Shown here: piece by piece, positions 1 to 64,000 of the stretch
Position numbering within the stretch: the first letter of the stretch is position 1
How the letters are laid out: each line of letters opens with the position of its first letter
DNA from: an uncultured Alphaproteobacteria bacterium
GTDB taxonomy: Bacteria; Pseudomonadota; Alphaproteobacteria; Caulobacterales; Hyphomonadaceae
DNA: 64,000 bases
Assembly: GCA_903831255.1 (NCBI GenBank)
Contig: CAIKWZ010000040.1
Coordinates: forward strand, 62,001-126,000
Direction: 5' to 3'
Position numbers and translations under genes: made by a program
The notes under the pieces: generated by a model
Told to the model about the DNA's origin: nothing
Seen by the model: the letters and a program-made list of their open reading frames with translations, nothing else
Database searches by the model: none

Positions 1-382
1 CCGCCGTCTGTTGCTGTCCCAGGGCCTGGTCGAGAATATTGGCCTTCTGAAGGAACTCGTTCTTTTTCTTGTCCAGAGCCTCGACCCGCGCCTTGAGCGT
101 CGCGTTGGCGGCGAGCGCTTCCTTGGAAAGGGACTGGATCTGCGGCTTCAGAGCCTCGTCTTCCGCCTTGATCTCGGTTCCAAGGGTCTCGAGGCCAAGC
201 TTGGTGACCCCTTCCTGTCTGACGCTTTCGATCGTGGCGGCGATTTCCTTGCCGACCTTGCTGTTTTCGCGGATCGCCGCTTCGTCGATCACGAACACTT
301 TCGACTGCGCCTGCGCCGCCGTCATGGTCGACGTGAAGCCTGAGAGCAGGAGCGCGGCCAGCGCCAAATGGTGAATTCTCAT
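1..382 (-). CDS. skp: OmpH/Skp family periplasmic chaperone (partial, 3' end outside window)
   Basis: Seen: reading the minus strand from the ATG at 382 gives an open frame to the window edge. It begins MRIHHLALAALLLSGF, a signal peptide ending near AQAQS, followed by KVFVIDEAAI and a long charged helical stretch rich in Glu, Lys and Gln. The OmpH/Skp family has this layout: a secreted, coiled-coil chaperone that holds unfolded outer-membrane proteins in the periplasm. The start lies one base after the bamA stop, and a bamA-skp order is typical. About 127 residues are visible and the C-terminus is missing. The family call is fairly sure; the exact symbol (skp or ompH) is conventional. Confidence 0.82.
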   Translation of the reverse strand, partial: MRIHHLALAALLLSGFTSTMTAAQAQSKVFVIDEAAIRENSKVGKEIAATIESVRQEGVTKLGLETLGTEIKAEDEALKPQIQSLSKEALAANATLKARVEALDKKKNEFLQKANILDQALGQQQTA

Positions 383-383
383 A

Positions 384-2921
384 CTAGAACCTCGTATTGG
401 TGCTGAAACGGAAGGTCTCAGTGCGATCGTATTCCTCTCGCGCCAGGATCTGGGAGAGGTCGAACCGGATCGGTCCGAACGGCGAATCCCAGAAGATACT
501 GACGCCTGCCGACGCTCTGAGGCTGGCGCTGTCGTCAACCCTGAACGCATTAAACAGATCGTCCGCCTTCCGGTCGCGGTCAACGCCGTCGAGCAGTCCG
601 ACCGTCCCGAACTCTGCAAACATGGCGCCATCAATTCCCAGTTCATCCGGGGCGAACGGGATGGGGAAGGAGAGCTCAAGAGCGCCGATCGCGTAGGCCT
701 TTCCGCCCAGGGCGTTGAACGGACGGACCTGCTGAGGCAGCAGCGTCCCGGCGGCGTCGCGCCGCGCGGCGGTGAACAGCAACTCTCCGGCCGAATTGAC
801 CTGTTGGTTACCGTCGGTGTCCAGCAGGGGTGTTGAGAGATAGGGAGCGGCCACCCCGGGCGCCCGGGCGATGGTTTCCGTCTCGTAGAAGTACTGGACC
901 TCTCGGGGCCCCAGGCCAGCGACATCAAAGCCCCGGAATGAGTTTCCGCCCTTGAAGAAGCGGTTGTTGATGCGGATCGCCTGATCGCCCCAGCTTTCGA
1001 TATATCCCGCCTCGATGCGGGCGCTGGCGGTGATCTTGGGCAGGATGCCGCGATAGACTGCGCCTCGAAGCTCGGTCTTCACGTAATTCACATCCCCGCC
1101 CAGCCCGGCGACGTCCTGGCTGAAGGACAGGTTGAAGCCGCGTGTCGGCTCCAGATAGTCGTTCGTCCGGTCCATCGTCAGGGTGTAGCCGACCGCTGAT
1201 GTCAGACGCGCGCCCTGCTGATCGCAGAGAGAAGATCGGAAGAAGGCGTCGTTCGAGCAGTCGGTGAGCAGGGGATCCAGCTGCAGGTCGTCGTCCCGAA
1301 GGTTGTAGCGCAGACCGATCTGATCGGTGTCCGAGAGCGGGAACAGCAACCGCCCGCCTAAGCCGACAATGCCGTTCTGGAAGCCGGCCTCTTCATAAAA
1401 ATCCGACTGCGTCATGAACAGGTCGACGCCCACGGCGAGGTTGCGGTCCTGGAATTTCGGCTCCGTGAACCTGAATTCGATGTCCTGCTGGCGCGAAGTT
1501 GTCTGGATGCGCGCGCTCAGGAATTGTCCGCGGCCCCGGAAATTGCGCTGCGTCGCGCTGACCGAGAAGAGGAACGCGTCAGCCGATGAGAAGCCTGCCG
1601 AGAAGGCGAGCTCGCCCGTCGCCTCTTCCTCGACCTTGACCTTGACCACGTTCCGGTCGTCGGTCGAGCCGGGCTCTTCCGTGATCTCCACGCTGTCTTC
1701 CTTGAAGAAGCCCAGCGCGCGGATGCGGTTCTTCGCGTTGTCGAGCAGAACCTTGTTGTAGGCATCGCCCTCCGCCGTGCGGATCTCCCGGCGAATGACG
1801 CGATCGAGGGTCTGGGTGTTGCCGGCGATATCGATCCGCTCGACATAGACGCGCGGTCCCTCATCGACCTCGAAGATGATGTCCACGGTCTGGGTTTCGG
1901 GATTACGCGTTTCGCGAGGTCTGACGACCACGTTAGCGTACCCGGCCGATCCGGCCGCGAATGTGATCGTATCGATCGAATCCTCGATCATCTTGCTTTT
2001 GAAGAGTTCTCCCGACTTGATCGGGAGGATCAACGCGAGACGCTCTCCCGAGAGCTTCTCCAGCTCGGTCTTCACCTCAAGCTTGCCGAAATTGTAGGAC
2101 CTGCCCTCATCCACCGTGAAGGTCAGGTAAAAGTCCTCCCGGTCCGGCGTCAGCTCACCCACCGCAGCCGTCGTTCGGAAATCCGCATAACCCTGATTGG
2201 TGTAGAACTGCCGGAGAAGGTCCCGGTCATATTCAACCTGGCCAGGGTTGTAGTTGTCGCGCTTCTCAAAGAACCTCCACCAGCGGGACTGGCGCGTTGC
2301 GATCTCGCGCCTGAGACGGTCGTCGGTGAAGCGATTATTGCCGAGGAAGTTGATCGACCGGACCCCTGTGACGGGACCCTCCTCGATGACGAAGATGAGA
2401 TCGACGCGATTTTGCGGGAGCGCCTTGTACTGGGGGGTCACGGTCGCCGCGAAGCGGCCGGCGCGACGGTAAACCTCGAGGATACGCTGGACATCCTGCT
2501 CGACCCTCGATCTCGTGAAGGTGTTGCGCGGTTCGATCTCGGTTTCTTCCTCCAGTCTCTCCGTGGTGACGGCGTTGTTGCCCTCGAAGATCACCCGGTT
2601 GACGATGGCGTTCTCGATGACCCGGATGACGAGGTCATTCCCCCGCCATTCGAACACCACGTCCGCGAACAGACCGGTGGCGAAAAGCGCCTTGAACGAA
2701 AGATCGATTCGATCCGGATCGTAGGCGTCGCCAGGCTTCACCAGGAGGTAGGAGAGAACCGTACGGGATTCGATTCGCTGATTGTTCTCGACGACGATGC
2801 GCGCGATCACGTCGCCGGGCTGCTGGGCCCAGGCCTGACCTGCCCCGCTCGCTTCCTGTACGGCGACGATCGCCCCAGCTGAGGCCGTCAGCGCCAGAGC
2901 GCTTGCGAACAATGACCGCAT
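384..2921 (-). CDS. bamA: Outer membrane protein assembly factor BamA
   Basis: BamA inserts beta-barrel proteins into the outer membrane as the core of the BAM complex. Seen: about 845 residues with a signal peptide (MRSLFASALALTASAGA...), then five POTRA-like repeats over roughly residues 35-440, such as the stretch with FEGNNAVTTERL and the one with INFLGNNRFTDDRLR. A C-terminal 16-strand type barrel follows. The barrel holds the SFRGFDVAG motif of loop 6 and ends in a terminal Phe (NTRF), as expected for a BAM substrate. A GTG at 2924 precedes the ATG at 2921; I prefer the ATG because the GAGGG ribosome site sits six bases before it. It lies downstream of rseP and directly upstream of skp on the same strand. 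Confidence 0.96.
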   Translation of the reverse strand: MRSLFASALALTASAGAIVAVQEASGAGQAWAQQPGDVIARIVVENNQRIESRTVLSYLLVKPGDAYDPDRIDLSFKALFATGLFADVVFEWRGNDLVIRVIENAIVNRVIFEGNNAVTTERLEEETEIEPRNTFTRSRVEQDVQRILEVYRRAGRFAATVTPQYKALPQNRVDLIFVIEEGPVTGVRSINFLGNNRFTDDRLRREIATRQSRWWRFFEKRDNYNPGQVEYDRDLLRQFYTNQGYADFRTTAAVGELTPDREDFYLTFTVDEGRSYNFGKLEVKTELEKLSGERLALILPIKSGELFKSKMIEDSIDTITFAAGSAGYANVVVRPRETRNPETQTVDIIFEVDEGPRVYVERIDIAGNTQTLDRVIRREIRTAEGDAYNKVLLDNAKNRIRALGFFKEDSVEITEEPGSTDDRNVVKVKVEEEATGELAFSAGFSSADAFLFSVSATQRNFRGRGQFLSARIQTTSRQQDIEFRFTEPKFQDRNLAVGVDLFMTQSDFYEEAGFQNGIVGLGGRLLFPLSDTDQIGLRYNLRDDDLQLDPLLTDCSNDAFFRSSLCDQQGARLTSAVGYTLTMDRTNDYLEPTRGFNLSFSQDVAGLGGDVNYVKTELRGAVYRGILPKITASARIEAGYIESWGDQAIRINNRFFKGGNSFRGFDVAGLGPREVQYFYETETIARAPGVAAPYLSTPLLDTDGNQQVNSAGELLFTAARRDAAGTLLPQQVRPFNALGGKAYAIGALELSFPIPFAPDELGIDGAMFAEFGTVGLLDGVDRDRKADDLFNAFRVDDSASLRASAGVSIFWDSPFGPIRFDLSQILAREEYDRTETFRFSTNTRF

Positions 2922-2969
2922 CACGTTCCCTCTTTGCAGGGCGGGCCGCAGGGCCGCCGAACCTGTCCC

Positions 2970-4157
2970 TTAAGACAACATGCCCGATAAAACCTCAAGC
3001 GGTCCTCCGGGGCGCGTCACGTCGTTCCAGGTTACTACCACAGCAAACCCGATAAGACATGCAAGACCTATTGTCAGTCCGATCCTCTGTATCGCCTCGG
3101 GAATTTCCCGGCCGGTGGCCGCTTCCGCCAGGCACATCACCGCAGCCCCGCCGTCGAGGACAGGGATGGGCAGAAGATTGAAGAAGCCGACCCCGATGGA
3201 AAAGAGGGCCGCCAGCTGCAGGAGGGTCAGGCTGACATTGGCCAGCCGCTCCAGGAAGCTGAGCTCCGTCTGCTTCATGTGAAGGTCGGTGGCGTTGTCT
3301 GCAATGCCGAAGATCCCGACCGGGCCGCTGAGGCGGTCAATCCCATCCAGACCCGTCACGAGGCGTCTGAGAACCGTCACCGTCGATCCGATGGCCTCCC
3401 CGGTAGCGCTGACCCCGTAGGCCGCCGCCTCCAGGAGGCCGGGCCTGCGGACATCCAGATCGACATCTTCCAGAGACAACCCGACCCGCCCGATCTTCTC
3501 AACGACCTTGAACGCCTCGCTTCTCTCCTCGCGGGTCTCCGGAACGGCGGTCAGGGTGAGGCGCTCCCCGCCCCTTTCCACCAGATAGACCACGCTTTCT
3601 CCCGCGCTGAGCGCGGTTGCGCGGATCACATCGCCCCCGGTCGAGACGGCCCGTCCTCCCGCCTCGAGAATGAGGTCCCCTTTCCGGAAACCGGCCGCTT
3701 CCGCAGGGCTGGCCGCCTGGACCTCCGCAACCCGGACAGCTTGGGCCTCCGGGAGGCCGGTGATCATGGCGAGGGTTGCGAGGGCGAGGATGGCGAAGAT
3801 GAAATTGGCCGCTGGTCCGCCAAGGGAGATCACCAGTCTCTTGAGGGGATGAAGCTCATGAAAGGCGCATCCGGTGAGATCCGTGGTTCCGACGGCTCGG
3901 GAATCCGAGGGCGCCTGCATCTCGCCGGCGAACTTCACAAAGCCCCCGAGCGGCAGCCAGTTGATCCTCCACCGTGTGCCGCGGCGATCGCGAACTTCGA
4001 GGAGCGATCCGCCGAAACCGACTGAGAAGGATTCGATCGCGGCCCCGAACAGGCGCCCGGCCCAGTAGTGTCCGAGCTCGTGCACCGTCACGACGATCCC
4101 GATGAGCAGGATGAAGGAGAGAGGCGATGCGGCGATCGAGAGCAGTTTTTCGAGCAC
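2970..4157 (-). CDS. rseP: RIP metalloprotease RseP (site-2 protease)
   Basis: An inner-membrane zinc protease that cleaves transmembrane segments, classically of anti-sigma factors in the envelope stress response and of leftover signal peptides. Seen in 395 residues: the HELGH zinc motif at residues 26-30 inside the first membrane segment, a single PDZ-like domain near residues 135-225 (E. coli RseP has two), and the second catalytic motif PIPVLDGG in the C-terminal membrane region. The start is a GTG at 4157 with AGGA five bases upstream. It follows dxr by 36 bases and precedes bamA by about 48 bases, so it is probably part of the same transcript. Confidence 0.95.
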   Translation of the reverse strand: MLEKLLSIAASPLSFILLIGIVVTVHELGHYWAGRLFGAAIESFSVGFGGSLLEVRDRRGTRWRINWLPLGGFVKFAGEMQAPSDSRAVGTTDLTGCAFHELHPLKRLVISLGGPAANFIFAILALATLAMITGLPEAQAVRVAEVQAASPAEAAGFRKGDLILEAGGRAVSTGGDVIRATALSAGESVVYLVERGGERLTLTAVPETREERSEAFKVVEKIGRVGLSLEDVDLDVRRPGLLEAAAYGVSATGEAIGSTVTVLRRLVTGLDGIDRLSGPVGIFGIADNATDLHMKQTELSFLERLANVSLTLLQLAALFSIGVGFFNLLPIPVLDGGAAVMCLAEAATGREIPEAIQRIGLTIGLACLIGFAVVVTWNDVTRPGGPLEVLSGMLS

Positions 4158-4193
4158 GGGTTCCTGTATCCTTCCTGGATCGCGATCTTCGCG

Positions 4194-5375
4194 TCAGCTG
4201 GCGGCGCCAAGGCGCTCCGAGCACCTCGCCCGCACCTGCCTGTCAAGGTCGTAGATCTCTTCAAAGCTCCCCGGCGAGGCGTGTCGCCCCTCGCGGATCG
4301 TCTCCTCTAGCATGTCCCCCGCCATGCGGGAAATCGACAGGAAATCCGTTCGTCCGTTCAGAAACGCCTCCACAGCCGCCTCATTCGCCCCATTGAGGGC
4401 TACGCACGCCCCGCCTCCGGCTGCGACGGCCGCCCTGGCGAAACCAAGGGCCGGAAACCGCACCGGGTCTGGCCCCTGAAAATCAAGCCTGCCGATCTTG
4501 GCGAGATCGAGGCGCTCAAGGCCTGGAACCGGCATCCGGTCGGGCCACGACAGGGCGAAGGAAATCGGCGTGCGCATATCGGGCATTCCGAGCTGCGCGA
4601 GCACTGAACCGTCGTCATAGGCGACAAGCGAATGAATGATGGACTGCGGATGGACGAGGATTTCGATCCTGTCCTCAGGAACGTCGAAGAGCTGAACCGC
4701 TTCGATCAGCTCAAGGCCCTTGTTCATCATGGTGGCGCAATCCACCGAAATCTTTGCGCCCATCAGCCAGTTGGGGTGACGTCGGGCCTCCTCAGGGGTC
4801 GCCTCCGCCATCCGCTCGAGGCTCCAGTCCCGAAAGGGTCCGCCGGAAGCCGTCAGAATCAGTTTTTCGACGCGATCCGGGCGATCGAGCACCTGAAAGA
4901 TCGCATTGTGCTCTGAATCGACCGGCAGCAGTTTTGCCCCTGATTTTCGCGCCTCTCTCTTGAGAAGATCTCCGGCGCAGACGAGGCTCTCTTTATTGGC
5001 GAGAGCGACCCGCGCGCCGCTTCTGACCGCCTCAAGGGTCGATGGAAGCCCGGCGATGCCGACGATCGCGGCCACCACGCAGTCAGCCTGACGGCTCGCC
5101 GCCTCCACCACGGCTTGGGGGCCCGCGCCGACCTGCACACCCGACCCGGCCAGGGCGGACTTGAGCTCCTGGTAGCGGGCGGGATCCGCAATGGCCGCAA
5201 ATTCCGCACGCGAAGCAACCGCCGCGCGAGCAAGCTCGTCCACTCTCGAATGAGCCGTAAGCGCCACAGTCTGGAAACTGGGGCCTCCCGGCGAGGGCTT
5301 CGAAAGGAGGTCGAGCGTTGAGACCCCGATCGAACCTGTCGCTCCGAGCACGGAGACCCGCATGGGATCGTTCAT
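4194..5375 (-). CDS. dxr: 1-deoxy-D-xylulose 5-phosphate reductoisomerase
   Basis: Second step of the MEP isoprenoid pathway: rearranges and reduces DXP to 2-C-methyl-D-erythritol 4-phosphate with NADPH and a divalent metal. Seen: 393 residues; the NADPH-binding GATGSIGVSTLDL near residue 11; the metal/substrate segment PVDSEHNAIFQ; the SGGPFRDW loop; and the downstream region with NKGLELIEA and HPQSIIHSLV. Length is normal for the family. The start ATG overlaps the end of cdsA by four bases, suggesting translational coupling. It lies between cdsA and rseP, the common arrangement in proteobacteria. Confidence 0.96.
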   Translation of the reverse strand: MNDPMRVSVLGATGSIGVSTLDLLSKPSPGGPSFQTVALTAHSRVDELARAAVASRAEFAAIADPARYQELKSALAGSGVQVGAGPQAVVEAASRQADCVVAAIVGIAGLPSTLEAVRSGARVALANKESLVCAGDLLKREARKSGAKLLPVDSEHNAIFQVLDRPDRVEKLILTASGGPFRDWSLERMAEATPEEARRHPNWLMGAKISVDCATMMNKGLELIEAVQLFDVPEDRIEILVHPQSIIHSLVAYDDGSVLAQLGMPDMRTPISFALSWPDRMPVPGLERLDLAKIGRLDFQGPDPVRFPALGFARAAVAAGGGACVALNGANEAAVEAFLNGRTDFLSISRMAGDMLEETIREGRHASPGSFEEIYDLDRQVRARCSERLGAAS

Positions 5376-6220
5376 CCCCCTGCCCCCGGGCTGATGGCGG
5401 GGGCGAACTGGGGCGCGAGCCAGAAAACCACAGCGGCCGCCGTCACGGCGGCCATAAGGGCGTCAAGCCGGTCAAGCACTCCGCCATGACCGGGCACCAG
5501 GCCGGAGCTGTCCTTCACGCCGAACATGCGCTTGAAGCGCGACTCGAGCAGATCCCCGCTTTGCGCGATTACGGACAGGATCACCCCGGTGGTCAGCCAG
5601 TGAAAGGCGTCGGCGCCCGTGATCCGGGCGATCGTCAGTCCGACAAGACCCGAGCACACCACCGCCCCGATGGCGCCGGTCCAGGTCTTGTTCGGGCTTT
5701 CACGAGGCGCAAGGCGCGGGCCGCCGAACCCTCGGCCCGCAAAATAGGCGGCAATGTCGGAAGCCCATACGATGGCGAGAACCCCGAACAGCATCGCACG
5801 ACCGTCCGGAACCGCCTCACGTATCCAAACGAATGCGCCGAAGGGTAAGGACACATAGAGCGCCCCGATCGCCATGTGGCCGGCGTCATGCCCCGTCAGG
5901 CGGGCCAGAAGGAAGATGATCGCGGCCCCGCCGAGGCTGACGAGCGCCAGAGGCCCGAGCCCCAGAGCGCCGACCGCCGTGGCGGCGCAGGCGCCAAGCG
6001 CTGTCGCCACATAGAGCATCCAGACCCCGGGGCGTCCGGTTCCCCGTGTCGACATCCGCGTCCACTCCGCGGCCGCCGCCGCGCCGCAGGCAGCGGTGAC
6101 GATCTTCAGCACCACCCCGCCGAGGGCCACCGCGCCGAGCCCGACCGGAATGAGAACCGCCGCTGAGGCGACGCGCATGACGATCTCGCGTGTAAGCAGG
6201 GGCTTGGGAGCTTGCGTCAT
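5372..6220 (-). CDS. cdsA: Phosphatidate cytidylyltransferase (CDP-diacylglycerol synthase)
   Basis: Inner-membrane enzyme that makes CDP-diacylglycerol from phosphatidic acid and CTP, the branch point for phospholipids. Seen: 282 residues, mostly hydrophobic with about seven to eight membrane segments. The CTP-transferase signature lies near the C-terminus: SRFKRMFGVKDSS followed by PGHGGVLDRLDA. Another conserved piece is SPNKTWTGAIGA. It follows uppS by about ten bases and overlaps dxr by four bases, so the genes form one operon. Confidence 0.95.
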   Translation of the reverse strand: MTQAPKPLLTREIVMRVASAAVLIPVGLGAVALGGVVLKIVTAACGAAAAAEWTRMSTRGTGRPGVWMLYVATALGACAATAVGALGLGPLALVSLGGAAIIFLLARLTGHDAGHMAIGALYVSLPFGAFVWIREAVPDGRAMLFGVLAIVWASDIAAYFAGRGFGGPRLAPRESPNKTWTGAIGAVVCSGLVGLTIARITGADAFHWLTTGVILSVIAQSGDLLESRFKRMFGVKDSSGLVPGHGGVLDRLDALMAAVTAAAVVFWLAPQFAPAISPGAGG

Positions 6221-6230
6221 CGCCTCAACC

Positions 6231-6995
6231 TCACTCTCCCACGCCGCCGAAGCGCCGATCGCGTCTGCGATAGGCCTCGATCGCCTCCGCCAGGTGGCGG
6301 TGCTCGAAATCGGGCCAGCTCACCTCGAGGAACATCAGCTCAGCATAAGCCCCGCTCCAGAGCAGAAAATTACTGAGCCTCTGCTCGCCGCTGGTGCGCA
6401 GGATAAGGTCGGGCTCGCGCGAGCCTGCCGTCCAAAGGGATGCGCCCAGCATGCTCTCATCGATATCTTCAGGCCGCAGCTGTCCCTCGCGCACCGCCAG
6501 CGCGAGCCTTCGCGCTCCGGCGACGATCTCCGCGCGGCCGCCGTAATTGAAGGCGATATTGAGCGTCAGGCCTGAATTTGAAGCTGTCAGCGCGACGGCC
6601 TCCTCGATCAGCTGGAGGATATCTGCGGCGAGACCCTCGCGCTCTCCGGGAATACGGATCCGGACATTTTGTCGGTGGAGGCGCTGGAGGTCGCTGCGCA
6701 CGAACATGCGCAGGAGATCAAACAGGGTCTCGACCTCTTGTGGCGGGCGCTTCCAGTTCTCGGTCGAAAAGGAGAACACCGTCAGTTCGCTGAGACCCAG
6801 ATCCCTGCACGCCTCGACCGCGCGGCGCAGGGCCTCGACGCCCGCACGGTGTCCCATCGCCCGGGGCTGACCCCGAGCCTTCGCCCAGCGGCCGTTTCCA
6901 TCCATGATAATGGCGACATGCTCAGGTCCGGCCCTGAGGCCGTCCCCTTTTGCTGGCGCCGCACCGGGCTGGATGGAGATCGGCGCCTGGCTCAC
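6231..6995 (-). CDS. uppS: Isoprenyl transferase (undecaprenyl diphosphate synthase)
   Basis: Cis-prenyltransferase that builds the C55 lipid carrier for peptidoglycan and O-antigen from farnesyl diphosphate and isopentenyl diphosphate. Seen: 254 residues; the diphosphate-binding IIMDGNGRWAK near residue 30; FSTENWKRP; the substrate-binding LILRTSGEQRLSNF; and a C-terminal region with ELMFLEVSWPDF. The frame begins at a GTG (6995) inside a GTGA overlap with the frr stop. About 30 residues precede the first catalytic motif, close to the E. coli protein, so this start fits. Confidence 0.95.
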   Translation of the reverse strand: MSQAPISIQPGAAPAKGDGLRAGPEHVAIIMDGNGRWAKARGQPRAMGHRAGVEALRRAVEACRDLGLSELTVFSFSTENWKRPPQEVETLFDLLRMFVRSDLQRLHRQNVRIRIPGEREGLAADILQLIEEAVALTASNSGLTLNIAFNYGGRAEIVAGARRLALAVREGQLRPEDIDESMLGASLWTAGSREPDLILRTSGEQRLSNFLLWSGAYAELMFLEVSWPDFEHRHLAEAIEAYRRRDRRFGGVGE

Positions 6996-7552
6996 ACCTG
7001 CATGATCTCTTCTTCCTTGGCCTTCATCGCCTCATCGATGGCGGCCACGGTCTTGTCGGTGATCTTCTGAACGTCCTTCTCACGGGTCTTCAGCTGATCC
7101 TCATTGATTTCGCCGGCCTTCTCGAGGCGCTTGAGGAGATCCATCCCATCCCGACGGACGTTCCGGACAGCCACCTTGGCGGCTTCGGAGAACTTGCCGG
7201 CAAGCTTGGCCAGTTCCCGTCTTCTTTCCTCGCTGAGAGGAGGAATCGGTATGCGAAGCGTCTGTCCGTCCATGATCGGATTGAGGCCGAGGGGAGATTC
7301 CCGGATGGCGCGGTCAACCGCGCCGACCATGCTCCGATCCCAGATGCTGACCGAAAGCATACGCGCCTCCGGGGCGCTGACCGAGGCCACCTGATTGAGC
7401 GGCATCATGGATCCATAAGCGGACACATGCACAGTATCGAGCAGATGGACGGAGGCGCGGCCGGTGCGAAGACCTGTGAATTCTGTCTTGAGCGACGCCA
7501 GAGCGCCGTCCATTCGTTTTTCAAGCGCCTTCAGATCATACTGTTCAGCCAT
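6992..7552 (-). CDS. frr: Ribosome recycling factor
   Basis: Splits the post-termination ribosome together with EF-G. Seen: 186 residues, the normal length. Conserved parts are the N-terminal helix with LKTEFTGLRTGRAS, the LNQVASVSAPEARML segment, and the C-terminal NVRRDGMDLLKRLEKAGEI followed by the long three-helix bundle. A GGGAGATCGCG ribosome site sits seven bases before the ATG. It lies 14 bases downstream of pyrH and overlaps uppS by four bases, as in most proteobacteria. Confidence 0.97.
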   Translation of the reverse strand: MAEQYDLKALEKRMDGALASLKTEFTGLRTGRASVHLLDTVHVSAYGSMMPLNQVASVSAPEARMLSVSIWDRSMVGAVDRAIRESPLGLNPIMDGQTLRIPIPPLSEERRRELAKLAGKFSEAAKVAVRNVRRDGMDLLKRLEKAGEINEDQLKTREKDVQKITDKTVAAIDEAMKAKEEEIMQV

Positions 7553-7566
7553 CGCGATCTCCCAGC

Positions 7567-8307
7567 TCAGCTCTTCCTGGTCTTCCGACCGATTGTCGTG
7601 CTGACGCCCTGGCCGGTGAGAACCTCGGACAGGCCGCCCTTCTTGTGAATCGAAAACACGACAATCGGAATCCGGTTTTCTTTCATAAGGCTGATTGCGG
7701 TCGCGTCCATAACCCTAAGTTCCTGAGTCAGGACGTCGAGATAGTCGATCTGGTCGTATCTGACCGCCTCGGAATCCAGCTTGGGGTCCGCCGTGTAAAC
7801 GCCGTCGACCTGAGTGCCCTTGAACAGGGCGTCGCAATTCATTTCCGCAGCCCGCAGGGCCGCTCCTGTATCGGTGGTGAAAAACGGGTTTCCGGTCCCC
7901 GCCGCAAAAATGACGACGCGACCCTTCTCCATGTGCCGAACCGCCCGGCGACGAATGAAGGGTTCGCAGATCGACTGCATCGCAATCGCGGACTGGACGC
8001 GGGTCGGAACGCCGATGCTCTCCAGCGCGCTCTGCATCGCCAGCGCGTTCATAACCGTGGCCAGCATGCCCAGATGGTCCGCCTGGGCGCGGTCCATTCC
8101 CCCAGCCGCTCCGGTCATCCCCCTGAAGATATTCCCGCCGCCGATGACCAGGCAGATCTCCACGCCGAGTTTGAGGCCGGCCTTCACCTCCTCCGCGAAC
8201 TTCAGGCAGGCCTTTGGATCGATTCCGAAGGCCAGATCGCCCATGAGCGCCTCGCCCGATATCTTGAGCAGGATCCGACGGTACCTGAGTTGCGTGTCGC
8301 CAGTCAT
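7567..8307 (-). CDS. pyrH: UMP kinase
   Basis: Phosphorylates UMP to UDP with ATP in pyrimidine nucleotide synthesis. It belongs to the amino-acid-kinase fold. Seen: KISGEALMG near the N-terminus, [10 protein letters not shown], the UMP-binding region ending [14 protein letters not shown], and [10 protein letters not shown]. The open frame extends upstream to 8355, but the ATG at 8307 ([17 protein letters not shown]) is the better start: it has an AGGGGA site nearby, and the upstream codons would run through a strong hairpin. From that ATG the protein has 246 residues, the usual size. Confidence 0.95.
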
Positions 8308-8325
8308 GGTGTCCCCTGTCAGCCG

Positions 8326-8353
8326 GACGCCCCGCCGTAGCCGGCGGGGCGTC
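8326..8353 (-). terminator. Perfect 12-bp hairpin between tsf and pyrH (possible attenuator)
   Basis: Seen: GACGCCCCGCCG at 8326-8337 pairs perfectly with CGGCGGGGCGTC at 8342-8353 around a four-base loop. No T-run follows on the minus strand, so it is not a standard factor-independent terminator. Its place between tsf and pyrH suggests partial termination, an RNA processing site or mRNA 3'-end protection. Function is inferred. Confidence 0.4.
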
Positions 8354-8390
8354 ACAGTCTATGCGGTCAGGAAGGCTTTAGGCAAACGAC

Positions 8391-9323
8391 TTAGGATTTC
8401 GAGAAAGCCGCCACTTCAGCTGCGAAGTCCGTGACTTCCTTCTCGATGCCTTCGCCGATCTTGTACTTCACAAAGCCCTTGAGAACGACCGGTGCGCCGA
8501 TCTCCTTGCCGAGCGTTTCAACGAACTTGGCGACCGTCATGTCCTTATCGCCGAACATCGCCTGTTCGTTGAGGACCACTTCCTCGTAAAACTTGCGCAG
8601 ACGGCCTTCGACCATCTTCTCGGCGACGTTGGCGGGCTTGCCAGATTCCTTGACCTGTTCGAGCAGGATCGAACGTTCCTTTTCGATCACTTTCGGGTCA
8701 AGCTCCTCGCGAACCGTCGCAAGGGGAGCGGGATCCGCAGACGCCACATGCATGGCGATCTTCGAGCCGGCCTCTTTGAGGGCCGCTTTGTCCCCGGTCG
8801 ATTCGAGCGCGACAAGCACCCCGATCCGGCCCAGGCCTGCGGACACCACGTTGTGCATATACGTGGCGACCACGCCGTCCGAAACGGACAGCCCGGCCGT
8901 CCGGCGCAGGTTCATGTTCTCGCCGACAGTCGCCACCAGACGCAGAAGCATGTCCTTGACCGTTCCGTCGCCATCCGGAGACGGCGCTCCGGCCGTGGCG
9001 TCAAAATCGCCGCCCTTCGACAGGGCGATCTCGGTGATCGAACGCACCGCGCCCTGGAAGATATCGTTCCGGGCCACGAAATCAGTCTCGGAGTTTACCT
9101 CGCAGATCGCCCCGGAGAGCCCTGTGGACTGAAGACCCACAAGCCCGTCGGCGGCGACACGGTCAGCCTTCTTGGCGGCCTTGGAGAGGCCCTTGGCGCG
9201 CAGCCAGTCGATGGACGCCTCGATGTCGCCGTTGTTTTCCGCCAGCGCCTTCTTGCAGTCCATCATTCCGACGCCGGTCTTTTCGCGCAGCTCCTTCACG
9301 AGCTGAGCCGTGATCTCGGCCAT
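8391..9323 (-). CDS. tsf: Translation elongation factor Ts
   Basis: Guanine nucleotide exchange factor for EF-Tu. Seen: [19 protein letters not shown] at the N-terminus, MMDCKKAL (the UBA-like domain), then [16 protein letters not shown], the EF-Tu contact motif TDFVARN, and two dimerisation subdomains; about 310 residues. The frame is open to 9386, but the ATG at 9323 is preceded by an excellent AGGAGGATAATC site, which fixes the start. It follows rpsB on the same strand, the near-universal order. Confidence 0.97.
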
Positions 9324-9371
9324 GATTATCCTCCTGGATCCGTTAGCAGTGGTTGTGGTTCGGCCGCCTGC

Positions 9372-9405
9372 CCGTCTGACCTTCAAGGCTCAGACGTTCA
9401 GACGG
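9372..9405 (-). other. Inverted repeat in the rpsB-tsf intercistronic region
   Basis: Seen: CCGTCTGA at 9372-9379 and TCAGACGG at 9398-9405 can pair around an 18-base loop, within the 144-bp gap between rpsB and tsf. There is no T-run beside it. It may tune the relative expression of S2 and EF-Ts, but that is inference; the repeat could also be chance. Confidence 0.3.
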
Positions 9406-9467
9406 CCGATGATGGGTTTACGCAACGAGCACTGTCCCGACTGAGCCGGAACATTCCGTCCCCCGTA

Positions 9468-10250
9468 TCAGGCGCCCGGGGCCGATTCGCCCTCAAGACC
9501 TTCGAGAGCCGGCTCCCGCACCGTTTCGGCGGCGCCGATATCGACACCCGCCGCCATGGATGAGGCGTCGAGGCCATCGAGAACCGCGTCAGCCACGAGG
9601 CCGCAGTAAAGCTGGATGGCGCGAGCCGCGTCATCATTGCCCGGGATCGGGAAGTCCACCTCGTCAGGGTCGCAATTGCTGTCGACCACGGCGACGACCG
9701 GGATGCCGAGCTTCCGCGCTTCCTTGACCGCGATGGACTCCTTATTGGTGTCGATCACGAACATCAGGTCCGGCAGGCCGCCCATGTTCCGGATGCCGCC
9801 CAGAACGCGCTGCAGTTTTTCCTGTTCGCGCTGAAGCTTCAGAAGCTCCTTCTTGGTGAGGCCGGTCGAGCCGCCTTCGGCAAGGGTTTCGTCGAGCTCA
9901 CGAAGACGACGGATGGATTTTGAAACCGTCTCCCAGTTTGTGAGCGTGCCGCCCAGCCAGCGATCGTTCATGTAATACTGCGCGCAGCGCCCGGCTGCTT
10001 CCGCGACCGCGTCGGCCGCCTGACGCTTGGTGCCGACAAAGAGAATGCGCCCGCCCTTCGAGGCGGCTTCCCGAACGCGCACCAGAGCCTGGTGAAGCAG
10101 AGGAACCGTCTGGGACAGGTCGATGATGTGAATGCCAGAGCGCTGGCCGTAGATATAAGTCTTCATCTTCGGGTTCCAGCGATGGATCTGGTGTCCGAAG
10201 TGGGCGCCCGCGTCGAGCAGCTGGCGCATAGAGAATTCAGGTAGAGCCAC
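9468..10250 (-). CDS. rpsB: 30S ribosomal protein S2
   Basis: Small-subunit ribosomal protein. Seen: 260 residues starting at a GTG (10250) preceded by an AGGAGAAAC ribosome site. The S2 signatures are clear: [45 protein letters not shown] and a long central coiled coil. The segment [21 protein letters not shown] is also diagnostic. The C-terminal 40 residues are acidic and variable. It heads the rpsB-tsf-pyrH-frr series. Confidence 0.97.
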
Positions 10251-10336
10251 GTGTTTCTCCTATCCGGTTGGCCGCCGCGGACAGGCCGACTGGATCGTCA
10301 GCACCGGAATTGCGTCCGCGTGTCGGAATAGCGCGG

Positions 10337-10364
10337 CTTATACGCACTTTCAGAAAAAGGGCAA
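10337..10364 (-). promoter_or_regulatory. Candidate sigma-70 type promoter for rpsB
   Basis: Seen on the minus strand: TTGCCC (10359-10364) and TATAAG (10337-10342) separated by 16 bases, about 90 bases upstream of the rpsB GTG and downstream of the dnaE stop. The -10 box matches five of six consensus bases. It is the only good pair I saw in this 170-bp gap. Start-site mapping would be decisive. Confidence 0.5.
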
Positions 10365-10420
10365 CAGCCCCCTCGAGGGACGCGCCGGCCCGGGTTTTTG
10401 GGGCCGCCGCCCCTCCCCCG

Positions 10421-13400
10421 TCAGGTCGAGGGGCGCACCTGATCGACCCCAGGGGCCGACTTGAACGCCGACATAGCGCCGAAGTCGACCGGATAGCGAC
10501 CCTCAAGGGCGATGGTGACCACCCGATCCCCGTCGAGCGGAATTTCCAGCATGATCGACCCGAAGCTCCCGCCTTTGGCGCGTCTGAGCCCTTCGGCGAC
10601 CCCGGCGATCGCCTCAAGGCCCGCCGACGGGCTCACCCGGACGCAGAGGGCGCTGTGGGTCCCGAGGCTGGTCTGGCTGAGCGGCTTGACGCTTTCGATC
10701 GAGAAACGCAGGTCCTCGTCCTGGCGTCTGACCTTGACCCGGGCGATCACCTTCTGACCCACATCGAGGGTTTCCCGCTGGGCGTTCAGGATCTCGGGCG
10801 GCGCCATGACCTCGAACTCGCCGGAGGGGTCCGACAGCGTCACATAGGCAAATTTCCCTCCAGTTCGTGCGGGCTTTTCGACCCGCGCCCGAACGACCCC
10901 GATCATATCGAAGGAGAGACGTGCCATTCCCGCGGCCTCTCGGTCGGCGGCCAGTACGATCCGCTCCCGGAGATCGCTGGTAAGCACATCATCGAGGGGA
11001 TGTCCGCTGAGGAAGAACCCGACGCTGCCGAGTTCATGGTCAAGCCTCTGGCTCTCGCCCCAGGCCGGCGTCTCCGGAAGACGGATCGCAGCTGAGGGGG
11101 CGTCGCCGAACAGGCTCACCTGGCGGCTTGCGCGTTCCTCTCCTGCGGCGGAGGCGAGCTGGGCGAGGAGCCCGGCGCCTGCGTGCGCTCTGGCTCTGTT
11201 TGGCTCGAGCGACTGGAACGCCCCGGAGCGGGCAAGAGCCTCGAAGCAGCGTTTGTTGACCAGCCGGGCGTCCACACGTTCTGCGAAATCCTGAAGATCC
11301 CGGAAGGGTTGCTCCGCGCGGGCCGTCTCGACGGCCTTCATCGCCGGAAGGCCGACGCCCTTGATGGCGCCGAGGGCGTAACAGATCGCTCCCTCCCTGA
11401 CGTCGAAATCGGCGTTCGAGCTTGTCACGTCAGGGGGTCGAACGGTGAGCCCGAGCCGCTTGGCGTCCTGAAAAAAGGCGGACAGTTTGTCGGTGTTGTG
11501 AATATCGAGGCTCATCGAGGCCGCCAGGAACTCCACGGCATGATTGGCCTTCAGATAAGCGGTCTGGTAGGCGATCACCGCGTAGGCGGCGGCGTGCGAC
11601 TTGTTGAAGCCGTACCCCGCAAACTCATTGACCAGCTCGAAGATATACTCCGCCCTCTCCCGGCTGACGTCCTTTTCCGCGGCGCCTGCCAGGAAGCGGG
11701 TTTTCTGCTTGGCCATCTCCTCGGGCTTTTTCTTACCCATGGCGCGACGAAGCAGATCTGCTTCTCCCAGCGAGTACCCGGCGAGGATCTGGGCGATCTT
11801 CATCACCTGTTCCTGGTAGACGATGACCCCGTAAGTCTCCTTCAGGACCGCCTCGAGGTCCGGATGGAGGTAGTCAGGGTCGCGTCGGCCAAACTTCACG
11901 TCGACATAGGTGTCGATGTTTTTCATCGGGCCGGGTCGATAGAGGGAGATGAGGGCGATGATGTCCTCAATCGTATTGGGACGCACCTTTCTCAGCGTGT
12001 CCCTCATGCCCTGCCCTTCGAGCTGGAACACGCCCAATGTGAAGCCTGAAGCCATCAACTCGTAGGACTTCGGGTCGGCAAAATCCTCGAACCCGGGCCC
12101 CGGCGTCACGCCCTGGCGGGCAAGAAATCCGAGCGCCCGATCAATAACCGTAAGAGTCTTGAGGCCGAGGAAGTCGAACTTCACCAGGCCGGCGTGCTCG
12201 GCCCACTTCATATTGAACTGTGTCGCGGGAAGGTCCGACCTCGGATCCTGATAGAGCGGCGAGATCTCGGTTAAGGGGCGATCGGAGATAACGACGCCTG
12301 CCGCGTGGGTCGAGGCGTTGCGGTAGAGGCCCTCGAGTTCCTGGGCGGTCTCGACAAGGTGTGCGACCTCTTCCTGCGCCTCCATGGCCTCCTTGAGGCG
12401 CGGCTCCATTTCCAGAGCTTCCGCCAGAGTGGGCGGTTTGGCGGGGTTGAACGGCACGAGCTTGGCCAGACGATCGACCTGCCCGAACCCGAGCTGGAGG
12501 ACCCGTCCGACGTCCCGGAGGACAGCTCGGGCCTGCAGCGTTCCGAAGGTGATGATCTGGGCGACCCTGTCCTCCCCATAGCGGCGGCGGACATAATCGA
12601 TCACCTCGCCGCGCCGGTCCTGGCAGAAGTCGATATCGAAGTCCGGCATGGACACGCGTTCAGGATTGAGAAAGCGCTCAAAGAGGAGACCAAACCTCAG
12701 CGGATCGAGATCCGTGATGGTCAGCGCATAGGCGACAAGCGAGCCGGCGCCCGATCCTCGCCCGGGACCCACCGGAATGCCTTGCGACTTCGCCCACTTG
12801 ATGAAGTCCGAAACGATCAGAAAATAGCCCGGAAAGCCCATCTTCTGGATGACGCCGATCTCGTATTCGAGGCGCTCCCGATAGACCTCTTCGGAGGCGT
12901 AGTGCGGCCGCCGGGCCAGTCTGTCGGTCAGGCCGGCGCGGGCCTGGGCGGCCAGCTCGTCGTCCTCGCCGCGGCCTCCTTCGCCGCTGAAGTTTGGAAG
13001 AATAGGGGCGCGCCCCTTCGGCCGGAAGGCGCACCGCCTTGCGATCTCGACGCTCGAGGCGAGAGCCTCCGGAAGGTCTGAGAACAGCGCCTCCATCTCC
13101 TCCGGGGTGCGCAGGTGATGATCCCGTGAGATACGAGGGCGTTCTCCCTGGGATACATAGGTCGAGTTGGCGATGCATAGCAGCACATCGTGTGTGGGAT
13201 GCTGCGAGGGTGTCTGAAAGCGCGCATCGCAGGTCGCCACCAGCGGCAGATCCAGCTCGTCGGCGAGCCGGATCAGCCCCTCTTCCGCGTCGCCCTCTCC
13301 GGGCTCGCCATGTCGTTGCAGCTCCACATAGAGACGATCGGGGAAAGCGTCTGCAAGCCTTGCGAGCATTGGCCGAATCGCATCGAGGCGTCCGCCCGCA

Positions 13401-13828
13401 GCGCGCCGGTTGAATAGGCCGCCCCGGCCTCCGGTCAGACAGATAAGGCCCGCTGACAGCTCCGTGACGCGTTCAAAAGAGACCTGCCGGTTGTCTCCGG
13501 CCGGGCTGAGGAAGCTCTCGGAGGAAAGTCGCATCAGATTACGATAGCCGTCTTCCGTCTGCGCGATGAGGGCCAGGTCGCCCTCCTCGCCGGCCACGCC
13601 CGCCTCGCGCACCCTGAGGGTTATTCCGGTGAGCGGCTGAACGCCGGCCTCGGAGAGGGCTTCGGACAGCTCAAGGGCTGCGAACAGATTGTCATCGGTG
13701 ACGCCGATGGCCGGAGCTCGTGCAGCCCTGGCCCATTTCGCAAGATCCTTGGGCCGGATCATACTTTGCAGAAGGCTCAGGGCCGAGCGCACCCGCAGAT
13801 GGATAAAGCTCGGAGGCTTCGAGGTCAT
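10421..13828 (-). CDS. dnaE: DNA polymerase III alpha subunit
   Basis: Replicative DNA polymerase catalytic subunit (family C). Seen: an N-terminal PHP domain beginning FIHLRVRSALSLL, in which the second metal-binding His of E. coli (HLRVHS) is Arg; the polymerase core with PGRGSGAGSLVAYAL and the catalytic PDFDIDFCQDRRG near residue 400; the segment with FNKSHAAAYA; a helix-hairpin-helix region; and an OB-fold near the C-terminus. From the ATG at 13828 it has 1135 residues. The frame extends to a TTG at 13855, but the ATG fits the family start. It follows lolD by about 53 bases. Confidence 0.96.
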   Translation of the reverse strand: MTSKPPSFIHLRVRSALSLLQSMIRPKDLAKWARAARAPAIGVTDDNLFAALELSEALSEAGVQPLTGITLRVREAGVAGEEGDLALIAQTEDGYRNLMRLSSESFLSPAGDNRQVSFERVTELSAGLICLTGGRGGLFNRRAAGGRLDAIRPMLARLADAFPDRLYVELQRHGEPGEGDAEEGLIRLADELDLPLVATCDARFQTPSQHPTHDVLLCIANSTYVSQGERPRISRDHHLRTPEEMEALFSDLPEALASSVEIARRCAFRPKGRAPILPNFSGEGGRGEDDELAAQARAGLTDRLARRPHYASEEVYRERLEYEIGVIQKMGFPGYFLIVSDFIKWAKSQGIPVGPGRGSGAGSLVAYALTITDLDPLRFGLLFERFLNPERVSMPDFDIDFCQDRRGEVIDYVRRRYGEDRVAQIITFGTLQARAVLRDVGRVLQLGFGQVDRLAKLVPFNPAKPPTLAEALEMEPRLKEAMEAQEEVAHLVETAQELEGLYRNASTHAAGVVISDRPLTEISPLYQDPRSDLPATQFNMKWAEHAGLVKFDFLGLKTLTVIDRALGFLARQGVTPGPGFEDFADPKSYELMASGFTLGVFQLEGQGMRDTLRKVRPNTIEDIIALISLYRPGPMKNIDTYVDVKFGRRDPDYLHPDLEAVLKETYGVIVYQEQVMKIAQILAGYSLGEADLLRRAMGKKKPEEMAKQKTRFLAGAAEKDVSRERAEYIFELVNEFAGYGFNKSHAAAYAVIAYQTAYLKANHAVEFLAASMSLDIHNTDKLSAFFQDAKRLGLTVRPPDVTSSNADFDVREGAICYALGAIKGVGLPAMKAVETARAEQPFRDLQDFAERVDARLVNKRCFEALARSGAFQSLEPNRARAHAGAGLLAQLASAAGEERASRQVSLFGDAPSAAIRLPETPAWGESQRLDHELGSVGFFLSGHPLDDVLTSDLRERIVLAADREAAGMARLSFDMIGVVRARVEKPARTGGKFAYVTLSDPSGEFEVMAPPEILNAQRETLDVGQKVIARVKVRRQDEDLRFSIESVKPLSQTSLGTHSALCVRVSPSAGLEAIAGVAEGLRRAKGGSFGSIMLEIPLDGDRVVTIALEGRYPVDFGAMSAFKSAPGVDQVRPST

Positions 13829-13881
13829 AGACGCAAATCCCCGGTCTCGGTCCAACCGCGCTCCCGCTCGCCGTCCCCGCC

Positions 13882-14607
13882 TTACGACAGGGGTTCGGGA
13901 CGGGCGTAGGGCTCAAGGCGCCCGGAACTGAGCGTCAGGACGCGGTCCATGAACGTCGTGAGCTCCATATTATGCGTCGCCACGAGAACCGCCACCTTCT
14001 CGCGCCGCGCAATCTCGAAAAGGCTCTGGAAAACTCCGCCCGAGGTCTTCGGATCCAGGTTTCCGGTCGGCTCATCGGCGATCAGAACCTTGGGACGGTT
14101 GGCGAGGGAACGCGCGATGGCGACGCGCTGCTGTTCGCCCCCCGAGAGCTGGCCCGGCTGGTGATGGTCCCGATTTTCGAGATTCATCATGCCGAGAAGC
14201 TCACGCGCGCGCACCCGGGCGGCTTTTTTCGACATGCCGTTGATCATCAGAGGCGCCGCAACATTGTCGATGGCGTTGAGTTCCGGCAGCAGGTGATGGA
14301 ACTGGTAGACGAAACCCAGGTGAACCCGGCGCGTGAGCGTCCGCTCGCGATCGCTCATCCGTAGCGCGTCGCGGCCGCCGAAGAGAACCGAGCCGCTGTC
14401 GGGCTTCTCGAGCAGTCCGGCGATATGAAGCAGCGTCGATTTACCTGAGCCGGAGGGGCCGACGAGACCCGTGAGCTCGCCCGGGCGAAGGTCGAGATCG
14501 ACCTCTTTGAGAACCTCGAGAGTTCTTTCTCCGGACCTGTAGCTCCGGCTGACGCCGGAGAGCGAAAGAACGGGGGCCTGATCCGCGAGAGACATCGCAT
14601 CGCTCAT
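13882..14607 (-). CDS. lolD: Lipoprotein-releasing system ATPase LolD
   Basis: ABC ATPase that powers release of outer-membrane lipoproteins from the inner membrane to LolA. Seen in 241 residues: Walker A GPSGSGKST, the LolD-like loop HLGFVYQFHHLLPELNA, signature LSGGEQQRVAIARSLA, Walker B VLIADEPTGNLD and the switch His in VATHNME. The FQFHHLLPE region is typical of the LolD/MacB subgroup. It overlaps the permease gene by four bases, which supports the pairing. Confidence 0.93.
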   Translation of the reverse strand: MSDAMSLADQAPVLSLSGVSRSYRSGERTLEVLKEVDLDLRPGELTGLVGPSGSGKSTLLHIAGLLEKPDSGSVLFGGRDALRMSDRERTLTRRVHLGFVYQFHHLLPELNAIDNVAAPLMINGMSKKAARVRARELLGMMNLENRDHHQPGQLSGGEQQRVAIARSLANRPKVLIADEPTGNLDPKTSGGVFQSLFEIARREKVAVLVATHNMELTTFMDRVLTLSSGRLEPYARPEPLS

Positions 14608-15911
14608 TGGAACCGCAACGCCTCCACCGGATCAAGACGCGAGGCCCACATCGAGGGAATGAGCGTCGTGGCCACGGACATCAGGAAGGCTGCGATGGCG
14701 ACAACCACCACCTCTCCGACCTCGAGCTTCGCTGGGATCGCATCGAGCATGTAGATATCGGATGGGAAGAGCTGAAAGCCGAAGAGCCCCTCGAGGAAGT
14801 GCTGGATCTCGGCGATATAGATACAGAACAGAACCCCGCATGTGAGCCCGGTCGCCACGCCGACCATACCGAGCATGCTGCCCGTCATCAGGAATATACG
14901 AACCACACCGGCGCGGGTCGCGCCGATAGTCCGCAGGATCGCGATGTCTCGCGCCTTGTTCTTCACGAGCATCAGCACGCCGGTGATGATGTTCAGAGAG
15001 GTGATGGCCACCACGATCAGAAGAATGAGACGCATGACGTTTCGCTCAACGATCAGCGCCCGCACATAGGTGCCGTTGCGGTCGATCCACGTCGACACAT
15101 AAGGCATGCCCTGGGTCATCAGATTCGTGGCGAAGGACTGCACCGCATCAGGATCCTTCACCCGAACCCCGACGATCGGATAACCCTCCTCAAGAGAGAA
15201 GAACGAGGCGGCCGAATCAATGGGCAGAAAGATGGCGAACCGGTCATACCGTTCGTTTCCGACATGAAAGATCCCGGACACGGTGAAGGTCCGTGTCCGC
15301 GGCGAGCGGCCGATCACGGTTCGCGCGCCGTTGATCTGGGTCAGCGTGAGCTTGTCGCCGACATAAAGGCCGAGCGCGTCTGCAAAGGCGGCTCCAACCA
15401 CGATATCCTTGGACAGGGCGCCGCCGGCTCCGAAAGCATCGAGCGAGCCCACATCCCGTCCGCGTGAGGCGAGGTTCGTCATTCCCTCGCGGATGAGCAT
15501 GTTGGCTCTCAGATCTTCGGGCCGGATGCCCCGGATCTGCACGCCCTCCGAGCGACCGTAAGCAGAGGCGAGCGCGGTGCCCTCCACGATCGGCTCGACC
15601 AGGGTTACATCCTCGCGCGCCTTGAGGTCCGCCATGATCACATCGACCTGGCTCTGAGGAAGACCCCGTGTGTCGACGTAAGCATGGGGCTCGAAGCCGA
15701 TGATCTTGGACAGAAGCTCCAGGCGGAACCCGTTCATGATCGACATGATGACGATCAGCGCCATCACAGCGAGCGTGATGCCGATAAGGGAGACGACGGA
15801 AATCAGAGCGAGGCCCCCGTGCTCGCGCCTTGCGCGGAGGTAACGCACCGCGAGCATTCGCTCGAAAGGTCCGAAGGGACGTTCGACGATACGCGGTTCG
15901 CTCTGGGTCAT
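14604..15911 (-). CDS. lolC: Lipoprotein-releasing permease LolC/LolE
   Basis: Inner-membrane permease partner of LolD. Seen: 435 residues; an N-terminal cytoplasmic and membrane segment ([18 protein letters not shown], then [26 protein letters not shown]); a large periplasmic domain over roughly residues 60-280; and three C-terminal membrane segments in an FtsX-like domain ([18 protein letters not shown]). Only one permease gene is present, so the complex is presumably a homodimer, as in other alphaproteobacteria. It overlaps proS upstream and lolD downstream by four bases each. Confidence 0.93.
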
Positions 15912-17239
15912 CCGCCGATTGTCCCCACCAGTTTCTGGATGGCGGCCTCGGCGCTCATCTCGACAACAGCGCCGGTGGCGCGATCGCGCACCTCCACCAC
16001 GCCGGCCTTCACCCCCTTGGGGCCGACCACGACGAGGGTGGGAATACCGGCCAGTTCAAGCGTCGAAAACTTCGCCCCGGGACGCTCAGGCGTATCGTCG
16101 TAAAGAACGTCCACGCCGGCCTTAAGCAGAGCGCCATAGACGCTCTCGCAGACCGTCGATACGGACGCATCGTCCGGCCGCAGGCTGACCACGGCCGCAC
16201 TGAAGGGCGCCACGGCGGCGGGCCAGATGATGCCGCGCTCGTCATGGCTGGCTTCGATGATGGCGGCGGCGAGCCGCGAGACGCCGACACCATAGGACCC
16301 CATCTCCACGGGAGCGTCCTTACCGTCCGGTCCTGTGACATGGGCCTTCATCGGGGCGGAATACTTGGTGCCGAAGTAAAAGATGTGACCGACCTCGATC
16401 CCCCGCGCCGCGAGACGACGCTCTTCGGGAACCTCGCGCTCGAAGCGGGCCGGATCGTGCATCTCCTCGGTTGCAGCATAGAGCGCGGTCCGGCGGTCGA
16501 ATTCGGGCTTGAGGTCCGACTGAAAATCAAGATCGAGACCCGGAGGCGCCATGTCCACCAGTTCGCGGTCGCAGAACACGGCGCTTTCCCCGGTGTCGGC
16601 GAGGATGATGAACTCGTGACTGAGGTCGCCCCCGATCGGACCCGTGTCGGCGCGCATCGGGACCGCCTTCAGTCCCATTCGGCTGAACGTGTTCAGATAG
16701 GCGCAGAACATCCGGTAATAGGCCTGACGCGCCGCATCCGGCGTCAGATCGAACGAATAGGCATCCTTCATCAGGAACTCGCGTCCGCGCATGACCCCGA
16801 AGCGGGGACGGATCTCATCCCGGAACTTCCACTGGATATGATAGAGGTTGAGCGGCAGCTGCTTGTAGGATTTCACGAACGACCGGAAGACGTCCGTGAT
16901 CAGCTCTTCATTGGTCGGGCCGAACAGCATCTCCCGCTCATGCCGGTCCACTATCCGCAGCATTTCCTTGCCATAGGCTTCGTACCGCCCGCTTTCCCTC
17001 CACAGTTCGGCCTGCTGGATCGTCGGCATCAGCAGCTCGACAGCTCCGGCGCGCTCCTGTTCCTCACGGACGATCGCCTCGATCTTCTGCAGAACACGAA
17101 GGCCCAGGGGGAGCCAGGTGTAGATCCCGGCCCCGTTCTGCTTGATCATGCCGGCCCGCAGCATCAGCTGATGAGAGACAATCTGCGCTTCTGAGGGTGT
17201 CTCCCGCAGGGCGGGCAGAAAGTAACGTGAAAGGCGCAT
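15908..17239 (-). CDS. proS: Prolyl-tRNA synthetase (short alphaproteobacterial form)
   Basis: Charges tRNA-Pro. A class II synthetase. Seen: 443 residues with class II motifs: motif 1 around [14 protein letters not shown]; motif 2 with [26 protein letters not shown] (given here in two pieces: [15 protein letters not shown] and [11 protein letters not shown]); and motif 3 [13 protein letters not shown]. The C-terminal anticodon-binding domain begins near residue 350. At this length there is no room for the approximately 180-residue editing insertion found in E. coli ProRS, as is usual in alphaproteobacteria. It overlaps lolC by four bases. Confidence 0.96.
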
Positions 17240-17323
17240 GATCGCCCGATCCTTATGGGAGGTTGGCTCATAACGGGATACAGGGGCCCGGCCCCCGGCG
17301 CAATCGCCGCGGCAGCAGTCCCC

Positions 17324-17572
17324 TCAGACAGGAGCGCTGTCGGCGGCAGCCAGCGAATTGATCAGAATACCGGCCCCGAGCGTCGCAATCGTCGCAATTC
17401 CAAGCGCGATCGCGACCTTGAAGAGCAGCCGGGGCGCAACGGGGGCGGAGGGTTCGGTTCCCGGCTCCACGTGTCCGGCGTCGATCTGGCTGGTCTGCCC
17501 CATCGACAGGATGGGCAGCAGCGCCAGCCAGAACACCACCATAAAGACGACGACAGCTTCAAAAACGCCCAT
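17324..17572 (-). CDS. DUF1467 family small membrane protein
   Basis: Seen: 82 residues with two hydrophobic segments (about residues 5-25 and 50-75) joined by a loop holding PGTEPSAPVAPRLLFK. The GTEP-x-AP loop between two membrane spans is typical of DUF1467, a small inner-membrane family found mostly in alphaproteobacteria beside mce and proS, exactly as here. A GGAGCGATC ribosome site precedes the ATG. It sits ten bases downstream of mce. No function is known to me. Confidence 0.8.
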   Translation of the reverse strand: MGVFEAVVVFMVVFWLALLPILSMGQTSQIDAGHVEPGTEPSAPVAPRLLFKVAIALGIATIATLGAGILINSLAAADSAPV

Positions 17573-17582
17573 GATCGCTCCT

Positions 17583-17996
17583 TCAGTGGTCCTTTGGCGT
17601 TTCCATCAGCTCGATCAGCACGCCATTGCTGTCCTTCGGGTGAACGAAGATCACCAGGGTGCCGTGGGCGCCAAGGCGCGGCTCGCCCAGGACTTTCGCC
17701 CCACGCCGCTCCATTTCCGCCTTTGCCTCGTGGATATCGGCGACTTCGAAACAGACATGATGCTGCCCGCCCCGCGGGTTTTTCTCGAGAAAGTTGAGAA
17801 TCGGAGACGTGTCCCCGAGCGGCTCAATGAGCTCGATCTGGGTATTGGGCAGATTGACGAAGCCGACCCGCACGCCCTGGGCGGGCATGTCGAAAGGCTG
17901 GGTGAACTCGCTCGCTCCGTAAAGCGTTCGATAGGTTTCCATCGCGGCTTCGATGCTGGGGACGGCGATCCCGATATGGTTCATGCGCCCGATCAT
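17583..17996 (-). CDS. mce: Methylmalonyl-CoA epimerase
   Basis: Interconverts (R)- and (S)-methylmalonyl-CoA in propionate and branched-chain acid degradation. Seen: 137 residues in the vicinal-oxygen-chelate fold with two repeats. Metal ligands are likely His in MNHIGIAV, His in GGQHHVCFEV and Glu in NGVLIELME. Other family pieces are IELIEPLGDTSPI and FVHPKDSNG. Length is normal. It lies downstream of rnj and just upstream of the DUF1467 gene; the mutase itself is not in the window. Confidence 0.93.
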   Translation of the reverse strand: MIGRMNHIGIAVPSIEAAMETYRTLYGASEFTQPFDMPAQGVRVGFVNLPNTQIELIEPLGDTSPILNFLEKNPRGGQHHVCFEVADIHEAKAEMERRGAKVLGEPRLGAHGTLVIFVHPKDSNGVLIELMETPKDH

Positions 17997-18023
17997 ATCT
18001 TAAACTCCCTCCTCACGCGTCCT

Positions 18024-18077
18024 GTCTCAAAGTCGGCGCCCGTCTCAACGCCGGCGCCAGTCTCAAAGCCGGTGAAT
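18024..18077. repeat. Three tandem 18-bp degenerate repeats running into the 3' end of rnj
   Basis: Seen on the plus strand: three consecutive 18-bp units beginning GTCTCAA at 18024, 18042 and 18060 (for example GTCTCAAAGTCGGCGCCC, then GTCTCAACGCCGGCGCCA). The third unit overlaps the last codons and stop of rnj (stop at 18063-18065); the first two fill the gap before mce. It could be a slippage-born repeat or an RNA element. Function unknown. Confidence 0.75.
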
Positions 18078-19724
18078 GACCACGTCCACCAGCGGTCGCT
18101 TTCCGAAGGTGATCTCGACGGCGCGTCGGACCGCGCGCTCGAGGGCCCTCTCAATCCGTTCGTCGTCCGCCAGATCGGAGCGGGAAAGTTTGGACATCGC
18201 TGTTTCCGCGGCGTCATCGAGCGCTTCCAGAGATTCGTCCGCCAGACGACCATCGGTTTCCGAAAATCCTCGCGCCGTGACCGCCGGTGCGCCGGCTGGA
18301 CCGTTTTTGCCGATAACGACGCTCACTCCGACATGGCCGTTGAAAGCCAGCCGCTTTCTTTCTCCCAGTCCGGCCGCATGCTCCGGGGTCAGCCGATCGC
18401 CGTCGACGTAAAGGCGGCCGGTGGGAACCTCGTCGATCACCTCCGCCGGTCCAGGAGCGAGTCGAATGACGTCGCCATTGTTCGGCGCAAGAGCTTCGGG
18501 CACCTGAAGCGACAGCGCGAAGCGCGCATGTTCCCGGATGTGACGACGCTCGCCGTGAACCGGCACGCTGATCTTCGGGCGGCTCCAGGCATACATCCGC
18601 CGGAGCTCCTCCCGGCAGGGGTGTCCGGAGACGTGAATATCCTCCTGCCGCGGCGTGATCAGACGAATGTTCCGGTCGGCAAGCAGGTTCTGGATGGCGC
18701 CGATCGCCCGTTCATTGCCGGGGATGACGCGTGAGGAGAAGATAACCGTATCGCCTTCTCCGAGACGCACTGAGGGATGATCGCCCCTCGCGATCTTCGA
18801 CAACGCGGCGCGCGCTTCGCCCTGAGATCCCGTGCACAGGTAGAGAATGTGTTCGGCGGGCAGCTCGACTGCATCTTCAGGATCGATAAACGTCACATCG
18901 CTGAGGAGCCCGACGGACTTGGCCGCGGCGGCGATCCGGAGCATGGAGCGTCCCACAAGGCACACCGAACGACTGCTCCGTCGTGCGGCCTCGCAGGCGG
19001 ATTGAAGCCGAGCCACGTTGGAGGCGAAACTGGCGACGGCAACCCTCCCGGTCTGCTGTGCGACCACAGCGCAAAGCGCCTCGCGCACATCAGCTTCCGA
19101 ACCCGCTTCCCCGTCCTCGAACACGTTGGTGCTGTCGCAGACCAGCGCCAGAACGCCTTCCCGCCCGAGCTCCTCGATCTTCGCCTGGTCGAAATTGTCC
19201 CCGATTGTCGGATCCGGATCGATCTTCCAGTCGCCGGTATGCAGAACCATGCCAAGGGGCGTGCGAATGGCGAGGCCATTTGGTTCGGGGATGGAGTGCG
19301 TCAATGTGACGAGCTCGACATCAAAGGGCCCGAAGGTTCGTCTTTCTCCCATTTGAAGGATGTTGAGACGCGCCTTGCGCTCCAGGCCCCGTTCTTTCAG
19401 TTTTTCGGCGACCAGGAAGGCCGTGAAGGGCGTTGCATAAATAGGCGCCTTGAGAAAAGGCCACAGCCAGCCGATGGCGCCGATATGGTCTTCATGGGCA
19501 TGGGTGAGGATGATCGCCTCTATGGCGTCGGCTTCCTGAGCCAGAAAATCGGGGTCCGCCATGATCAGTTCGACCCCCGGCGTGCTGTCGTCGCCAAAGG
19601 TGACCCCGACGTCCACGACCAGCCATCTCCGGTCCTCCGGCGGGCCATAGGCGTACGCATTGAGGTTCATGCCGATTTCCCGGCACCCTCCAAGCGGTGC
19701 GAAGATCAGTTCTGGCTTGCTCAT
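18063..19724 (-). CDS. rnj: Ribonuclease J
   Basis: Metallo-beta-lactamase-fold RNase with endonuclease and 5'-to-3' exonuclease activity in mRNA decay and rRNA maturation. Seen: 553 residues; metal-binding LTHAHEDHIGAIGW near residue 75 (HxHxDH); TGDWKID; the beta-CASP region with VASFASNVARL; SGHPCREELRRMY; and PVHGERRHIREHA. The C-terminal domain ends in VVIHRL. The start ATG has GAGG just upstream. It follows coaX by 13 bases. RNase J beside coaX/birA and mce is a conserved alphaproteobacterial order. Confidence 0.95.
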   Translation of the reverse strand: MSKPELIFAPLGGCREIGMNLNAYAYGPPEDRRWLVVDVGVTFGDDSTPGVELIMADPDFLAQEADAIEAIILTHAHEDHIGAIGWLWPFLKAPIYATPFTAFLVAEKLKERGLERKARLNILQMGERRTFGPFDVELVTLTHSIPEPNGLAIRTPLGMVLHTGDWKIDPDPTIGDNFDQAKIEELGREGVLALVCDSTNVFEDGEAGSEADVREALCAVVAQQTGRVAVASFASNVARLQSACEAARRSSRSVCLVGRSMLRIAAAAKSVGLLSDVTFIDPEDAVELPAEHILYLCTGSQGEARAALSKIARGDHPSVRLGEGDTVIFSSRVIPGNERAIGAIQNLLADRNIRLITPRQEDIHVSGHPCREELRRMYAWSRPKISVPVHGERRHIREHARFALSLQVPEALAPNNGDVIRLAPGPAEVIDEVPTGRLYVDGDRLTPEHAAGLGERKRLAFNGHVGVSVVIGKNGPAGAPAVTARGFSETDGRLADESLEALDDAAETAMSKLSRSDLADDERIERALERAVRRAVEITFGKRPLVDVVIHRL

Positions 19725-19737
19725 GATCCTCGCGCCG

Positions 19738-20523
19738 TCAGGCGCCCCTCGACGTCGCCGTCACATTGCGCTGATAAAGTAGCAATAGTCCCCGGATCGT
19801 GACATCCGGGTCAAAGTGATCAATCCGTCTCGCCGCCCCTTCGAAGAGAGACGCGACGCCCCCGGTTGCGATTGCTGTCATGGGCTGGCCATACTCCTCC
19901 TTGATCCGTTCGACCAGTCCGTCGATCAAATCAATGTATCCCCAGAACACTCCGGCCTGCATCGCCTGCACGGTGTCGCGGCCGATAACGCGCTCGGGAC
20001 GCTGAATGGCGACCCGCGGCAGCTTGGCGGCGGCTTCATGAAGCGCCTTCATGGACAGATTGATCCCCGGGGCGATGATGCCGCCCTCGAACGAGCCGTC
20101 CGCCGCAACCACGTCGAAGGTTGTCGCCGTGCCGCTGTCGATCACGATCAGCGGCCCTGAATAGGCGGCGTGAGCTCCAATCGCGTTCACAAGGCGGTCG
20201 GCTCCGACCTCGCTCGGCCTCGAAATGCGCACCTCGACCCCGAGCCGGACATTTTCTCCAACCACAAGAGGTTCAACCTTCAGATAGCGACGCGCAAAGT
20301 TCCTCTGATTGAACAGGGACTGGGGGACCACTGTGGAGATGATGCAGGCGGTCAGATCGAGCAGTCGGAGCTGGTTGATCTCCATCAGCTGAGACAGCCA
20401 GACGGCGTAGTCGTCCGCCGTCTTGGTCATATCGGTCGCGCTGCGCCATTGCCCCCGCCAGGTCGATCCGTCGTGAACGGCGAACAGCGTGTTGGTATTG
20501 CCTGTATCAATGACCAGCAACAT
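19738..20523 (-). CDS. coaX: Type III pantothenate kinase
   Basis: First step of CoA synthesis: phosphorylates pantothenate. Seen in 261 residues: the phosphate-binding [11 protein letters not shown] at the N-terminus, the pantothenate-site [12 protein letters not shown] near residue 105, the second ATPase motif [13 protein letters not shown], and the C-terminal ATGGVASLF. This is the CoaX type (ASKHA fold), not CoaA. It lies 20 bases after birA and just before rnj. Together with coaD at 54954 it shows two steps of the CoA pathway in this window. Confidence 0.95.
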
Positions 20524-20543
20524 AGGGGATCCCCTTGGAGAAC

Positions 20544-21296
20544 CTAACCCAATACCGAAATTTCACCGGCGCGGATATGGCGCAGATCGCCTCCATCCAG
20601 CTCCAGAATGAGGGCCCCGTCGGGTCCGAGGTCGCGAAAGATCCCCTCCAGCGAACCGTGCGCCGGAGACAGTGCGATACGCTGTCCGAGACCTGCGGCG
20701 CGGATCTTCCAGGCCTCGCGGATCGCCTCGAAGCCGTGGTCCTGGAACGCTGACAACCATCCCCGTAATGAGGCGTCGAGCGCATCGAGAAGGTCGAGGG
20801 GACGAACGCCCCCTCCTCCGGGCAGATCAGCCAGCCGGCCCGTCCTGCGCCCTGGAACGCTCGGAGCCATGGCGATATTGACGCCGAACCCCGCTGCGAC
20901 CCAAAGCCCTCCGCCGATCGCGCCGGTCTCGATCAGAATACCGGCGATTTTGGCGTCTTCCCACATGAGGTCATTCGGCCACTTCAAACGGAGCTCGCGG
21001 CTGTCCGCACGAGCCGCCCCGACCGCGTCATGAAGCGCCAGGGCGGCGACAAAAGACAGAAGGGCGGTCCTGGCAGGCGGATCCGATGAAGTAAAAAAGG
21101 CAGTGGCGCAAAGATTTCCGGAGGGCGAGGCCCAGTTGCGCCCCATTCGTCCCCGCCCCGCTGTATGGAAGTCCGCCTGGATCCAGACCGGCCCCCTGTC
21201 GCCGAGGCGGGCGCGACGCTGCGCCTCTTCATTCGTGCTGTCGATCTCTTCAAAATGGACGACCGGCCAGGCCCGGTCGAGCGCGGGAAAGGCCAT
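20544..21296 (-). CDS. birA: Biotin--[acetyl-CoA-carboxylase] ligase
   Basis: Attaches biotin to the carboxyl carrier protein of acetyl-CoA carboxylase and related enzymes. Seen: 250 residues; the biotinyl-AMP loop [39 protein letters not shown]; and a small C-terminal SH3-like domain ending with the GEISVLG segment. There is no N-terminal helix-turn-helix, so unlike E. coli BirA it should be a ligase only and not a repressor. It is placed directly after nuoN (five bases) and before coaX. Confidence 0.94.
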
Positions 21297-21301
21297 CCAG
21301 A

Positions 21302-22720
21302 TCAGCCGACGCTCGCCTGAGCGGCAAGCTCGAGAACGCGCCCGATCAGAATGGTCAGCGCGGGGAAACTCAGCAGAGCCGTAGCCGTGACAACGAGCCC
21401 GGTTCCAAAATCAGAGTTGTCCAGAGGCTCGCCGGCCGGCTTCATCATCATCGCCCACACCAGACGAAGATAATATCCGAGGGACACCACGCTCGCCAGC
21501 GCGCCCACAAGAACCAGCCAGAGAAGGTCAGACCGCAGAGCCGCTTCGAACACCTGCACCTTGCCCCAGAAACCAACCGCCGGGGGAATGCCTGCGACTG
21601 AGAAAATAAGCGTCATGAGGCCGAGGGCGATGCCTGGCTTGTGTTTCAGAAGGCCGTTGAGATCGGTGACCAGGTCAAGCCCCTGGCCTTTGCGCCGCAA
21701 TCCCAGAAGACCCGCGAACAGACCGAGCGTCGCGATCACGTAAAGCGACATGTAGACAAGCACAGCCGGGGCTCCTGCTTCCGGCCCCGCTGCGACCGCA
21801 ATAAGGGCGAAGCCCACGTTCGAAATCGAGGAATAGGCCAGAATTCGCTTGAGGCTTGTCTGCCGCAGGGCGCCAAAGGCCCCGATGAGCATCGACATGG
21901 CGGAGAGAATGGCGACCACTCCCTGCCACGACGCCTGGTGAGGGCCAAACGCCCGAAACAGGACGCCCGCCATAAGGGCGACAGCGGCGATTTTTGGAGC
22001 GGTGGCGAAGAAACTGACGACCGGCGTAGGCGCGCCCTCATAAACGTCCGGCGTCCAGATATGGAAGGGCGCGGCGGACGCCTTGAAGGCGAGGCCTGTC
22101 AGGAGAAGCACGAGACCAAAGATCAGCCCAACGGACGGATCGGCCTGGGCGATTACGTCAAAGCGCGTGCCTCCGGCGAAACCGTAGATCAGCGAAGCCC
22201 CGTAAAGCAGCAGTCCCGAGGCGAGCGCTCCAAGGACGAAGTACTTGAGACCTGCTTCCGCCGACCGAAGATTATCGCGGGCGAAGGCGGCCAGAACGTA
22301 GGAGGACAGAGAGAGGGTCTCGATCCCCATGTAGAGCGCCATAAGATCATTTGCCGAGAGCATGATGCCTGCCCCGAGGGAGGCGAATATGGTCAGCAGC
22401 GAAAACTCGTAACGCTCGAGGCCCGTCCCCCGAACGCTCGCGCCCGACATGGCCAGAGACACAGCGGCCATGGCGTAGGCGACTGATTTGGCGAGGCTGG
22501 CGAAGGGCGTGGACAGATAAAGGCCGTTGAAGGCTTCCTCCGACCCGCCCATACGACCGAAGGACAGAACAGACGCCGCAACAAGCGCCAGCGCGGACGC
22601 GAGGCGCACGAGGCGGCTGGAGCGGTCGCCCGCGATGGCTCCGAAGAGGACGCCGCCGACCCCGAATAGGGCGAGAAGCACTTCCGGCGCCGCTGAGTGA
22701 AAATCGGTCAGGAGATCCAT
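21302..22720 (-). CDS. nuoN: NADH-quinone oxidoreductase subunit N
   Basis: Antiporter-like proton-pumping subunit of respiratory complex I in the inner membrane. Seen: 472 residues with about fourteen membrane segments and the proton_antipo_M region. Family landmarks are MGIETLSLSSYVLAAF (with the key Glu in TM5), AEAGLKYFVLGALASG and PFHIWTPDVYEGAPTPV (the Lys/His channel region). It is the last nuo gene, ten bases after nuoM. Confidence 0.95.
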   Translation of the reverse strand: MDLLTDFHSAAPEVLLALFGVGGVLFGAIAGDRSSRLVRLASALALVAASVLSFGRMGGSEEAFNGLYLSTPFASLAKSVAYAMAAVSLAMSGASVRGTGLERYEFSLLTIFASLGAGIMLSANDLMALYMGIETLSLSSYVLAAFARDNLRSAEAGLKYFVLGALASGLLLYGASLIYGFAGGTRFDVIAQADPSVGLIFGLVLLLTGLAFKASAAPFHIWTPDVYEGAPTPVVSFFATAPKIAAVALMAGVLFRAFGPHQASWQGVVAILSAMSMLIGAFGALRQTSLKRILAYSSISNVGFALIAVAAGPEAGAPAVLVYMSLYVIATLGLFAGLLGLRRKGQGLDLVTDLNGLLKHKPGIALGLMTLIFSVAGIPPAVGFWGKVQVFEAALRSDLLWLVLVGALASVVSLGYYLRLVWAMMMKPAGEPLDNSDFGTGLVVTATALLSFPALTILIGRVLELAAQASVG

Positions 22721-22730
22721 CGCTGCGGTC

Positions 22731-24206
22731 CTATTTCCCGATCATCTGGAGAATATCGCGGGTCGAGCCCTCGGTGATGTCGAAGACAACCGAAGGAAAG
22801 ACGCCCAGCCCGAGAGCGAACACGGCGAGGAGACCGAGAATGAAAACCTCGGTGAGCGTGACGTCGCGGATATCGAAGAGCTTCTCGTTGGTCATCTCTC
22901 CGAACACCGTCCGTCGGTAGAGGGTCAGCATATAGACAGCCGAAAGGATCACGCCGAGCGCGGCTCCGGCGGCCGCCCATGAGGAGGCCTGGAAACCGCC
23001 CACCATGGTCATCAGTTCCCCGACGAACCCGCTGGTGCCCGGCAGGCCGACATTGGCCATCGAGAACAGCATAAACAGCGCCGCATAAACCGGCATCCGG
23101 TGAACAAGGCCGCCGTAGAAAGCGATTTCCCGGGTATGCATGCGGTCGTAGATGACCCCGACGCAGAAGAAGAGCGCGCCTGAAATGACCCCGTGAGAGA
23201 TCATCTGGAAAATGGCCCCCTGAATACCGGCCTCATTGAAGGCGAAGATGCCAAGGGTCACGAACCCCATGTGCGCCACCGAAGAATAGGCGATGAGCTT
23301 CTTGATGTCGGTCTGACGGAACGCCACCAGCGAGGCGTAGATGATCGCCGTGACGCTGAGAATGAACATCAGGGGCTGGAAGAGGATCGAGGCGTCAGGG
23401 AACATCGGCAGAGAGAAGCGGAGGAACCCGTATCCCCCCATTTTGAGAAGCACGCCTGCGAGGATCACCGACCCGGCGGTCGGCGCCTCCACGTGAGCGT
23501 CCGGCAGCCATGTGTGGACCGGCCACATCGGCAGCTTCACCGCGAAGGACGCGAAGAACGCCAGCCACAGCCAGGTCTGGACGCCCGGGTCGAAGGGGTA
23601 ATCCTGAAGCGCCTGTACGTCGGTCGTTCCAACCGTGACGTACATGTAAATCATCGCAGCCAGCAGGAGGAGAGAGCCGAGAAGCGTGTACAGGAAGAAC
23701 TTGAACGCGGCGTACAGCCGGTTTTTGCCGCCCCAGACGCCGATGATGAGGAACATCGGAATGAGACCGCCCTCGAAGAAGACGTAGAACAGCATCAGGT
23801 CGAGAGCGCAGAACACTCCGATCATGAGTGTCTCGAGAACGAGGAACGCAATCATGTAGTCGGAAACGCGCTCCTCGACCGACTTGAAGCTCCAGAGGAT
23901 GCACAGCGGCGTGAGGGCCGTCGTCAGCACCACCAGAAGGATAGCCATTCCGTCGACGCCCAGATGGTAGGACACGCCTTCATACCAGGCGACCTTCTCC
24001 ACCAGCTGAAAACCTGACTGGGCGGGATCGAACTGCTGAAGAGCGATCAGCGACACGACCAGACATGCAAGAGACACGATCAGTGCGATCGGCTTCGAAG
24101 CGCCGTCCGCGAGGCGCGCGCCGCCCGCCATGCGAAGGGCCGTCACAACAAGGGCGCCCGCAAGCGGCAGGAAGGTCGTCAGACTGAGAAGAGGCAAACC
24201 GTTCAT
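22731..24206 (-). CDS. nuoM: NADH-quinone oxidoreductase subunit M
   Basis: Second antiporter-like membrane subunit of complex I. Seen: 491 residues; [18 protein letters not shown] (TM5 with the essential Glu); [35 protein letters not shown]; and [16 protein letters not shown]. About fourteen membrane segments are apparent. It sits between nuoL (three bases upstream) and nuoN, the standard order. Confidence 0.96.
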
Positions 24207-24209
24207 GCG

Positions 24210-26324
24210 TCAGCCCCTCGCCTGGCCGAAAAGAACCGCCGCCCCGAAAGCGACCGCGGACAGAAGAATGACCAGCGCGTAGTGGAAGAGATAGCCGGTG
24301 TGCAGACGCGAAAGTCCCCCGGCCCCCGCCTGCGCCAGCTTGGTGACCCCGTCAGGACCGAGGCCGTCGATGATCTTCCGGTCGCCGACCTTCCAGAAAA
24401 GATCTCCCAGCAGGGCGGTCCCCCGCACGAAGACAAGTGAGTAGAGTTCGTCAAAATACCACTTGTTTGAGAGGAAGCTGTGAAGCGGCCCGCCATTGGC
24501 CGCCATGCGACGCGGCAGCGCCGGCCGCAGAATGTAGAAGTAGGTCGCAAACAGCAGTCCGCCGATCCATGCCCCGGCTGGAGCCAGAAGCACCCAGAAC
24601 GGAACATCATGACGGTCATGGAGCACATGATTGTCCGGCGCGGTGAAGATCGCCGTGCCCCAGAACTCCGCCTGATGATGGTCGACGAAAGTGTCGTAGA
24701 ACACCCCGCCCGCAAGGACAGCCCCGACCGCGAGAAGGATCAGAGGCAGCGCCATGACCCACGGTGCGTCGTGGGCGTCGTCGTAGGCGTGGTGATCGGC
24801 GCGGGTCTGACCATGAAAGGTCATGAACATCAGACGCCATGAGTAGAAGGAGGTCAGGAACGCGGCTCCGATCGACAGCCAGAAGGCGAGCGGGCCAAGG
24901 GCGTCATGGGAGGCGTAGGCCACCTCTATGATCGCGTCTTTTGAGAAGAAGCCCGCAAAGCCGACATGCGCCTGCTCAACGCCCGGCAGTCCGACCCCCG
25001 TCAGGGCGAGAGTTCCCAGGAGCATCATGACATAGGTGAGCGGCATCTTCTTCCTGAGGCCCCCCATCCGTCTCATATCCTGCTCATGGTGCAGACCGTG
25101 AATGACCGCTCCCGCGGACAGGAAGAGGAGCGCCTTGAAGAAGGCGTGGGTGAACAGATGGAACATCGCCGCCTGATAGGCCCCGAGGCCCGCCGCGAAG
25201 AACATGTATCCAAGCTGCGAACACGTCGAATACGCGATGACCCGCTTGATGTCGTTCTGTGCGAGACCGACCGTGGCTGCGAAGAAGCAGGTGACGGCTC
25301 CCACGAGCGTGATGATCATCGGAGCGACCGTCGTGAACTCGTAAATCGTCGAGCAACGGCATACGAGGAAGACGCCTGCCGTCACCATCGTCGCCGCGTG
25401 AATGAGTGCGGAGACCGGCGTCGGACCTTCCATGGCGTCCGGAAGCCAGGTGTGGAGGAGGAACTGTGCGGATTTACCCATGGCCCCGATGAACAGAAGG
25501 ATCCCCACAATCTCCAGACCGAAGACATACTGCCCAAGGAACTCGAACGAGGCCGCCTGAACCGGAACCGCCTCAAGAGCGCCGATCGGCTGAACCAGGA
25601 GATTGTTCTGAATGACCGCAAAGACGGTCTCGAACTGAACGCTCGAGAAAGTCTCGATACCTGCCTGCTGAAGGTAGGCCGCAGCGATCGCTCCGTCGGC
25701 GCCGATCGACGCCTGGGGAACCTGGATCAGAAAGACAAGGGCCATGATCCCCAGGGCGAAGCCGACATCCCCGACCCGGTTGACCACAAAGGCCTTGATG
25801 GCGGCTGAGTTCGCGGAGGCTTTCTTGTACCAGAAGCCAATGAGCAGATAGGAGGCGAGACCGACGCCTTCCCAGCCGAAGAAAAGCTGGATGAAGTTGT
25901 CAGAGGTCACCAGCATCAGCATGGCGAATGTGAACAGCGACAGGTACGAGAAGAACCGCGCCCTGTGGGGATCCTCCTCCATGTAGCCGATCGAATAGAT
26001 ATGAACGAGCGCCGACACGCTCGTGACAACGAACATCATGACCACCGAGAGCGTATCCACGCGGATAGCCCAGTTGGCGATAAACGTTCCAATATCGATC
26101 CAGCGGGCCAGAACGATCGTGTGGCCGTGGGCCCCGCCTTCGTGCGCCCCGAACGTGTGGGTGAAAAAGAGCGTCCCGGCGGCTATGGCCGCCGACACCA
26201 CAAGAGCGGTCGTGATCGCCATCGCTCCCCGGTCCCCGAGGAAACGCTGCCCGAGCCCAGCCGTCACGGCGGCCACGCCTGGTGCGAACACGATCAGTAG
26301 TGCGGCTAAATCCTGCCAGCCCAC
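24210..26324 (-). CDS. nuoL: NADH-quinone oxidoreductase subunit L
   Basis: Largest antiporter-like subunit of complex I, carrying the long lateral helix at its C-terminus. Seen: 704 residues; SVSALVHIYSIGYM; FFGWEGVGLASYLLIGFW (TM5 Glu); LHTWLPDAMEGPTPVSALIH (proton path Lys/His region); and AYSTCSQLGYMFFA. The frame starts at a GTG (26324) with a GGGAG site seven bases upstream. The C-terminal hydrophobic anchor near residue 680 ends the lateral helix. Confidence 0.95.
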   Translation of the reverse strand: MGWQDLAALLIVFAPGVAAVTAGLGQRFLGDRGAMAITTALVVSAAIAAGTLFFTHTFGAHEGGAHGHTIVLARWIDIGTFIANWAIRVDTLSVVMMFVVTSVSALVHIYSIGYMEEDPHRARFFSYLSLFTFAMLMLVTSDNFIQLFFGWEGVGLASYLLIGFWYKKASANSAAIKAFVVNRVGDVGFALGIMALVFLIQVPQASIGADGAIAAAYLQQAGIETFSSVQFETVFAVIQNNLLVQPIGALEAVPVQAASFEFLGQYVFGLEIVGILLFIGAMGKSAQFLLHTWLPDAMEGPTPVSALIHAATMVTAGVFLVCRCSTIYEFTTVAPMIITLVGAVTCFFAATVGLAQNDIKRVIAYSTCSQLGYMFFAAGLGAYQAAMFHLFTHAFFKALLFLSAGAVIHGLHHEQDMRRMGGLRKKMPLTYVMMLLGTLALTGVGLPGVEQAHVGFAGFFSKDAIIEVAYASHDALGPLAFWLSIGAAFLTSFYSWRLMFMTFHGQTRADHHAYDDAHDAPWVMALPLILLAVGAVLAGGVFYDTFVDHHQAEFWGTAIFTAPDNHVLHDRHDVPFWVLLAPAGAWIGGLLFATYFYILRPALPRRMAANGGPLHSFLSNKWYFDELYSLVFVRGTALLGDLFWKVGDRKIIDGLGPDGVTKLAQAGAGGLSRLHTGYLFHYALVILLSAVAFGAAVLFGQARG

Positions 26325-26345
26325 GCCTATGCTCCCTTCCCTCGC

Positions 26346-26660
26346 CTAACCGCGCAACACGCTCACGTTTTCAACGGCGATCTCTCCGCGATTGCGGAAG
26401 TAGACCACAAGGATAGCAAGGCCCACCGCCGCTTCCGCGGCGGCTACGGTCAGCACCATCAAGGCGAAGACCTGCCCGGCCAGATCCCCGTTGAAAACGG
26501 AAAAGGCGACGAGGTTGATGTTGACCGACAAGAGGATGAGCTCGATCGCCATGAGAATGACGATGATATTCTTGCGGTTCACGAAAATGCCGACGACGCC
26601 GATCGTGAAGAGAGCGGCGGAGACGGCCAGATAGTGTTCAACGCCCAGTGCGCCAGCCAT
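26346..26660 (-). CDS. nuoK: NADH-quinone oxidoreductase subunit K
   Basis: Small three-helix membrane subunit of complex I. Seen: 104 residues; the conserved buried Glu residues appear in [11 protein letters not shown] (Glu40) and [12 protein letters not shown] (Glu76), matching E. coli Glu36 and Glu72. It lies two bases after the nuoJ stop, so the pair is translationally close. Confidence 0.96.
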
Positions 26661-26662
26661 GG

Positions 26663-27286
26663 TTACAGCCCCTGTCCTGGTTTGACGTCGATGAGTTCAA
26701 CAGCGTCTTTCCGCCGACGCGTCGTCTGCTGTGCGGCTGACTGACGTCGGACGTGGGGGCGAGACCTCAAGGTCAGCACAATGGCCCCGATCATCGCCAC
26801 CAGCAGAACCACGCCGGCCAGCTGGAACAGCAGCAGATTGTCCGTGTAAATCACTTTAGAGAGCGCCTCGGCGTTCGTCGCCGCGCCGGGCTTGGGATCG
26901 AACGTGCCGCTGGGCGCTCTGGAGGAGGCTGCGACCGCCACCACGGCGATTTCAGCCAGCAGCGCCAGGCCAAGTAACGCGCCCGCAGGCAGGTAGGACA
27001 GGAACCCCTGCTTGAGCTCGACGAAGTCGACATCGAGCATCATCACCACGAACAGGAACAACACCGCGACGGCGCCGACATAGACAACCACCAGCAGCAT
27101 CGCGAGGAATTCCGCCCCGATCAGGACGAGAAGGCCCGCTGAGGTGAAGAAGGCGCAGATGAGCCACAGCACGGAGTGAACCGGGTTGCGGGCTGCGATG
27201 ACGAACAGGGCCGACAGAACGACCACGCTCGAGAGAATGTAAAACGCGATCAGCAGCACGCTGGTTCCCGCCTGTTCAAGATCCAA
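26663..27286 (-). CDS. nuoJ: NADH-quinone oxidoreductase subunit J
   Basis: Membrane subunit of complex I. Seen: 207 residues; five membrane segments; landmarks [12 protein letters not shown] and [21 protein letters not shown] (quoted here in part). The frame starts at a TTG (27286); the next residues align well with known NuoJ N-termini, so I keep it. The last 35 or so residues form a strongly basic, non-membrane tail ([20 protein letters not shown]) that many relatives share only loosely. It follows nuoI by about 65 bases. Confidence 0.93.
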
Positions 27287-27351
27287 ACCGCCCTATCCGG
27301 AGGGGCAGTGTTCAATTCGACTCGCGGCCCCGCCGACCGCGCGCAGTCCTT

Positions 27352-27837
27352 CTAACGATAGCGGGCGTCCAGTTCCAGATTTCTTGCGATCTCCCGCTCC
27401 CAGCGGTCGCCATTATCCAGAAGACGCTCCTTATCGTAGTAGAGCTCCTCCCGGGTCTCGGTTGCGAATTCGAAATTCGGGCCTTCCACGATCGCATCCA
27501 CTGGGCAGGCTTCCTGACAGAAGCCGCAGTAAATGCACTTCACCATGTCGATATCGTAGCGCGTGGTCCGACGGCTCCCGTCCTCCCGCGGCTCGGCCTC
27601 AATGGTGATGGCCTGCGCCGGGCAGATCGCCTCGCAGAGTTTGCACGCGATGCAGCGTTCTTCCCCGTTTGGATATCGCCTCAACGCGTGTTCGCCGCGG
27701 AAACGGGACGAGAGAGGTCCCTTTTCGAAGGGGTAGTTGATGGTCGCCTTGCGAGTGAAGAACTGACGCATGGAAAGCATGAACGCTGACAGGAAGTCTG
27801 TCAGCATCGCTCCGCGTATGGCCTGACCGATGGACAT
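27352..27837 (-). CDS. nuoI: NADH-quinone oxidoreductase subunit I
   Basis: Peripheral-arm subunit carrying two [4Fe-4S] clusters (N6a and N6b). Seen: 161 residues with two ferredoxin motifs, [16 protein letters not shown] and [16 protein letters not shown], each with the CxxCxxCxxxCP pattern. The N-terminal amphipathic part docks on the membrane arm. It lies ten bases downstream of nuoH. Confidence 0.97.
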
Positions 27838-27846
27838 TCCTGGCCC

Positions 27847-28926
27847 CTAGATCCCGAACTGGTGAGTGAAGACGCGATAGCCGGAGACGAGAATGACCGC
27901 CACCAGGGAAGTCGGAAGGAAGATCTTCCAGCCAAGGCGCATCAGCTGGTCGTACCGGTATCTGGGAACGATCGCTTTCACCATGGCGAAAAGGAAGAAG
28001 AAGAAGATCACCTTGACCGCAAACATCAGGAACGAGCCGAGCGAGACCAGCCAGTCCGGCATATCGCCCACCGGGATCGGGATCGGGCTGTGCCAGCCGC
28101 CGAAGAACAGGATGGTCAGCATGGCGCACATCATCACGATGTTCAGATATTCGCCGATCATGAACAGGAGATACGGAGTGGAGGAATACTCCACCTGATA
28201 ACCCGCCACGAGTTCGGATTCCGCCTCCGGAAGGTCGAAGGGAGGCCGGTTCGTCTCCGCAAGCGCGGAAATAAAGAAGATGACGAACATCGTGAACATC
28301 ACGGGGAAAAGCAGGATCCGGTCGGGGCGGAGCAGGAAGGCGTGCCAGTTCCAGATGCCTCCGGCCTGACTGTCGACGATATCGGTAAGGTTCATAGATC
28401 CGACGAGGAGAAGGACCGTGATGATCACAAACCCGATTGAGACTTCATAGGACACCATCTGCGCGGCGGATCGAAGCGCGCCCAGAAACGGATACTTCGA
28501 GTTCGAAGCCCACCCGCCCATGATAATGCCGTAAACGCCCAGCGACGAGATCGCGAACAGGTAGAGCACTCCGACATTAAGATCCGCGATCACCCACCCC
28601 GGAGCGACAGGAACCACGGCCCAGCCCACAAAGGCGAGCGTCAGGGTCAGGATCGGCGCGAGAATGAAAACCGTCTTGTTGGCCCCGGCGGGGATAACGA
28701 TTTCCTTGAAGACGAACTTGAAGAAGTCAGCAAACGACTGAAGCAGGCCGAACGGCCCCACCACGTTCGGCCCCTTCCGGAGCTGGACCGCCGCCCACAC
28801 TTTGCGGTCCATCAGCAGCAGAAACGCGAGAGAGATCAGAAGCACCACCATGAAGGCGAGCACCTGCAGCGCGGCGAGGCCCACGCCCCCCCAGACGCCG
28901 CCGCCCCATTCGAACATCCGTTCCAT
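27847..28926 (-). CDS. nuoH: NADH-quinone oxidoreductase subunit H
   Basis: Membrane subunit that forms the quinone chamber with NuoB and NuoD. Seen: 359 residues with about eight membrane segments; [24 protein letters not shown] (given in part) near the N-terminus; [20 protein letters not shown]; and the acidic loop [20 protein letters not shown], diagnostic of NuoH/ND1. A GGAGGGG site precedes the ATG. It follows nuoG by nine bases. Confidence 0.97.
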
Positions 28927-28935
28927 GGGCCCCTC

Positions 28936-31050
28936 CTATTCCGCGGCCGCTGCAGGTCGTGCAGCAAGCTCAGCGCACTCGGCCATTGTCCGCGAGGCGC
29001 GGGCGATGGGATTGGTGAGATGAAACGCCGTAACAGCCGCCTTGAACGCCTCCGTTCCCAGCGCCCCCGCTGAGCCGTAGGCAGGCGGAGCGCTGGCGGA
29101 CGTCGTGGCCGGCGCATAATCAAGACCGAGGAATACCGGGTGGTCGGCCCCCAGCTTAACCCGGAGCTGCGCGAGGGTGTCATACCCAAGCGTCTTGCCA
29201 AGATAAGCCGACAGAGCGCGAAAGATCGCCCAGTCCTCTCGCGCTTCGCCCTTGAGCGGTACGGCGCGCTGCGTCCTCTGGACCCGCCCTTCGGTGTTCA
29301 CATAGGTCGCTGACTTCTCCGTATAGGCCGCCGCCGGTAGGATGATGTCCGCCCGGTGAGCGCCGGCGTCGCCATGTGATCCGACATAAATGACGGTCGC
29401 TGCGCCCGTCTGCGAGAGGTCGAGCTCGTCCGCGCCGATGAGAAGGATTGTCTCGACAGATCCAGCCGCCGCTGCCTTGAGAATGCCGGCCGCATCGAGC
29501 CCCCCCGAACGCGGAAGGAAACCGAGATCCAGCGCCCCGACGCGCGCGGAGGCCGTGTGCAGGACGTTGAAGCCGTTCCAGCCCTCATCAGGCAGGAAGG
29601 CTCCGACCTGCTGAGCCAGAGCTGACGCCGCATGCAGCACAGCGGCCCCGTCAGCGCCGGTCAGGGCTCCCTGGCCGACGATGATCATGGGACGACGAGC
29701 AGCTCGAAGTCCCTCGAAGACAGGATGTCCCGCGACCAGCAGGCCAAGATCCTTAGCTCCGCGACCGGCGTCGATCGTCTCGTAGGTCAGATCCGCCCTG
29801 GGGCCGATCGAGGCTACCTTAAGGCCTCTCTGGAGCCAGTTGCGACGAATTCTGGCGTTGAGGACGGGCGCCTCGGTCCGGGGGTTCGAACCGATCAGGA
29901 GGAGATAATCCGCCTCATCGATACCCATGATTGTCGAGTTGAACAGCCAGCTCTCGCGCGGCAGTCGGGATCCGTCTGATCCGATGCCGAGCGCGGCCCC
30001 GTCCTGACGGCCGTCAAGCGACCTGACCCCCAACGCATCGAGAAGATCCATCGCCGCCTTCATGCCTTCCACGCAGGCCAGATCGCCTGCGATGGCGCCA
30101 ATCCGGTCGGCCGGTCGAGCCAGCGCGGCGGAGGCCGCCTTCAGCGCCTCATCCCACGATACAGGCGTCAGCTTGCCGTCGACGCGCAGATAGGGTCGAT
30201 CCAGCCTCTGTCGCGCAAGGCCATCAAAGATGAAGCGCGTCTTGTCCGAAATCCACTCCTCGTTGATCTCCTCATTCACGCGCGGGAGAATTCGCATCAC
30301 CGCAGGACCACGGGCGTCGACGCGGATCGCTGACCCAAGGGCGTCCATCACATCGACGCTCTCGGTCTTGCGAAGCTCCCAAGGACGCGCGTTGAACGCG
30401 TAGGGCTTGGATGTCAGAGCCCCGACGGGACAAAGATCGATAACGTTCCCCGACAGCTCTGACGTCAGTGCGCGCTCGAGATAGGTCGTGATCTCTGCAT
30501 CCTCGCCGCGATTGGCGAGGCCGATTTCCTCGACGCCTGCAACCTCGGCGGCGAAACGAACGCAGCGCGTGCACTGGATACAGCGCGTCATAACCGTCTT
30601 GACCAGCGGTCCCATATTCTTGTCGTCGACCGCCCGCTTGGGCTCCTCGTAACGGGAGGCGGCGCGGCCGAACCCCATCGCCTGATCCTGAAGGTCGCAC
30701 TCTCCGCCCTGGTCGCAGATCGGACAGTCAAGCGGGTGGTTGATAAGAAGAAACTCCATCACGCCGTTGCGGGCCTTGAGCGCTCTTGGCGAACGTGTCT
30801 CGACCCGTGGCGGCGTTCCGTCCGGATTGGGCCTCATGTCGCCGACGGTCTGGGCGCAGGATGCAATCGGCTTGGGCGCTCCCACCCAGTCCACCAGACA
30901 CATCCGGCAATTGCCCGCGATAGACAGGCGCTCGTGATAGCAGAAGCGCGGGATCTCCGCGCCGGCCGCTTCACACGCCTGAAGCAGTGTGTAGGACTTG
31001 GGGACCTCAACCTCGGTTCCGTCGACGACCAGCTTGAACGTATCGCTCAT
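28936..31050 (-). CDS. nuoG: NADH-quinone oxidoreductase subunit G
   Basis: Largest peripheral subunit. Seen in 704 residues: a [2Fe-2S] domain with CYHERLSIAGNCRMCLVDW (N1b) and a further Cys at IASCAQ; the His/Cys cluster HPLDCPICDQGGECDLQ (N5); and the ferredoxin-like CIQCTRCVRF with LCPVGALTSKP (N4). The remainder is a molybdopterin-oxidoreductase-like domain with no cofactor role in complex I. I did not see the extra N7 Cys motif of E. coli. It lies between nuoF (six bases upstream) and nuoH. Confidence 0.95.
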   Translation of the reverse strand: MSDTFKLVVDGTEVEVPKSYTLLQACEAAGAEIPRFCYHERLSIAGNCRMCLVDWVGAPKPIASCAQTVGDMRPNPDGTPPRVETRSPRALKARNGVMEFLLINHPLDCPICDQGGECDLQDQAMGFGRAASRYEEPKRAVDDKNMGPLVKTVMTRCIQCTRCVRFAAEVAGVEEIGLANRGEDAEITTYLERALTSELSGNVIDLCPVGALTSKPYAFNARPWELRKTESVDVMDALGSAIRVDARGPAVMRILPRVNEEINEEWISDKTRFIFDGLARQRLDRPYLRVDGKLTPVSWDEALKAASAALARPADRIGAIAGDLACVEGMKAAMDLLDALGVRSLDGRQDGAALGIGSDGSRLPRESWLFNSTIMGIDEADYLLLIGSNPRTEAPVLNARIRRNWLQRGLKVASIGPRADLTYETIDAGRGAKDLGLLVAGHPVFEGLRAARRPMIIVGQGALTGADGAAVLHAASALAQQVGAFLPDEGWNGFNVLHTASARVGALDLGFLPRSGGLDAAGILKAAAAGSVETILLIGADELDLSQTGAATVIYVGSHGDAGAHRADIILPAAAYTEKSATYVNTEGRVQRTQRAVPLKGEAREDWAIFRALSAYLGKTLGYDTLAQLRVKLGADHPVFLGLDYAPATTSASAPPAYGSAGALGTEAFKAAVTAFHLTNPIARASRTMAECAELAARPAAAAE

Positions 31051-31056
31051 CGAGCC

Positions 31057-32364
31057 CTACTCCGCCGCCAGAGAGGCGCCCGGGACGTGCGGGCGACCCG
31101 TGCGGTAGTTGACAATCCGCTCTTCGATTTCGTGGCGGAAATGACGGATCAGACCCTGAACCGGCCATGCCGCCGCATCTCCAAGCGCACAGATCGTGTG
31201 CCCTTCGACCTGGCTCGCCACGTCAAGAAGCATATCAATTTCAGATGTCTCGGATTCACCTCGCGCCATGCGCTCAAGAACCCGCCACATCCAGCCGGTC
31301 CCTTCCCGACAGGGAGTGCACTGGCCGCAGCTCTCATGCTTGTAGAAATAGCCGATGCGGGCGATCGCCTTCACGATGTCCGTCGACTTATCCATGACGA
31401 TCACCGCGGCGGTTCCAAGACCGGATTTGACGTCTCTGAGGGCGTCAAAGTCCATAAGCACCGTGTCGCAGATCTCCTTAGGGATCAGCGGCACCGATGA
31501 GCCGCCAGGGATGATCGCCTTGAGATTGCCCCACCCGCCCACGACGCCGCCGCAATGCTCTTCGATGAGGGTCCGCAGCGGGATCGACATCTCCTCCTCA
31601 ACATTGCACGGCCGCTCGACGTGGCCTGAGATGCAGAAGACCTTCGTGCCGGCGTTGTTGGGTCGGCCGAACCCTGCGAACCAGGAGGCTCCGCGTCGCA
31701 GGATCGTGGGGGCGACGGCGATGGATTCGACATTATTGACGGTTGTCGGGCACCCATAGAGCCCGGCGTTGGCCGGGAACGGGGGCTTGAGGCGGGGCTG
31801 TCCCTTCTTGCCTTCAAGGCTCTCGAGGAGGGCCGTTTCTTCTCCGCAGATATAAGCCCCTGCCCCGTGATGGCAGTAAATGTCAAAATCCCATCCCGAT
31901 CCGCAGGCGTTCTTTCCGACCAGTCCGGCCTCATAGGCCTCGCGGATCGCGGCCTCGAGGGTCTCGCGCTCGTAGATGTACTCTCCACGAAGATAAATGT
32001 AGCAGGCGTGGGCCCGCATCGCGAACGAGGCGATCAGGCAGCCTTCGATGAGAAGGTGCGGATCGTGGCGCATGATGTCCCGGTCCTTGCAGGTGCCAGG
32101 CTCGGATTCGTCCGCGTTGACCACGAGATAGTGCGGACGCGCGCCCACCGTCTTGGGCATGAACGTCCACTTGAGGCCCGTCGGAAATCCTGCGCCCCCG
32201 CGTCCACGCAGGCCGGATGCCTTGATCTGATCGCAGATCCATTCCGGGCCGAACTGCATCAGCTCGCGCGTGGAGTTCCATGCGCCCCGACGGCGCGCCG
32301 CCTCCAGGCGCCAGTCCTCGCGCCCATAAAGGTTGGTGAAGATCCGGTCCTTATCAAGCAACAT
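31057..32364 (-). CDS. nuoF: NADH-quinone oxidoreductase subunit F
   Basis: NADH-oxidising subunit holding FMN and [4Fe-4S] cluster N3. Seen: 435 residues; the FMN/NADH glycine-rich [29 protein letters not shown]; the FMN-site [15 protein letters not shown]; and the cluster ligands [12 protein letters not shown] with a distal Cys in TICALGD. The ribosome site before the ATG is weak. It is separated from nuoE by an 84-bp gap with no further gene. Confidence 0.97.
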
Positions 32365-32448
32365 TTGACCGTGTCCTGATCGGTGACAGCAGACGGGAGG
32401 AAGCGCTTTGAGTGGTCAAGGCGCATTTCGAAAGGTTATGGGACGAGC

Positions 32449-33126
32449 TCATGCGCCCTTCCCTCCCTCGGATGCAGGCGCGCCGGGGATCGAGCTGAGA
32501 GGGGACGCTCGCGAACCATCATAGAGAGAAGGATCCGTCAGCGATGTCGGCGAACCCTCCGGAGCGCTCGTCTGGCGCTTCACATAGGGGCCCGGGGCGG
32601 GGTTGAGCCCGGCCGCCAGGTCTTCGATGATCTGTTCGAGGGTCTCAACCGAGAGATCCTCGTAATAGTAATCGTTGATCTGCACCATCGGAGCATTCAC
32701 GCAGGCGCCGAGGCACTCGACCTCCACCCACGAGAACGTGCCCCCGCTGGAGGGTTTGCCTTTCGGACCGATCTTGCGCTCGCACACGCTCTTGAGCTTC
32801 TCCGCCCCCCGGAGCATGCACGGCGTGGTTCCGCACACCTGAAGGTGGAACTTTCCAACGGGCTCAAGATTGAACATCGTGTAGAAAGTGGCGACCTCGT
32901 AGACGCGGATGTAGGACATTCCCAGACGATCCGCCACGGCGCGCAGCGCCGGTTCGCTCAGCCAGCCGCCATTTTGCTTCTGTGCGACCCAGAGGGCGGG
33001 TATGACAGCCGACTGCCGGCGTTCGGCGGGATACTTGGTCTCCCACCAGGCAATCTGGCTTTCGGTGTCCGCGGAGAAGGTGAACACCCCTGTCGTATCA
33101 GGATGATGGAAGCGGCGCGCGCTCAA
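32449..33126 (-). CDS. nuoE: NADH-quinone oxidoreductase subunit E
   Basis: Carries the [2Fe-2S] cluster N1a beside NuoF. Seen: 225 residues with a thioredoxin-like fold and ligands in [10 protein letters not shown] and [10 protein letters not shown] (CxxxxC...CxxxC). The frame opens at a TTG (33126) that overlaps the nuoD stop as TTGA; the N-terminus MSARRF resembles other alphaproteobacterial NuoE proteins, and a GGAGA site lies about ten bases upstream. A low-complexity tail of about 50 residues after the fold, rich in Pro, Ser and Gly, is longer than in E. coli. Confidence 0.94.
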
Positions 33127-34319
33127 CGGTCAATCTCCCCGAACACGATGTCGAGCGATCCGAGGATCGCGGATACATCCGCCAGCATGTGGCCGCGACA
33201 AAGCGGATCCATCGCCTGGAGATGGGCGTAGCCAGGGGCCTTGATCTTCAGGCGATAGGGTCGGTTCGTCCCGTCGGCCACGAGGTAGACGCCGAACTCT
33301 CCCTTGGGCGCCTCGACGCAGGCGTACACTTCGCCAGCCGGGACATGAAAGCCCTCAGTGTAGAGTTTAAAGTGGTGGATCAGAGCCTCCATCGAGGTCT
33401 TCATCTCCGAGCGCCGCGGAGGCGCGAACTTGGACCGCTCCGGAAGAACGGGGCCGACTGGAAGCTTGTCGATGCACTGCAGGATGATCCGGATGGACTC
33501 CCTCATCTCCTCAATCCGGCACAGGTAGCGATCCCAGCAATCGCCGTTCTTCCCGATCGGAATGCGGAAATCGAGCTCTGAATAGATCTCGTAGGGCTCC
33601 GCCCGTCTCAGATCCCATGCGAGACCCGAGCCCCTGACCATGACGCCGGAAAAGCCCCAAGCGAGGGCGTCGGGCACCGAAACCACGCCGATATCGACAT
33701 TTCTCTGCTTGAAAATGCGGTTCTCTGTAACCAGCGTCTCGATGTCGTCCAGAACCTTGAGGAACGGATCGCAGAACTTGTGAATGTCCTCGATGAGGTC
33801 CGGGGGCAGATCCTGATGCACGCCTCCGGGCCTGAAATAGGCGGCGTGCATCCGCGATCCCGACGCGCGCTCGTAGAAAACCATGAGCTTCTCGCGTTCC
33901 TCAAAGCCCCAGAGAGGGGGCGTGAGGGCGCCGACATCCATCGCCTGCGTCGTCACATTGAGAAGGTGAGACAGGATACGGCCGATTTCCGAAAAGATAA
34001 CGCGAATGAACTGGGCGCGACGCGGAACCTCGATCCCGGCGAGCTTCTCGATCGCGAGACAATAAGCGTGCTCCTGGTTCATTGGAGCGACGTAATCGAG
34101 GCGATCAAAATAAGGCAGAGCCTGAAGGAATGTCTTGTATTCAATCAGTTTCTCGGTCCCGCGATGCAGCAGGCCGATATGCGGATCCACTCGGTCGACG
34201 ATCTCGCCGTCAAGGTCGAGCACCAGTCTGAGCACGCCGTGCGCGGCAGGGTGCTGCGGGCCGAAATTGATCGTGAACTTGCGATCCCCTTCGACGATCG
34301 GAGCTGAATCATCCGCCAT
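33123..34319 (-). CDS. nuoD: NADH-quinone oxidoreductase subunit D
   Basis: 49-kDa subunit that lines the quinone-binding pocket with NuoB. It is related to the large subunit of NiFe hydrogenases but lacks the metal ligands. Seen: about 398 residues; [14 protein letters not shown] near the N-terminus (quinone-site His/Tyr region); [14 protein letters not shown]; and [11 protein letters not shown] take the ATG at 34319; a GTG directly before it at 34322 is also possible. It is fused neither to nuoC nor to other subunits. Confidence 0.96.
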
Positions 34320-34954
34320 CACTTGACCCCTGACCCGCCGCCAGCTTTTTCATCGCCTGGAATAACCGACTGCATGCCTTCCCAGGGACTGAGGAAATCG
34401 AAATTCCGATACTCCTGAACCAGTTTTACCGGCTCGTAGACCACCCTCTTCTGCGTGTCGTCGTAGCGGACCTCAACCCGACCTGAGAGTGGGAAGTCCT
34501 TGCGCAGGGGGTAGCCTTCAAATCCGTAATCGGTGAGGATCCTCCTGAGGTCCGGGTGACCGGAGAAGAGCACCCCGTACATGTCGAACGCCTCGCGTTC
34601 ATACCAGTTCGCGGCCGGAAAGACGTCGATGGCGCTGGGAACAGGCGTCGATTCATCTGTCCGGACTTTCACACGCAGCCGCTGATTCAGGCGCATCGAC
34701 AGAAAATGGTAGACAACTTCGAAGCGCTCGGCCTCGCCCGGTCGGTCGACCGCGCAGATATCCACCAGCGTCTCGAAACGGCAAAGGCTGTCTTCCTTGA
34801 GGAAGGCCATCAGAGATGGGACGCAAGCGCGCCTGGCTGTCACGGTGAGCTCGCCATGGGCGATGGCCGCATCCAGAACCGCATCCTTCTGGACGTTCAG
34901 AATATGCGCTTTCAGCTCCGTTGACATCTGGGCGCGCTCTGAGGCGGTGGTCAT
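34319..34954 (-). CDS. nuoC: NADH-quinone oxidoreductase subunit C
   Basis: 30-kDa subunit of the peripheral arm. Seen: the signature [22 protein letters not shown] (quoted to illustrate in part: EREAFDMYG and [16 protein letters not shown]) followed by [12 protein letters not shown]. The open frame runs to 35125, but that upstream part lies inside nuoB in another frame; the ATG at 34954 overlaps the nuoB stop by four bases and gives 211 residues, the usual size. It is a separate gene, not a NuoCD fusion. Confidence 0.94.
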
Positions 34955-35517
34955 CGCTCGATGCTCCCCTCGCGACGGATCTTCTTCTGTAGCTGAAGGA
35001 TGCCGTAAACCAGCGCCTCTGCGGTGGGCGGGCAGCCGGGGATGTAGATATCCACCGGAACGATGCGGTCGCAGCCGCGAACCACGGCGTAGGAGTAGTG
35101 ATAATACCCCCCTCCATTGGCGCACGAGCCCATGGAAATCACGTATCTTGGCTCCGGCATCTGGTCGTAAACCTTACGCAAGGCGGGAGCCATCTTGTTC
35201 GTGAGCGTGCCCGCAACGATCATCACGTCGGACTGACGCGGACTGGCGCGCGGGGCAAAGCCGAAACGCTCGAGATCATATCTCGGCATGGACGCCTGCA
35301 TCATCTCGACAGCGCAGCAGGCCAGACCGAACGTCATCCACATCAGGGATCCTGTGCGGGCCCATGTGATGAGATCGTCCGCGCGAGCGATAAGGAAACC
35401 CTTGTCCGCGAGCTCGTCGGACAGGCCGGTAAAGAACGGATCATCAGGGCGAATAAGTCCTGCGCCCTCAACCCGGGCTCTGGATCCGGACAAGGCGGGA
35501 GGTGTCGAAGACGTCAT
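34951..35517 (-). CDS. nuoB: NADH-quinone oxidoreductase subunit B
   Basis: Holds [4Fe-4S] cluster N2, the last electron carrier before quinone. Seen: 188 residues; the tandem cysteines in [11 protein letters not shown]; then [11 protein letters not shown] and [15 protein letters not shown] supplying the other two ligands. The start ATG follows the nuoA stop with no spacing. Length is slightly more than E. coli because of an N-terminal extension of about 30 residues. Confidence 0.97.
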
Positions 35518-35892
35518 CTATTCCCACTCCAGCGCGCCGCGGCGCCACTCATAGACGAACCCGATCGTCAGAACGCCGAGGAAAGCCATCATCGACCAGA
35601 AGGCGGGGATATTGCCCTCCGCCACCGTGAAGATCCACGGGAACAGGAACGCGACCTCAAGATCGAAGATGATGAACAGAATCGAAACCAGGTAGAAGCG
35701 GACATCGAACTTCATTCGGGCGTCATCGAAAGCGTTGAACCCGCACTCATAAGCCGACAGTTTCTCTGTGTCGGGCTTGCTGGGCGCGATCAGGGTCGAG
35801 GCGAGAATGAAACCGACGCTGAGCGCCGCTGCGATGGCGAGAAAAATGGCCACCGGCAGATAGTTCACGACCAGCGTCGAAACGTCGTCCAT
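35518..35892 (-). CDS. nuoA: NADH-quinone oxidoreductase subunit A
   Basis: Small three-helix membrane subunit and first gene of the nuo operon. Seen: 124 residues; [25 protein letters not shown] (the diagnostic ECGF and FDVRFYL parts) and the following [16 protein letters not shown]. Transcription of the whole nuoA-nuoN series probably starts in the gap upstream. Gene order A-B-C-D-E-F-G-H-I-J-K-L-M-N is complete. Confidence 0.97.
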
Positions 35893-36382
35893 GGGTTACC
35901 CCGCTTTCCGTTCGGGAGACGGCCTAAGCCGGTTTGTTACGTCAAGCAAGAGACCCCGCCTCGCCTCGGGACGATCCGGGCCCTGCAAAGCCTCCCTGCC
36001 TTCCGCTAAGGTTTGTTTTTAAGCGCCTGTGCAGCGTTTGACGGGTCTGGGCCCGAATCCCAGCGACGCATTGCCGCGCATAGGACGAGCGGCTCCGGCG
36101 CCTGCGATTTGCTTCGTTGGCTGGAGCCGCTGCTCCGCCGCCGCGCCACGGGGCAGACGCCGCCGGCCTGGTCCGATTTCTTACGGGAGAGATAAAGCGG
36201 GCATGCCCCGCACCACGGAACGGGCGTCCTGAAGGCTGTCAGTGTCAGGCAGGAGCAATCGCCACGAGACCCGCAGTGTTGCCAAACAGCCACAGTGTGC
36301 TGGTCGAGGCAAACGGACACAGCGGGTGTTCCGGCGCTGCTCCGCCCTGCGGGTCCGATTCCCCACGTCCACCGGTGCGGTC
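35893..36382. other. 490-bp stretch without a recognised gene between nuoA and the saccharopine dehydrogenase gene
   Basis: Both flanking genes are on the minus strand. The part next to nuoA should hold the nuo promoter: a CTTGACG-like -35 element reads on the minus strand at 35940-35946, but I see no convincing -10 box beside it. The rest contains several overlapping frames of about 60-150 codons on both strands, none with recognisable motifs; a 104-codon minus-strand frame (36006-36320) is Cys-rich but looks random. No tRNA, SRP RNA, tmRNA or RNase P motif was found by eye. Confidence 0.6.
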
Positions 36383-37450
36383 TCAGGACGACAGGAAGAG
36401 AGACCCGGTACGTGTCTGTGAGAAGGTGTCGAACGGTATGTCTTCCTGTTTGAGGAAGCCGCCTGAACCAAGGCGCCCCGCGGCGGTCAGCTCGATGACA
36501 GCCGCCGCCGCGGCGGAGGTTGTCCAGGCGATGGCGGTGCGCATTCGTCCGGCCAGATGACGTGGACGATAGGCTCGGACGAATTCCCGGCGGGAAAGGC
36601 GCCCCTCCGCTTGTCCTTCGGCCGCCGCATGAACGTATACGACGTCATCCTCCACCGGCGGTTTGGCGTTGGCCAGGATCTCTCCGGCGAGGTCGCGTCT
36701 CTCGCGCATCAGAAGCTCATGAAAGAAAAAGTTCATGAGCTGAACATGACCCGGATATCGCATCGTCTTGTAGTCGAGATTATCCACGCGGCCGAGGAAG
36801 GTTTCGCACATGGTTCCAAGGCCGCCTGATGTGGTGAAAGCCTCGAGCTTGACCCCGTCGATGTAAACCGTTTCCAGCCACTCCATGGCGGAGACCGACT
36901 TGAGGATCCCCTCCTCTATGACCTCGCAGTCATTGAGATACTCGTTGACCACGCCTTCCGGCGACCAGTTGAATGCATAGCCAAGAAGTCCCGTCGGGTT
37001 CTGCGGCAGCGCTCCGACGCGAAGTCTTACGGAACGAATCGTCTCGAATCCGCTCGCCAGGTGTGCGCCGACGATTCCGATGAAGCCGGGGGCGAGACCG
37101 CACTGCGGCGCCATCACCCGATCATGGCCGTCCGCAAGACGACGGATATAGGTCGTTGTCGGAACATCCTCTGTCAGATCGAAATAGTGCAGACCCTTTT
37201 CATGAGCGAGACGAGCGACCGACATGTTCAGAAAGTAGGGCAGACAGGACAGAACCGCGTCAAACCCCTCCATGAGGTCGCCGAGAGCGGAAGCGTCGGC
37301 AACCTCGACGCAGACCCGCCTCACCCCGTTTAGCGACGGGCCCGGTCGGACGTCGGCCCCCGTCACCTGGAAGCCCCCTTCTGCGAGGAGCTCCGCCGCC
37401 AGCGCGCCGACCCTTCCAAGGCCGAGGACAAGAACAGACTGGAGCCTCAT
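36383..37450 (-). CDS. Saccharopine dehydrogenase family protein (LYS9-like)
   Basis: Seen: 355 residues with an N-terminal Rossmann motif VLVLGLGRVGALAAELL and the family's FDLTEDVPTTTYI and MAPQCGLAPGFIGIVGAHL, where the saccharopine reductase fold positions substrate; later LGTMCETFLG and MRYPGHVQLM are also typical. The family includes glutamate-forming saccharopine dehydrogenase (saccharopine to aminoadipate semialdehyde plus glutamate). It overlaps by four bases an aldehyde dehydrogenase that would oxidise that semialdehyde, so a role in lysine breakdown is the best reading (inference). Carboxynorspermidine-type reductases are an alternative. Confidence 0.8.
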   Translation of the reverse strand: MRLQSVLVLGLGRVGALAAELLAEGGFQVTGADVRPGPSLNGVRRVCVEVADASALGDLMEGFDAVLSCLPYFLNMSVARLAHEKGLHYFDLTEDVPTTTYIRRLADGHDRVMAPQCGLAPGFIGIVGAHLASGFETIRSVRLRVGALPQNPTGLLGYAFNWSPEGVVNEYLNDCEVIEEGILKSVSAMEWLETVYIDGVKLEAFTTSGGLGTMCETFLGRVDNLDYKTMRYPGHVQLMNFFFHELLMRERRDLAGEILANAKPPVEDDVVYVHAAAEGQAEGRLSRREFVRAYRPRHLAGRMRTAIAWTTSAAAAAVIELTAAGRLGSGGFLKQEDIPFDTFSQTRTGSLFLSS

Positions 37451-38910
37451 GAAGATGCCTCCTCAGCGTCGAAGCGCACACCCTGAGCCAGAGGCAGCGC
37501 TGTGGAGTAATTCACCGTGCTCGTCTGACGGCGCATATACCCTTTCCAGGCGTCGGATCCGCTTTCACGCCCGCCTCCGGTCGCTTTCTCGCCTCCGAAT
37601 GCGCCGCCGATCTCTGCTCCGGAAGGGCCGATATTGACATTGGCGATCCCGCAATCCGACCCCGAGGCCGACAGAAAACGCTCGGCCTCAAGAAGGTCAC
37701 GGGTGAAGATTGAGGACGACAGTCCCTGCGCCGTGTCGTTCTGAAGGAAGATCGCCTCCTCGATACGGTCATACTCGATCACGTAGAGGATGGGCGCGAA
37801 CGTCTCCTGACGAACAATCATGGTCTGCTCAGGCATGCTGACAATGGAAGGACGAACATAAGCTCCGCCCTCCGGAACGTTGGAGGACACCCGGCCTCCG
37901 CAATGAATGAGCCCTCCATCGGAAGCGGCGATCCGAAGAGCCTCGTCCATTTTCTCGGCCGCCGCCTCATCGATGAGCGGTCCGACGAGCGTCTCACTTC
38001 GTCTTGGATCTCCTACCCTCACCGACTGAAAAAGCCCCGCAAGACGCGCCGTGAGGGACCGGGCAATCGAGCGATGAACGATCAGACGCCGAAGGCTGGT
38101 GCATCGCTGTCCGGCCGTGCCCGCGGCGGAGAAGAGAATGGCGCGCACCGCCATATCAAGATCTGCGGACGGAGCGACGATCATCGCGTTATTGCCGCCA
38201 AGTTCCAGGATGCTGCGTCCGAAGCGGCGCGCGACGACAGGCCCGAGCTCCTCGCCCATGCGGGTTGATCCTGTCGCCGAAACCAGTGGAACCTGTCGTG
38301 ACGACGCGAGCATCTCTCCAGCTCCTCGTCCCCCCTGAACGAGGCTTATCAGACCCTCGGGCGCGTCCGCTCCGAACCTTTCAAGAGCGCGATGGACTGA
38401 GCGCATGACGACCTCGGCGCAAAGCGGCGTCTTGTCCGAGGGCTTCCAGAGGACGGGATTGCCGCAAACGAGGGCGATTGCTGCGTTCCACGCCCAGACA
38501 GCCATTGGAAAGTTGAACGCCGTGATCACTGCGCAGGGACCCATGGGGTGCCATGTCTCCGCCATGCGGTGTCCTGGTCTTTCCGAAGCAATCGTCAGGC
38601 CGTGGAGCTGTCTGGAGAGGCCGACGGCGAAATCGCAGATATCGATCATCTCCTGAACTTCGCCGATCGCCTCGGAAACAATCTTTCCTGCCTCGAGCGT
38701 TATCCAGGATGCGAGTTGCTCCTTTTCCTGTCTCAGCTGCTCGCCCAGAAGTCGAACGAGCTCTCCCCTGCGCGGCCCCGGAACCGTTCGCCAGGTCTCG
38801 AAGGCCTGTCCCGCAGACAGGATCAGGCCCTCAATCTCGTGACCTGACGCGTGGCGAACCTGCCCGATCACCCTGCCGTCGATGGGCGATTTCACATTTT
38901 CAGCCGTCAT
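37447..38910 (-). CDS. Aldehyde dehydrogenase, probable L-aminoadipate-semialdehyde dehydrogenase (ALDH7-like)
   Basis: NAD(P)-dependent oxidation of aminoadipate semialdehyde/piperideine-6-carboxylate to aminoadipate is the likely reaction. Seen: 487 residues; ITAFNFPMAVWAWNAAIAL and LWKPSDKTPL (cofactor site); SATGSTRMGEEL; catalytic Glu in LELGGNNAMIV; catalytic Cys in AGQRCTSLRR. The overall pattern (NFPMAVWAWN, RCTSLRRLIVH) is that of the antiquitin/AmaB branch. A strong GGAGGTGCGTT site precedes the ATG. It is the first gene of a two-gene unit with the saccharopine dehydrogenase homologue, and no lysine-ketoglutarate reductase is in view. Confidence 0.85.
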   Translation of the reverse strand: MTAENVKSPIDGRVIGQVRHASGHEIEGLILSAGQAFETWRTVPGPRRGELVRLLGEQLRQEKEQLASWITLEAGKIVSEAIGEVQEMIDICDFAVGLSRQLHGLTIASERPGHRMAETWHPMGPCAVITAFNFPMAVWAWNAAIALVCGNPVLWKPSDKTPLCAEVVMRSVHRALERFGADAPEGLISLVQGGRGAGEMLASSRQVPLVSATGSTRMGEELGPVVARRFGRSILELGGNNAMIVAPSADLDMAVRAILFSAAGTAGQRCTSLRRLIVHRSIARSLTARLAGLFQSVRVGDPRRSETLVGPLIDEAAAEKMDEALRIAASDGGLIHCGGRVSSNVPEGGAYVRPSIVSMPEQTMIVRQETFAPILYVIEYDRIEEAIFLQNDTAQGLSSSIFTRDLLEAERFLSASGSDCGIANVNIGPSGAEIGGAFGGEKATGGGRESGSDAWKGYMRRQTSTVNYSTALPLAQGVRFDAEEASS

Positions 38911-39045
38911 AACGCACCTCCGGAACGCATCCGTGCGAGTTAAGGCGCAGGCGACCTTTTCGGCCTTCGCCGGCGATGGAGGCTATCCCCAATTCAGTCG
39001 GACAGCCAGCGGCCGAGGGAATGAGCCGCGACCGATAGCGTCCAT

Positions 39046-39579
39046 TCAGGGGGCGGACAGCATCCGGCATTCATCAAGGTCTGATATCTCCTCGACAGCG
39101 CTCCTTGTCATGTCGTCGGGCGCCAGTCTCCGGATCAGAACAAGACCTTTGGGAGAGGAGAGTTTGATGAACCGCACGTCTTCGGAGTTTGACAAGGACG
39201 AACCCGAAAGCGCCAGTTCGACAGCTCTCGGGCCGTCATCCGAGGACATCAGCGACAGAGTGACGACATTGTTTGTGTTTCCGTCGAACACGGAAAGTGA
39301 GCCATAACCGTCGCTGACGGCGCCTCGCGCGAGAACATGCCCCTTGGACAGGTCGAACCGGCAGACTGAATAAGCCAGATCGGGTGCAGGCCGCACCACC
39401 GACTGGGACTGAGGCGTCACCTTAGGGGCGAGGACGAAGGCGTGCAGCCCCACACCCTGCTCGGCAATCCTCTCCATAGCCAAAGTCATGAAGACGGCCG
39501 GGGCCCTCCACAGCACCAGCCCGTGACCAATGCCGAGGCTCAGGACAAACAGACCGATGAATATCGCAGCGCGGATCAC
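39046..39579 (-). CDS. DUF1254-domain-like membrane-anchored protein
   Basis: Seen: 177 residues; one N-terminal membrane segment (IRAAIFIGLFVLSLGIGHGL), then an exported domain with PDLAYSVCRFDLSKG and DGYGSLSVFDGNTNN. The layout matches small alphaproteobacterial DUF1254 proteins, which usually sit beside a DUF1214 protein, as here. The start is a GTG overlapping the upstream stop by four bases (GTGA). DUF1254 and DUF1214 occur as two domains of single larger proteins elsewhere. Function is not known; substrate-binding or carbohydrate-like beta folds have been suggested for the family, but nothing here decides it. Confidence 0.65.
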   Translation of the reverse strand: MIRAAIFIGLFVLSLGIGHGLVLWRAPAVFMTLAMERIAEQGVGLHAFVLAPKVTPQSQSVVRPAPDLAYSVCRFDLSKGHVLARGAVSDGYGSLSVFDGNTNNVVTLSLMSSDDGPRAVELALSGSSLSNSEDVRFIKLSSPKGLVLIRRLAPDDMTRSAVEEISDLDECRMLSAP

Positions 39580-40178
39580 GGTACGTCCCCCTGGCAGTCG
39601 AGGCGTTCGATCTCTGGCGGACGAACAAATGCAGCAGGACGAGCTAATAGCGCCTCGGATGGACGATAAAGCCGAAGGGTCAGATCAAACGCGCCCGCTG
39701 ACCGGCTTGATATCCACGGACCTTCTTCCGGCGCCGCTCCCTGAATGAGGAACGCCCAGCGCGATCCCGCTCCGGCGCGCGTGCGGTCAAATGACAGCGC
39801 CTCGTCGGAGTTCATCGGAAGACGGCTTTGGCCATCATAAAGCGTCACCGACCACCAGAGAGCGTCCTGATCCTCTCCGCTCAAACGATATCGGCAGGCA
39901 TCCGTCAGTCGCGCGCCCGTATTGTCGGTGGTCCGGGTGAAATAAACCGCTTCGCTCTGAGACAGGGCCAGGAGACCATGTCGGGCCACACGTGTACGGG
40001 TCCACGGATCGGTCTGAACCGTGCCGATCGCAAAGTCCGCCACCCATCCGTCAACATCAATCTGGCTCCGGCTGGACGTCTGAGCGCCTGGCAACAGTCC
40101 GGACATGTAAAGCGCCGAGCCTCCGCCGACCGCAAGGCCCGCGAGCGAAAGGAGAAGCAACAGTATGAACGACTTCAT
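39576..40178 (-). CDS. DUF1214-domain membrane-anchored protein
   Basis: Seen: 200 residues; an N-terminal membrane anchor or signal (KSFILLLLLSLAGLAVGGGSA); then DGWVADFAIGTVQTDPWTR; a Tyr-rich EAVYFTRTTDNTGARL; WWSVTLYDGQSRLPMN; and RWAFLIQGAAPEEG. The WWSVTLYD and EAxYF motifs are typical of DUF1214. It is the promoter-proximal gene of a pair with the DUF1254-like protein. The gene starts at an ATG with GAGG upstream and diverges from a small lipoprotein gene across a 105-bp gap. Confidence 0.75.
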   Translation of the reverse strand: MKSFILLLLLSLAGLAVGGGSALYMSGLLPGAQTSSRSQIDVDGWVADFAIGTVQTDPWTRTRVARHGLLALSQSEAVYFTRTTDNTGARLTDACRYRLSGEDQDALWWSVTLYDGQSRLPMNSDEALSFDRTRAGAGSRWAFLIQGAAPEEGPWISSRSAGAFDLTLRLYRPSEALLARPAAFVRPPEIERLDCQGDVP

Positions 40179-40202
40179 CTGGACCTCCGCGTGGGAAAGT
40201 GT

Positions 40203-40263
40203 GCAACACTCAGAGCTGTCAGGCTACAGCCTTTCAGTCCGGGCGCTGGTCCCGCAGTGTTGC
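40203..40263. promoter_or_regulatory. 8-bp inverted repeat in a divergent intergenic region (possible operator pair)
   Basis: Seen: GCAACACT at 40203-40210 and AGTGTTGC at 40256-40263, a perfect inverted pair separated by 45 bases, between the divergent DUF1214 gene (start 40178, minus) and the lipoprotein gene (start 40284, plus). The spacing is near five helical turns. Could be an operator; could be chance in a 105-bp gap. Confidence 0.3.
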
Positions 40264-40283
40264 GATCCTGACCGGGGGTATAC

Positions 40284-40703
40284 ATGAGACGCCTTAACGC
40301 TGTCCTTGCCGCCGTCGCCTTGAGCGCATGCACGCCCACCCTCGAACTGAGGGACGGCGAGGATGGCCCAAATCCGATGTCCCTCGCACTCAAAGGGATG
40401 GCGACGACATATTGCGAGATCCTGCAGACGGGTCGATGGGAGCGTCTGCCGGAAGTTTTCGAAAAGGAGTTGGCCGATCAGCTCATTGCCGAGCGTGAGC
40501 GAGCAGAGGTTCTCCTTGGTGCGACAACAAGCTGTCGTCCCGGCCGCGCACTTTATCTCGGGGGCTCACGGTCATTCGCCGAGGTGCTCCGCGCGTCTGC
40601 CTCCGAGCGTCTCGACGTCTGGAGGGGCGGAGACGGTCGCGCGCGGGATGTGATCCTGAAGGATGGCCGCAGTCTTAAGGCGGCGCTCGCCTCTGCCCCA
40701 TGA
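40284..40703 (+). CDS. Hypothetical lipoprotein
   Basis: Seen: 139 residues; a short signal peptide MRRLNAVLAAVALSAC ending in a lipobox (ALSAC), so the mature protein would start at Cys16 and be lipid-anchored. The mature part (ATTYCEILQTGRWERLPEVF; CRPGRALYLGGSR) is mixed alpha/beta in appearance with two further Cys residues. I do not recognise a family. A GGGGG ribosome site sits six bases before the ATG. It is the only plus-strand gene in the left 50 kb and stands alone between a divergent operon and tRNA-Asp. Confidence 0.65.
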   Translation: MRRLNAVLAAVALSACTPTLELRDGEDGPNPMSLALKGMATTYCEILQTGRWERLPEVFEKELADQLIAERERAEVLLGATTSCRPGRALYLGGSRSFAEVLRASASERLDVWRGGDGRARDVILKDGRSLKAALASAP

Positions 40704-40903
40704 CGGCGTGCCTGGCCGCTTAAGGCCGGGCGAGCTTCGTGATCGATGAGCATCGGTCTCCCTTTGCGTTCCGCATAACCAGCAAACGGATGAAGACGCC
40801 ATGAGAACGGCGATCGCCCGTCTGTCGGAGCGCCATGCCCGCTAAAGTGACCGGCAGAGCCAAAGGAGCTCCTTCGAGCACGGCTACCGGGATTTTCGAG
40901 GAT

Positions 40904-40931
40904 AAAAAGACAAAACATTCCAGAAGGAATG
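40904..40931 (-). terminator. Factor-independent terminator of tRNA-Asp
   Basis: Seen on the minus strand: CATTCC TTCT GGAATG (40931 down to 40916) followed by TTTTGTCTTTTT. The left arm begins within the CCA end of the tRNA, so transcription would stop almost immediately after the mature 3' end. Confidence 0.7.
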
Positions 40932-41006
40932 GCGCGAGTGACGGGGCTCGAACCCGCGACCTCCGGCGTGACAGGCCGGCACTCTAACCAACTGAGCTAC
41001 ACCCGC
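40930..41006 (-). tRNA. tRNA-Asp (anticodon GTC)
   Basis: Seen: 77 bases on the minus strand from GCGGGTG at 41006 to an encoded CCA at 40930. The acceptor arm pairs GCGGGTG with CACTCGC (one G-T pair); D-arm TAGCTCAGTTGGTTAGA; anticodon loop CCTGTCACG with GTC; T-loop GGTTCGAGCC. GTC reads Asp codons GAC and GAT. All arms are intact. Confidence 0.97.
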
Positions 41007-41034
41007 GTTTCCAATCGAAATTGGAAGCGCTGGA

Positions 41035-41061
41035 TTTATGTGGGTTGCCCGCCCCGGTCAA
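41035..41061 (-). promoter_or_regulatory. Candidate promoter of tRNA-Asp
   Basis: Seen on the minus strand: TTGACC at 41056-41061 (preceded by C, giving CTTGAC) and CATAAA at 41035-41040, spacer 15. The -10 box lies about 29 bases from the tRNA 5' end. A short inverted repeat, TTCCAAT-TTCG-ATTGGAA, lies between it and the tRNA (about 41009-41026). Confidence 0.5.
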
Positions 41062-41126
41062 GCTCCATATCGTCGCCCCAGTCTCAAAAACGCTCCCGTC
41101 ATTCGAAAGGCGCTGTCCGGACGGCG

Positions 41127-41645
41127 TTACGTCTTGCGGCGGACGCTCTTGGGTCCGTCAGATCCGGCGAACATCAGCGTTCTGACCCCGTCTCCGAGCC
41201 GGACATTGACCAGGTTCGTCTGATCTTCGAACGTCTCCCGGAGGATCTGGTTGTCGATTGTGAGCGGGTCCGGGGCGACCGTAAGGCGCGCGGACTGGTA
41301 GACGACGATCTCCGCGCCGTCGATCTCAGCCGCCAGGATCTCCGTGGATATAACCCCAGTCGGCCCGGTCAGACGAAATCTCTCCTGCAGATAAAGACCC
41401 AGTCGCGCCTGGGCGCGGATCTGCGTCAGGTCCTCGCCGGCCGGCATCGCTCCAGAACGCATCAGGGCGACCTCAGCATCGTGGCCATGCAGGCGATGCG
41501 AGATATCGAGCGCGCTCGCGGCCGCATTCCAGTCGATCGTCGAGAGAACGGCTCGTGAGCGGTGCGCCGCAGCACGCGGCGCGAGGAGGGCGCCAAGAAA
41601 GAAGGCCAGAAGCCCTCGCCTGGACGCCCTTCCCTTCATGGTCAC
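41127..41645 (-). CDS. DUF6702-like exported protein
   Basis: Seen: 172 residues; a basic, twin-Arg-like N-terminus (KGRASRRGLLAFFLGALLAPRAAA) that serves as a signal peptide, then HRSRAVLSTIDWN, LDISHRLHGHDAE and later LTIDNQILRETFEDQTNLVNVRL (quoted in part: QTNLVNVRLGD). The HRLHGHDAE region resembles DUF6702, small periplasmic proteins often coded next to M1 peptidases. That is the case here: the gene overlaps the end of the M1 peptidase by four bases. The function of the family is not established. Confidence 0.6.
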   Translation of the reverse strand: MTMKGRASRRGLLAFFLGALLAPRAAAHRSRAVLSTIDWNAAASALDISHRLHGHDAEVALMRSGAMPAGEDLTQIRAQARLGLYLQERFRLTGPTGVISTEILAAEIDGAEIVVYQSARLTVAPDPLTIDNQILRETFEDQTNLVNVRLGDGVRTLMFAGSDGPKSVRRKT

Positions 41646-44092
41646 GGAGCGCTCGCCGGGGTCAGAGGAGCGCTTGCCGTCGGCGTTTCGTCGCTCGCCT
41701 TCTTTTTGAGCTCCGTCAGCGCCTCGGCCATCTGGTTGCGCGCGACGCGACCGCGGTCGGACCGAAGAACATCGATCCGGCTCTGCGGCGGTCGGGGCGG
41801 AAACACATTGTTCGAGACGTCAGCATCTGCGGTCTGGTGACGACGATCAAACTCGAAGGATGACACCTTCCTGGCTTCCACAAAAACCTTGGTGACGTTC
41901 TCGTTGTTCATTCGCCAGATCTCGGCCGGGATCATGACCTCCCGTGACGTGCCGTCCGCATAGTTGATCTGAAGCGGCAGCGGCGACACGAGCCCGCCGA
42001 TATTTGAGAAGTCGACGAAATAGATAAATGGATTGTCCTTCAGGGCCTGCTCGAACACGCCCTTTTCCGGTTCCTTGAGGTCTTCGAGGAAGGAGGCGTA
42101 GTCATTAAGGTCCTTGTTGTTGGTCACGAACTCGTCGTTTTCATTGTAGAAGTCTGCAGCGCCGGGGAAGCGGTCCATATAGGTTTTAAGTCCGCTCTTG
42201 CGGTTCTCCAGCACCGTTACGGGAGGAGGCTCGTTGGCGGTTCGCGCTTCGCGCGACACGGGGTTCTCGACATTGGGATCACGCGTCGAGATCCGATACT
42301 CCCGCAGTCCGGAAATCGCGATGTCGACGTGATCGGTGGTGTAGAACCAGCCGCGCCAGAACCAGTCCAGATCGACCGCTGAGGCGTCTTCCATCGTTCT
42401 GAAGAAATCAGACGGCGTCGGCCGCTTGAAGCGCCAGCGCTGCGAATACTCCTTGAAGGCGAAATCGAAGAGTTCCCGGCCCATGACGGTCTCTCTCAGC
42501 ACCGTGAGAGCGGCGGTCGGCTTGGTGTAGGCGTTCGGACCGAACTGGGGGATGGATTCCGAGTTGGTCATGATCGGAACCTGATTTTCCGACTGCATGT
42601 ACTCTGTGATCGCATCAAGCACGTTCACCTGACCCTGCCCGCCCGCAGGGAAGTTTTCTTCCCAGAGCAGTTCCGCGAGATACTCAAGGAAGGAATTCAG
42701 CCCTTCATCCATCCACGTCCACTGGCGCTCGTCCGAGTTGACGATCATCGGGAAGTAGTTGTGCCCCACTTCGTGGATGACGACACCGATCAGGCCGTAT
42801 TTGGCGTTTCGAGTATAGGTTTTCTCACCGGTCTTCTCGTCCTTCACGGGGCGATAGCCGTTGAAGGAGATCATCGGATACTCCATCCCCCCGGAGAGCC
42901 AGGTGTTGACCGAGATCGCGGTCGGATAGGGATAAGGGAAGGAAAAGTCGGAATAGACGTCGATTGTGTGCGCGACTGCGCGCGTCGAGTATTTCGACCA
43001 GAGAGGATCCGCTTCGTTCGGGAAGAATGACATGGCGAGCACATCTGCTCCCTCGTCCTGCTTCACGATCTGGGCGTCCCAGATGAACTTGCGTGAGGAA
43101 GCCCACGCAAAATCGCGGACATTCTCGGCCTTGAACCTCCACGTCTTACGATCGGAAGTTCCCTCCTTCTCGTTGGCGAGAGCTTCTTCCGGGGTGACGA
43201 TGTAAATCGGCTCCTTGGCGCTCCGCGCCTGTTCGAGCCGCTTGCGCTGTTCGGACGTCAGCGTCTGCTGAGGGTTCTGGAGAACGCCGGTCGAGGCGAC
43301 GACATGGTCAGCCGGGACGTTCAGCGTCACATCATAGTCGCCAAATTCGAGCGTGAACTCACCGCGCCCCAGAAACTGCTTGTGCTGCCAACCGGTATAG
43401 TCCGTGTAGGCCGCCAGTCGGGGAAACCACTGCGCCTGGAAGAAGATATAGGTATCGGTTTCCGGAAACCGCTCATATCCGGAGCGACCGTTGAACACCG
43501 CATCGTCCGTGATGTTGAATTCCCACGCGATTTTAACAGCCTGGGATTTACCCGGCGCGAGCGGACGCGGCAGGTCGACCCTCATCATCGTGTCGTTGAT
43601 GACATACCGCAGCTTAGCCCCGGAGGCGTCGGTCACCGAACCGATTTCGAAACCCTGGGGACGTGTCTTCTGGGACTGGATCTCGGCGAGCTCGCCGATT
43701 GTCAGAGTGTCATCCCCGCCCGGCGTCTTGAACGCCGTTTGGGTCAGACGCGCCGCGGAGGTGTCCTTGAACGTGTTCTGATCAAGCTGAAACCACAGGT
43801 AGCTCAGATTATGGGGAGAATTGTTGCGGTAGGTGACCGTCTCGCTCGCCTTGATTCGACGTGCTTTTTCGTCAAGGTCGGCCGTAATGACGTAATCGGC
43901 TTCCTGCTGCCAGTAGGCCTCCCCCGGAGCGCCCGACGCGGCTCTGTAGGTATTCGCCGTCGGAAGGTCCGCCTCAAGTTGCCGGAACTTGTCTTCAAAG
44001 GGCTTCTTGGTTTGCCGGATTGCATCCGCATTCGCCGGGGACCCAAGCAGAGCGCCGCCCAGGAGGGCGAAGGCAAGAAGCTTAAGACGCAT
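41642..44092 (-). CDS. M1 family metallopeptidase (aminopeptidase N-like), exported
   Basis: Zinc aminopeptidase-type enzyme, probably periplasmic. Seen: a signal peptide (MRLKLLAFALLGGALLGSPANA), an N-terminal beta domain, the exopeptidase-like motif LSGGMEYPMI (GGMEYP in place of GAMEN), and the zinc site VVIHEVGHNYFP followed 18 residues later by the third ligand Glu in WMDEGLNSFLEYLAE. About 816 residues from the ATG at 44092, which has GGGAGA seven bases upstream; the frame is open to 44326 but that extension lacks any signal and crosses a terminator hairpin. Many M1 members of this subgroup are uncharacterised. Confidence 0.88.
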   Translation of the reverse strand: MRLKLLAFALLGGALLGSPANADAIRQTKKPFEDKFRQLEADLPTANTYRAASGAPGEAYWQQEADYVITADLDEKARRIKASETVTYRNNSPHNLSYLWFQLDQNTFKDTSAARLTQTAFKTPGGDDTLTIGELAEIQSQKTRPQGFEIGSVTDASGAKLRYVINDTMMRVDLPRPLAPGKSQAVKIAWEFNITDDAVFNGRSGYERFPETDTYIFFQAQWFPRLAAYTDYTGWQHKQFLGRGEFTLEFGDYDVTLNVPADHVVASTGVLQNPQQTLTSEQRKRLEQARSAKEPIYIVTPEEALANEKEGTSDRKTWRFKAENVRDFAWASSRKFIWDAQIVKQDEGADVLAMSFFPNEADPLWSKYSTRAVAHTIDVYSDFSFPYPYPTAISVNTWLSGGMEYPMISFNGYRPVKDEKTGEKTYTRNAKYGLIGVVIHEVGHNYFPMIVNSDERQWTWMDEGLNSFLEYLAELLWEENFPAGGQGQVNVLDAITEYMQSENQVPIMTNSESIPQFGPNAYTKPTAALTVLRETVMGRELFDFAFKEYSQRWRFKRPTPSDFFRTMEDASAVDLDWFWRGWFYTTDHVDIAISGLREYRISTRDPNVENPVSREARTANEPPPVTVLENRKSGLKTYMDRFPGAADFYNENDEFVTNNKDLNDYASFLEDLKEPEKGVFEQALKDNPFIYFVDFSNIGGLVSPLPLQINYADGTSREVMIPAEIWRMNNENVTKVFVEARKVSSFEFDRRHQTADADVSNNVFPPRPPQSRIDVLRSDRGRVARNQMAEALTELKKKASDETPTASAPLTPASAP

Positions 44093-44410
44093 ATTCTTTC
44101 TCCCGAAGACGGCGGACCATACTGTCAGGGGCCTTGGAACCTCAAGATCACGGCAGAAAAAACCCTTCACCTGTGGGAAATCCGCAATGCTCGTCCCGCA
44201 GTTCTCCTGATGCGCGAACCCGGCGGCTCGGGAAAAGATAAAGCCGGCGCCCGAAGGCGCCGGCTCAAGGGTGCGTCCGCCGGGAGATCTGGGAGGGACG
44301 ACACGTCTCTCAGCGGATAAGCCCACCCTGACCTGTTGGGGCTGAACCAGACCTGACCCTCCGGTTGTCCGCGGTTCATGATCCGGGGACCGGGATCGCC
44401 CGAGGCGGCT
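44093..44410. other. 318-bp intergenic stretch between the M1 peptidase and the CaiB-family gene
   Basis: It holds the terminator described separately (44229-44265) near the peptidase side. The remainder (44266-44410) has a 70-codon minus-strand frame (44167-44379) that runs through the terminator and matches nothing I know. The 136 bases before the peptidase start should contain its promoter; I see no strong -35/-10 pair. Confidence 0.6.
44229..44265 (-). terminator. Factor-independent terminator after the mfd-SDR-CaiB gene series
   Basis: Seen on the minus strand: AGCCGGCGCC-TTCG-GGCGCCGGCT, a perfect 10-bp stem with a UUCG tetraloop (44265 down to 44242), followed by TTATCTTTTCCC. It lies about 145 bases beyond the CaiB-family stop codon. 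Confidence 0.85.
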
Positions 44411-45559
44411 CTAACGTCCCGGAAGGGCGGCGATCACGCCGTTTACGATCAGTGTCTCGATGTCGTCCGATGGCATGCCCCAGTCGGACAGCGCAGAGCG
44501 TGTGTGTGCGCCCGGCTCAGGAGGAGGAGCGCCGATGGCCCCCGGGGTGCGGGAAAAGCGAGGGGCCGGCGCAGGCTGGAGGACGCCGAAGGCGGTCTCG
44601 AATGTCTTGCGCGCAAGGTTGTGGGCATTCTGCGGGGCCTCGGTCATGGACAAGACCGGAGCGACGCAGGCGTCTGTTCCCTCAAACACTTTCATCCAGT
44701 CGTCACGTGTTCGCGTGCGAACGGCGGCGGCGATACGCGCCGAGTAGTCAGGCCAGCGGCTGGCGTCCATCTGAGCGGCGAAGTCCGCCGGATCGAGGCC
44801 AAGACCGGGAATGAGGAGGGCGTGAAACTGAGGTTCGATCGCACCCACGGCGAGCCAGCCGCCGCAGGCGCACTCATAACAGTCGTAGAAATGCGCGGCG
44901 CCGTCCAGAAGGTTCGCTTCCCGCTGGTCAGACCACATGCCCATAGATTTCATTCCAAAGAACATGGTCATCAGCGAGGCCGCCCCGTCTGTCATGGCGC
45001 AGTCGATGACCTGGCCGCGTCCGGACGAGCGCGCCTCAAGGAGCGCTGCGCAGATCCCGAAAGCGAGGTAGAGCGCCCCTCCCCCGAAATCCCCAACGAG
45101 GTTGAGCGGCGGCGCAGGCGGCTCGCCTCGGCGGCCCATGGCGTGGAGCGCTCCGGTCAGGGCGATATAATTGATGTCGTGTCCGGCCGAGTGGGACAGA
45201 GGTCCGGTCTGTCCCCAGCCGGTCATGCGGCCATAGACCAGCTTCGGGTTGCGCGCGAGCGCAGCATCCGGCCCCAGTCCGAGGCGCTCCATCACTCCGG
45301 GACGAAATCCCTCGATCAGGGCGTCTGCCTTCTCAATGAGGTCCAGGGCCGTTTCGATTCCCGCCGCTGACTTAAGGTCAATGCCGACGGATCGTTTCCC
45401 GCGACCCATGATGTCCCGGGCTGGCCGACCGACCGTCTCCATGCGGTCGATGCGAACCACATCGGCCCCGAGGTCCGCAAGCAGCATCCCGCAGAATGGT
45501 CCCGGTCCAATACCGGCAAACTCGACAACCTTCAGTCCTGATAGCGGTCCAGACGCCAT
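44411..45559 (-). CDS. CaiB/BaiF family CoA-transferase, probable alpha-methylacyl-CoA racemase
   Basis: Seen: 382 residues; N-terminal [20 protein letters not shown] and [39 protein letters not shown] followed by [15 protein letters not shown], where the His is the racemase base; and [13 protein letters not shown], where the Asp is its partner. These pairs match alpha-methylacyl-CoA racemase, which interconverts 2-methylacyl-CoA epimers so that they enter beta-oxidation; formyl- or succinyl-CoA transferases of the same fold are less likely. It lies downstream of an SDR and mfd and ends before a strong terminator. Confidence 0.87.
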
Positions 45560-45571
45560 GACAGTCTCCAG

Positions 45572-46345
45572 TTAGAGGGTTTGTCCGTCATCGACGACGA
45601 CGTCCGTCCCGGTCACAAATCTTGCTCCGTCCGACGACAGGAACAGCAGGGCTTCATCCAGGCTGTCCTCCGCCATGATGCGCCGACGCGAAGTCGCCCC
45701 TATCATCTTCTGTCCGGCCGGGGTGTTCAACCAGTCGGAATTGATTTCCGTGGAGATATAGCCGGGAGAAAGAGAGTTCACATTCACTCCGTGGCGGGCC
45801 CATTCCCGTGCGAGGCTTCGCGTGAGCATGACGACCGCCGCCTTCGAGGCGCAATAGGCCGGCACGCCGGCGAGCGCCTTACGGGCCCCGATCGAGGCGA
45901 TATTGATGATTCTGCCCCTTTCGCTGACCTCAGGGCCCGCCGCGATAAGACGACGCGCCGCCTCCCTCGCCACCATGAAGACAGACGTCACGTTCACATC
46001 CATCACGGAGGCGAAGGCGTCACGACTCTGGTCCAGCGGGCCGCCTTCAGCATTCATGCCTGCATTGTTGATCACGGTGTCGACTACGCCGAAACGCTCC
46101 TGTGCGAGGTCGAATGCCGCGATGACCTGCTCCTCGCGGGTGACGTCACAGGGCGCAGCCATGCCCGACCCGCCAAGCGAGGTGATAGAGGCCAGGACCT
46201 CCTCGAGCCGGTCCTGACGCCGGGCAAGCAGAACGACCTTCGCGCCTTCCCTTGCGAGAACCTGGGCGAAGCGTCGACCCAGGCCGCTCGACGCCCCCGT
46301 TACGAGAGCGACACGTCCCTCGAGCCGCTTTGAGTTCAACGCCAT
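45572..46345 (-). CDS. Short-chain dehydrogenase/reductase
   Basis: NAD(P)-dependent oxidoreductase of the classical SDR group. Seen: TGASSGLGRRFA cofactor motif near residue 15, NNAGMNAEGG, catalytic Ser in NIASIGARKAL and the YCASKAAV Tyr/Lys pair; about 257 residues. Two ATGs lie six bases apart (46351 and 46345); the AAGGGAG site touches the first and is well spaced for the second, so I chose 46345. Arg residues after the second strand (LLARRQDRL) hint at NADPH preference. It is probably co-transcribed with the CaiB-family gene, so an acyl-CoA or 3-hydroxyacyl substrate is possible (inference). Confidence 0.88.
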   Translation of the reverse strand: MALNSKRLEGRVALVTGASSGLGRRFAQVLAREGAKVVLLARRQDRLEEVLASITSLGGSGMAAPCDVTREEQVIAAFDLAQERFGVVDTVINNAGMNAEGGPLDQSRDAFASVMDVNVTSVFMVAREAARRLIAAGPEVSERGRIINIASIGARKALAGVPAYCASKAAVVMLTRSLAREWARHGVNVNSLSPGYISTEINSDWLNTPAGQKMIGATSRRRIMAEDSLDEALLFLSSDGARFVTGTDVVVDDGQTL

Positions 46346-46376
46346 CTCCATCTCCCTTGATAATGGGCGCCGGACT

Positions 46377-49300
46377 CTATCGCCGGACCTCTTGAAGGTC
46401 CTTCAGAAGAGACCTGACGGCCTGAAGTCGCTTTCGCGCATCGGGCCAGACCCCGGCGGCGACGAGCTTCGCATCCGGCCTCAGCTTGAGAACGTTTGGC
46501 CTCCTGTGCACGAAGGCAATCAGTCGGGGGCCGTCCAGAGGCGCATCCTGACGGAAAGAAAAGACCACTCCCTTAGGTCCCGCCGAGACCCTGGCGACGC
46601 CAAGGCCTTTGCAGAGCACCTTGACCGCTGTGACTTCCAGCAGCTGCGTCGTCTCCTCCGGCAACGGTCCGAAGCGATCTATGAGCTCGGCCGCGAACGC
46701 CTCACGGTCGGCGTCGGTCTGGATGTCTCCAAGGCGCCGATAGAGCGAAAGCCGGGTCGACAGATCAGGGACATAGCCTTCCGGAATGAGAACCGCCGCC
46801 CCGGTCTCGATCTGGGGCGACCAGTCGTCGGCGATCTTTCCACCCTCCCCGCTGCGCAGCGAGTTGACCGCATCCTCGAGCATCTGCTGATAGAGCTCGA
46901 CCCCGACCTCCCGGATATGGCCGGACTGCTCCTCGCCGAGAAGGTTGCCGCCTCCTCTCATATCGAGATCGTGGCTGGCGAGCATGAACCCGGCGCCGAG
47001 ACTGTCGAGAGACTGCAGCACTTTCAGTCGGCGCTCCGCTCCTTCCGTCAGGGTCTCCTCGTCCCCTGTCGTCAGATAGGCGTAAGCCCGGAGCTTGGCT
47101 CTCCCGACCCGTCCCCTCAGCTGATAAAGCTGGGCCAGACCGAACATGTCGGCGCGGTGAACGATGAGGGTATTGGCCCGGGGTATATCCAGACCCGATT
47201 CGACGATCGTTGTTGCAAGCAGAACATCCGCCTTGCCGTCGTAGAACGCCGTCATCGCTTCTTCGAGGTCGGTCGCGCTCATCTGGCCGTGCGCCGTGAT
47301 GAAGGACACCTCCGGGACCTGCTCGCGCAGGAAACGCTCGAGGTGCGGAAGGTCGGAGACACGCGGCGCCACAAAATAGATCTGACCCCCGCGGAACCTC
47401 TCCCTGAGGAGGGCCTCGCGAATGGTCACCGGATCGAATTCAACCACATAGGTGCGCACCGCCAGGCGATCGACAGGCGGCGTGGCGATGATGGAGAGAT
47501 CCCGGATTCCCGCGAGCGCAAGCTGCAGCGTGCGGGGGATCGGCGTCGCCGACAGCGTGAGGACATGGACGTCGGCCTTCAGTTCCTTGAGACGCTCCTT
47601 GTGCTTCACCCCGAAGCGCTGCTCTTCATCGACGATCACCATGCCCAGCCTTTTAAAGGACACCTGGTTCGACAAAAGGGCATGCGTTCCCACCACGACA
47701 TCGCATTGACCCGACGCGATATCCTCCCGTGTCTGAGACGCGTCGCGGGACGAGACGAAGCGGGACAGTTGTCGGACCGTGATCGGCCAGCCGGCAAACC
47801 GTGTTTCGAACGTCCCGAAATGCTGGCGGGCCAGGAGGGTCGTCGGAGCGATCACCGCCACCTGAAGCCCGGACATTGCAGTCAGGAAGGCCGCCCGAAG
47901 CGCCACTTCCGTCTTGCCAAAGCCCACATCCCCGCAGATCAGGCGGTCCATAGGGCGACCTGAAGTGAGGTCCGCGATCACATCCTCGATCGCCCCCAGC
48001 TGGTCGTCTGTCTCTTCGTACGGGAAGCGCGCACAGAACTCGCGGAAGACGCCGTCGGCGCCGTCGGTGCGCGGCGCCTCCTTAAGCTCGCGCGCAGCGG
48101 CAAGCCGGATAAGCTCTCCGGCCATGTCGAGAATCTTGCGGCGGGCGCGCTCTTTCCGGGTCTGCCATCCGCCGCCTCCGAGCCGGTCAAGGAGCGCATC
48201 CCTGCCCTCAGAGCCATAGCGAGTGATCAGTTCAACGTTTTCAACCGGCAGGAGGATCCGGTCGCCGCCCGCATAGACGAGCTCAAGACAGTCGTGTGGC
48301 GCATCATTCACATTGACGGTGCGAAGGCCCTCATACCGGCCGACGCCATGCTCCACATGGACGACCAGATCACCGGTCGAAAGCGCGGCCGCCTCTGCGA
48401 TCACCGCCGCTGAACTACGGCGACGCCGGGGTCTGGCAAGCTTGTCGCCGAGAATGTCCTGCTCGGAAATGAGAACGAGATCGTCGTCTTCAAACCCGCT
48501 CTCGACCCCGATCTCGGCGACGGAGACGCCGTCCGGATCAGCTTCCGCCAGACAGGAGACGATCGACACCCGGCTTGCGCCATGATCTTCCAGAAATCCC
48601 ACCAGCCGGCTGGCCGATCCAAGGCTCCACGCCGCAATCACCACCTTGCGGCCCCGCGCACGGCGCTCGGCGATGTGGGCGTTCAGCGCATCGAAAACGT
48701 TCGCGGAGGGATCAGCGCGCTCCCTCAGGAAGTTCCGGCCTGCTGAAGCGCGTCCGATCACCCCATCCGTCTTTGCCTGGGCCGGCGAGGCGCTAAATCG
48801 CACCGTGGCCCGCGAGCGGAACAGCTCCTCGAGCTCTGCGGTTGTCAGATAGAGGCGTTCGGGCGCCAGCACGTGCGAGATCTGTCCCTGTGCGATCGCC
48901 GATCTGCGGGCGTCATGATAGTCGTAAACCTGCGCCAGAGCCTCATCGATGGCCTCGCCAAGACCTTCTTCAAGACCGATCAGGGCGTCCGGTCCGACAT
49001 AATCGAACAGGGTCTCCATGGCGTCGTAAAAAAGAGGGATCCAGTGCTCAAGACCTGGACGACGAATTCTCTCGCGAGCCGCTTCGTAGGTCGGGTCTCC
49101 GCCGGGAGGGCCGAAGGCGGACAGAAAGTTCACCCGCAGTCGACTGAGCGCGGCATCTGAAAAATCGATCTCGCTGACGGGCGCGAGGACGATCTCCCTG
49201 AGATCGGACTGCGAACGCTGCGTTTCGGGGTCGAAGGAGCGCACAGTCTCGAGCGTATCCCCGAACAGATCGAGCCGCACCGGCTCGCCCGCGCCCGCCG

Positions 49301-49820
49301 CAAAGATATCAACGATGCCGCCACGGATGGAGTATTCTCCCGGCTCCCGAACCGTCGCGGCGCGCGCATAACCGTTCGTTTGCAGATAGGCGCTGATCCG
49401 CTCGAACGGCGCCGGGTCTCCGACGCGGGCGACGAGGGAGGCCCGCGCCATGTGTTCGCGCGGAGGCACGCGCTGGATGGCGCTGGCTGCGGTGGCGATC
49501 ACGAGACGGGGACGCGTTCCGCCAGAGCCCGCAATTCGGGCGAGGGCGGCGCAGCGCAGGGCCGCGGCGCCCGGAGACGGCGAGGTTCGGTCGTAGGGAA
49601 GATTGTCCCACGCAGGCAGCACGAGAATATCGAGGTCCGGCCGAAAAAACCTCGCTGCGGAGGCCGCCATCAGCGCCCGACGGTCATCACGGGCCAGATA
49701 GAGGGACCATCCCGATCGCCGGCAGGCCGCCTCCGTAATCAGACGCACGTCTGCGATAAACGGGGCCTCCCATGCCTGGGCGGGGCGGCGCAGGCTGGCG
49801 ATATGGTCCCAGACTCTCAT
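46377..49820 (-). CDS. mfd: Transcription-repair coupling factor Mfd
   Basis: Removes RNA polymerase stalled at lesions and recruits UvrA. Seen: 1147 residues; UvrB-homology N-terminal region (WDNLPYDRTSPSPG); RNA-polymerase interaction domain around GDLVVHVEHGVGRYEGL; helicase motifs ICGDVGFGKTEVALRA (Walker A), VIDEEQRFG (DEEQ box), LSATPIPRTL, TTIVESGLDIPRANT and QLRGRVGR; and the C-terminal autoinhibitory domain. It lies 62 bases after sdhE, the usual alphaproteobacterial neighbour. UvrA is also in this window at 60041. Confidence 0.97.
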   Translation of the reverse strand: MRVWDHIASLRRPAQAWEAPFIADVRLITEAACRRSGWSLYLARDDRRALMAASAARFFRPDLDILVLPAWDNLPYDRTSPSPGAAALRCAALARIAGSGGTRPRLVIATAASAIQRVPPREHMARASLVARVGDPAPFERISAYLQTNGYARAATVREPGEYSIRGGIVDIFAAGAGEPVRLDLFGDTLETVRSFDPETQRSQSDLREIVLAPVSEIDFSDAALSRLRVNFLSAFGPPGGDPTYEAARERIRRPGLEHWIPLFYDAMETLFDYVGPDALIGLEEGLGEAIDEALAQVYDYHDARRSAIAQGQISHVLAPERLYLTTAELEELFRSRATVRFSASPAQAKTDGVIGRASAGRNFLRERADPSANVFDALNAHIAERRARGRKVVIAAWSLGSASRLVGFLEDHGASRVSIVSCLAEADPDGVSVAEIGVESGFEDDDLVLISEQDILGDKLARPRRRRSSAAVIAEAAALSTGDLVVHVEHGVGRYEGLRTVNVNDAPHDCLELVYAGGDRILLPVENVELITRYGSEGRDALLDRLGGGGWQTRKERARRKILDMAGELIRLAAARELKEAPRTDGADGVFREFCARFPYEETDDQLGAIEDVIADLTSGRPMDRLICGDVGFGKTEVALRAAFLTAMSGLQVAVIAPTTLLARQHFGTFETRFAGWPITVRQLSRFVSSRDASQTREDIASGQCDVVVGTHALLSNQVSFKRLGMVIVDEEQRFGVKHKERLKELKADVHVLTLSATPIPRTLQLALAGIRDLSIIATPPVDRLAVRTYVVEFDPVTIREALLRERFRGGQIYFVAPRVSDLPHLERFLREQVPEVSFITAHGQMSATDLEEAMTAFYDGKADVLLATTIVESGLDIPRANTLIVHRADMFGLAQLYQLRGRVGRAKLRAYAYLTTGDEETLTEGAERRLKVLQSLDSLGAGFMLASHDLDMRGGGNLLGEEQSGHIREVGVELYQQMLEDAVNSLRSGEGGKIADDWSPQIETGAAVLIPEGYVPDLSTRLSLYRRLGDIQTDADREAFAAELIDRFGPLPEETTQLLEVTAVKVLCKGLGVARVSAGPKGVVFSFRQDAPLDGPRLIAFVHRRPNVLKLRPDAKLVAAGVWPDARKRLQAVRSLLKDLQEVRR

Positions 49821-49882
49821 CTTTCGCAGGTCTCATTCAGTCAGATCCCGCCCGGATCGGGCGTCGGACGGGTTCCGCCCGC

Positions 49883-50167
49883 TCAGCCCTGCCCCGGCGT
49901 CGGATCGGACTGGGACGCGGGATAGCGGAACGCGAGCACAAGGTCGAGGACCCTGCTTCGGGCCGTCTCCGGCGGCGCCGCCTGCCCGGTGATCCACGAA
50001 TAGACATCCTGATCGGGAATATCGAGGATTCGCTCGAACTCCTCGAGTTCGCTTTCCCCGAAGCGCTCGAGATAGGCGCCTGCAAAGGCTTCCATGAACA
50101 GGTCCATTTCACGAAACCCTCTGTGACCGGCGCGGAAGCGAAGCTTCTTACGAACCTGTTCGATCAT
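49883..50167 (-). CDS. sdhE: FAD assembly factor SdhE (succinate dehydrogenase assembly factor 2)
   Basis: Small protein that helps attach FAD to the succinate dehydrogenase flavoprotein. Seen: 94 residues from the ATG at 50167; the family core RAGHRGFREMDLFMEAFA contains the RGxxE flavinylation motif; then EEFERILDIPDQDVYSWITG. The frame extends upstream to 50395 inside recG, but the ATG at 50167 has a GAGGAG site seven bases before it. It lies upstream of mfd and is divergent from recG across 65 bases, a common order in alphaproteobacteria. Confidence 0.92.
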   Translation of the reverse strand: MIEQVRKKLRFRAGHRGFREMDLFMEAFAGAYLERFGESELEEFERILDIPDQDVYSWITGQAAPPETARSRVLDLVLAFRYPASQSDPTPGQG

Positions 50168-50232
50168 CTGGGTCTCCTCGGTGAAAGCGGCTGGCCGGGC
50201 CGGGTGAATCTGATCTAGGGTCAGGTCCATCC

Positions 50233-52317
50233 ATGCGCGATCCGGTCCTTTACCCATTCTATGCAGATATTTCGAGCCTTCCGGGAGTGGGGCCGAAGAT
50301 CCGGCCTCTTCTCGTCCGGCTGCTCGGGGGAGAACGTGTTCTTGATCTCCTTCTGCACCTCCCCACCGGCTGGATCGATCGCCGGTTGAGGTCATCGATC
50401 GCGGAGGCGCCTCTCGGAGAGGTCGTGACGCTCCGGGTATTCGTCAATGAGGTCAAACCCTCCCGGGGCAAGTGGCCCAGCCGGATCGGGGTCAGCGACG
50501 CCAACGATGAGCTGTCGCTGGTGTATTTCAGGGCGCAGCCCCAATGGCTTCAGAAAACCTTCCGGCCCGGTTCAGAGATCCTGGTCTCGGGACTTTTGCA
50601 GGAGCATGAGGGCGGTCGGCAGATCCTTCATCCCGACCATGTGGCGCCTGTCGATGGATCGGGTCATCTGCCGGAGATCGAGCCGATCTATCCGCTGACC
50701 GCCGGCGTGACATCCAGAATGGTGAGCCGATTCGTCGCAGCCGCCCTCGCCCGACTTCAGCCGATGGACGAGTGGATCGATCCCCATCTTCGTCGTGAGC
50801 GGGGCTGGCCGGGATTTCTGGAGGCTCTCTCACACCTTCACCAGCCCGCAACGTTCGATCCCCAGCTGCGAGACCTTTCACGTGAACGTCTGGCCTACGA
50901 TGAAGCGCTGGCGCGTGAAATTGCGATCGCCCGCGCCCGGATGGGACGATTGAGGCGACCGGCGCCGTTTCTGCCCCGGGCCCTCGGGGTTGAGCGCCTG
51001 ATCGTCGAGGCTCTGCCCTATCGTCCCACCCGTGCTCAGACATCTGCTTTCGGCGATGTCAGCGCCGATCTCGCCTCGCTGGCCCCCATGAGGCGCCTCA
51101 TTCAGGGCGATGTCGGTTCGGGCAAGACGCTGATCGCGGCTCTCGCAGCGGCGCAGGCTGCGGCGGCGGGGTATCTGACCGTTGTCATGTCGCCCACCGA
51201 GGTGCTCGCCCGTCAGCAGGCTGACGCCTACTCCCGGATCCTCGCCCCCGCAGGTTTCCGGTGCGCGGCATTCACGGGCCGGGATCGCGGGGCGGCCCGG
51301 GAGGACTTGCTGCGCCGGGTCAGGGCTGGCGACCTTCAGCTGCTTTCGGGAACCCAGGCGCTGTTTCAGTCGGGCGTCGATCTCCCCGGTCTGGGGCTTG
51401 TCGTTATCGATGAGCAGCATCGATTTGGCGTTGCGGATCGCGTTCGCCTGTCCGGCAAGGGTGGGTCCCCGCACATGCTGGTGATGAGCGCAACGCCCAT
51501 TCCCCGTACTCTGGCGCTCGCTCTTCATGGCGATCTGGATGTCAGCATCGTGGCTGAAAAACCGGCGAACCGTCAGGACGTTTCGACCGCCGTCGCCCCT
51601 GACACAAGGATTGATGAGGTGATGGCTGCGGTTGGGCGGGCGACTGATCGGGGCGAACGCGCATTCTGGATCTGTCCGGCGGTAGACAGCGAAGAGGCGG
51701 GCGACGCCTCCGCGGCGTTACGGTGCGAACGCCTGGCGGGCGTCATAGGTCAGAGCGTTGGTCTCGTGCACGGCCGTATGCCCCCGGCGGAGCGCGACGC
51801 CGCTCTCGAGCGATTTCGCTCAGGCGAAAGCCGCGCCCTGGTCGCCACCACCGTGATCGAAGTGGGCGTCGATGTGCCGGAAGCGACGATTATCGTGATT
51901 GAACGCGCCGAGAAATTCGGCCTTGCGCAGCTCCATCAGCTCCGGGGGCGTGTCGGTCGGGGCGACAAGGCGTCCAGCTGTCTCCTGCTCTACCATCCCC
52001 CTCTGAGCGAAGCTGGCCGCGAGCGCCTCGATATCCTGCGCCGATCCAATGATGGTTTTGAAATCGCGGAGGCGGACTTTCGGTTACGCGGAGCCGGGGA
52101 CGTGCTGGGTCTGAGGCAATCGGGCGCCCCGGAATTCCGTATCCTCAATCTTGCGAACGACGTCCGACTGCTCGAGATCGCCAGAAAAGACGCCGCGTCC
52201 ATCCTGAATGGAGATCCGGAACTGGCCGGCGCCCGCGGGCGCGCAGCGGCTCATGTGCGTGAGCTGTTCGCCCCGGCCATCGCCACGGTGATCGCGGATG
52301 GGTCGGAAGAGGCGTGA
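50233..52317 (+). CDS. recG: ATP-dependent DNA helicase RecG
   Basis: Branch-migrating helicase that remodels stalled forks and recombination intermediates. Seen: 694 residues; N-terminal wedge domain with an OB-fold (GEVVTLRVFVNEV); helicase motifs GDVGSGKTLIAAL (Walker A), VIDEQHRFGVADR (DEQH), MSATPIPRTLAL, TTVIEVGVDVPEAT and QLRGRVGRG; and a C-terminal region with RLRGAGDVLGLRQSG. The ATG at 50233 is preceded by a modest AGGTCC site. It is divergent from sdhE-mfd, so the short gap must hold both promoters. Confidence 0.97.
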   Translation: MRDPVLYPFYADISSLPGVGPKIRPLLVRLLGGERVLDLLLHLPTGWIDRRLRSSIAEAPLGEVVTLRVFVNEVKPSRGKWPSRIGVSDANDELSLVYFRAQPQWLQKTFRPGSEILVSGLLQEHEGGRQILHPDHVAPVDGSGHLPEIEPIYPLTAGVTSRMVSRFVAAALARLQPMDEWIDPHLRRERGWPGFLEALSHLHQPATFDPQLRDLSRERLAYDEALAREIAIARARMGRLRRPAPFLPRALGVERLIVEALPYRPTRAQTSAFGDVSADLASLAPMRRLIQGDVGSGKTLIAALAAAQAAAAGYLTVVMSPTEVLARQQADAYSRILAPAGFRCAAFTGRDRGAAREDLLRRVRAGDLQLLSGTQALFQSGVDLPGLGLVVIDEQHRFGVADRVRLSGKGGSPHMLVMSATPIPRTLALALHGDLDVSIVAEKPANRQDVSTAVAPDTRIDEVMAAVGRATDRGERAFWICPAVDSEEAGDASAALRCERLAGVIGQSVGLVHGRMPPAERDAALERFRSGESRALVATTVIEVGVDVPEATIIVIERAEKFGLAQLHQLRGRVGRGDKASSCLLLYHPPLSEAGRERLDILRRSNDGFEIAEADFRLRGAGDVLGLRQSGAPEFRILNLANDVRLLEIARKDAASILNGDPELAGARGRAAAHVRELFAPAIATVIADGSEEA

Positions 52318-52494
52318 CAGCCCTCTGTAGGCATTGAGCCTTCGATGGATGTGCTTAGGGATCTGTTCGAGCTGTTTGCGAAAGGTTAGCTTAGTTTCAT
52401 TAGGCTGAGAAAACTGTCGGCCTGACGCAGATCAGGGGCGCATTTCCGTTAACAGGCAGCGATCACAAGCTGAGCCAGAGGCGGGCGAGGTCAC

Positions 52495-53601
52495 GTGTTC
52501 CGTATTGCGATGACATCGGCCCGGTTGCGGAATGGTCTGCTGCTCGTCGCCGCCGGTCTTGGTCTGGCGGGCGCCCTCGCCGGGATCTGGTTATCCCGCC
52601 CTGTGCTCATTGACCCACCGGCCCTCTCGGGTCCCTGGACGGGCGATTATGGATCAGGATCCGCCTGGGCGCTGCGTCCCTCCACGCCGCCCCCGGGAGG
52701 CTGGCTCACGCCCTGGGGGGTGGACGTGTTCTTCATTCATCCGGCTACGACGAGCCGCGATGGCGAAAGCCTGAAGCCGGGCGACATAGCGTCGGACCAG
52801 CGCCTTTTTAACGCGATTTTACCCTCGCACGCCGGGCCCTTCGTGTCCGCGGGCCCGATTTACGCGCCAAGATACCGGCAGTTCCACCGAGGAAGCGACG
52901 CCCTGGCGAAGGATCTCGCCTACCTCGATATTGTCCACGCCTTCGACGCCTATATGGAGACGGACAATCAGGCTCGGGGCGTGATGCTGGTCGGGGTTGG
53001 CGAAGGTGCGGATCTGGCGTTCCGACTGCTGGAGGACCGTTTTCGAAGCGAGCCGCTCGCCTCAAGACTTGCCGCAGCCTATCTTATCGGCGGACGAATA
53101 TCGCAGGCGGAAGTCGATACCCGGCTTCGACAACCGACATGCGAGCGTGAGACGGAAACCGGTTGCCTGATCGTCTGGTCTGAAGACCCGCCTTCTGAGG
53201 CCGGAGGCGGGGACGGGATCTGCATCAATCCGATATCGTGGCGCCGGGATGAAGCTCCCACCTTGAAATCCGACCATCGCGGCGGCGCCCGCGCGCAGGG
53301 CGCTCGACGTCCTGTCATCCATCCTGCAGAGGTCTCGGCGACTTGCCGCGAGGGGCGGCTGCTCATCACCCGAGCGTCCTCGCCCGACCTGCAGACCGAC
53401 GTCAGAGCCAGAGACCTGACACCTGCCTACAACCTGTTTTATGCGGATATGGCCCATAACGCCGGACTACGAAGTGCGGCGGCCTCCGTCTGGATGGAAG
53501 CCAATCTGAGAAAGCCCGCTCCACCTCTTCCAGCGCCCGAGGCGCTGGAAGATGCGCCAATTCATCGGGCGGACGGACGTGTTCACCCCGTCACGCCATA
53601 G
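52495..53601 (+). CDS. DUF3089 family protein lacking the expected nucleophile
   Basis: Seen: 368 residues from a GTG at 52495; one N-terminal membrane segment (about residues 13-33), then an exported alpha/beta-hydrolase-like domain. DUF3089 landmarks are present: VDVFFIHPATTS (residues 77-87), GPIYAPRYRQFHRG near 121-133, and LDIVHAFDAYM. In relatives the next element is a GHSQG nucleophile elbow; here the same place reads GVGEG (residues 167-171), so the Ser is Gly169. A family His near the C-terminus also seems absent before YNLFYADM. It is probably a non-catalytic relative. It stands alone, 177 bp after recG. Confidence 0.75.
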   Translation: MFRIAMTSARLRNGLLLVAAGLGLAGALAGIWLSRPVLIDPPALSGPWTGDYGSGSAWALRPSTPPPGGWLTPWGVDVFFIHPATTSRDGESLKPGDIASDQRLFNAILPSHAGPFVSAGPIYAPRYRQFHRGSDALAKDLAYLDIVHAFDAYMETDNQARGVMLVGVGEGADLAFRLLEDRFRSEPLASRLAAAYLIGGRISQAEVDTRLRQPTCERETETGCLIVWSEDPPSEAGGGDGICINPISWRRDEAPTLKSDHRGGARAQGARRPVIHPAEVSATCREGRLLITRASSPDLQTDVRARDLTPAYNLFYADMAHNAGLRSAAASVWMEANLRKPAPPLPAPEALEDAPIHRADGRVHPVTP

Positions 53602-53615
53602 ACCGGAGACAGGCC

Positions 53616-54086
53616 TCAGAGATCGGCCGCCACACGCATGGAGACAATCTTTCCAGGCTTCTGCGGGGGCTCGCCCCTCGGAAGAGCGTCAATGAGCTCC
53701 ATCCCGTCCGTCACCTGTCCCCAGACAGTATATTGCCGGTCCAGGAAGGACGCGTCGTCAAAGACGATAAAGAACTGGCTGTCCGCGCTGTCAGGGTTCT
53801 GCGCCCGAGCCATCGAGCAGACGCCCCGCTGATGGCTGACATCGTTGAACTCCTGCCGGAGCTTTTTTCCCGAGCCTCCCATGCCGCTCCCCTGAGGGCA
53901 TCCGCCCTGGGCCATGAAGCCGCTGATCACCCGATGAAAGCTCAGGCCGTCATAAAACCCGCTGCGCGCGAGCTCCTTGATCCGAGCCACATGGCCAGGC
54001 GCCTTCTCAGGCAGGAGCTGGATGGTCACTGGCCCGGCTTCGAGCGTCAGGATCAGGGTGTTTTCTTTATCAGATACGTCACTCAC
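53616..54086 (-). CDS. ppiB: Peptidyl-prolyl cis-trans isomerase, cyclophilin type (cytoplasmic)
   Basis: Accelerates proline isomerisation during folding. Seen: 156 residues from a GTG at 54086; LSFHRVISGFMAQGG, the active-site FHRVI/QGG pair; CSMARAQNPDSADSQFFI; and YTVWGQVTDGMELID. No signal peptide, so cytoplasmic. The open frame extends to 54329 inside the neighbouring cyclophilin gene, but the family begins at ENTLILTLEAG and the GTG overlaps the upstream stop by eight bases. It is the second of two adjacent cyclophilins. Confidence 0.92.
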   Translation of the reverse strand: MSDVSDKENTLILTLEAGPVTIQLLPEKAPGHVARIKELARSGFYDGLSFHRVISGFMAQGGCPQGSGMGGSGKKLRQEFNDVSHQRGVCSMARAQNPDSADSQFFIVFDDASFLDRQYTVWGQVTDGMELIDALPRGEPPQKPGKIVSMRVAADL

Positions 54087-54954
54087 TTGGGGGCATCTCC
54101 ACAATCGCCGGAACCGGCGGAAGGCTGCAGGCGTCCGCGACGCCCGCAGCGTTCGCTTCAGCGATGATCTTTGCGAACTCCGGTCCGTCGGTCCGCTGGA
54201 CGTAGACGGTGGGCCGCTTGTAGTCCGGCAGATCGGCGACGACCGTCGCCCTGGAAAGTTTGTCGGCGACCCCGGGCGACATACGTCCGTCGGTCTCTTC
54301 AGGGCCGGCCTTGATCCCTCGGATGACATCCAAGCCTGTCAGAGCTCGTCCCCATACCGTGTAGGACTTATCGAGAACAGGGCTTGTCTGACGCATAAGG
54401 AAGAATTGCGTATCCGCGCTGTTAGGCTCATCCGTCCGCGCCATCGACGACACGCCAGGGCAATGAAGCGCCCAGGTGCTGACGGCTTTATCCGCCATCA
54501 TTTCCGACAGCGAATCCGGCTGCGATCCGACGATGAAGCCCTGATAGTAACCCGTCTCGGAGCTCGCAGGATCGCCGAGCCACTGAACCTGCGCCTCAGC
54601 CGGCTTCCTCTTGAAGGTGAATTCAGCCTTCATCTCAGGATAAGGCGTCGAGAGCATATAGATCGCCGAGACTTCACCGCCCTGAGCCATGAAGTCGTCG
54701 ATCACCCGATGGAAGGGCAGACTGTTGTAATGACCAGCCCGGGCGATCGTCTTGATCTGGGCGACATGAGTCGGCGCGAAGTCGGGCCTGAGCTCGATCA
54801 GCACCTCCTGGCGCTTTATGGTGAGCTGCAGGAGGTTTTCCGGATCAACCTTGCGCCAATTCGCCGGATCATCCGCGGGACCCGCGAGCGCAGCGCCGGT
54901 CAGCGCAGCAGAAACGCCAGCCCCGATCAGGGATCGAAGAACGAGGGAAGTCAT
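54079..54954 (-). CDS. Peptidyl-prolyl cis-trans isomerase, cyclophilin type (exported)
   Basis: Seen: 291 residues; a signal peptide (TSLVLRSLIGAGVSAALTGAALA), then a cyclophilin domain with LPFHRVIDDFMAQGG, SSMARTDEPNSADTQFFLM and YTVWGRALTGLDVIRG. About 45 residues are inserted between the two active-site halves, and a 60-residue tail follows the domain. It should act in the periplasm. The ATG at 54954 overlaps the coaD stop; a TTG precedes it, but GGAG lies seven bases before the ATG. It is co-directional with ppiB and coaD. Confidence 0.9.
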   Translation of the reverse strand: MTSLVLRSLIGAGVSAALTGAALAGPADDPANWRKVDPENLLQLTIKRQEVLIELRPDFAPTHVAQIKTIARAGHYNSLPFHRVIDDFMAQGGEVSAIYMLSTPYPEMKAEFTFKRKPAEAQVQWLGDPASSETGYYQGFIVGSQPDSLSEMMADKAVSTWALHCPGVSSMARTDEPNSADTQFFLMRQTSPVLDKSYTVWGRALTGLDVIRGIKAGPEETDGRMSPGVADKLSRATVVADLPDYKRPTVYVQRTDGPEFAKIIAEANAAGVADACSLPPVPAIVEMPPSE

Positions 54955-55460
54955 CAACGGGCTCCTTTCGTCCGCTCAAAACGCTCCTTCAGACGCTTAT
55001 AAACGTCTGGAGGCACAAAGAGGTCTGCGCTGCCGTCGAGCCGGGCGATTTCCTTGACGAGGCGCGAGGAGACGGCCTGATGCATCGGGTCGGCCATCAG
55101 GAAAACGGTCTCGATGTCATGATTCATTTTCTGATTCATGGCGACCATCTGAAACTCATATTCAAAATCCGAGACGGCCCTCAGTCCCCGAATGATCACC
55201 TGCGCCTCGCAGGCCTCTGCAAACTTGATGAGCAGGTTCTCGAAGGGCCTCGCCTCGATCTCCGCATGGCCGGAAAACCTGGCGGTCTCGCGCATCACCA
55301 TATCCACCCGCTCCTCCAGGGAGAAAAGAGGACCTTTGTCGCGATTGATCGCCACGCCGATGATCAGCTTGTCGACCAGCTTGACCGCCCTCCCGATGAT
55401 GTCGAGGTGGCCGTTGGTGATGGGATCGAACGTTCCCGGATATAGACCAACTCGCTTCAC
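54954..55460 (-). CDS. coaD: Phosphopantetheine adenylyltransferase
   Basis: Fourth step of CoA synthesis: adenylates 4'-phosphopantetheine. Seen: KRVGLYPGTFDPITNGHLDII at the N-terminus (TFDPxTxGH nucleotide motif), VAINRDKGPLFSLEER, VIIRGLRAVSDFEYEFQM and VSSRLVKEIARL; 168 residues from a GTG at 55460, preceded by GGAGG. The frame stays open upstream to 55589, which would add 43 unrelated residues. It is downstream of gyrA by about 55 bases. Confidence 0.96.
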   Translation of the reverse strand: MKRVGLYPGTFDPITNGHLDIIGRAVKLVDKLIIGVAINRDKGPLFSLEERVDMVMRETARFSGHAEIEARPFENLLIKFAEACEAQVIIRGLRAVSDFEYEFQMVAMNQKMNHDIETVFLMADPMHQAVSSRLVKEIARLDGSADLFVPPDVYKRLKERFERTKGAR

Positions 55461-55515
55461 GACGCCTCCGCTCTCCGGGAGGCGCCCGGCCGCTGACTGC
55501 CTGAGGGCCCGATAC

Positions 55516-58281
55516 TCAGCCCTCGCCCGTGGTTCCCTCGCCCGGATCCCCGAGCCGCTCAACCGCCACCACCCGCTCCCCGGTCGCAACCCTCAGGACT
55601 CTCACCCCCTGGGTGGCGCGGCCCGCGATACGGATCTGGTCGACGCCGCACCGTATCAACTGGGCCCCGTCCGTGACCAGCATGATTTCATCGCTCTCGC
55701 GAACGGGGAAACTTGCCGCCAGACGACCGCCTCGGGCGAGTTTGTGTGCGATCAGGCCCTTCCCGCCGCGACCCGTCAGTCGATAGTCGAACGCAGAGGC
55801 TCTCTTTCCCATCCCGTCTTCGGTTACCGTCAGGATGAACTCTTCCGCCGCCTGGAGCAAAGCCAGCCTGTCCTCAGAGAGCGATACCTCGCCCTGGACC
55901 GCATCCTCGCCCTGTGCTTCGTCAAGTTCCTCCTCGGGTCCCTCTTCGGGAGCCTCAGGTCCGTCCCGTCTCATCGCCGCCGCATGCCTGAGATAGGCGC
56001 GCGCCTCCGCCGGTGTCGCATCGACATGGTTGAGAACGGACATCGCTATCAGCTCGTCCCCTGCTCCAAGTCGAATGCCTCTGACCCCGGTCGATGTCCG
56101 GCCTGTAAAGACCCTGACATCATCCACCGGGAAGCGGATGCACTGACCCAGCGCTGTCGTTAGGAGAACATCGTCCTCCGGTCGGCAGATCTGAACATCG
56201 ACAATGGCGTCGCTGTCGTCTTCCAGCTTCATGGCGATTTTGCCGACGCGGTTCACCTGGAGGAAGTCTGTCAGCATGTTCTTGCGAACGCCGCCCGATC
56301 TTGTCGCGAAAAGTATGTTCAGGCGTTCCCTCTCGTCTTCCGACTGCGGAAGCGGCATCACCGAGGTGATGCGCTCGCCGGCCTGCAGCGGGAAAAGGTT
56401 GACCAGCGCCTTCCCGCGGGAGTTCGGCGCGCCGAGGGGCAGTCGCCAGACCTTCTGCTTGTAGACCATTCCGGTGGAGGAGAAGAAAAGGATCTCCGTA
56501 TGCGTATCCGCCGCAAAGAGACGGCTGACGAAATCCGCCTCCTTCGTATCCATCGCTCCACGACCCTTGCCCCCGCGGTGCTGGGTCCGATAGGCGCTCA
56601 GGGGGGTGCGGACGACATAACCGCCATGCGTGACCATCACGACCATGTCTTCGCGCTCTATGAAGGCCTCATCCTCGAGATCGAGGTCTGCATCGAGGAA
56701 TTCTGAACGACGCGGGACCGCGTAACGAGACCGTATATCCTCCAGCTCGCTGCGGATGATGCTCATCACGCGCGGACGCGAACCGAGTATGTCCAGATAG
56801 TCGCGGATGGCGTCAGACAGACCCTTCGCCTCATTGCCGATCTCATCGCGGCCAAGGCCCGTCAGTCGCTGCAGTCGGAGATCAAGAATCGCCCGGGCCT
56901 GATCATCCGAGAGGCGGATGTCTCCGCTGTCGCTGATCACGGTGCGCCGATCCGCGATCAGGCCGATCAGAGGTCCCATGTCCTGGGCAGGCCAGGACCG
57001 TTCGAGAAGCGCCTCTCGCGCCGAGTTCGGGTCGGGCGAATAGCGGATGATCCTTATGATCTCATCGATGTTGGCCACGGCAAGCGCAAGGCCCACCAGG
57101 ACGTGCGCGCGGTTTCTGGCTTTGTTGAGTTCGAAGCGCGTGCGCCGCGCGATCACCTCTTCACGAAAACGGATAAACGCCTGGAGCATGCCGCGCAGGG
57201 TCATCAGTTCGGGCCGGCCGCCGTTCAGAGCCAGCATGTTCACACCGAAGGATGTCTGCATCGGGGTGTAGCGGAAGAGCTGGTTGAGCACGATATCGGC
57301 GGATGCGTCGCGTCGTAGCTCGATGACGACGCGTATACCCTGCCGATCGCTTTCATCGCGAATGTCAGAAATGCCCTCGATCTTCTTGTCCCGGACAAGT
57401 TCGGCGATCTTTTCGACCATCGCGGCCTTGTTCACCTGATAGGGGACCTCGGTGACGATGATGGCTTCACGGTTCCCCTTGAACTCTTCTATCGCCGTCT
57501 TCGCCCGCATGATGACCGAGCCGCGGCCCGTCAGGAGACCGCTGCGCGAGCCAGCGCGGCCGATAATGAGGCCTCCGGTGGGGAAATCGGGGCCTGGAAC
57601 GATCTCCAGCAGCTCCCCTTCATCAATGTCCGGACGATCGATCAGCGCCAATGCTGCGGAGATGATTTCTCCGAGATTGTGCGGCGGGATGTTGGTCGCC
57701 ATCCCGACTGCGATACCGCCTGCCCCGTTGACCAGAAGGTTAGGAAACTGGGCCGGAAGAACCGACGGCTCCTTCTCCTTGCCGTCATAGTTATCAACGA
57801 AATCAACAGCATCCCTTCGGATGTCCGCCAGAAGCGCTTCCGCCGCTCGCGTCATCCGACACTCGGTATAACGCATCTGGGCGGGAGGATCGTTATCGAT
57901 CGACCCGAAATTTCCCTGTCCGTCGACCAGCGGCAATCCCATCGAGAAGGGCTGCGCCATGCGGACAAGCGCATCGTAAACCGACTGGTCTCCATGCGGA
58001 TGGAAACGGGCCAGCACATCGCCGACCACGCGCGCCGACTTCGAATAGGCCTTGTCCGACGTCATGCCGATGTCGAACATCGAGTAGAGGATCCGCCTGT
58101 GCACAGGCTTCAGTCCGTCGCGCACGTCCGGGAGCGCCCGACTGACGATGACGCTCATCGCATAGTCGAGATAGGACTTCTTCATCTCGGCAATGATCGA
58201 GACCGGGGAAATCTGCCCCTGGCCGTTCTCGCCCCTGCGCGAAACGTCGGGGGTGTCGGGGGTGTCTGCGGTTTCGCTCAA
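55516..58281 (-). CDS. gyrA: DNA gyrase subunit A
   Basis: Breakage-reunion subunit of DNA gyrase. Seen: 921 residues; the DNA-gate domain with [17 protein letters not shown]; catalytic Tyr138 in [10 protein letters not shown] (E. coli Tyr122); six C-terminal beta-propeller repeats beginning with the GyrA box [11 protein letters not shown]; and an acidic insertion ([15 protein letters not shown]) in the propeller region. The start is a TTG at 58281, giving an N-terminus of about 16 residues longer than E. coli. In the quinolone-determining region, the E. coli Ser83 equivalent is Gln99 and Asp87 is kept as Asp103. Confidence 0.97.
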
Positions 58282-58392
58282 CGCTCAGGTATCCGATACG
58301 AAAGGGCCGGCCATACGCCGGCGGGGAATCGGGTAACTCTACCCCACTTACGCGTCCCGCACCAATTGCCGGACCGATCATGCGCACGCAAG

Positions 58393-58432
58393 AAAAAACC
58401 CACACGCAGCCCCGAACGGGGCCGCGTATGGG
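58393..58432 (-). terminator. Strong factor-independent terminator of ssb
   Basis: Seen on the minus strand: a 15-bp stem (58432 to 58418 with 58413 to 58399, two G-T pairs) around a GTTC loop, then TTTTTTC at 58398-58392. It lies about 20 bases after the ssb stop and before gyrA, so gyrA should have its own promoter in 58282-58392. Confidence 0.9.
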
Positions 58433-58453
58433 ATTTTACACAACACTCTGAAA

Positions 58454-58933
58454 TTAAAACGGAATTTCGTCGTCGAAGTCGCCTCGGGAAAAGTCCTCGC
58501 GCTCTCCGCCTCCCCCGCCTCGGGGAGATCGGGAGGGGGCGGAACGCTCTTCGCTTATGCGCTCTCCGCCTGACGGTCCGTCGCGACCGTCCAGCATGGT
58601 GAGGGTCGAGTTATAGTTTCGAAGAACCACCTCGGTGGAATACTTATCCTGACCGTCCTTATCCTGCCACTTGCGCGTCTCGAGCTGGCCTTCAAGATAA
58701 ACCTTGGATCCCTTCTTGAGATACTGCTGACAGATCCTGACCAGCCCTTCAGAGAACACCACCACCCGGTGCCATTCCGTCTTTTCCTTGCGTTCTCCCG
58801 ACGCCTTGTCGCGCCATGTCTCAGAGGTCGCAATCGAGAGATTGACCAGCGAGGCGCCGCTGGGCAGCTGCTTGATCTCGGGATCCCGACCGAGATTTCC
58901 TATGAGGATCACCTTGTTGACCGACCCAGCCAT
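58454..58933 (-). CDS. ssb: Single-stranded DNA-binding protein
   Basis: Coats single-stranded DNA in replication and repair. Seen: 159 residues; the OB-fold with [39 protein letters not shown] and the [20 protein letters not shown] loop; a Gly/Arg/Ser-rich linker; and the acidic C-terminal tip DFDDEIPF used to bind partner proteins. A GGAGA site precedes the ATG by eight bases. It is transcribed away from the VIT/uvrA side, ends in a strong terminator, and has a LexA-type box about 158 bases upstream. Confidence 0.97.
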
Positions 58934-59090
58934 GTAATGTCTCCGAATGCTCCTCCGGCCCCGGCTCGAATGCGGCCGCTCCGGTTCCTGACATGATGAT
59001 TACGCCTAAGCCCCGCCCGAACACTTGGGCGAGTTCCAATCGACCCTGACGCCCTATCCATCCACACCTATCTGACGGACAGGGATCAGT

Positions 59091-59105
59091 GTTCTTTGTT
59101 TGTTC
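59091..59105. promoter_or_regulatory. Candidate LexA (SOS) box, GTTC-N7-GTTC
   Basis: Seen: GTTC at 59091-59094, seven bases TTTGTTT, then GTTC at 59102-59105, an exact match to the direct-repeat LexA site of alphaproteobacteria (known from Caulobacter, Rhodobacter and Rhizobium-type LexA). It lies in the 269-bp gap between divergent ssb (start 58933) and the VIT-family gene (start 59203), which is followed by uvrA. Both ssb and uvrA are common SOS genes. Which promoter it serves is not settled by sequence. Confidence 0.65.
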
Positions 59106-59202
59106 TTGCATGAATTGCCGCGAAGATCAAGTCTGCCTGCCGGCTGGCCAATCGAGGTCGGGCGGGATAGGCCTCCCTCATTGATCAGTTAGGACGAACG
59201 TC

Positions 59203-59895
59203 ATGCGCTCTCATAATGAACGGCATGTCGCCTCCCGTATCGGTTGGCTCCGGGCGGCTGTCCTCGGCGCCAATGACGGTCTGGTGTCGACGGCGAGCCT
59301 TGTGGTTGGGGTCGCCGCGGCGTCCTCCGGTCGCGATGAGGTCCTGGTGGCGGGCGTCGCAGCTCTGGTGGCCGGCGCTATGTCCATGGCGGCGGGAGAG
59401 TTCGTCTCGGTCAGTTCACAGGCTGACGCCGAAGCCGCCGATCTCGCCAAGGAGACGAGAGAGCTTGCTGAAGAGCCGGAGAAGGAGCTGGCCGAACTCG
59501 CCGCCATTTTTGTCTCCAGGGGAGTTGAGCTCGAGACGGCTGAGGCTGTGGCGCGCCAGCTGTCGGCCCACGATGCTCTGGGCGCGCACGCCCGGGAGGA
59601 GCTTGGCATTTCAACGCTGACAGCCGCCCGACCCATTCAGGCGGCTTTCGCGTCCGCCGCGAGTTTCGCTGCCGGCGCCGTTTTGCCGCTTCTGACCGCG
59701 ATGATCGCCCCTGAAGCTCACCTGTCAGCTGTTGTTTCCGGCGCAACACTCGCCTGCCTGGCCGTTCTCGGCACGATCGGCGCCGGCGCCGGCGGCGCCA
59801 GTCCGCTGAAGCCCGCTCTGAGAGTGATGTTCTGGGGCGCCCTCGCCCTCGCTGCGACCGCAGGCATCGGGTCGCTTGTCGGCGCGGTGGTCTGA
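59203..59895 (+). CDS. VIT1/CCC1 family iron/manganese transporter
   Basis: Membrane transporter of the vacuolar iron transporter family, expected to move Fe2+ or Mn2+ out of the cytoplasm. Seen: 230 residues; LRAAVLGANDGLVSTASLVVG (first membrane helix with the family GANDG motif); AGAMSMAAGEFVSVSSQADAE; a charged cytoplasmic helical segment around residues 78-125 with many Glu; then three more membrane segments. AGGA lies eight bases before the ATG. It sits between ssb and uvrA, and a LexA-type box lies 98 bases upstream. Confidence 0.88.
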   Translation: MRSHNERHVASRIGWLRAAVLGANDGLVSTASLVVGVAAASSGRDEVLVAGVAALVAGAMSMAAGEFVSVSSQADAEAADLAKETRELAEEPEKELAELAAIFVSRGVELETAEAVARQLSAHDALGAHAREELGISTLTAARPIQAAFASAASFAAGAVLPLLTAMIAPEAHLSAVVSGATLACLAVLGTIGAGAGGASPLKPALRVMFWGALALAATAGIGSLVGAVV

Positions 59896-59935
59896 AACTT
59901 GGGCGCCTCCGGGGTCCGTCCGTTGGTCCTGGGGG

Positions 59936-59964
59936 ATGAAACCGGACGAGCGATCCTCTATAGA
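59936..59964 (+). promoter_or_regulatory. Candidate promoter for uvrA
   Basis: Seen: ATGAAA at 59936-59941 and TATAGA at 59959-59964 with a 17-base spacer, about 76 bases before the uvrA ATG, in the 145-bp gap after the VIT gene. Each box matches about four to five consensus bases. If real, uvrA could be transcribed independently of the VIT gene. Confidence 0.4.
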
Positions 59965-60040
59965 GCTGGTCCCGTAAAGGGAGAGGACTTGAGGCGCGTC
60001 GTTCCGCGTCTAACGAAGTCCCTCCGATGTCAGGTATCCC

Positions 60041-63004
<2,964 letters not shown>

Positions 63005-63272
63005 AATCAGGAAACCCTTCTGCGCGTTGGCGATTCGCATGAGCGTCGGACATGCGACCTGAGCGATGCCGTTAGAGTGAACAATGCGTTGAAAAAGCCG
63101 CTATCAAAGTAAAACGTTCGCTTTTTGCGGGGATTCTCGCTCAAACATCCATGCAAAGCACATATGAGAGCTTGATTTCGCCTGTCGACTGGGCTTCCAA
63201 CACATGCGTCGGTCGCAGCCGCTCTTCAGTCTGCGAAAGTGACCCAACTGATAACTGCGGAGTTTGAAGATC
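63005..63272. other. 268-bp intergenic region upstream of the HU gene
   Basis: It is less GC-rich than its surroundings and must contain the HU promoter. A TTGAAA box followed 15 bases later by TAAAAC reads near 63093-63119 on the plus strand, about 150 bases before the HU start; the short spacer makes this uncertain. No open frame or RNA gene was recognised. Confidence 0.4.
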
Positions 63273-63620
63273 ATGGCAACCGCCTCAAAGACAACCAAGA
63301 CCGCCGCAAAGCCGGCGCCGAAAGCTGCAGCTGAAAAAAAGCAGAACACCGTGAGCCTCAAGAACCTGGCCGCTGTGCTCGCTGACAAGCACGAGCTGCC
63401 GAAGAAGCAGTCCGAGGCCGTTCTCAACGATCTCGTCGCGCTTCTGGGTAAGCACCTCAAGAAGGGTGACCGCATCCGTATTCCGGGCTTCGGCATTCTG
63501 GTCGTTCGCAAGCGTGCAGCTCGCATGGGCCGTAATCCCGCCACCGGCGAAGCGGTCAAGATCAAGGCCAGCAAGAAGATCACCTTCCGTCCCGCGAAGG
63601 ACCTCAAGGAATCGATCTGA
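63273..63620 (+). CDS. hup: HU family DNA-binding protein with basic N-terminal extension
   Basis: Histone-like protein that bends DNA and compacts the nucleoid. Seen: 115 residues from the ATG at 63273; an N-terminal tail of about 27 residues rich in Ala, Lys, Pro and Thr (KTTKTAAKPAPKAAAEKK); then the HU fold (LKNLAAVLADKHELPKKQS) and the DNA-binding arm with GRNPATGEAVKIKASKK. Classical HU is about 90 residues, so the tail is an addition reminiscent of histone-H1-like tails. An in-frame TTG at 63264 is a weaker start. It is followed by a strong terminator. Confidence 0.9.
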   Translation: MATASKTTKTAAKPAPKAAAEKKQNTVSLKNLAAVLADKHELPKKQSEAVLNDLVALLGKHLKKGDRIRIPGFGILVVRKRAARMGRNPATGEAVKIKASKKITFRPAKDLKESI

Positions 63621-63631
63621 AGAAAACACAG

Positions 63632-63661
63632 CCGTCCGGGCCCAGGCCCGGACGGTTTTTT
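63632..63661 (+). terminator. Factor-independent terminator after HU gene
   Basis: Seen: CCGTCCGGGCC-CA-GGCCCGGACGG, an 11-bp perfect inverted repeat (63632-63655), followed by TTTTTT at 63656-63661, 12 bases after the HU stop. Confidence 0.92.
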
Positions 63662-63704
63662 CTGACCGCTGCGGCGGAACCCTCCGGTGGGCGATAGCTC
63701 TGAC

Positions 63705-64000
63705 CTAGCGTGGCGCGAACCCCGAAGGACGAAGACCCTTATAGAGCTCTGCTCCCGCCGCGATCGTCGGCAATGAAGCAATAGCCTGCAGTCCGGCGGC
63801 GAGGCCTCCGACAACCGCAAAAGACACCGGGCCGGCCGTACCTCCGGCGCCAAGGAACACATCCGCCAGACCCTGTACCAGGATCGCGCAGATGAGGGTT
63901 GGCGGCAGGGTCCACAACAGCACAGCGATCATTCTGAAAACGTTGCCGCGCGACCATGGCCAGGTCTGCAGGACCACGATGCGGCGCTCACCGATTGTGG
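63705..64000 (-). CDS. Hypothetical membrane protein (partial, 5' end outside window)
   Basis: Seen: an open frame on the minus strand from the window edge to a TAG at 63705-63707, about 97 residues visible. It has two or three hydrophobic segments (FRMIAVLLWTLPPTLICAIL; PVSFAVVGGLAAGLQAIASLP) and ends AGAELYKGLRPSGFAPR, a cytoplasmic-looking tail. It looks like the C-terminal part of a polytopic membrane protein. I do not recognise the family, and the true start lies beyond the window. It converges on the HU gene, with the HU terminator in between. Confidence 0.6.
   Translation of the reverse strand, partial: TIGERRIVVLQTWPWSRGNVFRMIAVLLWTLPPTLICAILVQGLADVFLGAGGTAGPVSFAVVGGLAAGLQAIASLPTIAAGAELYKGLRPSGFAPR

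What the first reader, a model, noticed from the sequence alone, without database searches (positions are those of the whole stretch)
52495..53601. DUF3089 protein with Gly in place of the nucleophile Ser
Seen: the conserved FFIHPATT and YAPRYRQ segments are kept, but the GHSQG-type elbow reads GVGEG at residues 167-171 and the expected His near YNLF appears missing. The gene is intact with a membrane anchor, so it is not simply decaying. A dead hydrolase retained as a binding or signalling protein is the inference.
Basis: partly seen in the sequence, partly recalled or inferred. Interest (0 to 1): 0.5.

Follow-up and report, generated by a model that had tools for sequence, protein, structure and literature searches.

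The report
Dead esterase kept across bacterial order
This gene makes a membrane-anchored relative of an esterase that lacks two residues such enzymes need for cutting, and nearly all of the counterparts sampled in the same bacterial order lack them too, so an old enzyme seems to have been kept for another, still unknown job.

Summary
ORF 52495-53601 (+) is a DUF3089 protein (PF11288, 136.9 bits) with GVGEG at 167-171; the catalytic His is gone too (Leu308). It is no sequencing error. Sampled counterparts from five families of the order form one supported 73-row clade: 72 of 73 lack the Ser, and none of 72 readable rows has the His, which is usually Lys/Arg (61 of 72). Of 27 rows from outside the order, 24 keep Ser and 26 His. 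recG lies within about 3.2 kb in 41 of 57 wide clade loci; a DUF502 gene lay between in five of seven gaps read. The frame is under purifying selection (dN/dS 0.16), but here dN is 8-13 times that of neighbouring genes, DUF502 was not found in this genome, and 8 of 15 genomes of the genus gave no counterpart. In other members of the family, shorter remnants near DUF502 keep a membrane anchor and C-terminal tail but no Ser at the elbow. Best reading: an old, membrane-anchored, probably periplasmic pseudoenzyme with a binding or scaffold role, under weakened constraint here. Loss of serine-hydrolase residues is well supported; the role is inference. No activity was measured.

The parts
52495..53601 (+). 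DUF3089 pseudo-hydrolase CDS, 368 aa, GTG start
   Evidence: ORF; PF11288 136.9 bits
52528..52593 (+). N-terminal membrane anchor (about residues 12-33), net positive charge on its N side
   Evidence: best 19-residue mean hydropathy 2.2, net charge +3 before and 0 after; helix 2-33 in the model
52729..52752 (+). kept FFIHPATT segment (residues 79-86)
   Evidence: alignment
52861..52881 (+). kept YAPRYRQ segment (residues 123-129)
   Evidence: P125, Y127 and R128 in 73 of 73 clade rows and 35 of 35 other rows
52993..53007 (+). former nucleophile elbow, GVGEG (167-171); Ser position is Gly169
53140..53166 (+). cysteine loop C216...C224, likely a disulfide
   Evidence: both Cys in 73 of 73 clade rows and each in 34 of 35 other rows; the disulfide is inferred
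53416..53418 (+). position of the lost catalytic His, Leu308 here; Lys or Arg in 61 of 72 readable clade rows
53506..53598 (+). C-terminal tail, residues 338-368 (LRKPAPPLPAPEALEDAPIHRADG...), a tail type not found in 32 rows outside the clade
   Evidence: 94% identical to the sister against 72% for the rest
52318..52494 (.). 177-bp gap after recG, where several relatives hold a DUF502 gene; no DUF502 match in this genome
50233..52317 (+). recG, upstream neighbour (name from position and family resemblance, recall; not scanned against Pfam)
53616..54957 (-). two cyclophilin-type peptidyl-prolyl isomerase genes, downstream neighbours
   Evidence: PF00160 for both; synteny

Best explanation
The gene encodes an alpha/beta-hydrolase-fold pseudoenzyme. 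At or before the root of the order, a DUF3089 esterase lost both the nucleophile Ser and the catalytic His and kept the fold, the N-terminal membrane anchor and the paired cysteines. The domain probably faces the periplasm and most likely works as a non-catalytic binding or scaffold protein, through the vacated pocket, the clade's C-terminal tail, or both. In this lineage constraint is weaker than in relatives: the neighbouring DUF502 gene is gone and the protein evolves fast, so it may be on the way to loss. Shown here: the residue losses and their extent among the rows sampled, the intact frame, selection, synteny. Inferred: lack of activity, location, the binding role.
For: 72 of 73 clade rows lack Ser and 0 of 72 readable rows have His, against Ser in 31 and His in 33 of the 35 other rows. 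The clade is one starred branch (SH-aLRT 96, quick method) in a tree built without the catalytic columns. In a DUF3089 esterase, MGS0012, alanine mutants of Ser193, Asp360 and His375 had greatly reduced activity (PMC5341072, passages seen). In the columns the query occupies no Ser, Thr or His is 90% conserved in the clade. Models show strand-turn-helix at the elbow and resemble alpha/beta hydrolases, best Z 11.0 and 10.4. dN/dS 0.157. A hydrophobic 19-residue stretch before the domain in 73 of 73 rows, with more positive charge on its N side in 63.
Against: No partner, ligand or phenotype is known. Fast evolution here and absence from 8 of 15 genomes of the genus also fit slow decay. Foldseek gave no PDB match at E 0.001 or better for either model. 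Each model used 8 sequences, and in the query model the loop holding residue 308 has pLDDT under 50. The acid of the triad could not be placed. Asp145, Arg128 and four Cys are conserved inside and outside the clade, so some side chains of unknown role remain.
Confidence: 0.7

Rival explanations
1. Late-stage decay: the gene has no function left in this lineage and survives by chance, as its absence from sister genomes suggests.
For: dN is 7.8-12.8 times that of four neighbours. DUF502, next to the gene in several relatives, is not found in this genome or its sister. 8 of 15 genomes of the genus gave no counterpart. The query also lost the Gln of the elbow and the Lys/Arg at the His position.
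Against: dN/dS 0.157 over dS about 1.1 with an intact frame in query and sister; the last 31 residues are 94% identical to the sister against 72% elsewhere, at similar synonymous divergence.
Confidence: 0.17
2. A changed enzyme: catalysis goes on by another mechanism, for example with the basic residue that replaced His and the acidic or Asn residue at the Ser position found in many relatives.
For: Lys or Arg stands at the His position in 61 of 72 readable rows, and Glu, Asp or Asn at the Ser position in 38 of 73. Gln170 (71 of 73), Gly171, Arg128 and Asp145 (73 of 73 each) are kept; the query has Glu170.
Against: The Ser position varies among seven residues, and this query has Gly169 with Leu308, neither able to act as nucleophile or base. 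I can name no alpha/beta-hydrolase mechanism that uses such a pair (recall).
Confidence: 0.1
3. Sequencing or assembly error at the elbow codon.
For: None found.
Against: The sister genome and the clade agree; the His is lost too.
Confidence: 0.01

Closest known systems
Family XV lipolytic enzymes / DUF3089 esterases (Est10, PMC4431682; MGS0012, PMC5341072; passages seen)
   Same: Same Pfam family; Est10 has GHSQG, a predicted signal peptide and measured esterase activity
   Different: Here Ser is Gly and His is Leu; extra C-terminal tail; an N-terminal anchor where Est10 has a predicted signal peptide
Inactive alpha/beta-hydrolase families named in PMC11878206 (DUF687, DUF3530, Arb2 domain; passages seen)
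   Same: Same superfamily with catalytic residues lost and a non-enzymatic role proposed
   Different: Other families; that paper's DUF3089 passage reports no loss of the triad and proposes acyltransferases
Gibberellin receptor GID1 (among structure matches)
   Same: alpha/beta-hydrolase fold; a receptor rather than an enzyme (recall)
   Different: No sequence kinship shown; the match is one of many to this fold and says nothing about function

Membership tests
Pfam DUF3089 (PF11288) | Profile score above the curated cut-off | tested here: met
   136.9 bits against 23.4
alpha/beta-hydrolase fold | Fold with strand-turn-helix elbow | tested here: met
   Predicted models only: best Z 11.0 (rmsd 3.7, 178 aligned) and 10.4 (rmsd 3.8, 174 aligned); the 50 entries shown are by title esterases, lipases, cutinases and the like. 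Foldseek alone gave nothing at E 0.001 or better
Family XV DUF3089 esterase | Nucleophile Ser in a GxSxG elbow | tested here: not met
   GVGEG
Family XV DUF3089 esterase | Catalytic His | tested here: not met
   Leu308 at the aligned position
Family XV DUF3089 esterase | Catalytic Asp | tested here: inconclusive
   The acid about 15 residues before the His could not be aligned with certainty
Family XV DUF3089 esterase | Measured ester hydrolysis | not testable with these tools
   Needs purified protein
Order-wide dead DUF3089 clade | Falls inside one supported clade without Ser and His | tested here: met
   73-row clade, SH-aLRT 96; counts
Order-wide dead DUF3089 clade | Position near recG | tested here: met
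   recG ends 177 bp upstream; recG within about 3.2 kb in 41 of 57 wide clade loci

The most novel reading that the evidence does not exclude
An esterase became a periplasmic, membrane-anchored receptor or scaffold at the root of the order, gaining a C-terminal tail as a docking motif. In parts of Hyphomonadaceae it has since shed the enzyme core down to anchor, cysteine loop and tail, so living genomes show successive stages of an enzyme turning into a docking protein, functionally tied to its neighbour DUF502.
Probability: 0.22. Interest if true: 0.7.

Novelty: new variant of a known kind. Interest (0 to 1): 0.48.

Why it matters
Characterised DUF3089 proteins are esterases (PMC4431682, PMC5341072); an order-wide branch that has lost Ser and His shows that the label cannot be carried over to a large set of relatives. 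If the remnant forms are true descendants, the locus offers a graded series from enzyme to non-enzyme at a conserved genomic place, which makes the question of what a pseudoenzyme is kept for testable by deletion in cultured genera.

Tried and rejected
A functional tie between the C-terminal tail and DUF502 looked strong by raw count: by the pattern alone, of 72 clade rows, 34 with both, 28 with neither, 7 tail only, 3 DUF502 only; after hand-setting two rows, 33, 27, 8 and 4. It rests on 2-3 independent pairs on starred branches (3-7 on all branches) and cannot reach significance, so I do not claim it. The query and its sister also keep the tail without DUF502. One clade row cut by a contig end (L039) was left out of both counts.

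The tail is not the best-conserved part everywhere. Of the 12 pairs it was clearly more conserved in two (query pair 94% against 72%, Hirschia-type pair L048/L038 86% against 58%), similar or higher in two and lower in six. I dropped the last two pairs of that call (L060/L148, L140/L149), because the script split those proteins at the wrong place.

Another nucleophile was sought: in the columns the query occupies no Ser, Thr or His reaches 90% identity in the clade; the four conserved Cys are about as conserved in the 35 other rows, most of which keep Ser and His. A solved relative by sequence: none at E up to 1. NCBIfam gave nothing for the query. My first neighbour table read one cyclophilin gene in the wrong frame; it was redone. 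In one search several DUF3089 frames run from stop to stop and so include upstream codons (for example 500 codons in L052/L053), which can raise their dN; the query pair is not affected. dS values over 1 are near saturation and rough. My first wording that the elbow is gone from all remnants was wrong and is mended.

Papers: the term DUF3089 is in 6 papers, PF11288 in 1, DUF502 in 4; pseudoenzyme with hydrolase fold and bacterial listed 3 papers, none on this by title; Hyphomonas with pseudoenzyme, and catalytically inactive with hydrolase fold and Caulobacter, listed none. I saw passages of PMC4431682, PMC11878206 and PMC5341072 and only listings of the rest.

Full report
What was reported and what is there. 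The ORF at 52495-53601 (+) is intact and gives 368 residues with the motifs as described. It scores 136.9 bits for PF11288 DUF3089 against a cut-off of 23.4 and nothing in NCBIfam. The elbow is GVGEG at 167-171 with Gly169 at the Ser position; the residue aligned to the catalytic His is Leu308. The search found two more DUF3089 copies in the genome, far off in sequence, and both keep GHSQG and the His.

What the lost residues should do. In MGS0012, a DUF3089 esterase, alanine replacement of Ser193, Asp360 and His375 greatly reduced activity (PMC5341072, passages seen). Est10, another member, carries GHSQG and is an esterase (PMC4431682, passages seen). The spacing between the two positions in 32 rows outside the clade is 144-182 residues (three of these rows lack the Ser and one the His), which fits the 182 of MGS0012. 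The acid could not be placed in my alignment.

How widespread the loss is. Relatives were gathered from the genus, family and order, from the class and from named contigs, with regions. Of 108 distinct sequences aligned, 107 went into a tree without the catalytic columns; one short row (L029) was left out. Seventy-three rows, all from the order and from its five family codes f1-f5, form a starred clade (SH-aLRT 96, quick method, no bootstrap). In it the Ser position is G in 32, E in 24, N in 11, D in 3, and Q, R and S in one each; the His position is K in 33, R in 28, other in 11, unread in 1, and never H. Gln170 is kept in 71 of 73 and Gly171 in 73; the two with Glu170 are the query and its sister. 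The 35 other rows are 27 from elsewhere in the class, five Ser- and His-bearing rows from the order (L015, L016, L121-L123), the two other copies of the query's genome, and L029. Ser is missing in four of the 35 (L088 GDEQG, L063 GSGQG, L065 GHGQG, L029 GHDQG); the His is Arg in L063 and unread in L029. The three Ser-bearing rows L121-L123 showed no recG in their 17-kb loci, so they look like other paralogues. The one clade row with Ser, L046 (GVSQG), has no His. The counts describe rows sampled, not all genomes: 164 of 249 genomes of the order gave a match at E 1e-30 or better, Ser-bearing forms included, and I read the motifs only in the rows listed.

Genomic place. The gene follows recG after 177 bp. 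In 57 wide clade loci recG was found within about 3.2 kb in 41; of the 16 without, several end at a contig edge. Of seven gaps between the two genes read for ORFs, five hold a DUF502 gene (L042, L049, L060, L038, L137), confirmed by Pfam in the four tested and by position for L137. In the other two (L056, L157), from a family whose genomes mostly gave no DUF502 match, the gap held other genes. DUF502 was not found in the query genome or its sister but was found in the other 13 of 15 genomes of the genus. In the same 15, seven have the dead DUF3089 (one cut by a contig end) and eight gave no counterpart, two of the eight being under 80% complete. In the five of those eight whose DUF502 region I fetched (L174-L178) no DUF3089-like frame lay in the 5.2-5.5 kb; in the two mapped more closely (L174, L176) a cyclophilin gene lies next to DUF502. 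So within one genus the two genes are separately dispensable.

Selection. Query and sister differ with dN 0.179, dS 1.14, ratio 0.157. Four neighbouring genes have dN 0.014-0.023, so the DUF3089 gene runs 7.8-12.8 times faster; in three other pairs of the genus (four genomes, so not independent) with the same neighbours the factor is 1.6-4.2. Against recG, measured in 15 other pairs of the clade, it is 1.3-3.2; recG was not measured for the query pair in that call because the sister's contig holds only part of it. The frame is constrained, but less so here than elsewhere. The query pair also lacks a segment of about 20 residues near 231 that its nearest relatives have. Synonymous sites are near saturation, so the ratios are rough.

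Anchor, cysteines and tail. All 73 clade rows have a hydrophobic stretch before the domain, with more positive charge on its N side in 63, which suggests that the domain lies outside the inner membrane. Cys216, Cys224 and Cys243 are in 73 of 73 rows and Cys284 in 72. Many clade members carry a C-terminal tail (here KPAPPLPAPEALEDAPIHRADG) that my pattern did not find in any of 32 rows outside the clade (27 class-level and five Ser-bearing rows of the order). Its link with DUF502 is confounded by kinship.

Remnants. Of 20 further regions, most chosen beside DUF502, 13 hold a DUF3089-like frame. Twelve of these, all of family code f1, have open frames of 245-353 residues and lie within about 1.5 kb of DUF502. 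None has a Ser at the third elbow position: nine have no G-x-x-x-G left there, while three (L165-L167) keep it as GADDG, GSDDG and GSGDG. All twelve keep a hydrophobic N-terminal stretch and a recognisable tail, and eleven a C-x(6-10)-C pair. Seven of the eight tested score below the Pfam cut-off. Their descent from the dead clade is likely by place and by weak similarity, but not proved; they are not in the tree, and I did not check recG beside them. The thirteenth (L170, family f5) is full length with GYGDG.

Structure. The query model (8 sequences, pLDDT 72.4, pTM 0.75) and that of a typical relative, L036 (pLDDT 80.5, pTM 0.79), both show strand, turn and helix at the elbow and match alpha/beta hydrolases with best Z 11.0 and 10.4. 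No Foldseek match reached E 0.001.

Names. Some contigs of family code f1 are titled Hyphomonadaceae or Hirschia; the other family codes are unnamed. That the order is GTDB Caulobacterales is recall; NCBI places Hirschia in Hyphomonadales.

Verdict. Loss of Ser-His chemistry is well supported by sequence; the role as binding or scaffold protein is inference.

Noticed in passing
L160-L169, L173, L179 (and L184, L187): Short DUF3089 remnants, the first twelve within about 1.5 kb of DUF502, with anchor and tail kept and no Ser at the elbow; seven of eight tested score below the Pfam cut-off.
   Followed up: partly
window 52318-52494: The DUF502 gene found at this place in several relatives is missing; not found in this genome and its sister only, of 15 in the genus.
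   Followed up: yes
L063, L065, L088: Class-level DUF3089 proteins outside the order that also lack Ser: GSGQG with Arg for His, GHGQG and GDEQG with His kept; possible separate or earlier losses.
   Followed up: partly
L029:3-875 (-): A different DUF3089 paralogue at a contig end in the genus with Asp in the elbow, GHDQG; the His region is cut off.
   Followed up: no
L046: The only clade row with Ser (GVSQG), without the His; either a reversion or a chance Ser.
   Followed up: no
L161:1522-2538, L168:1328-2347: An open frame resembling a phosphotransferase (by eye, not searched) lies between DUF502 and the DUF3089 remnant in some members of family f1.
   Followed up: no
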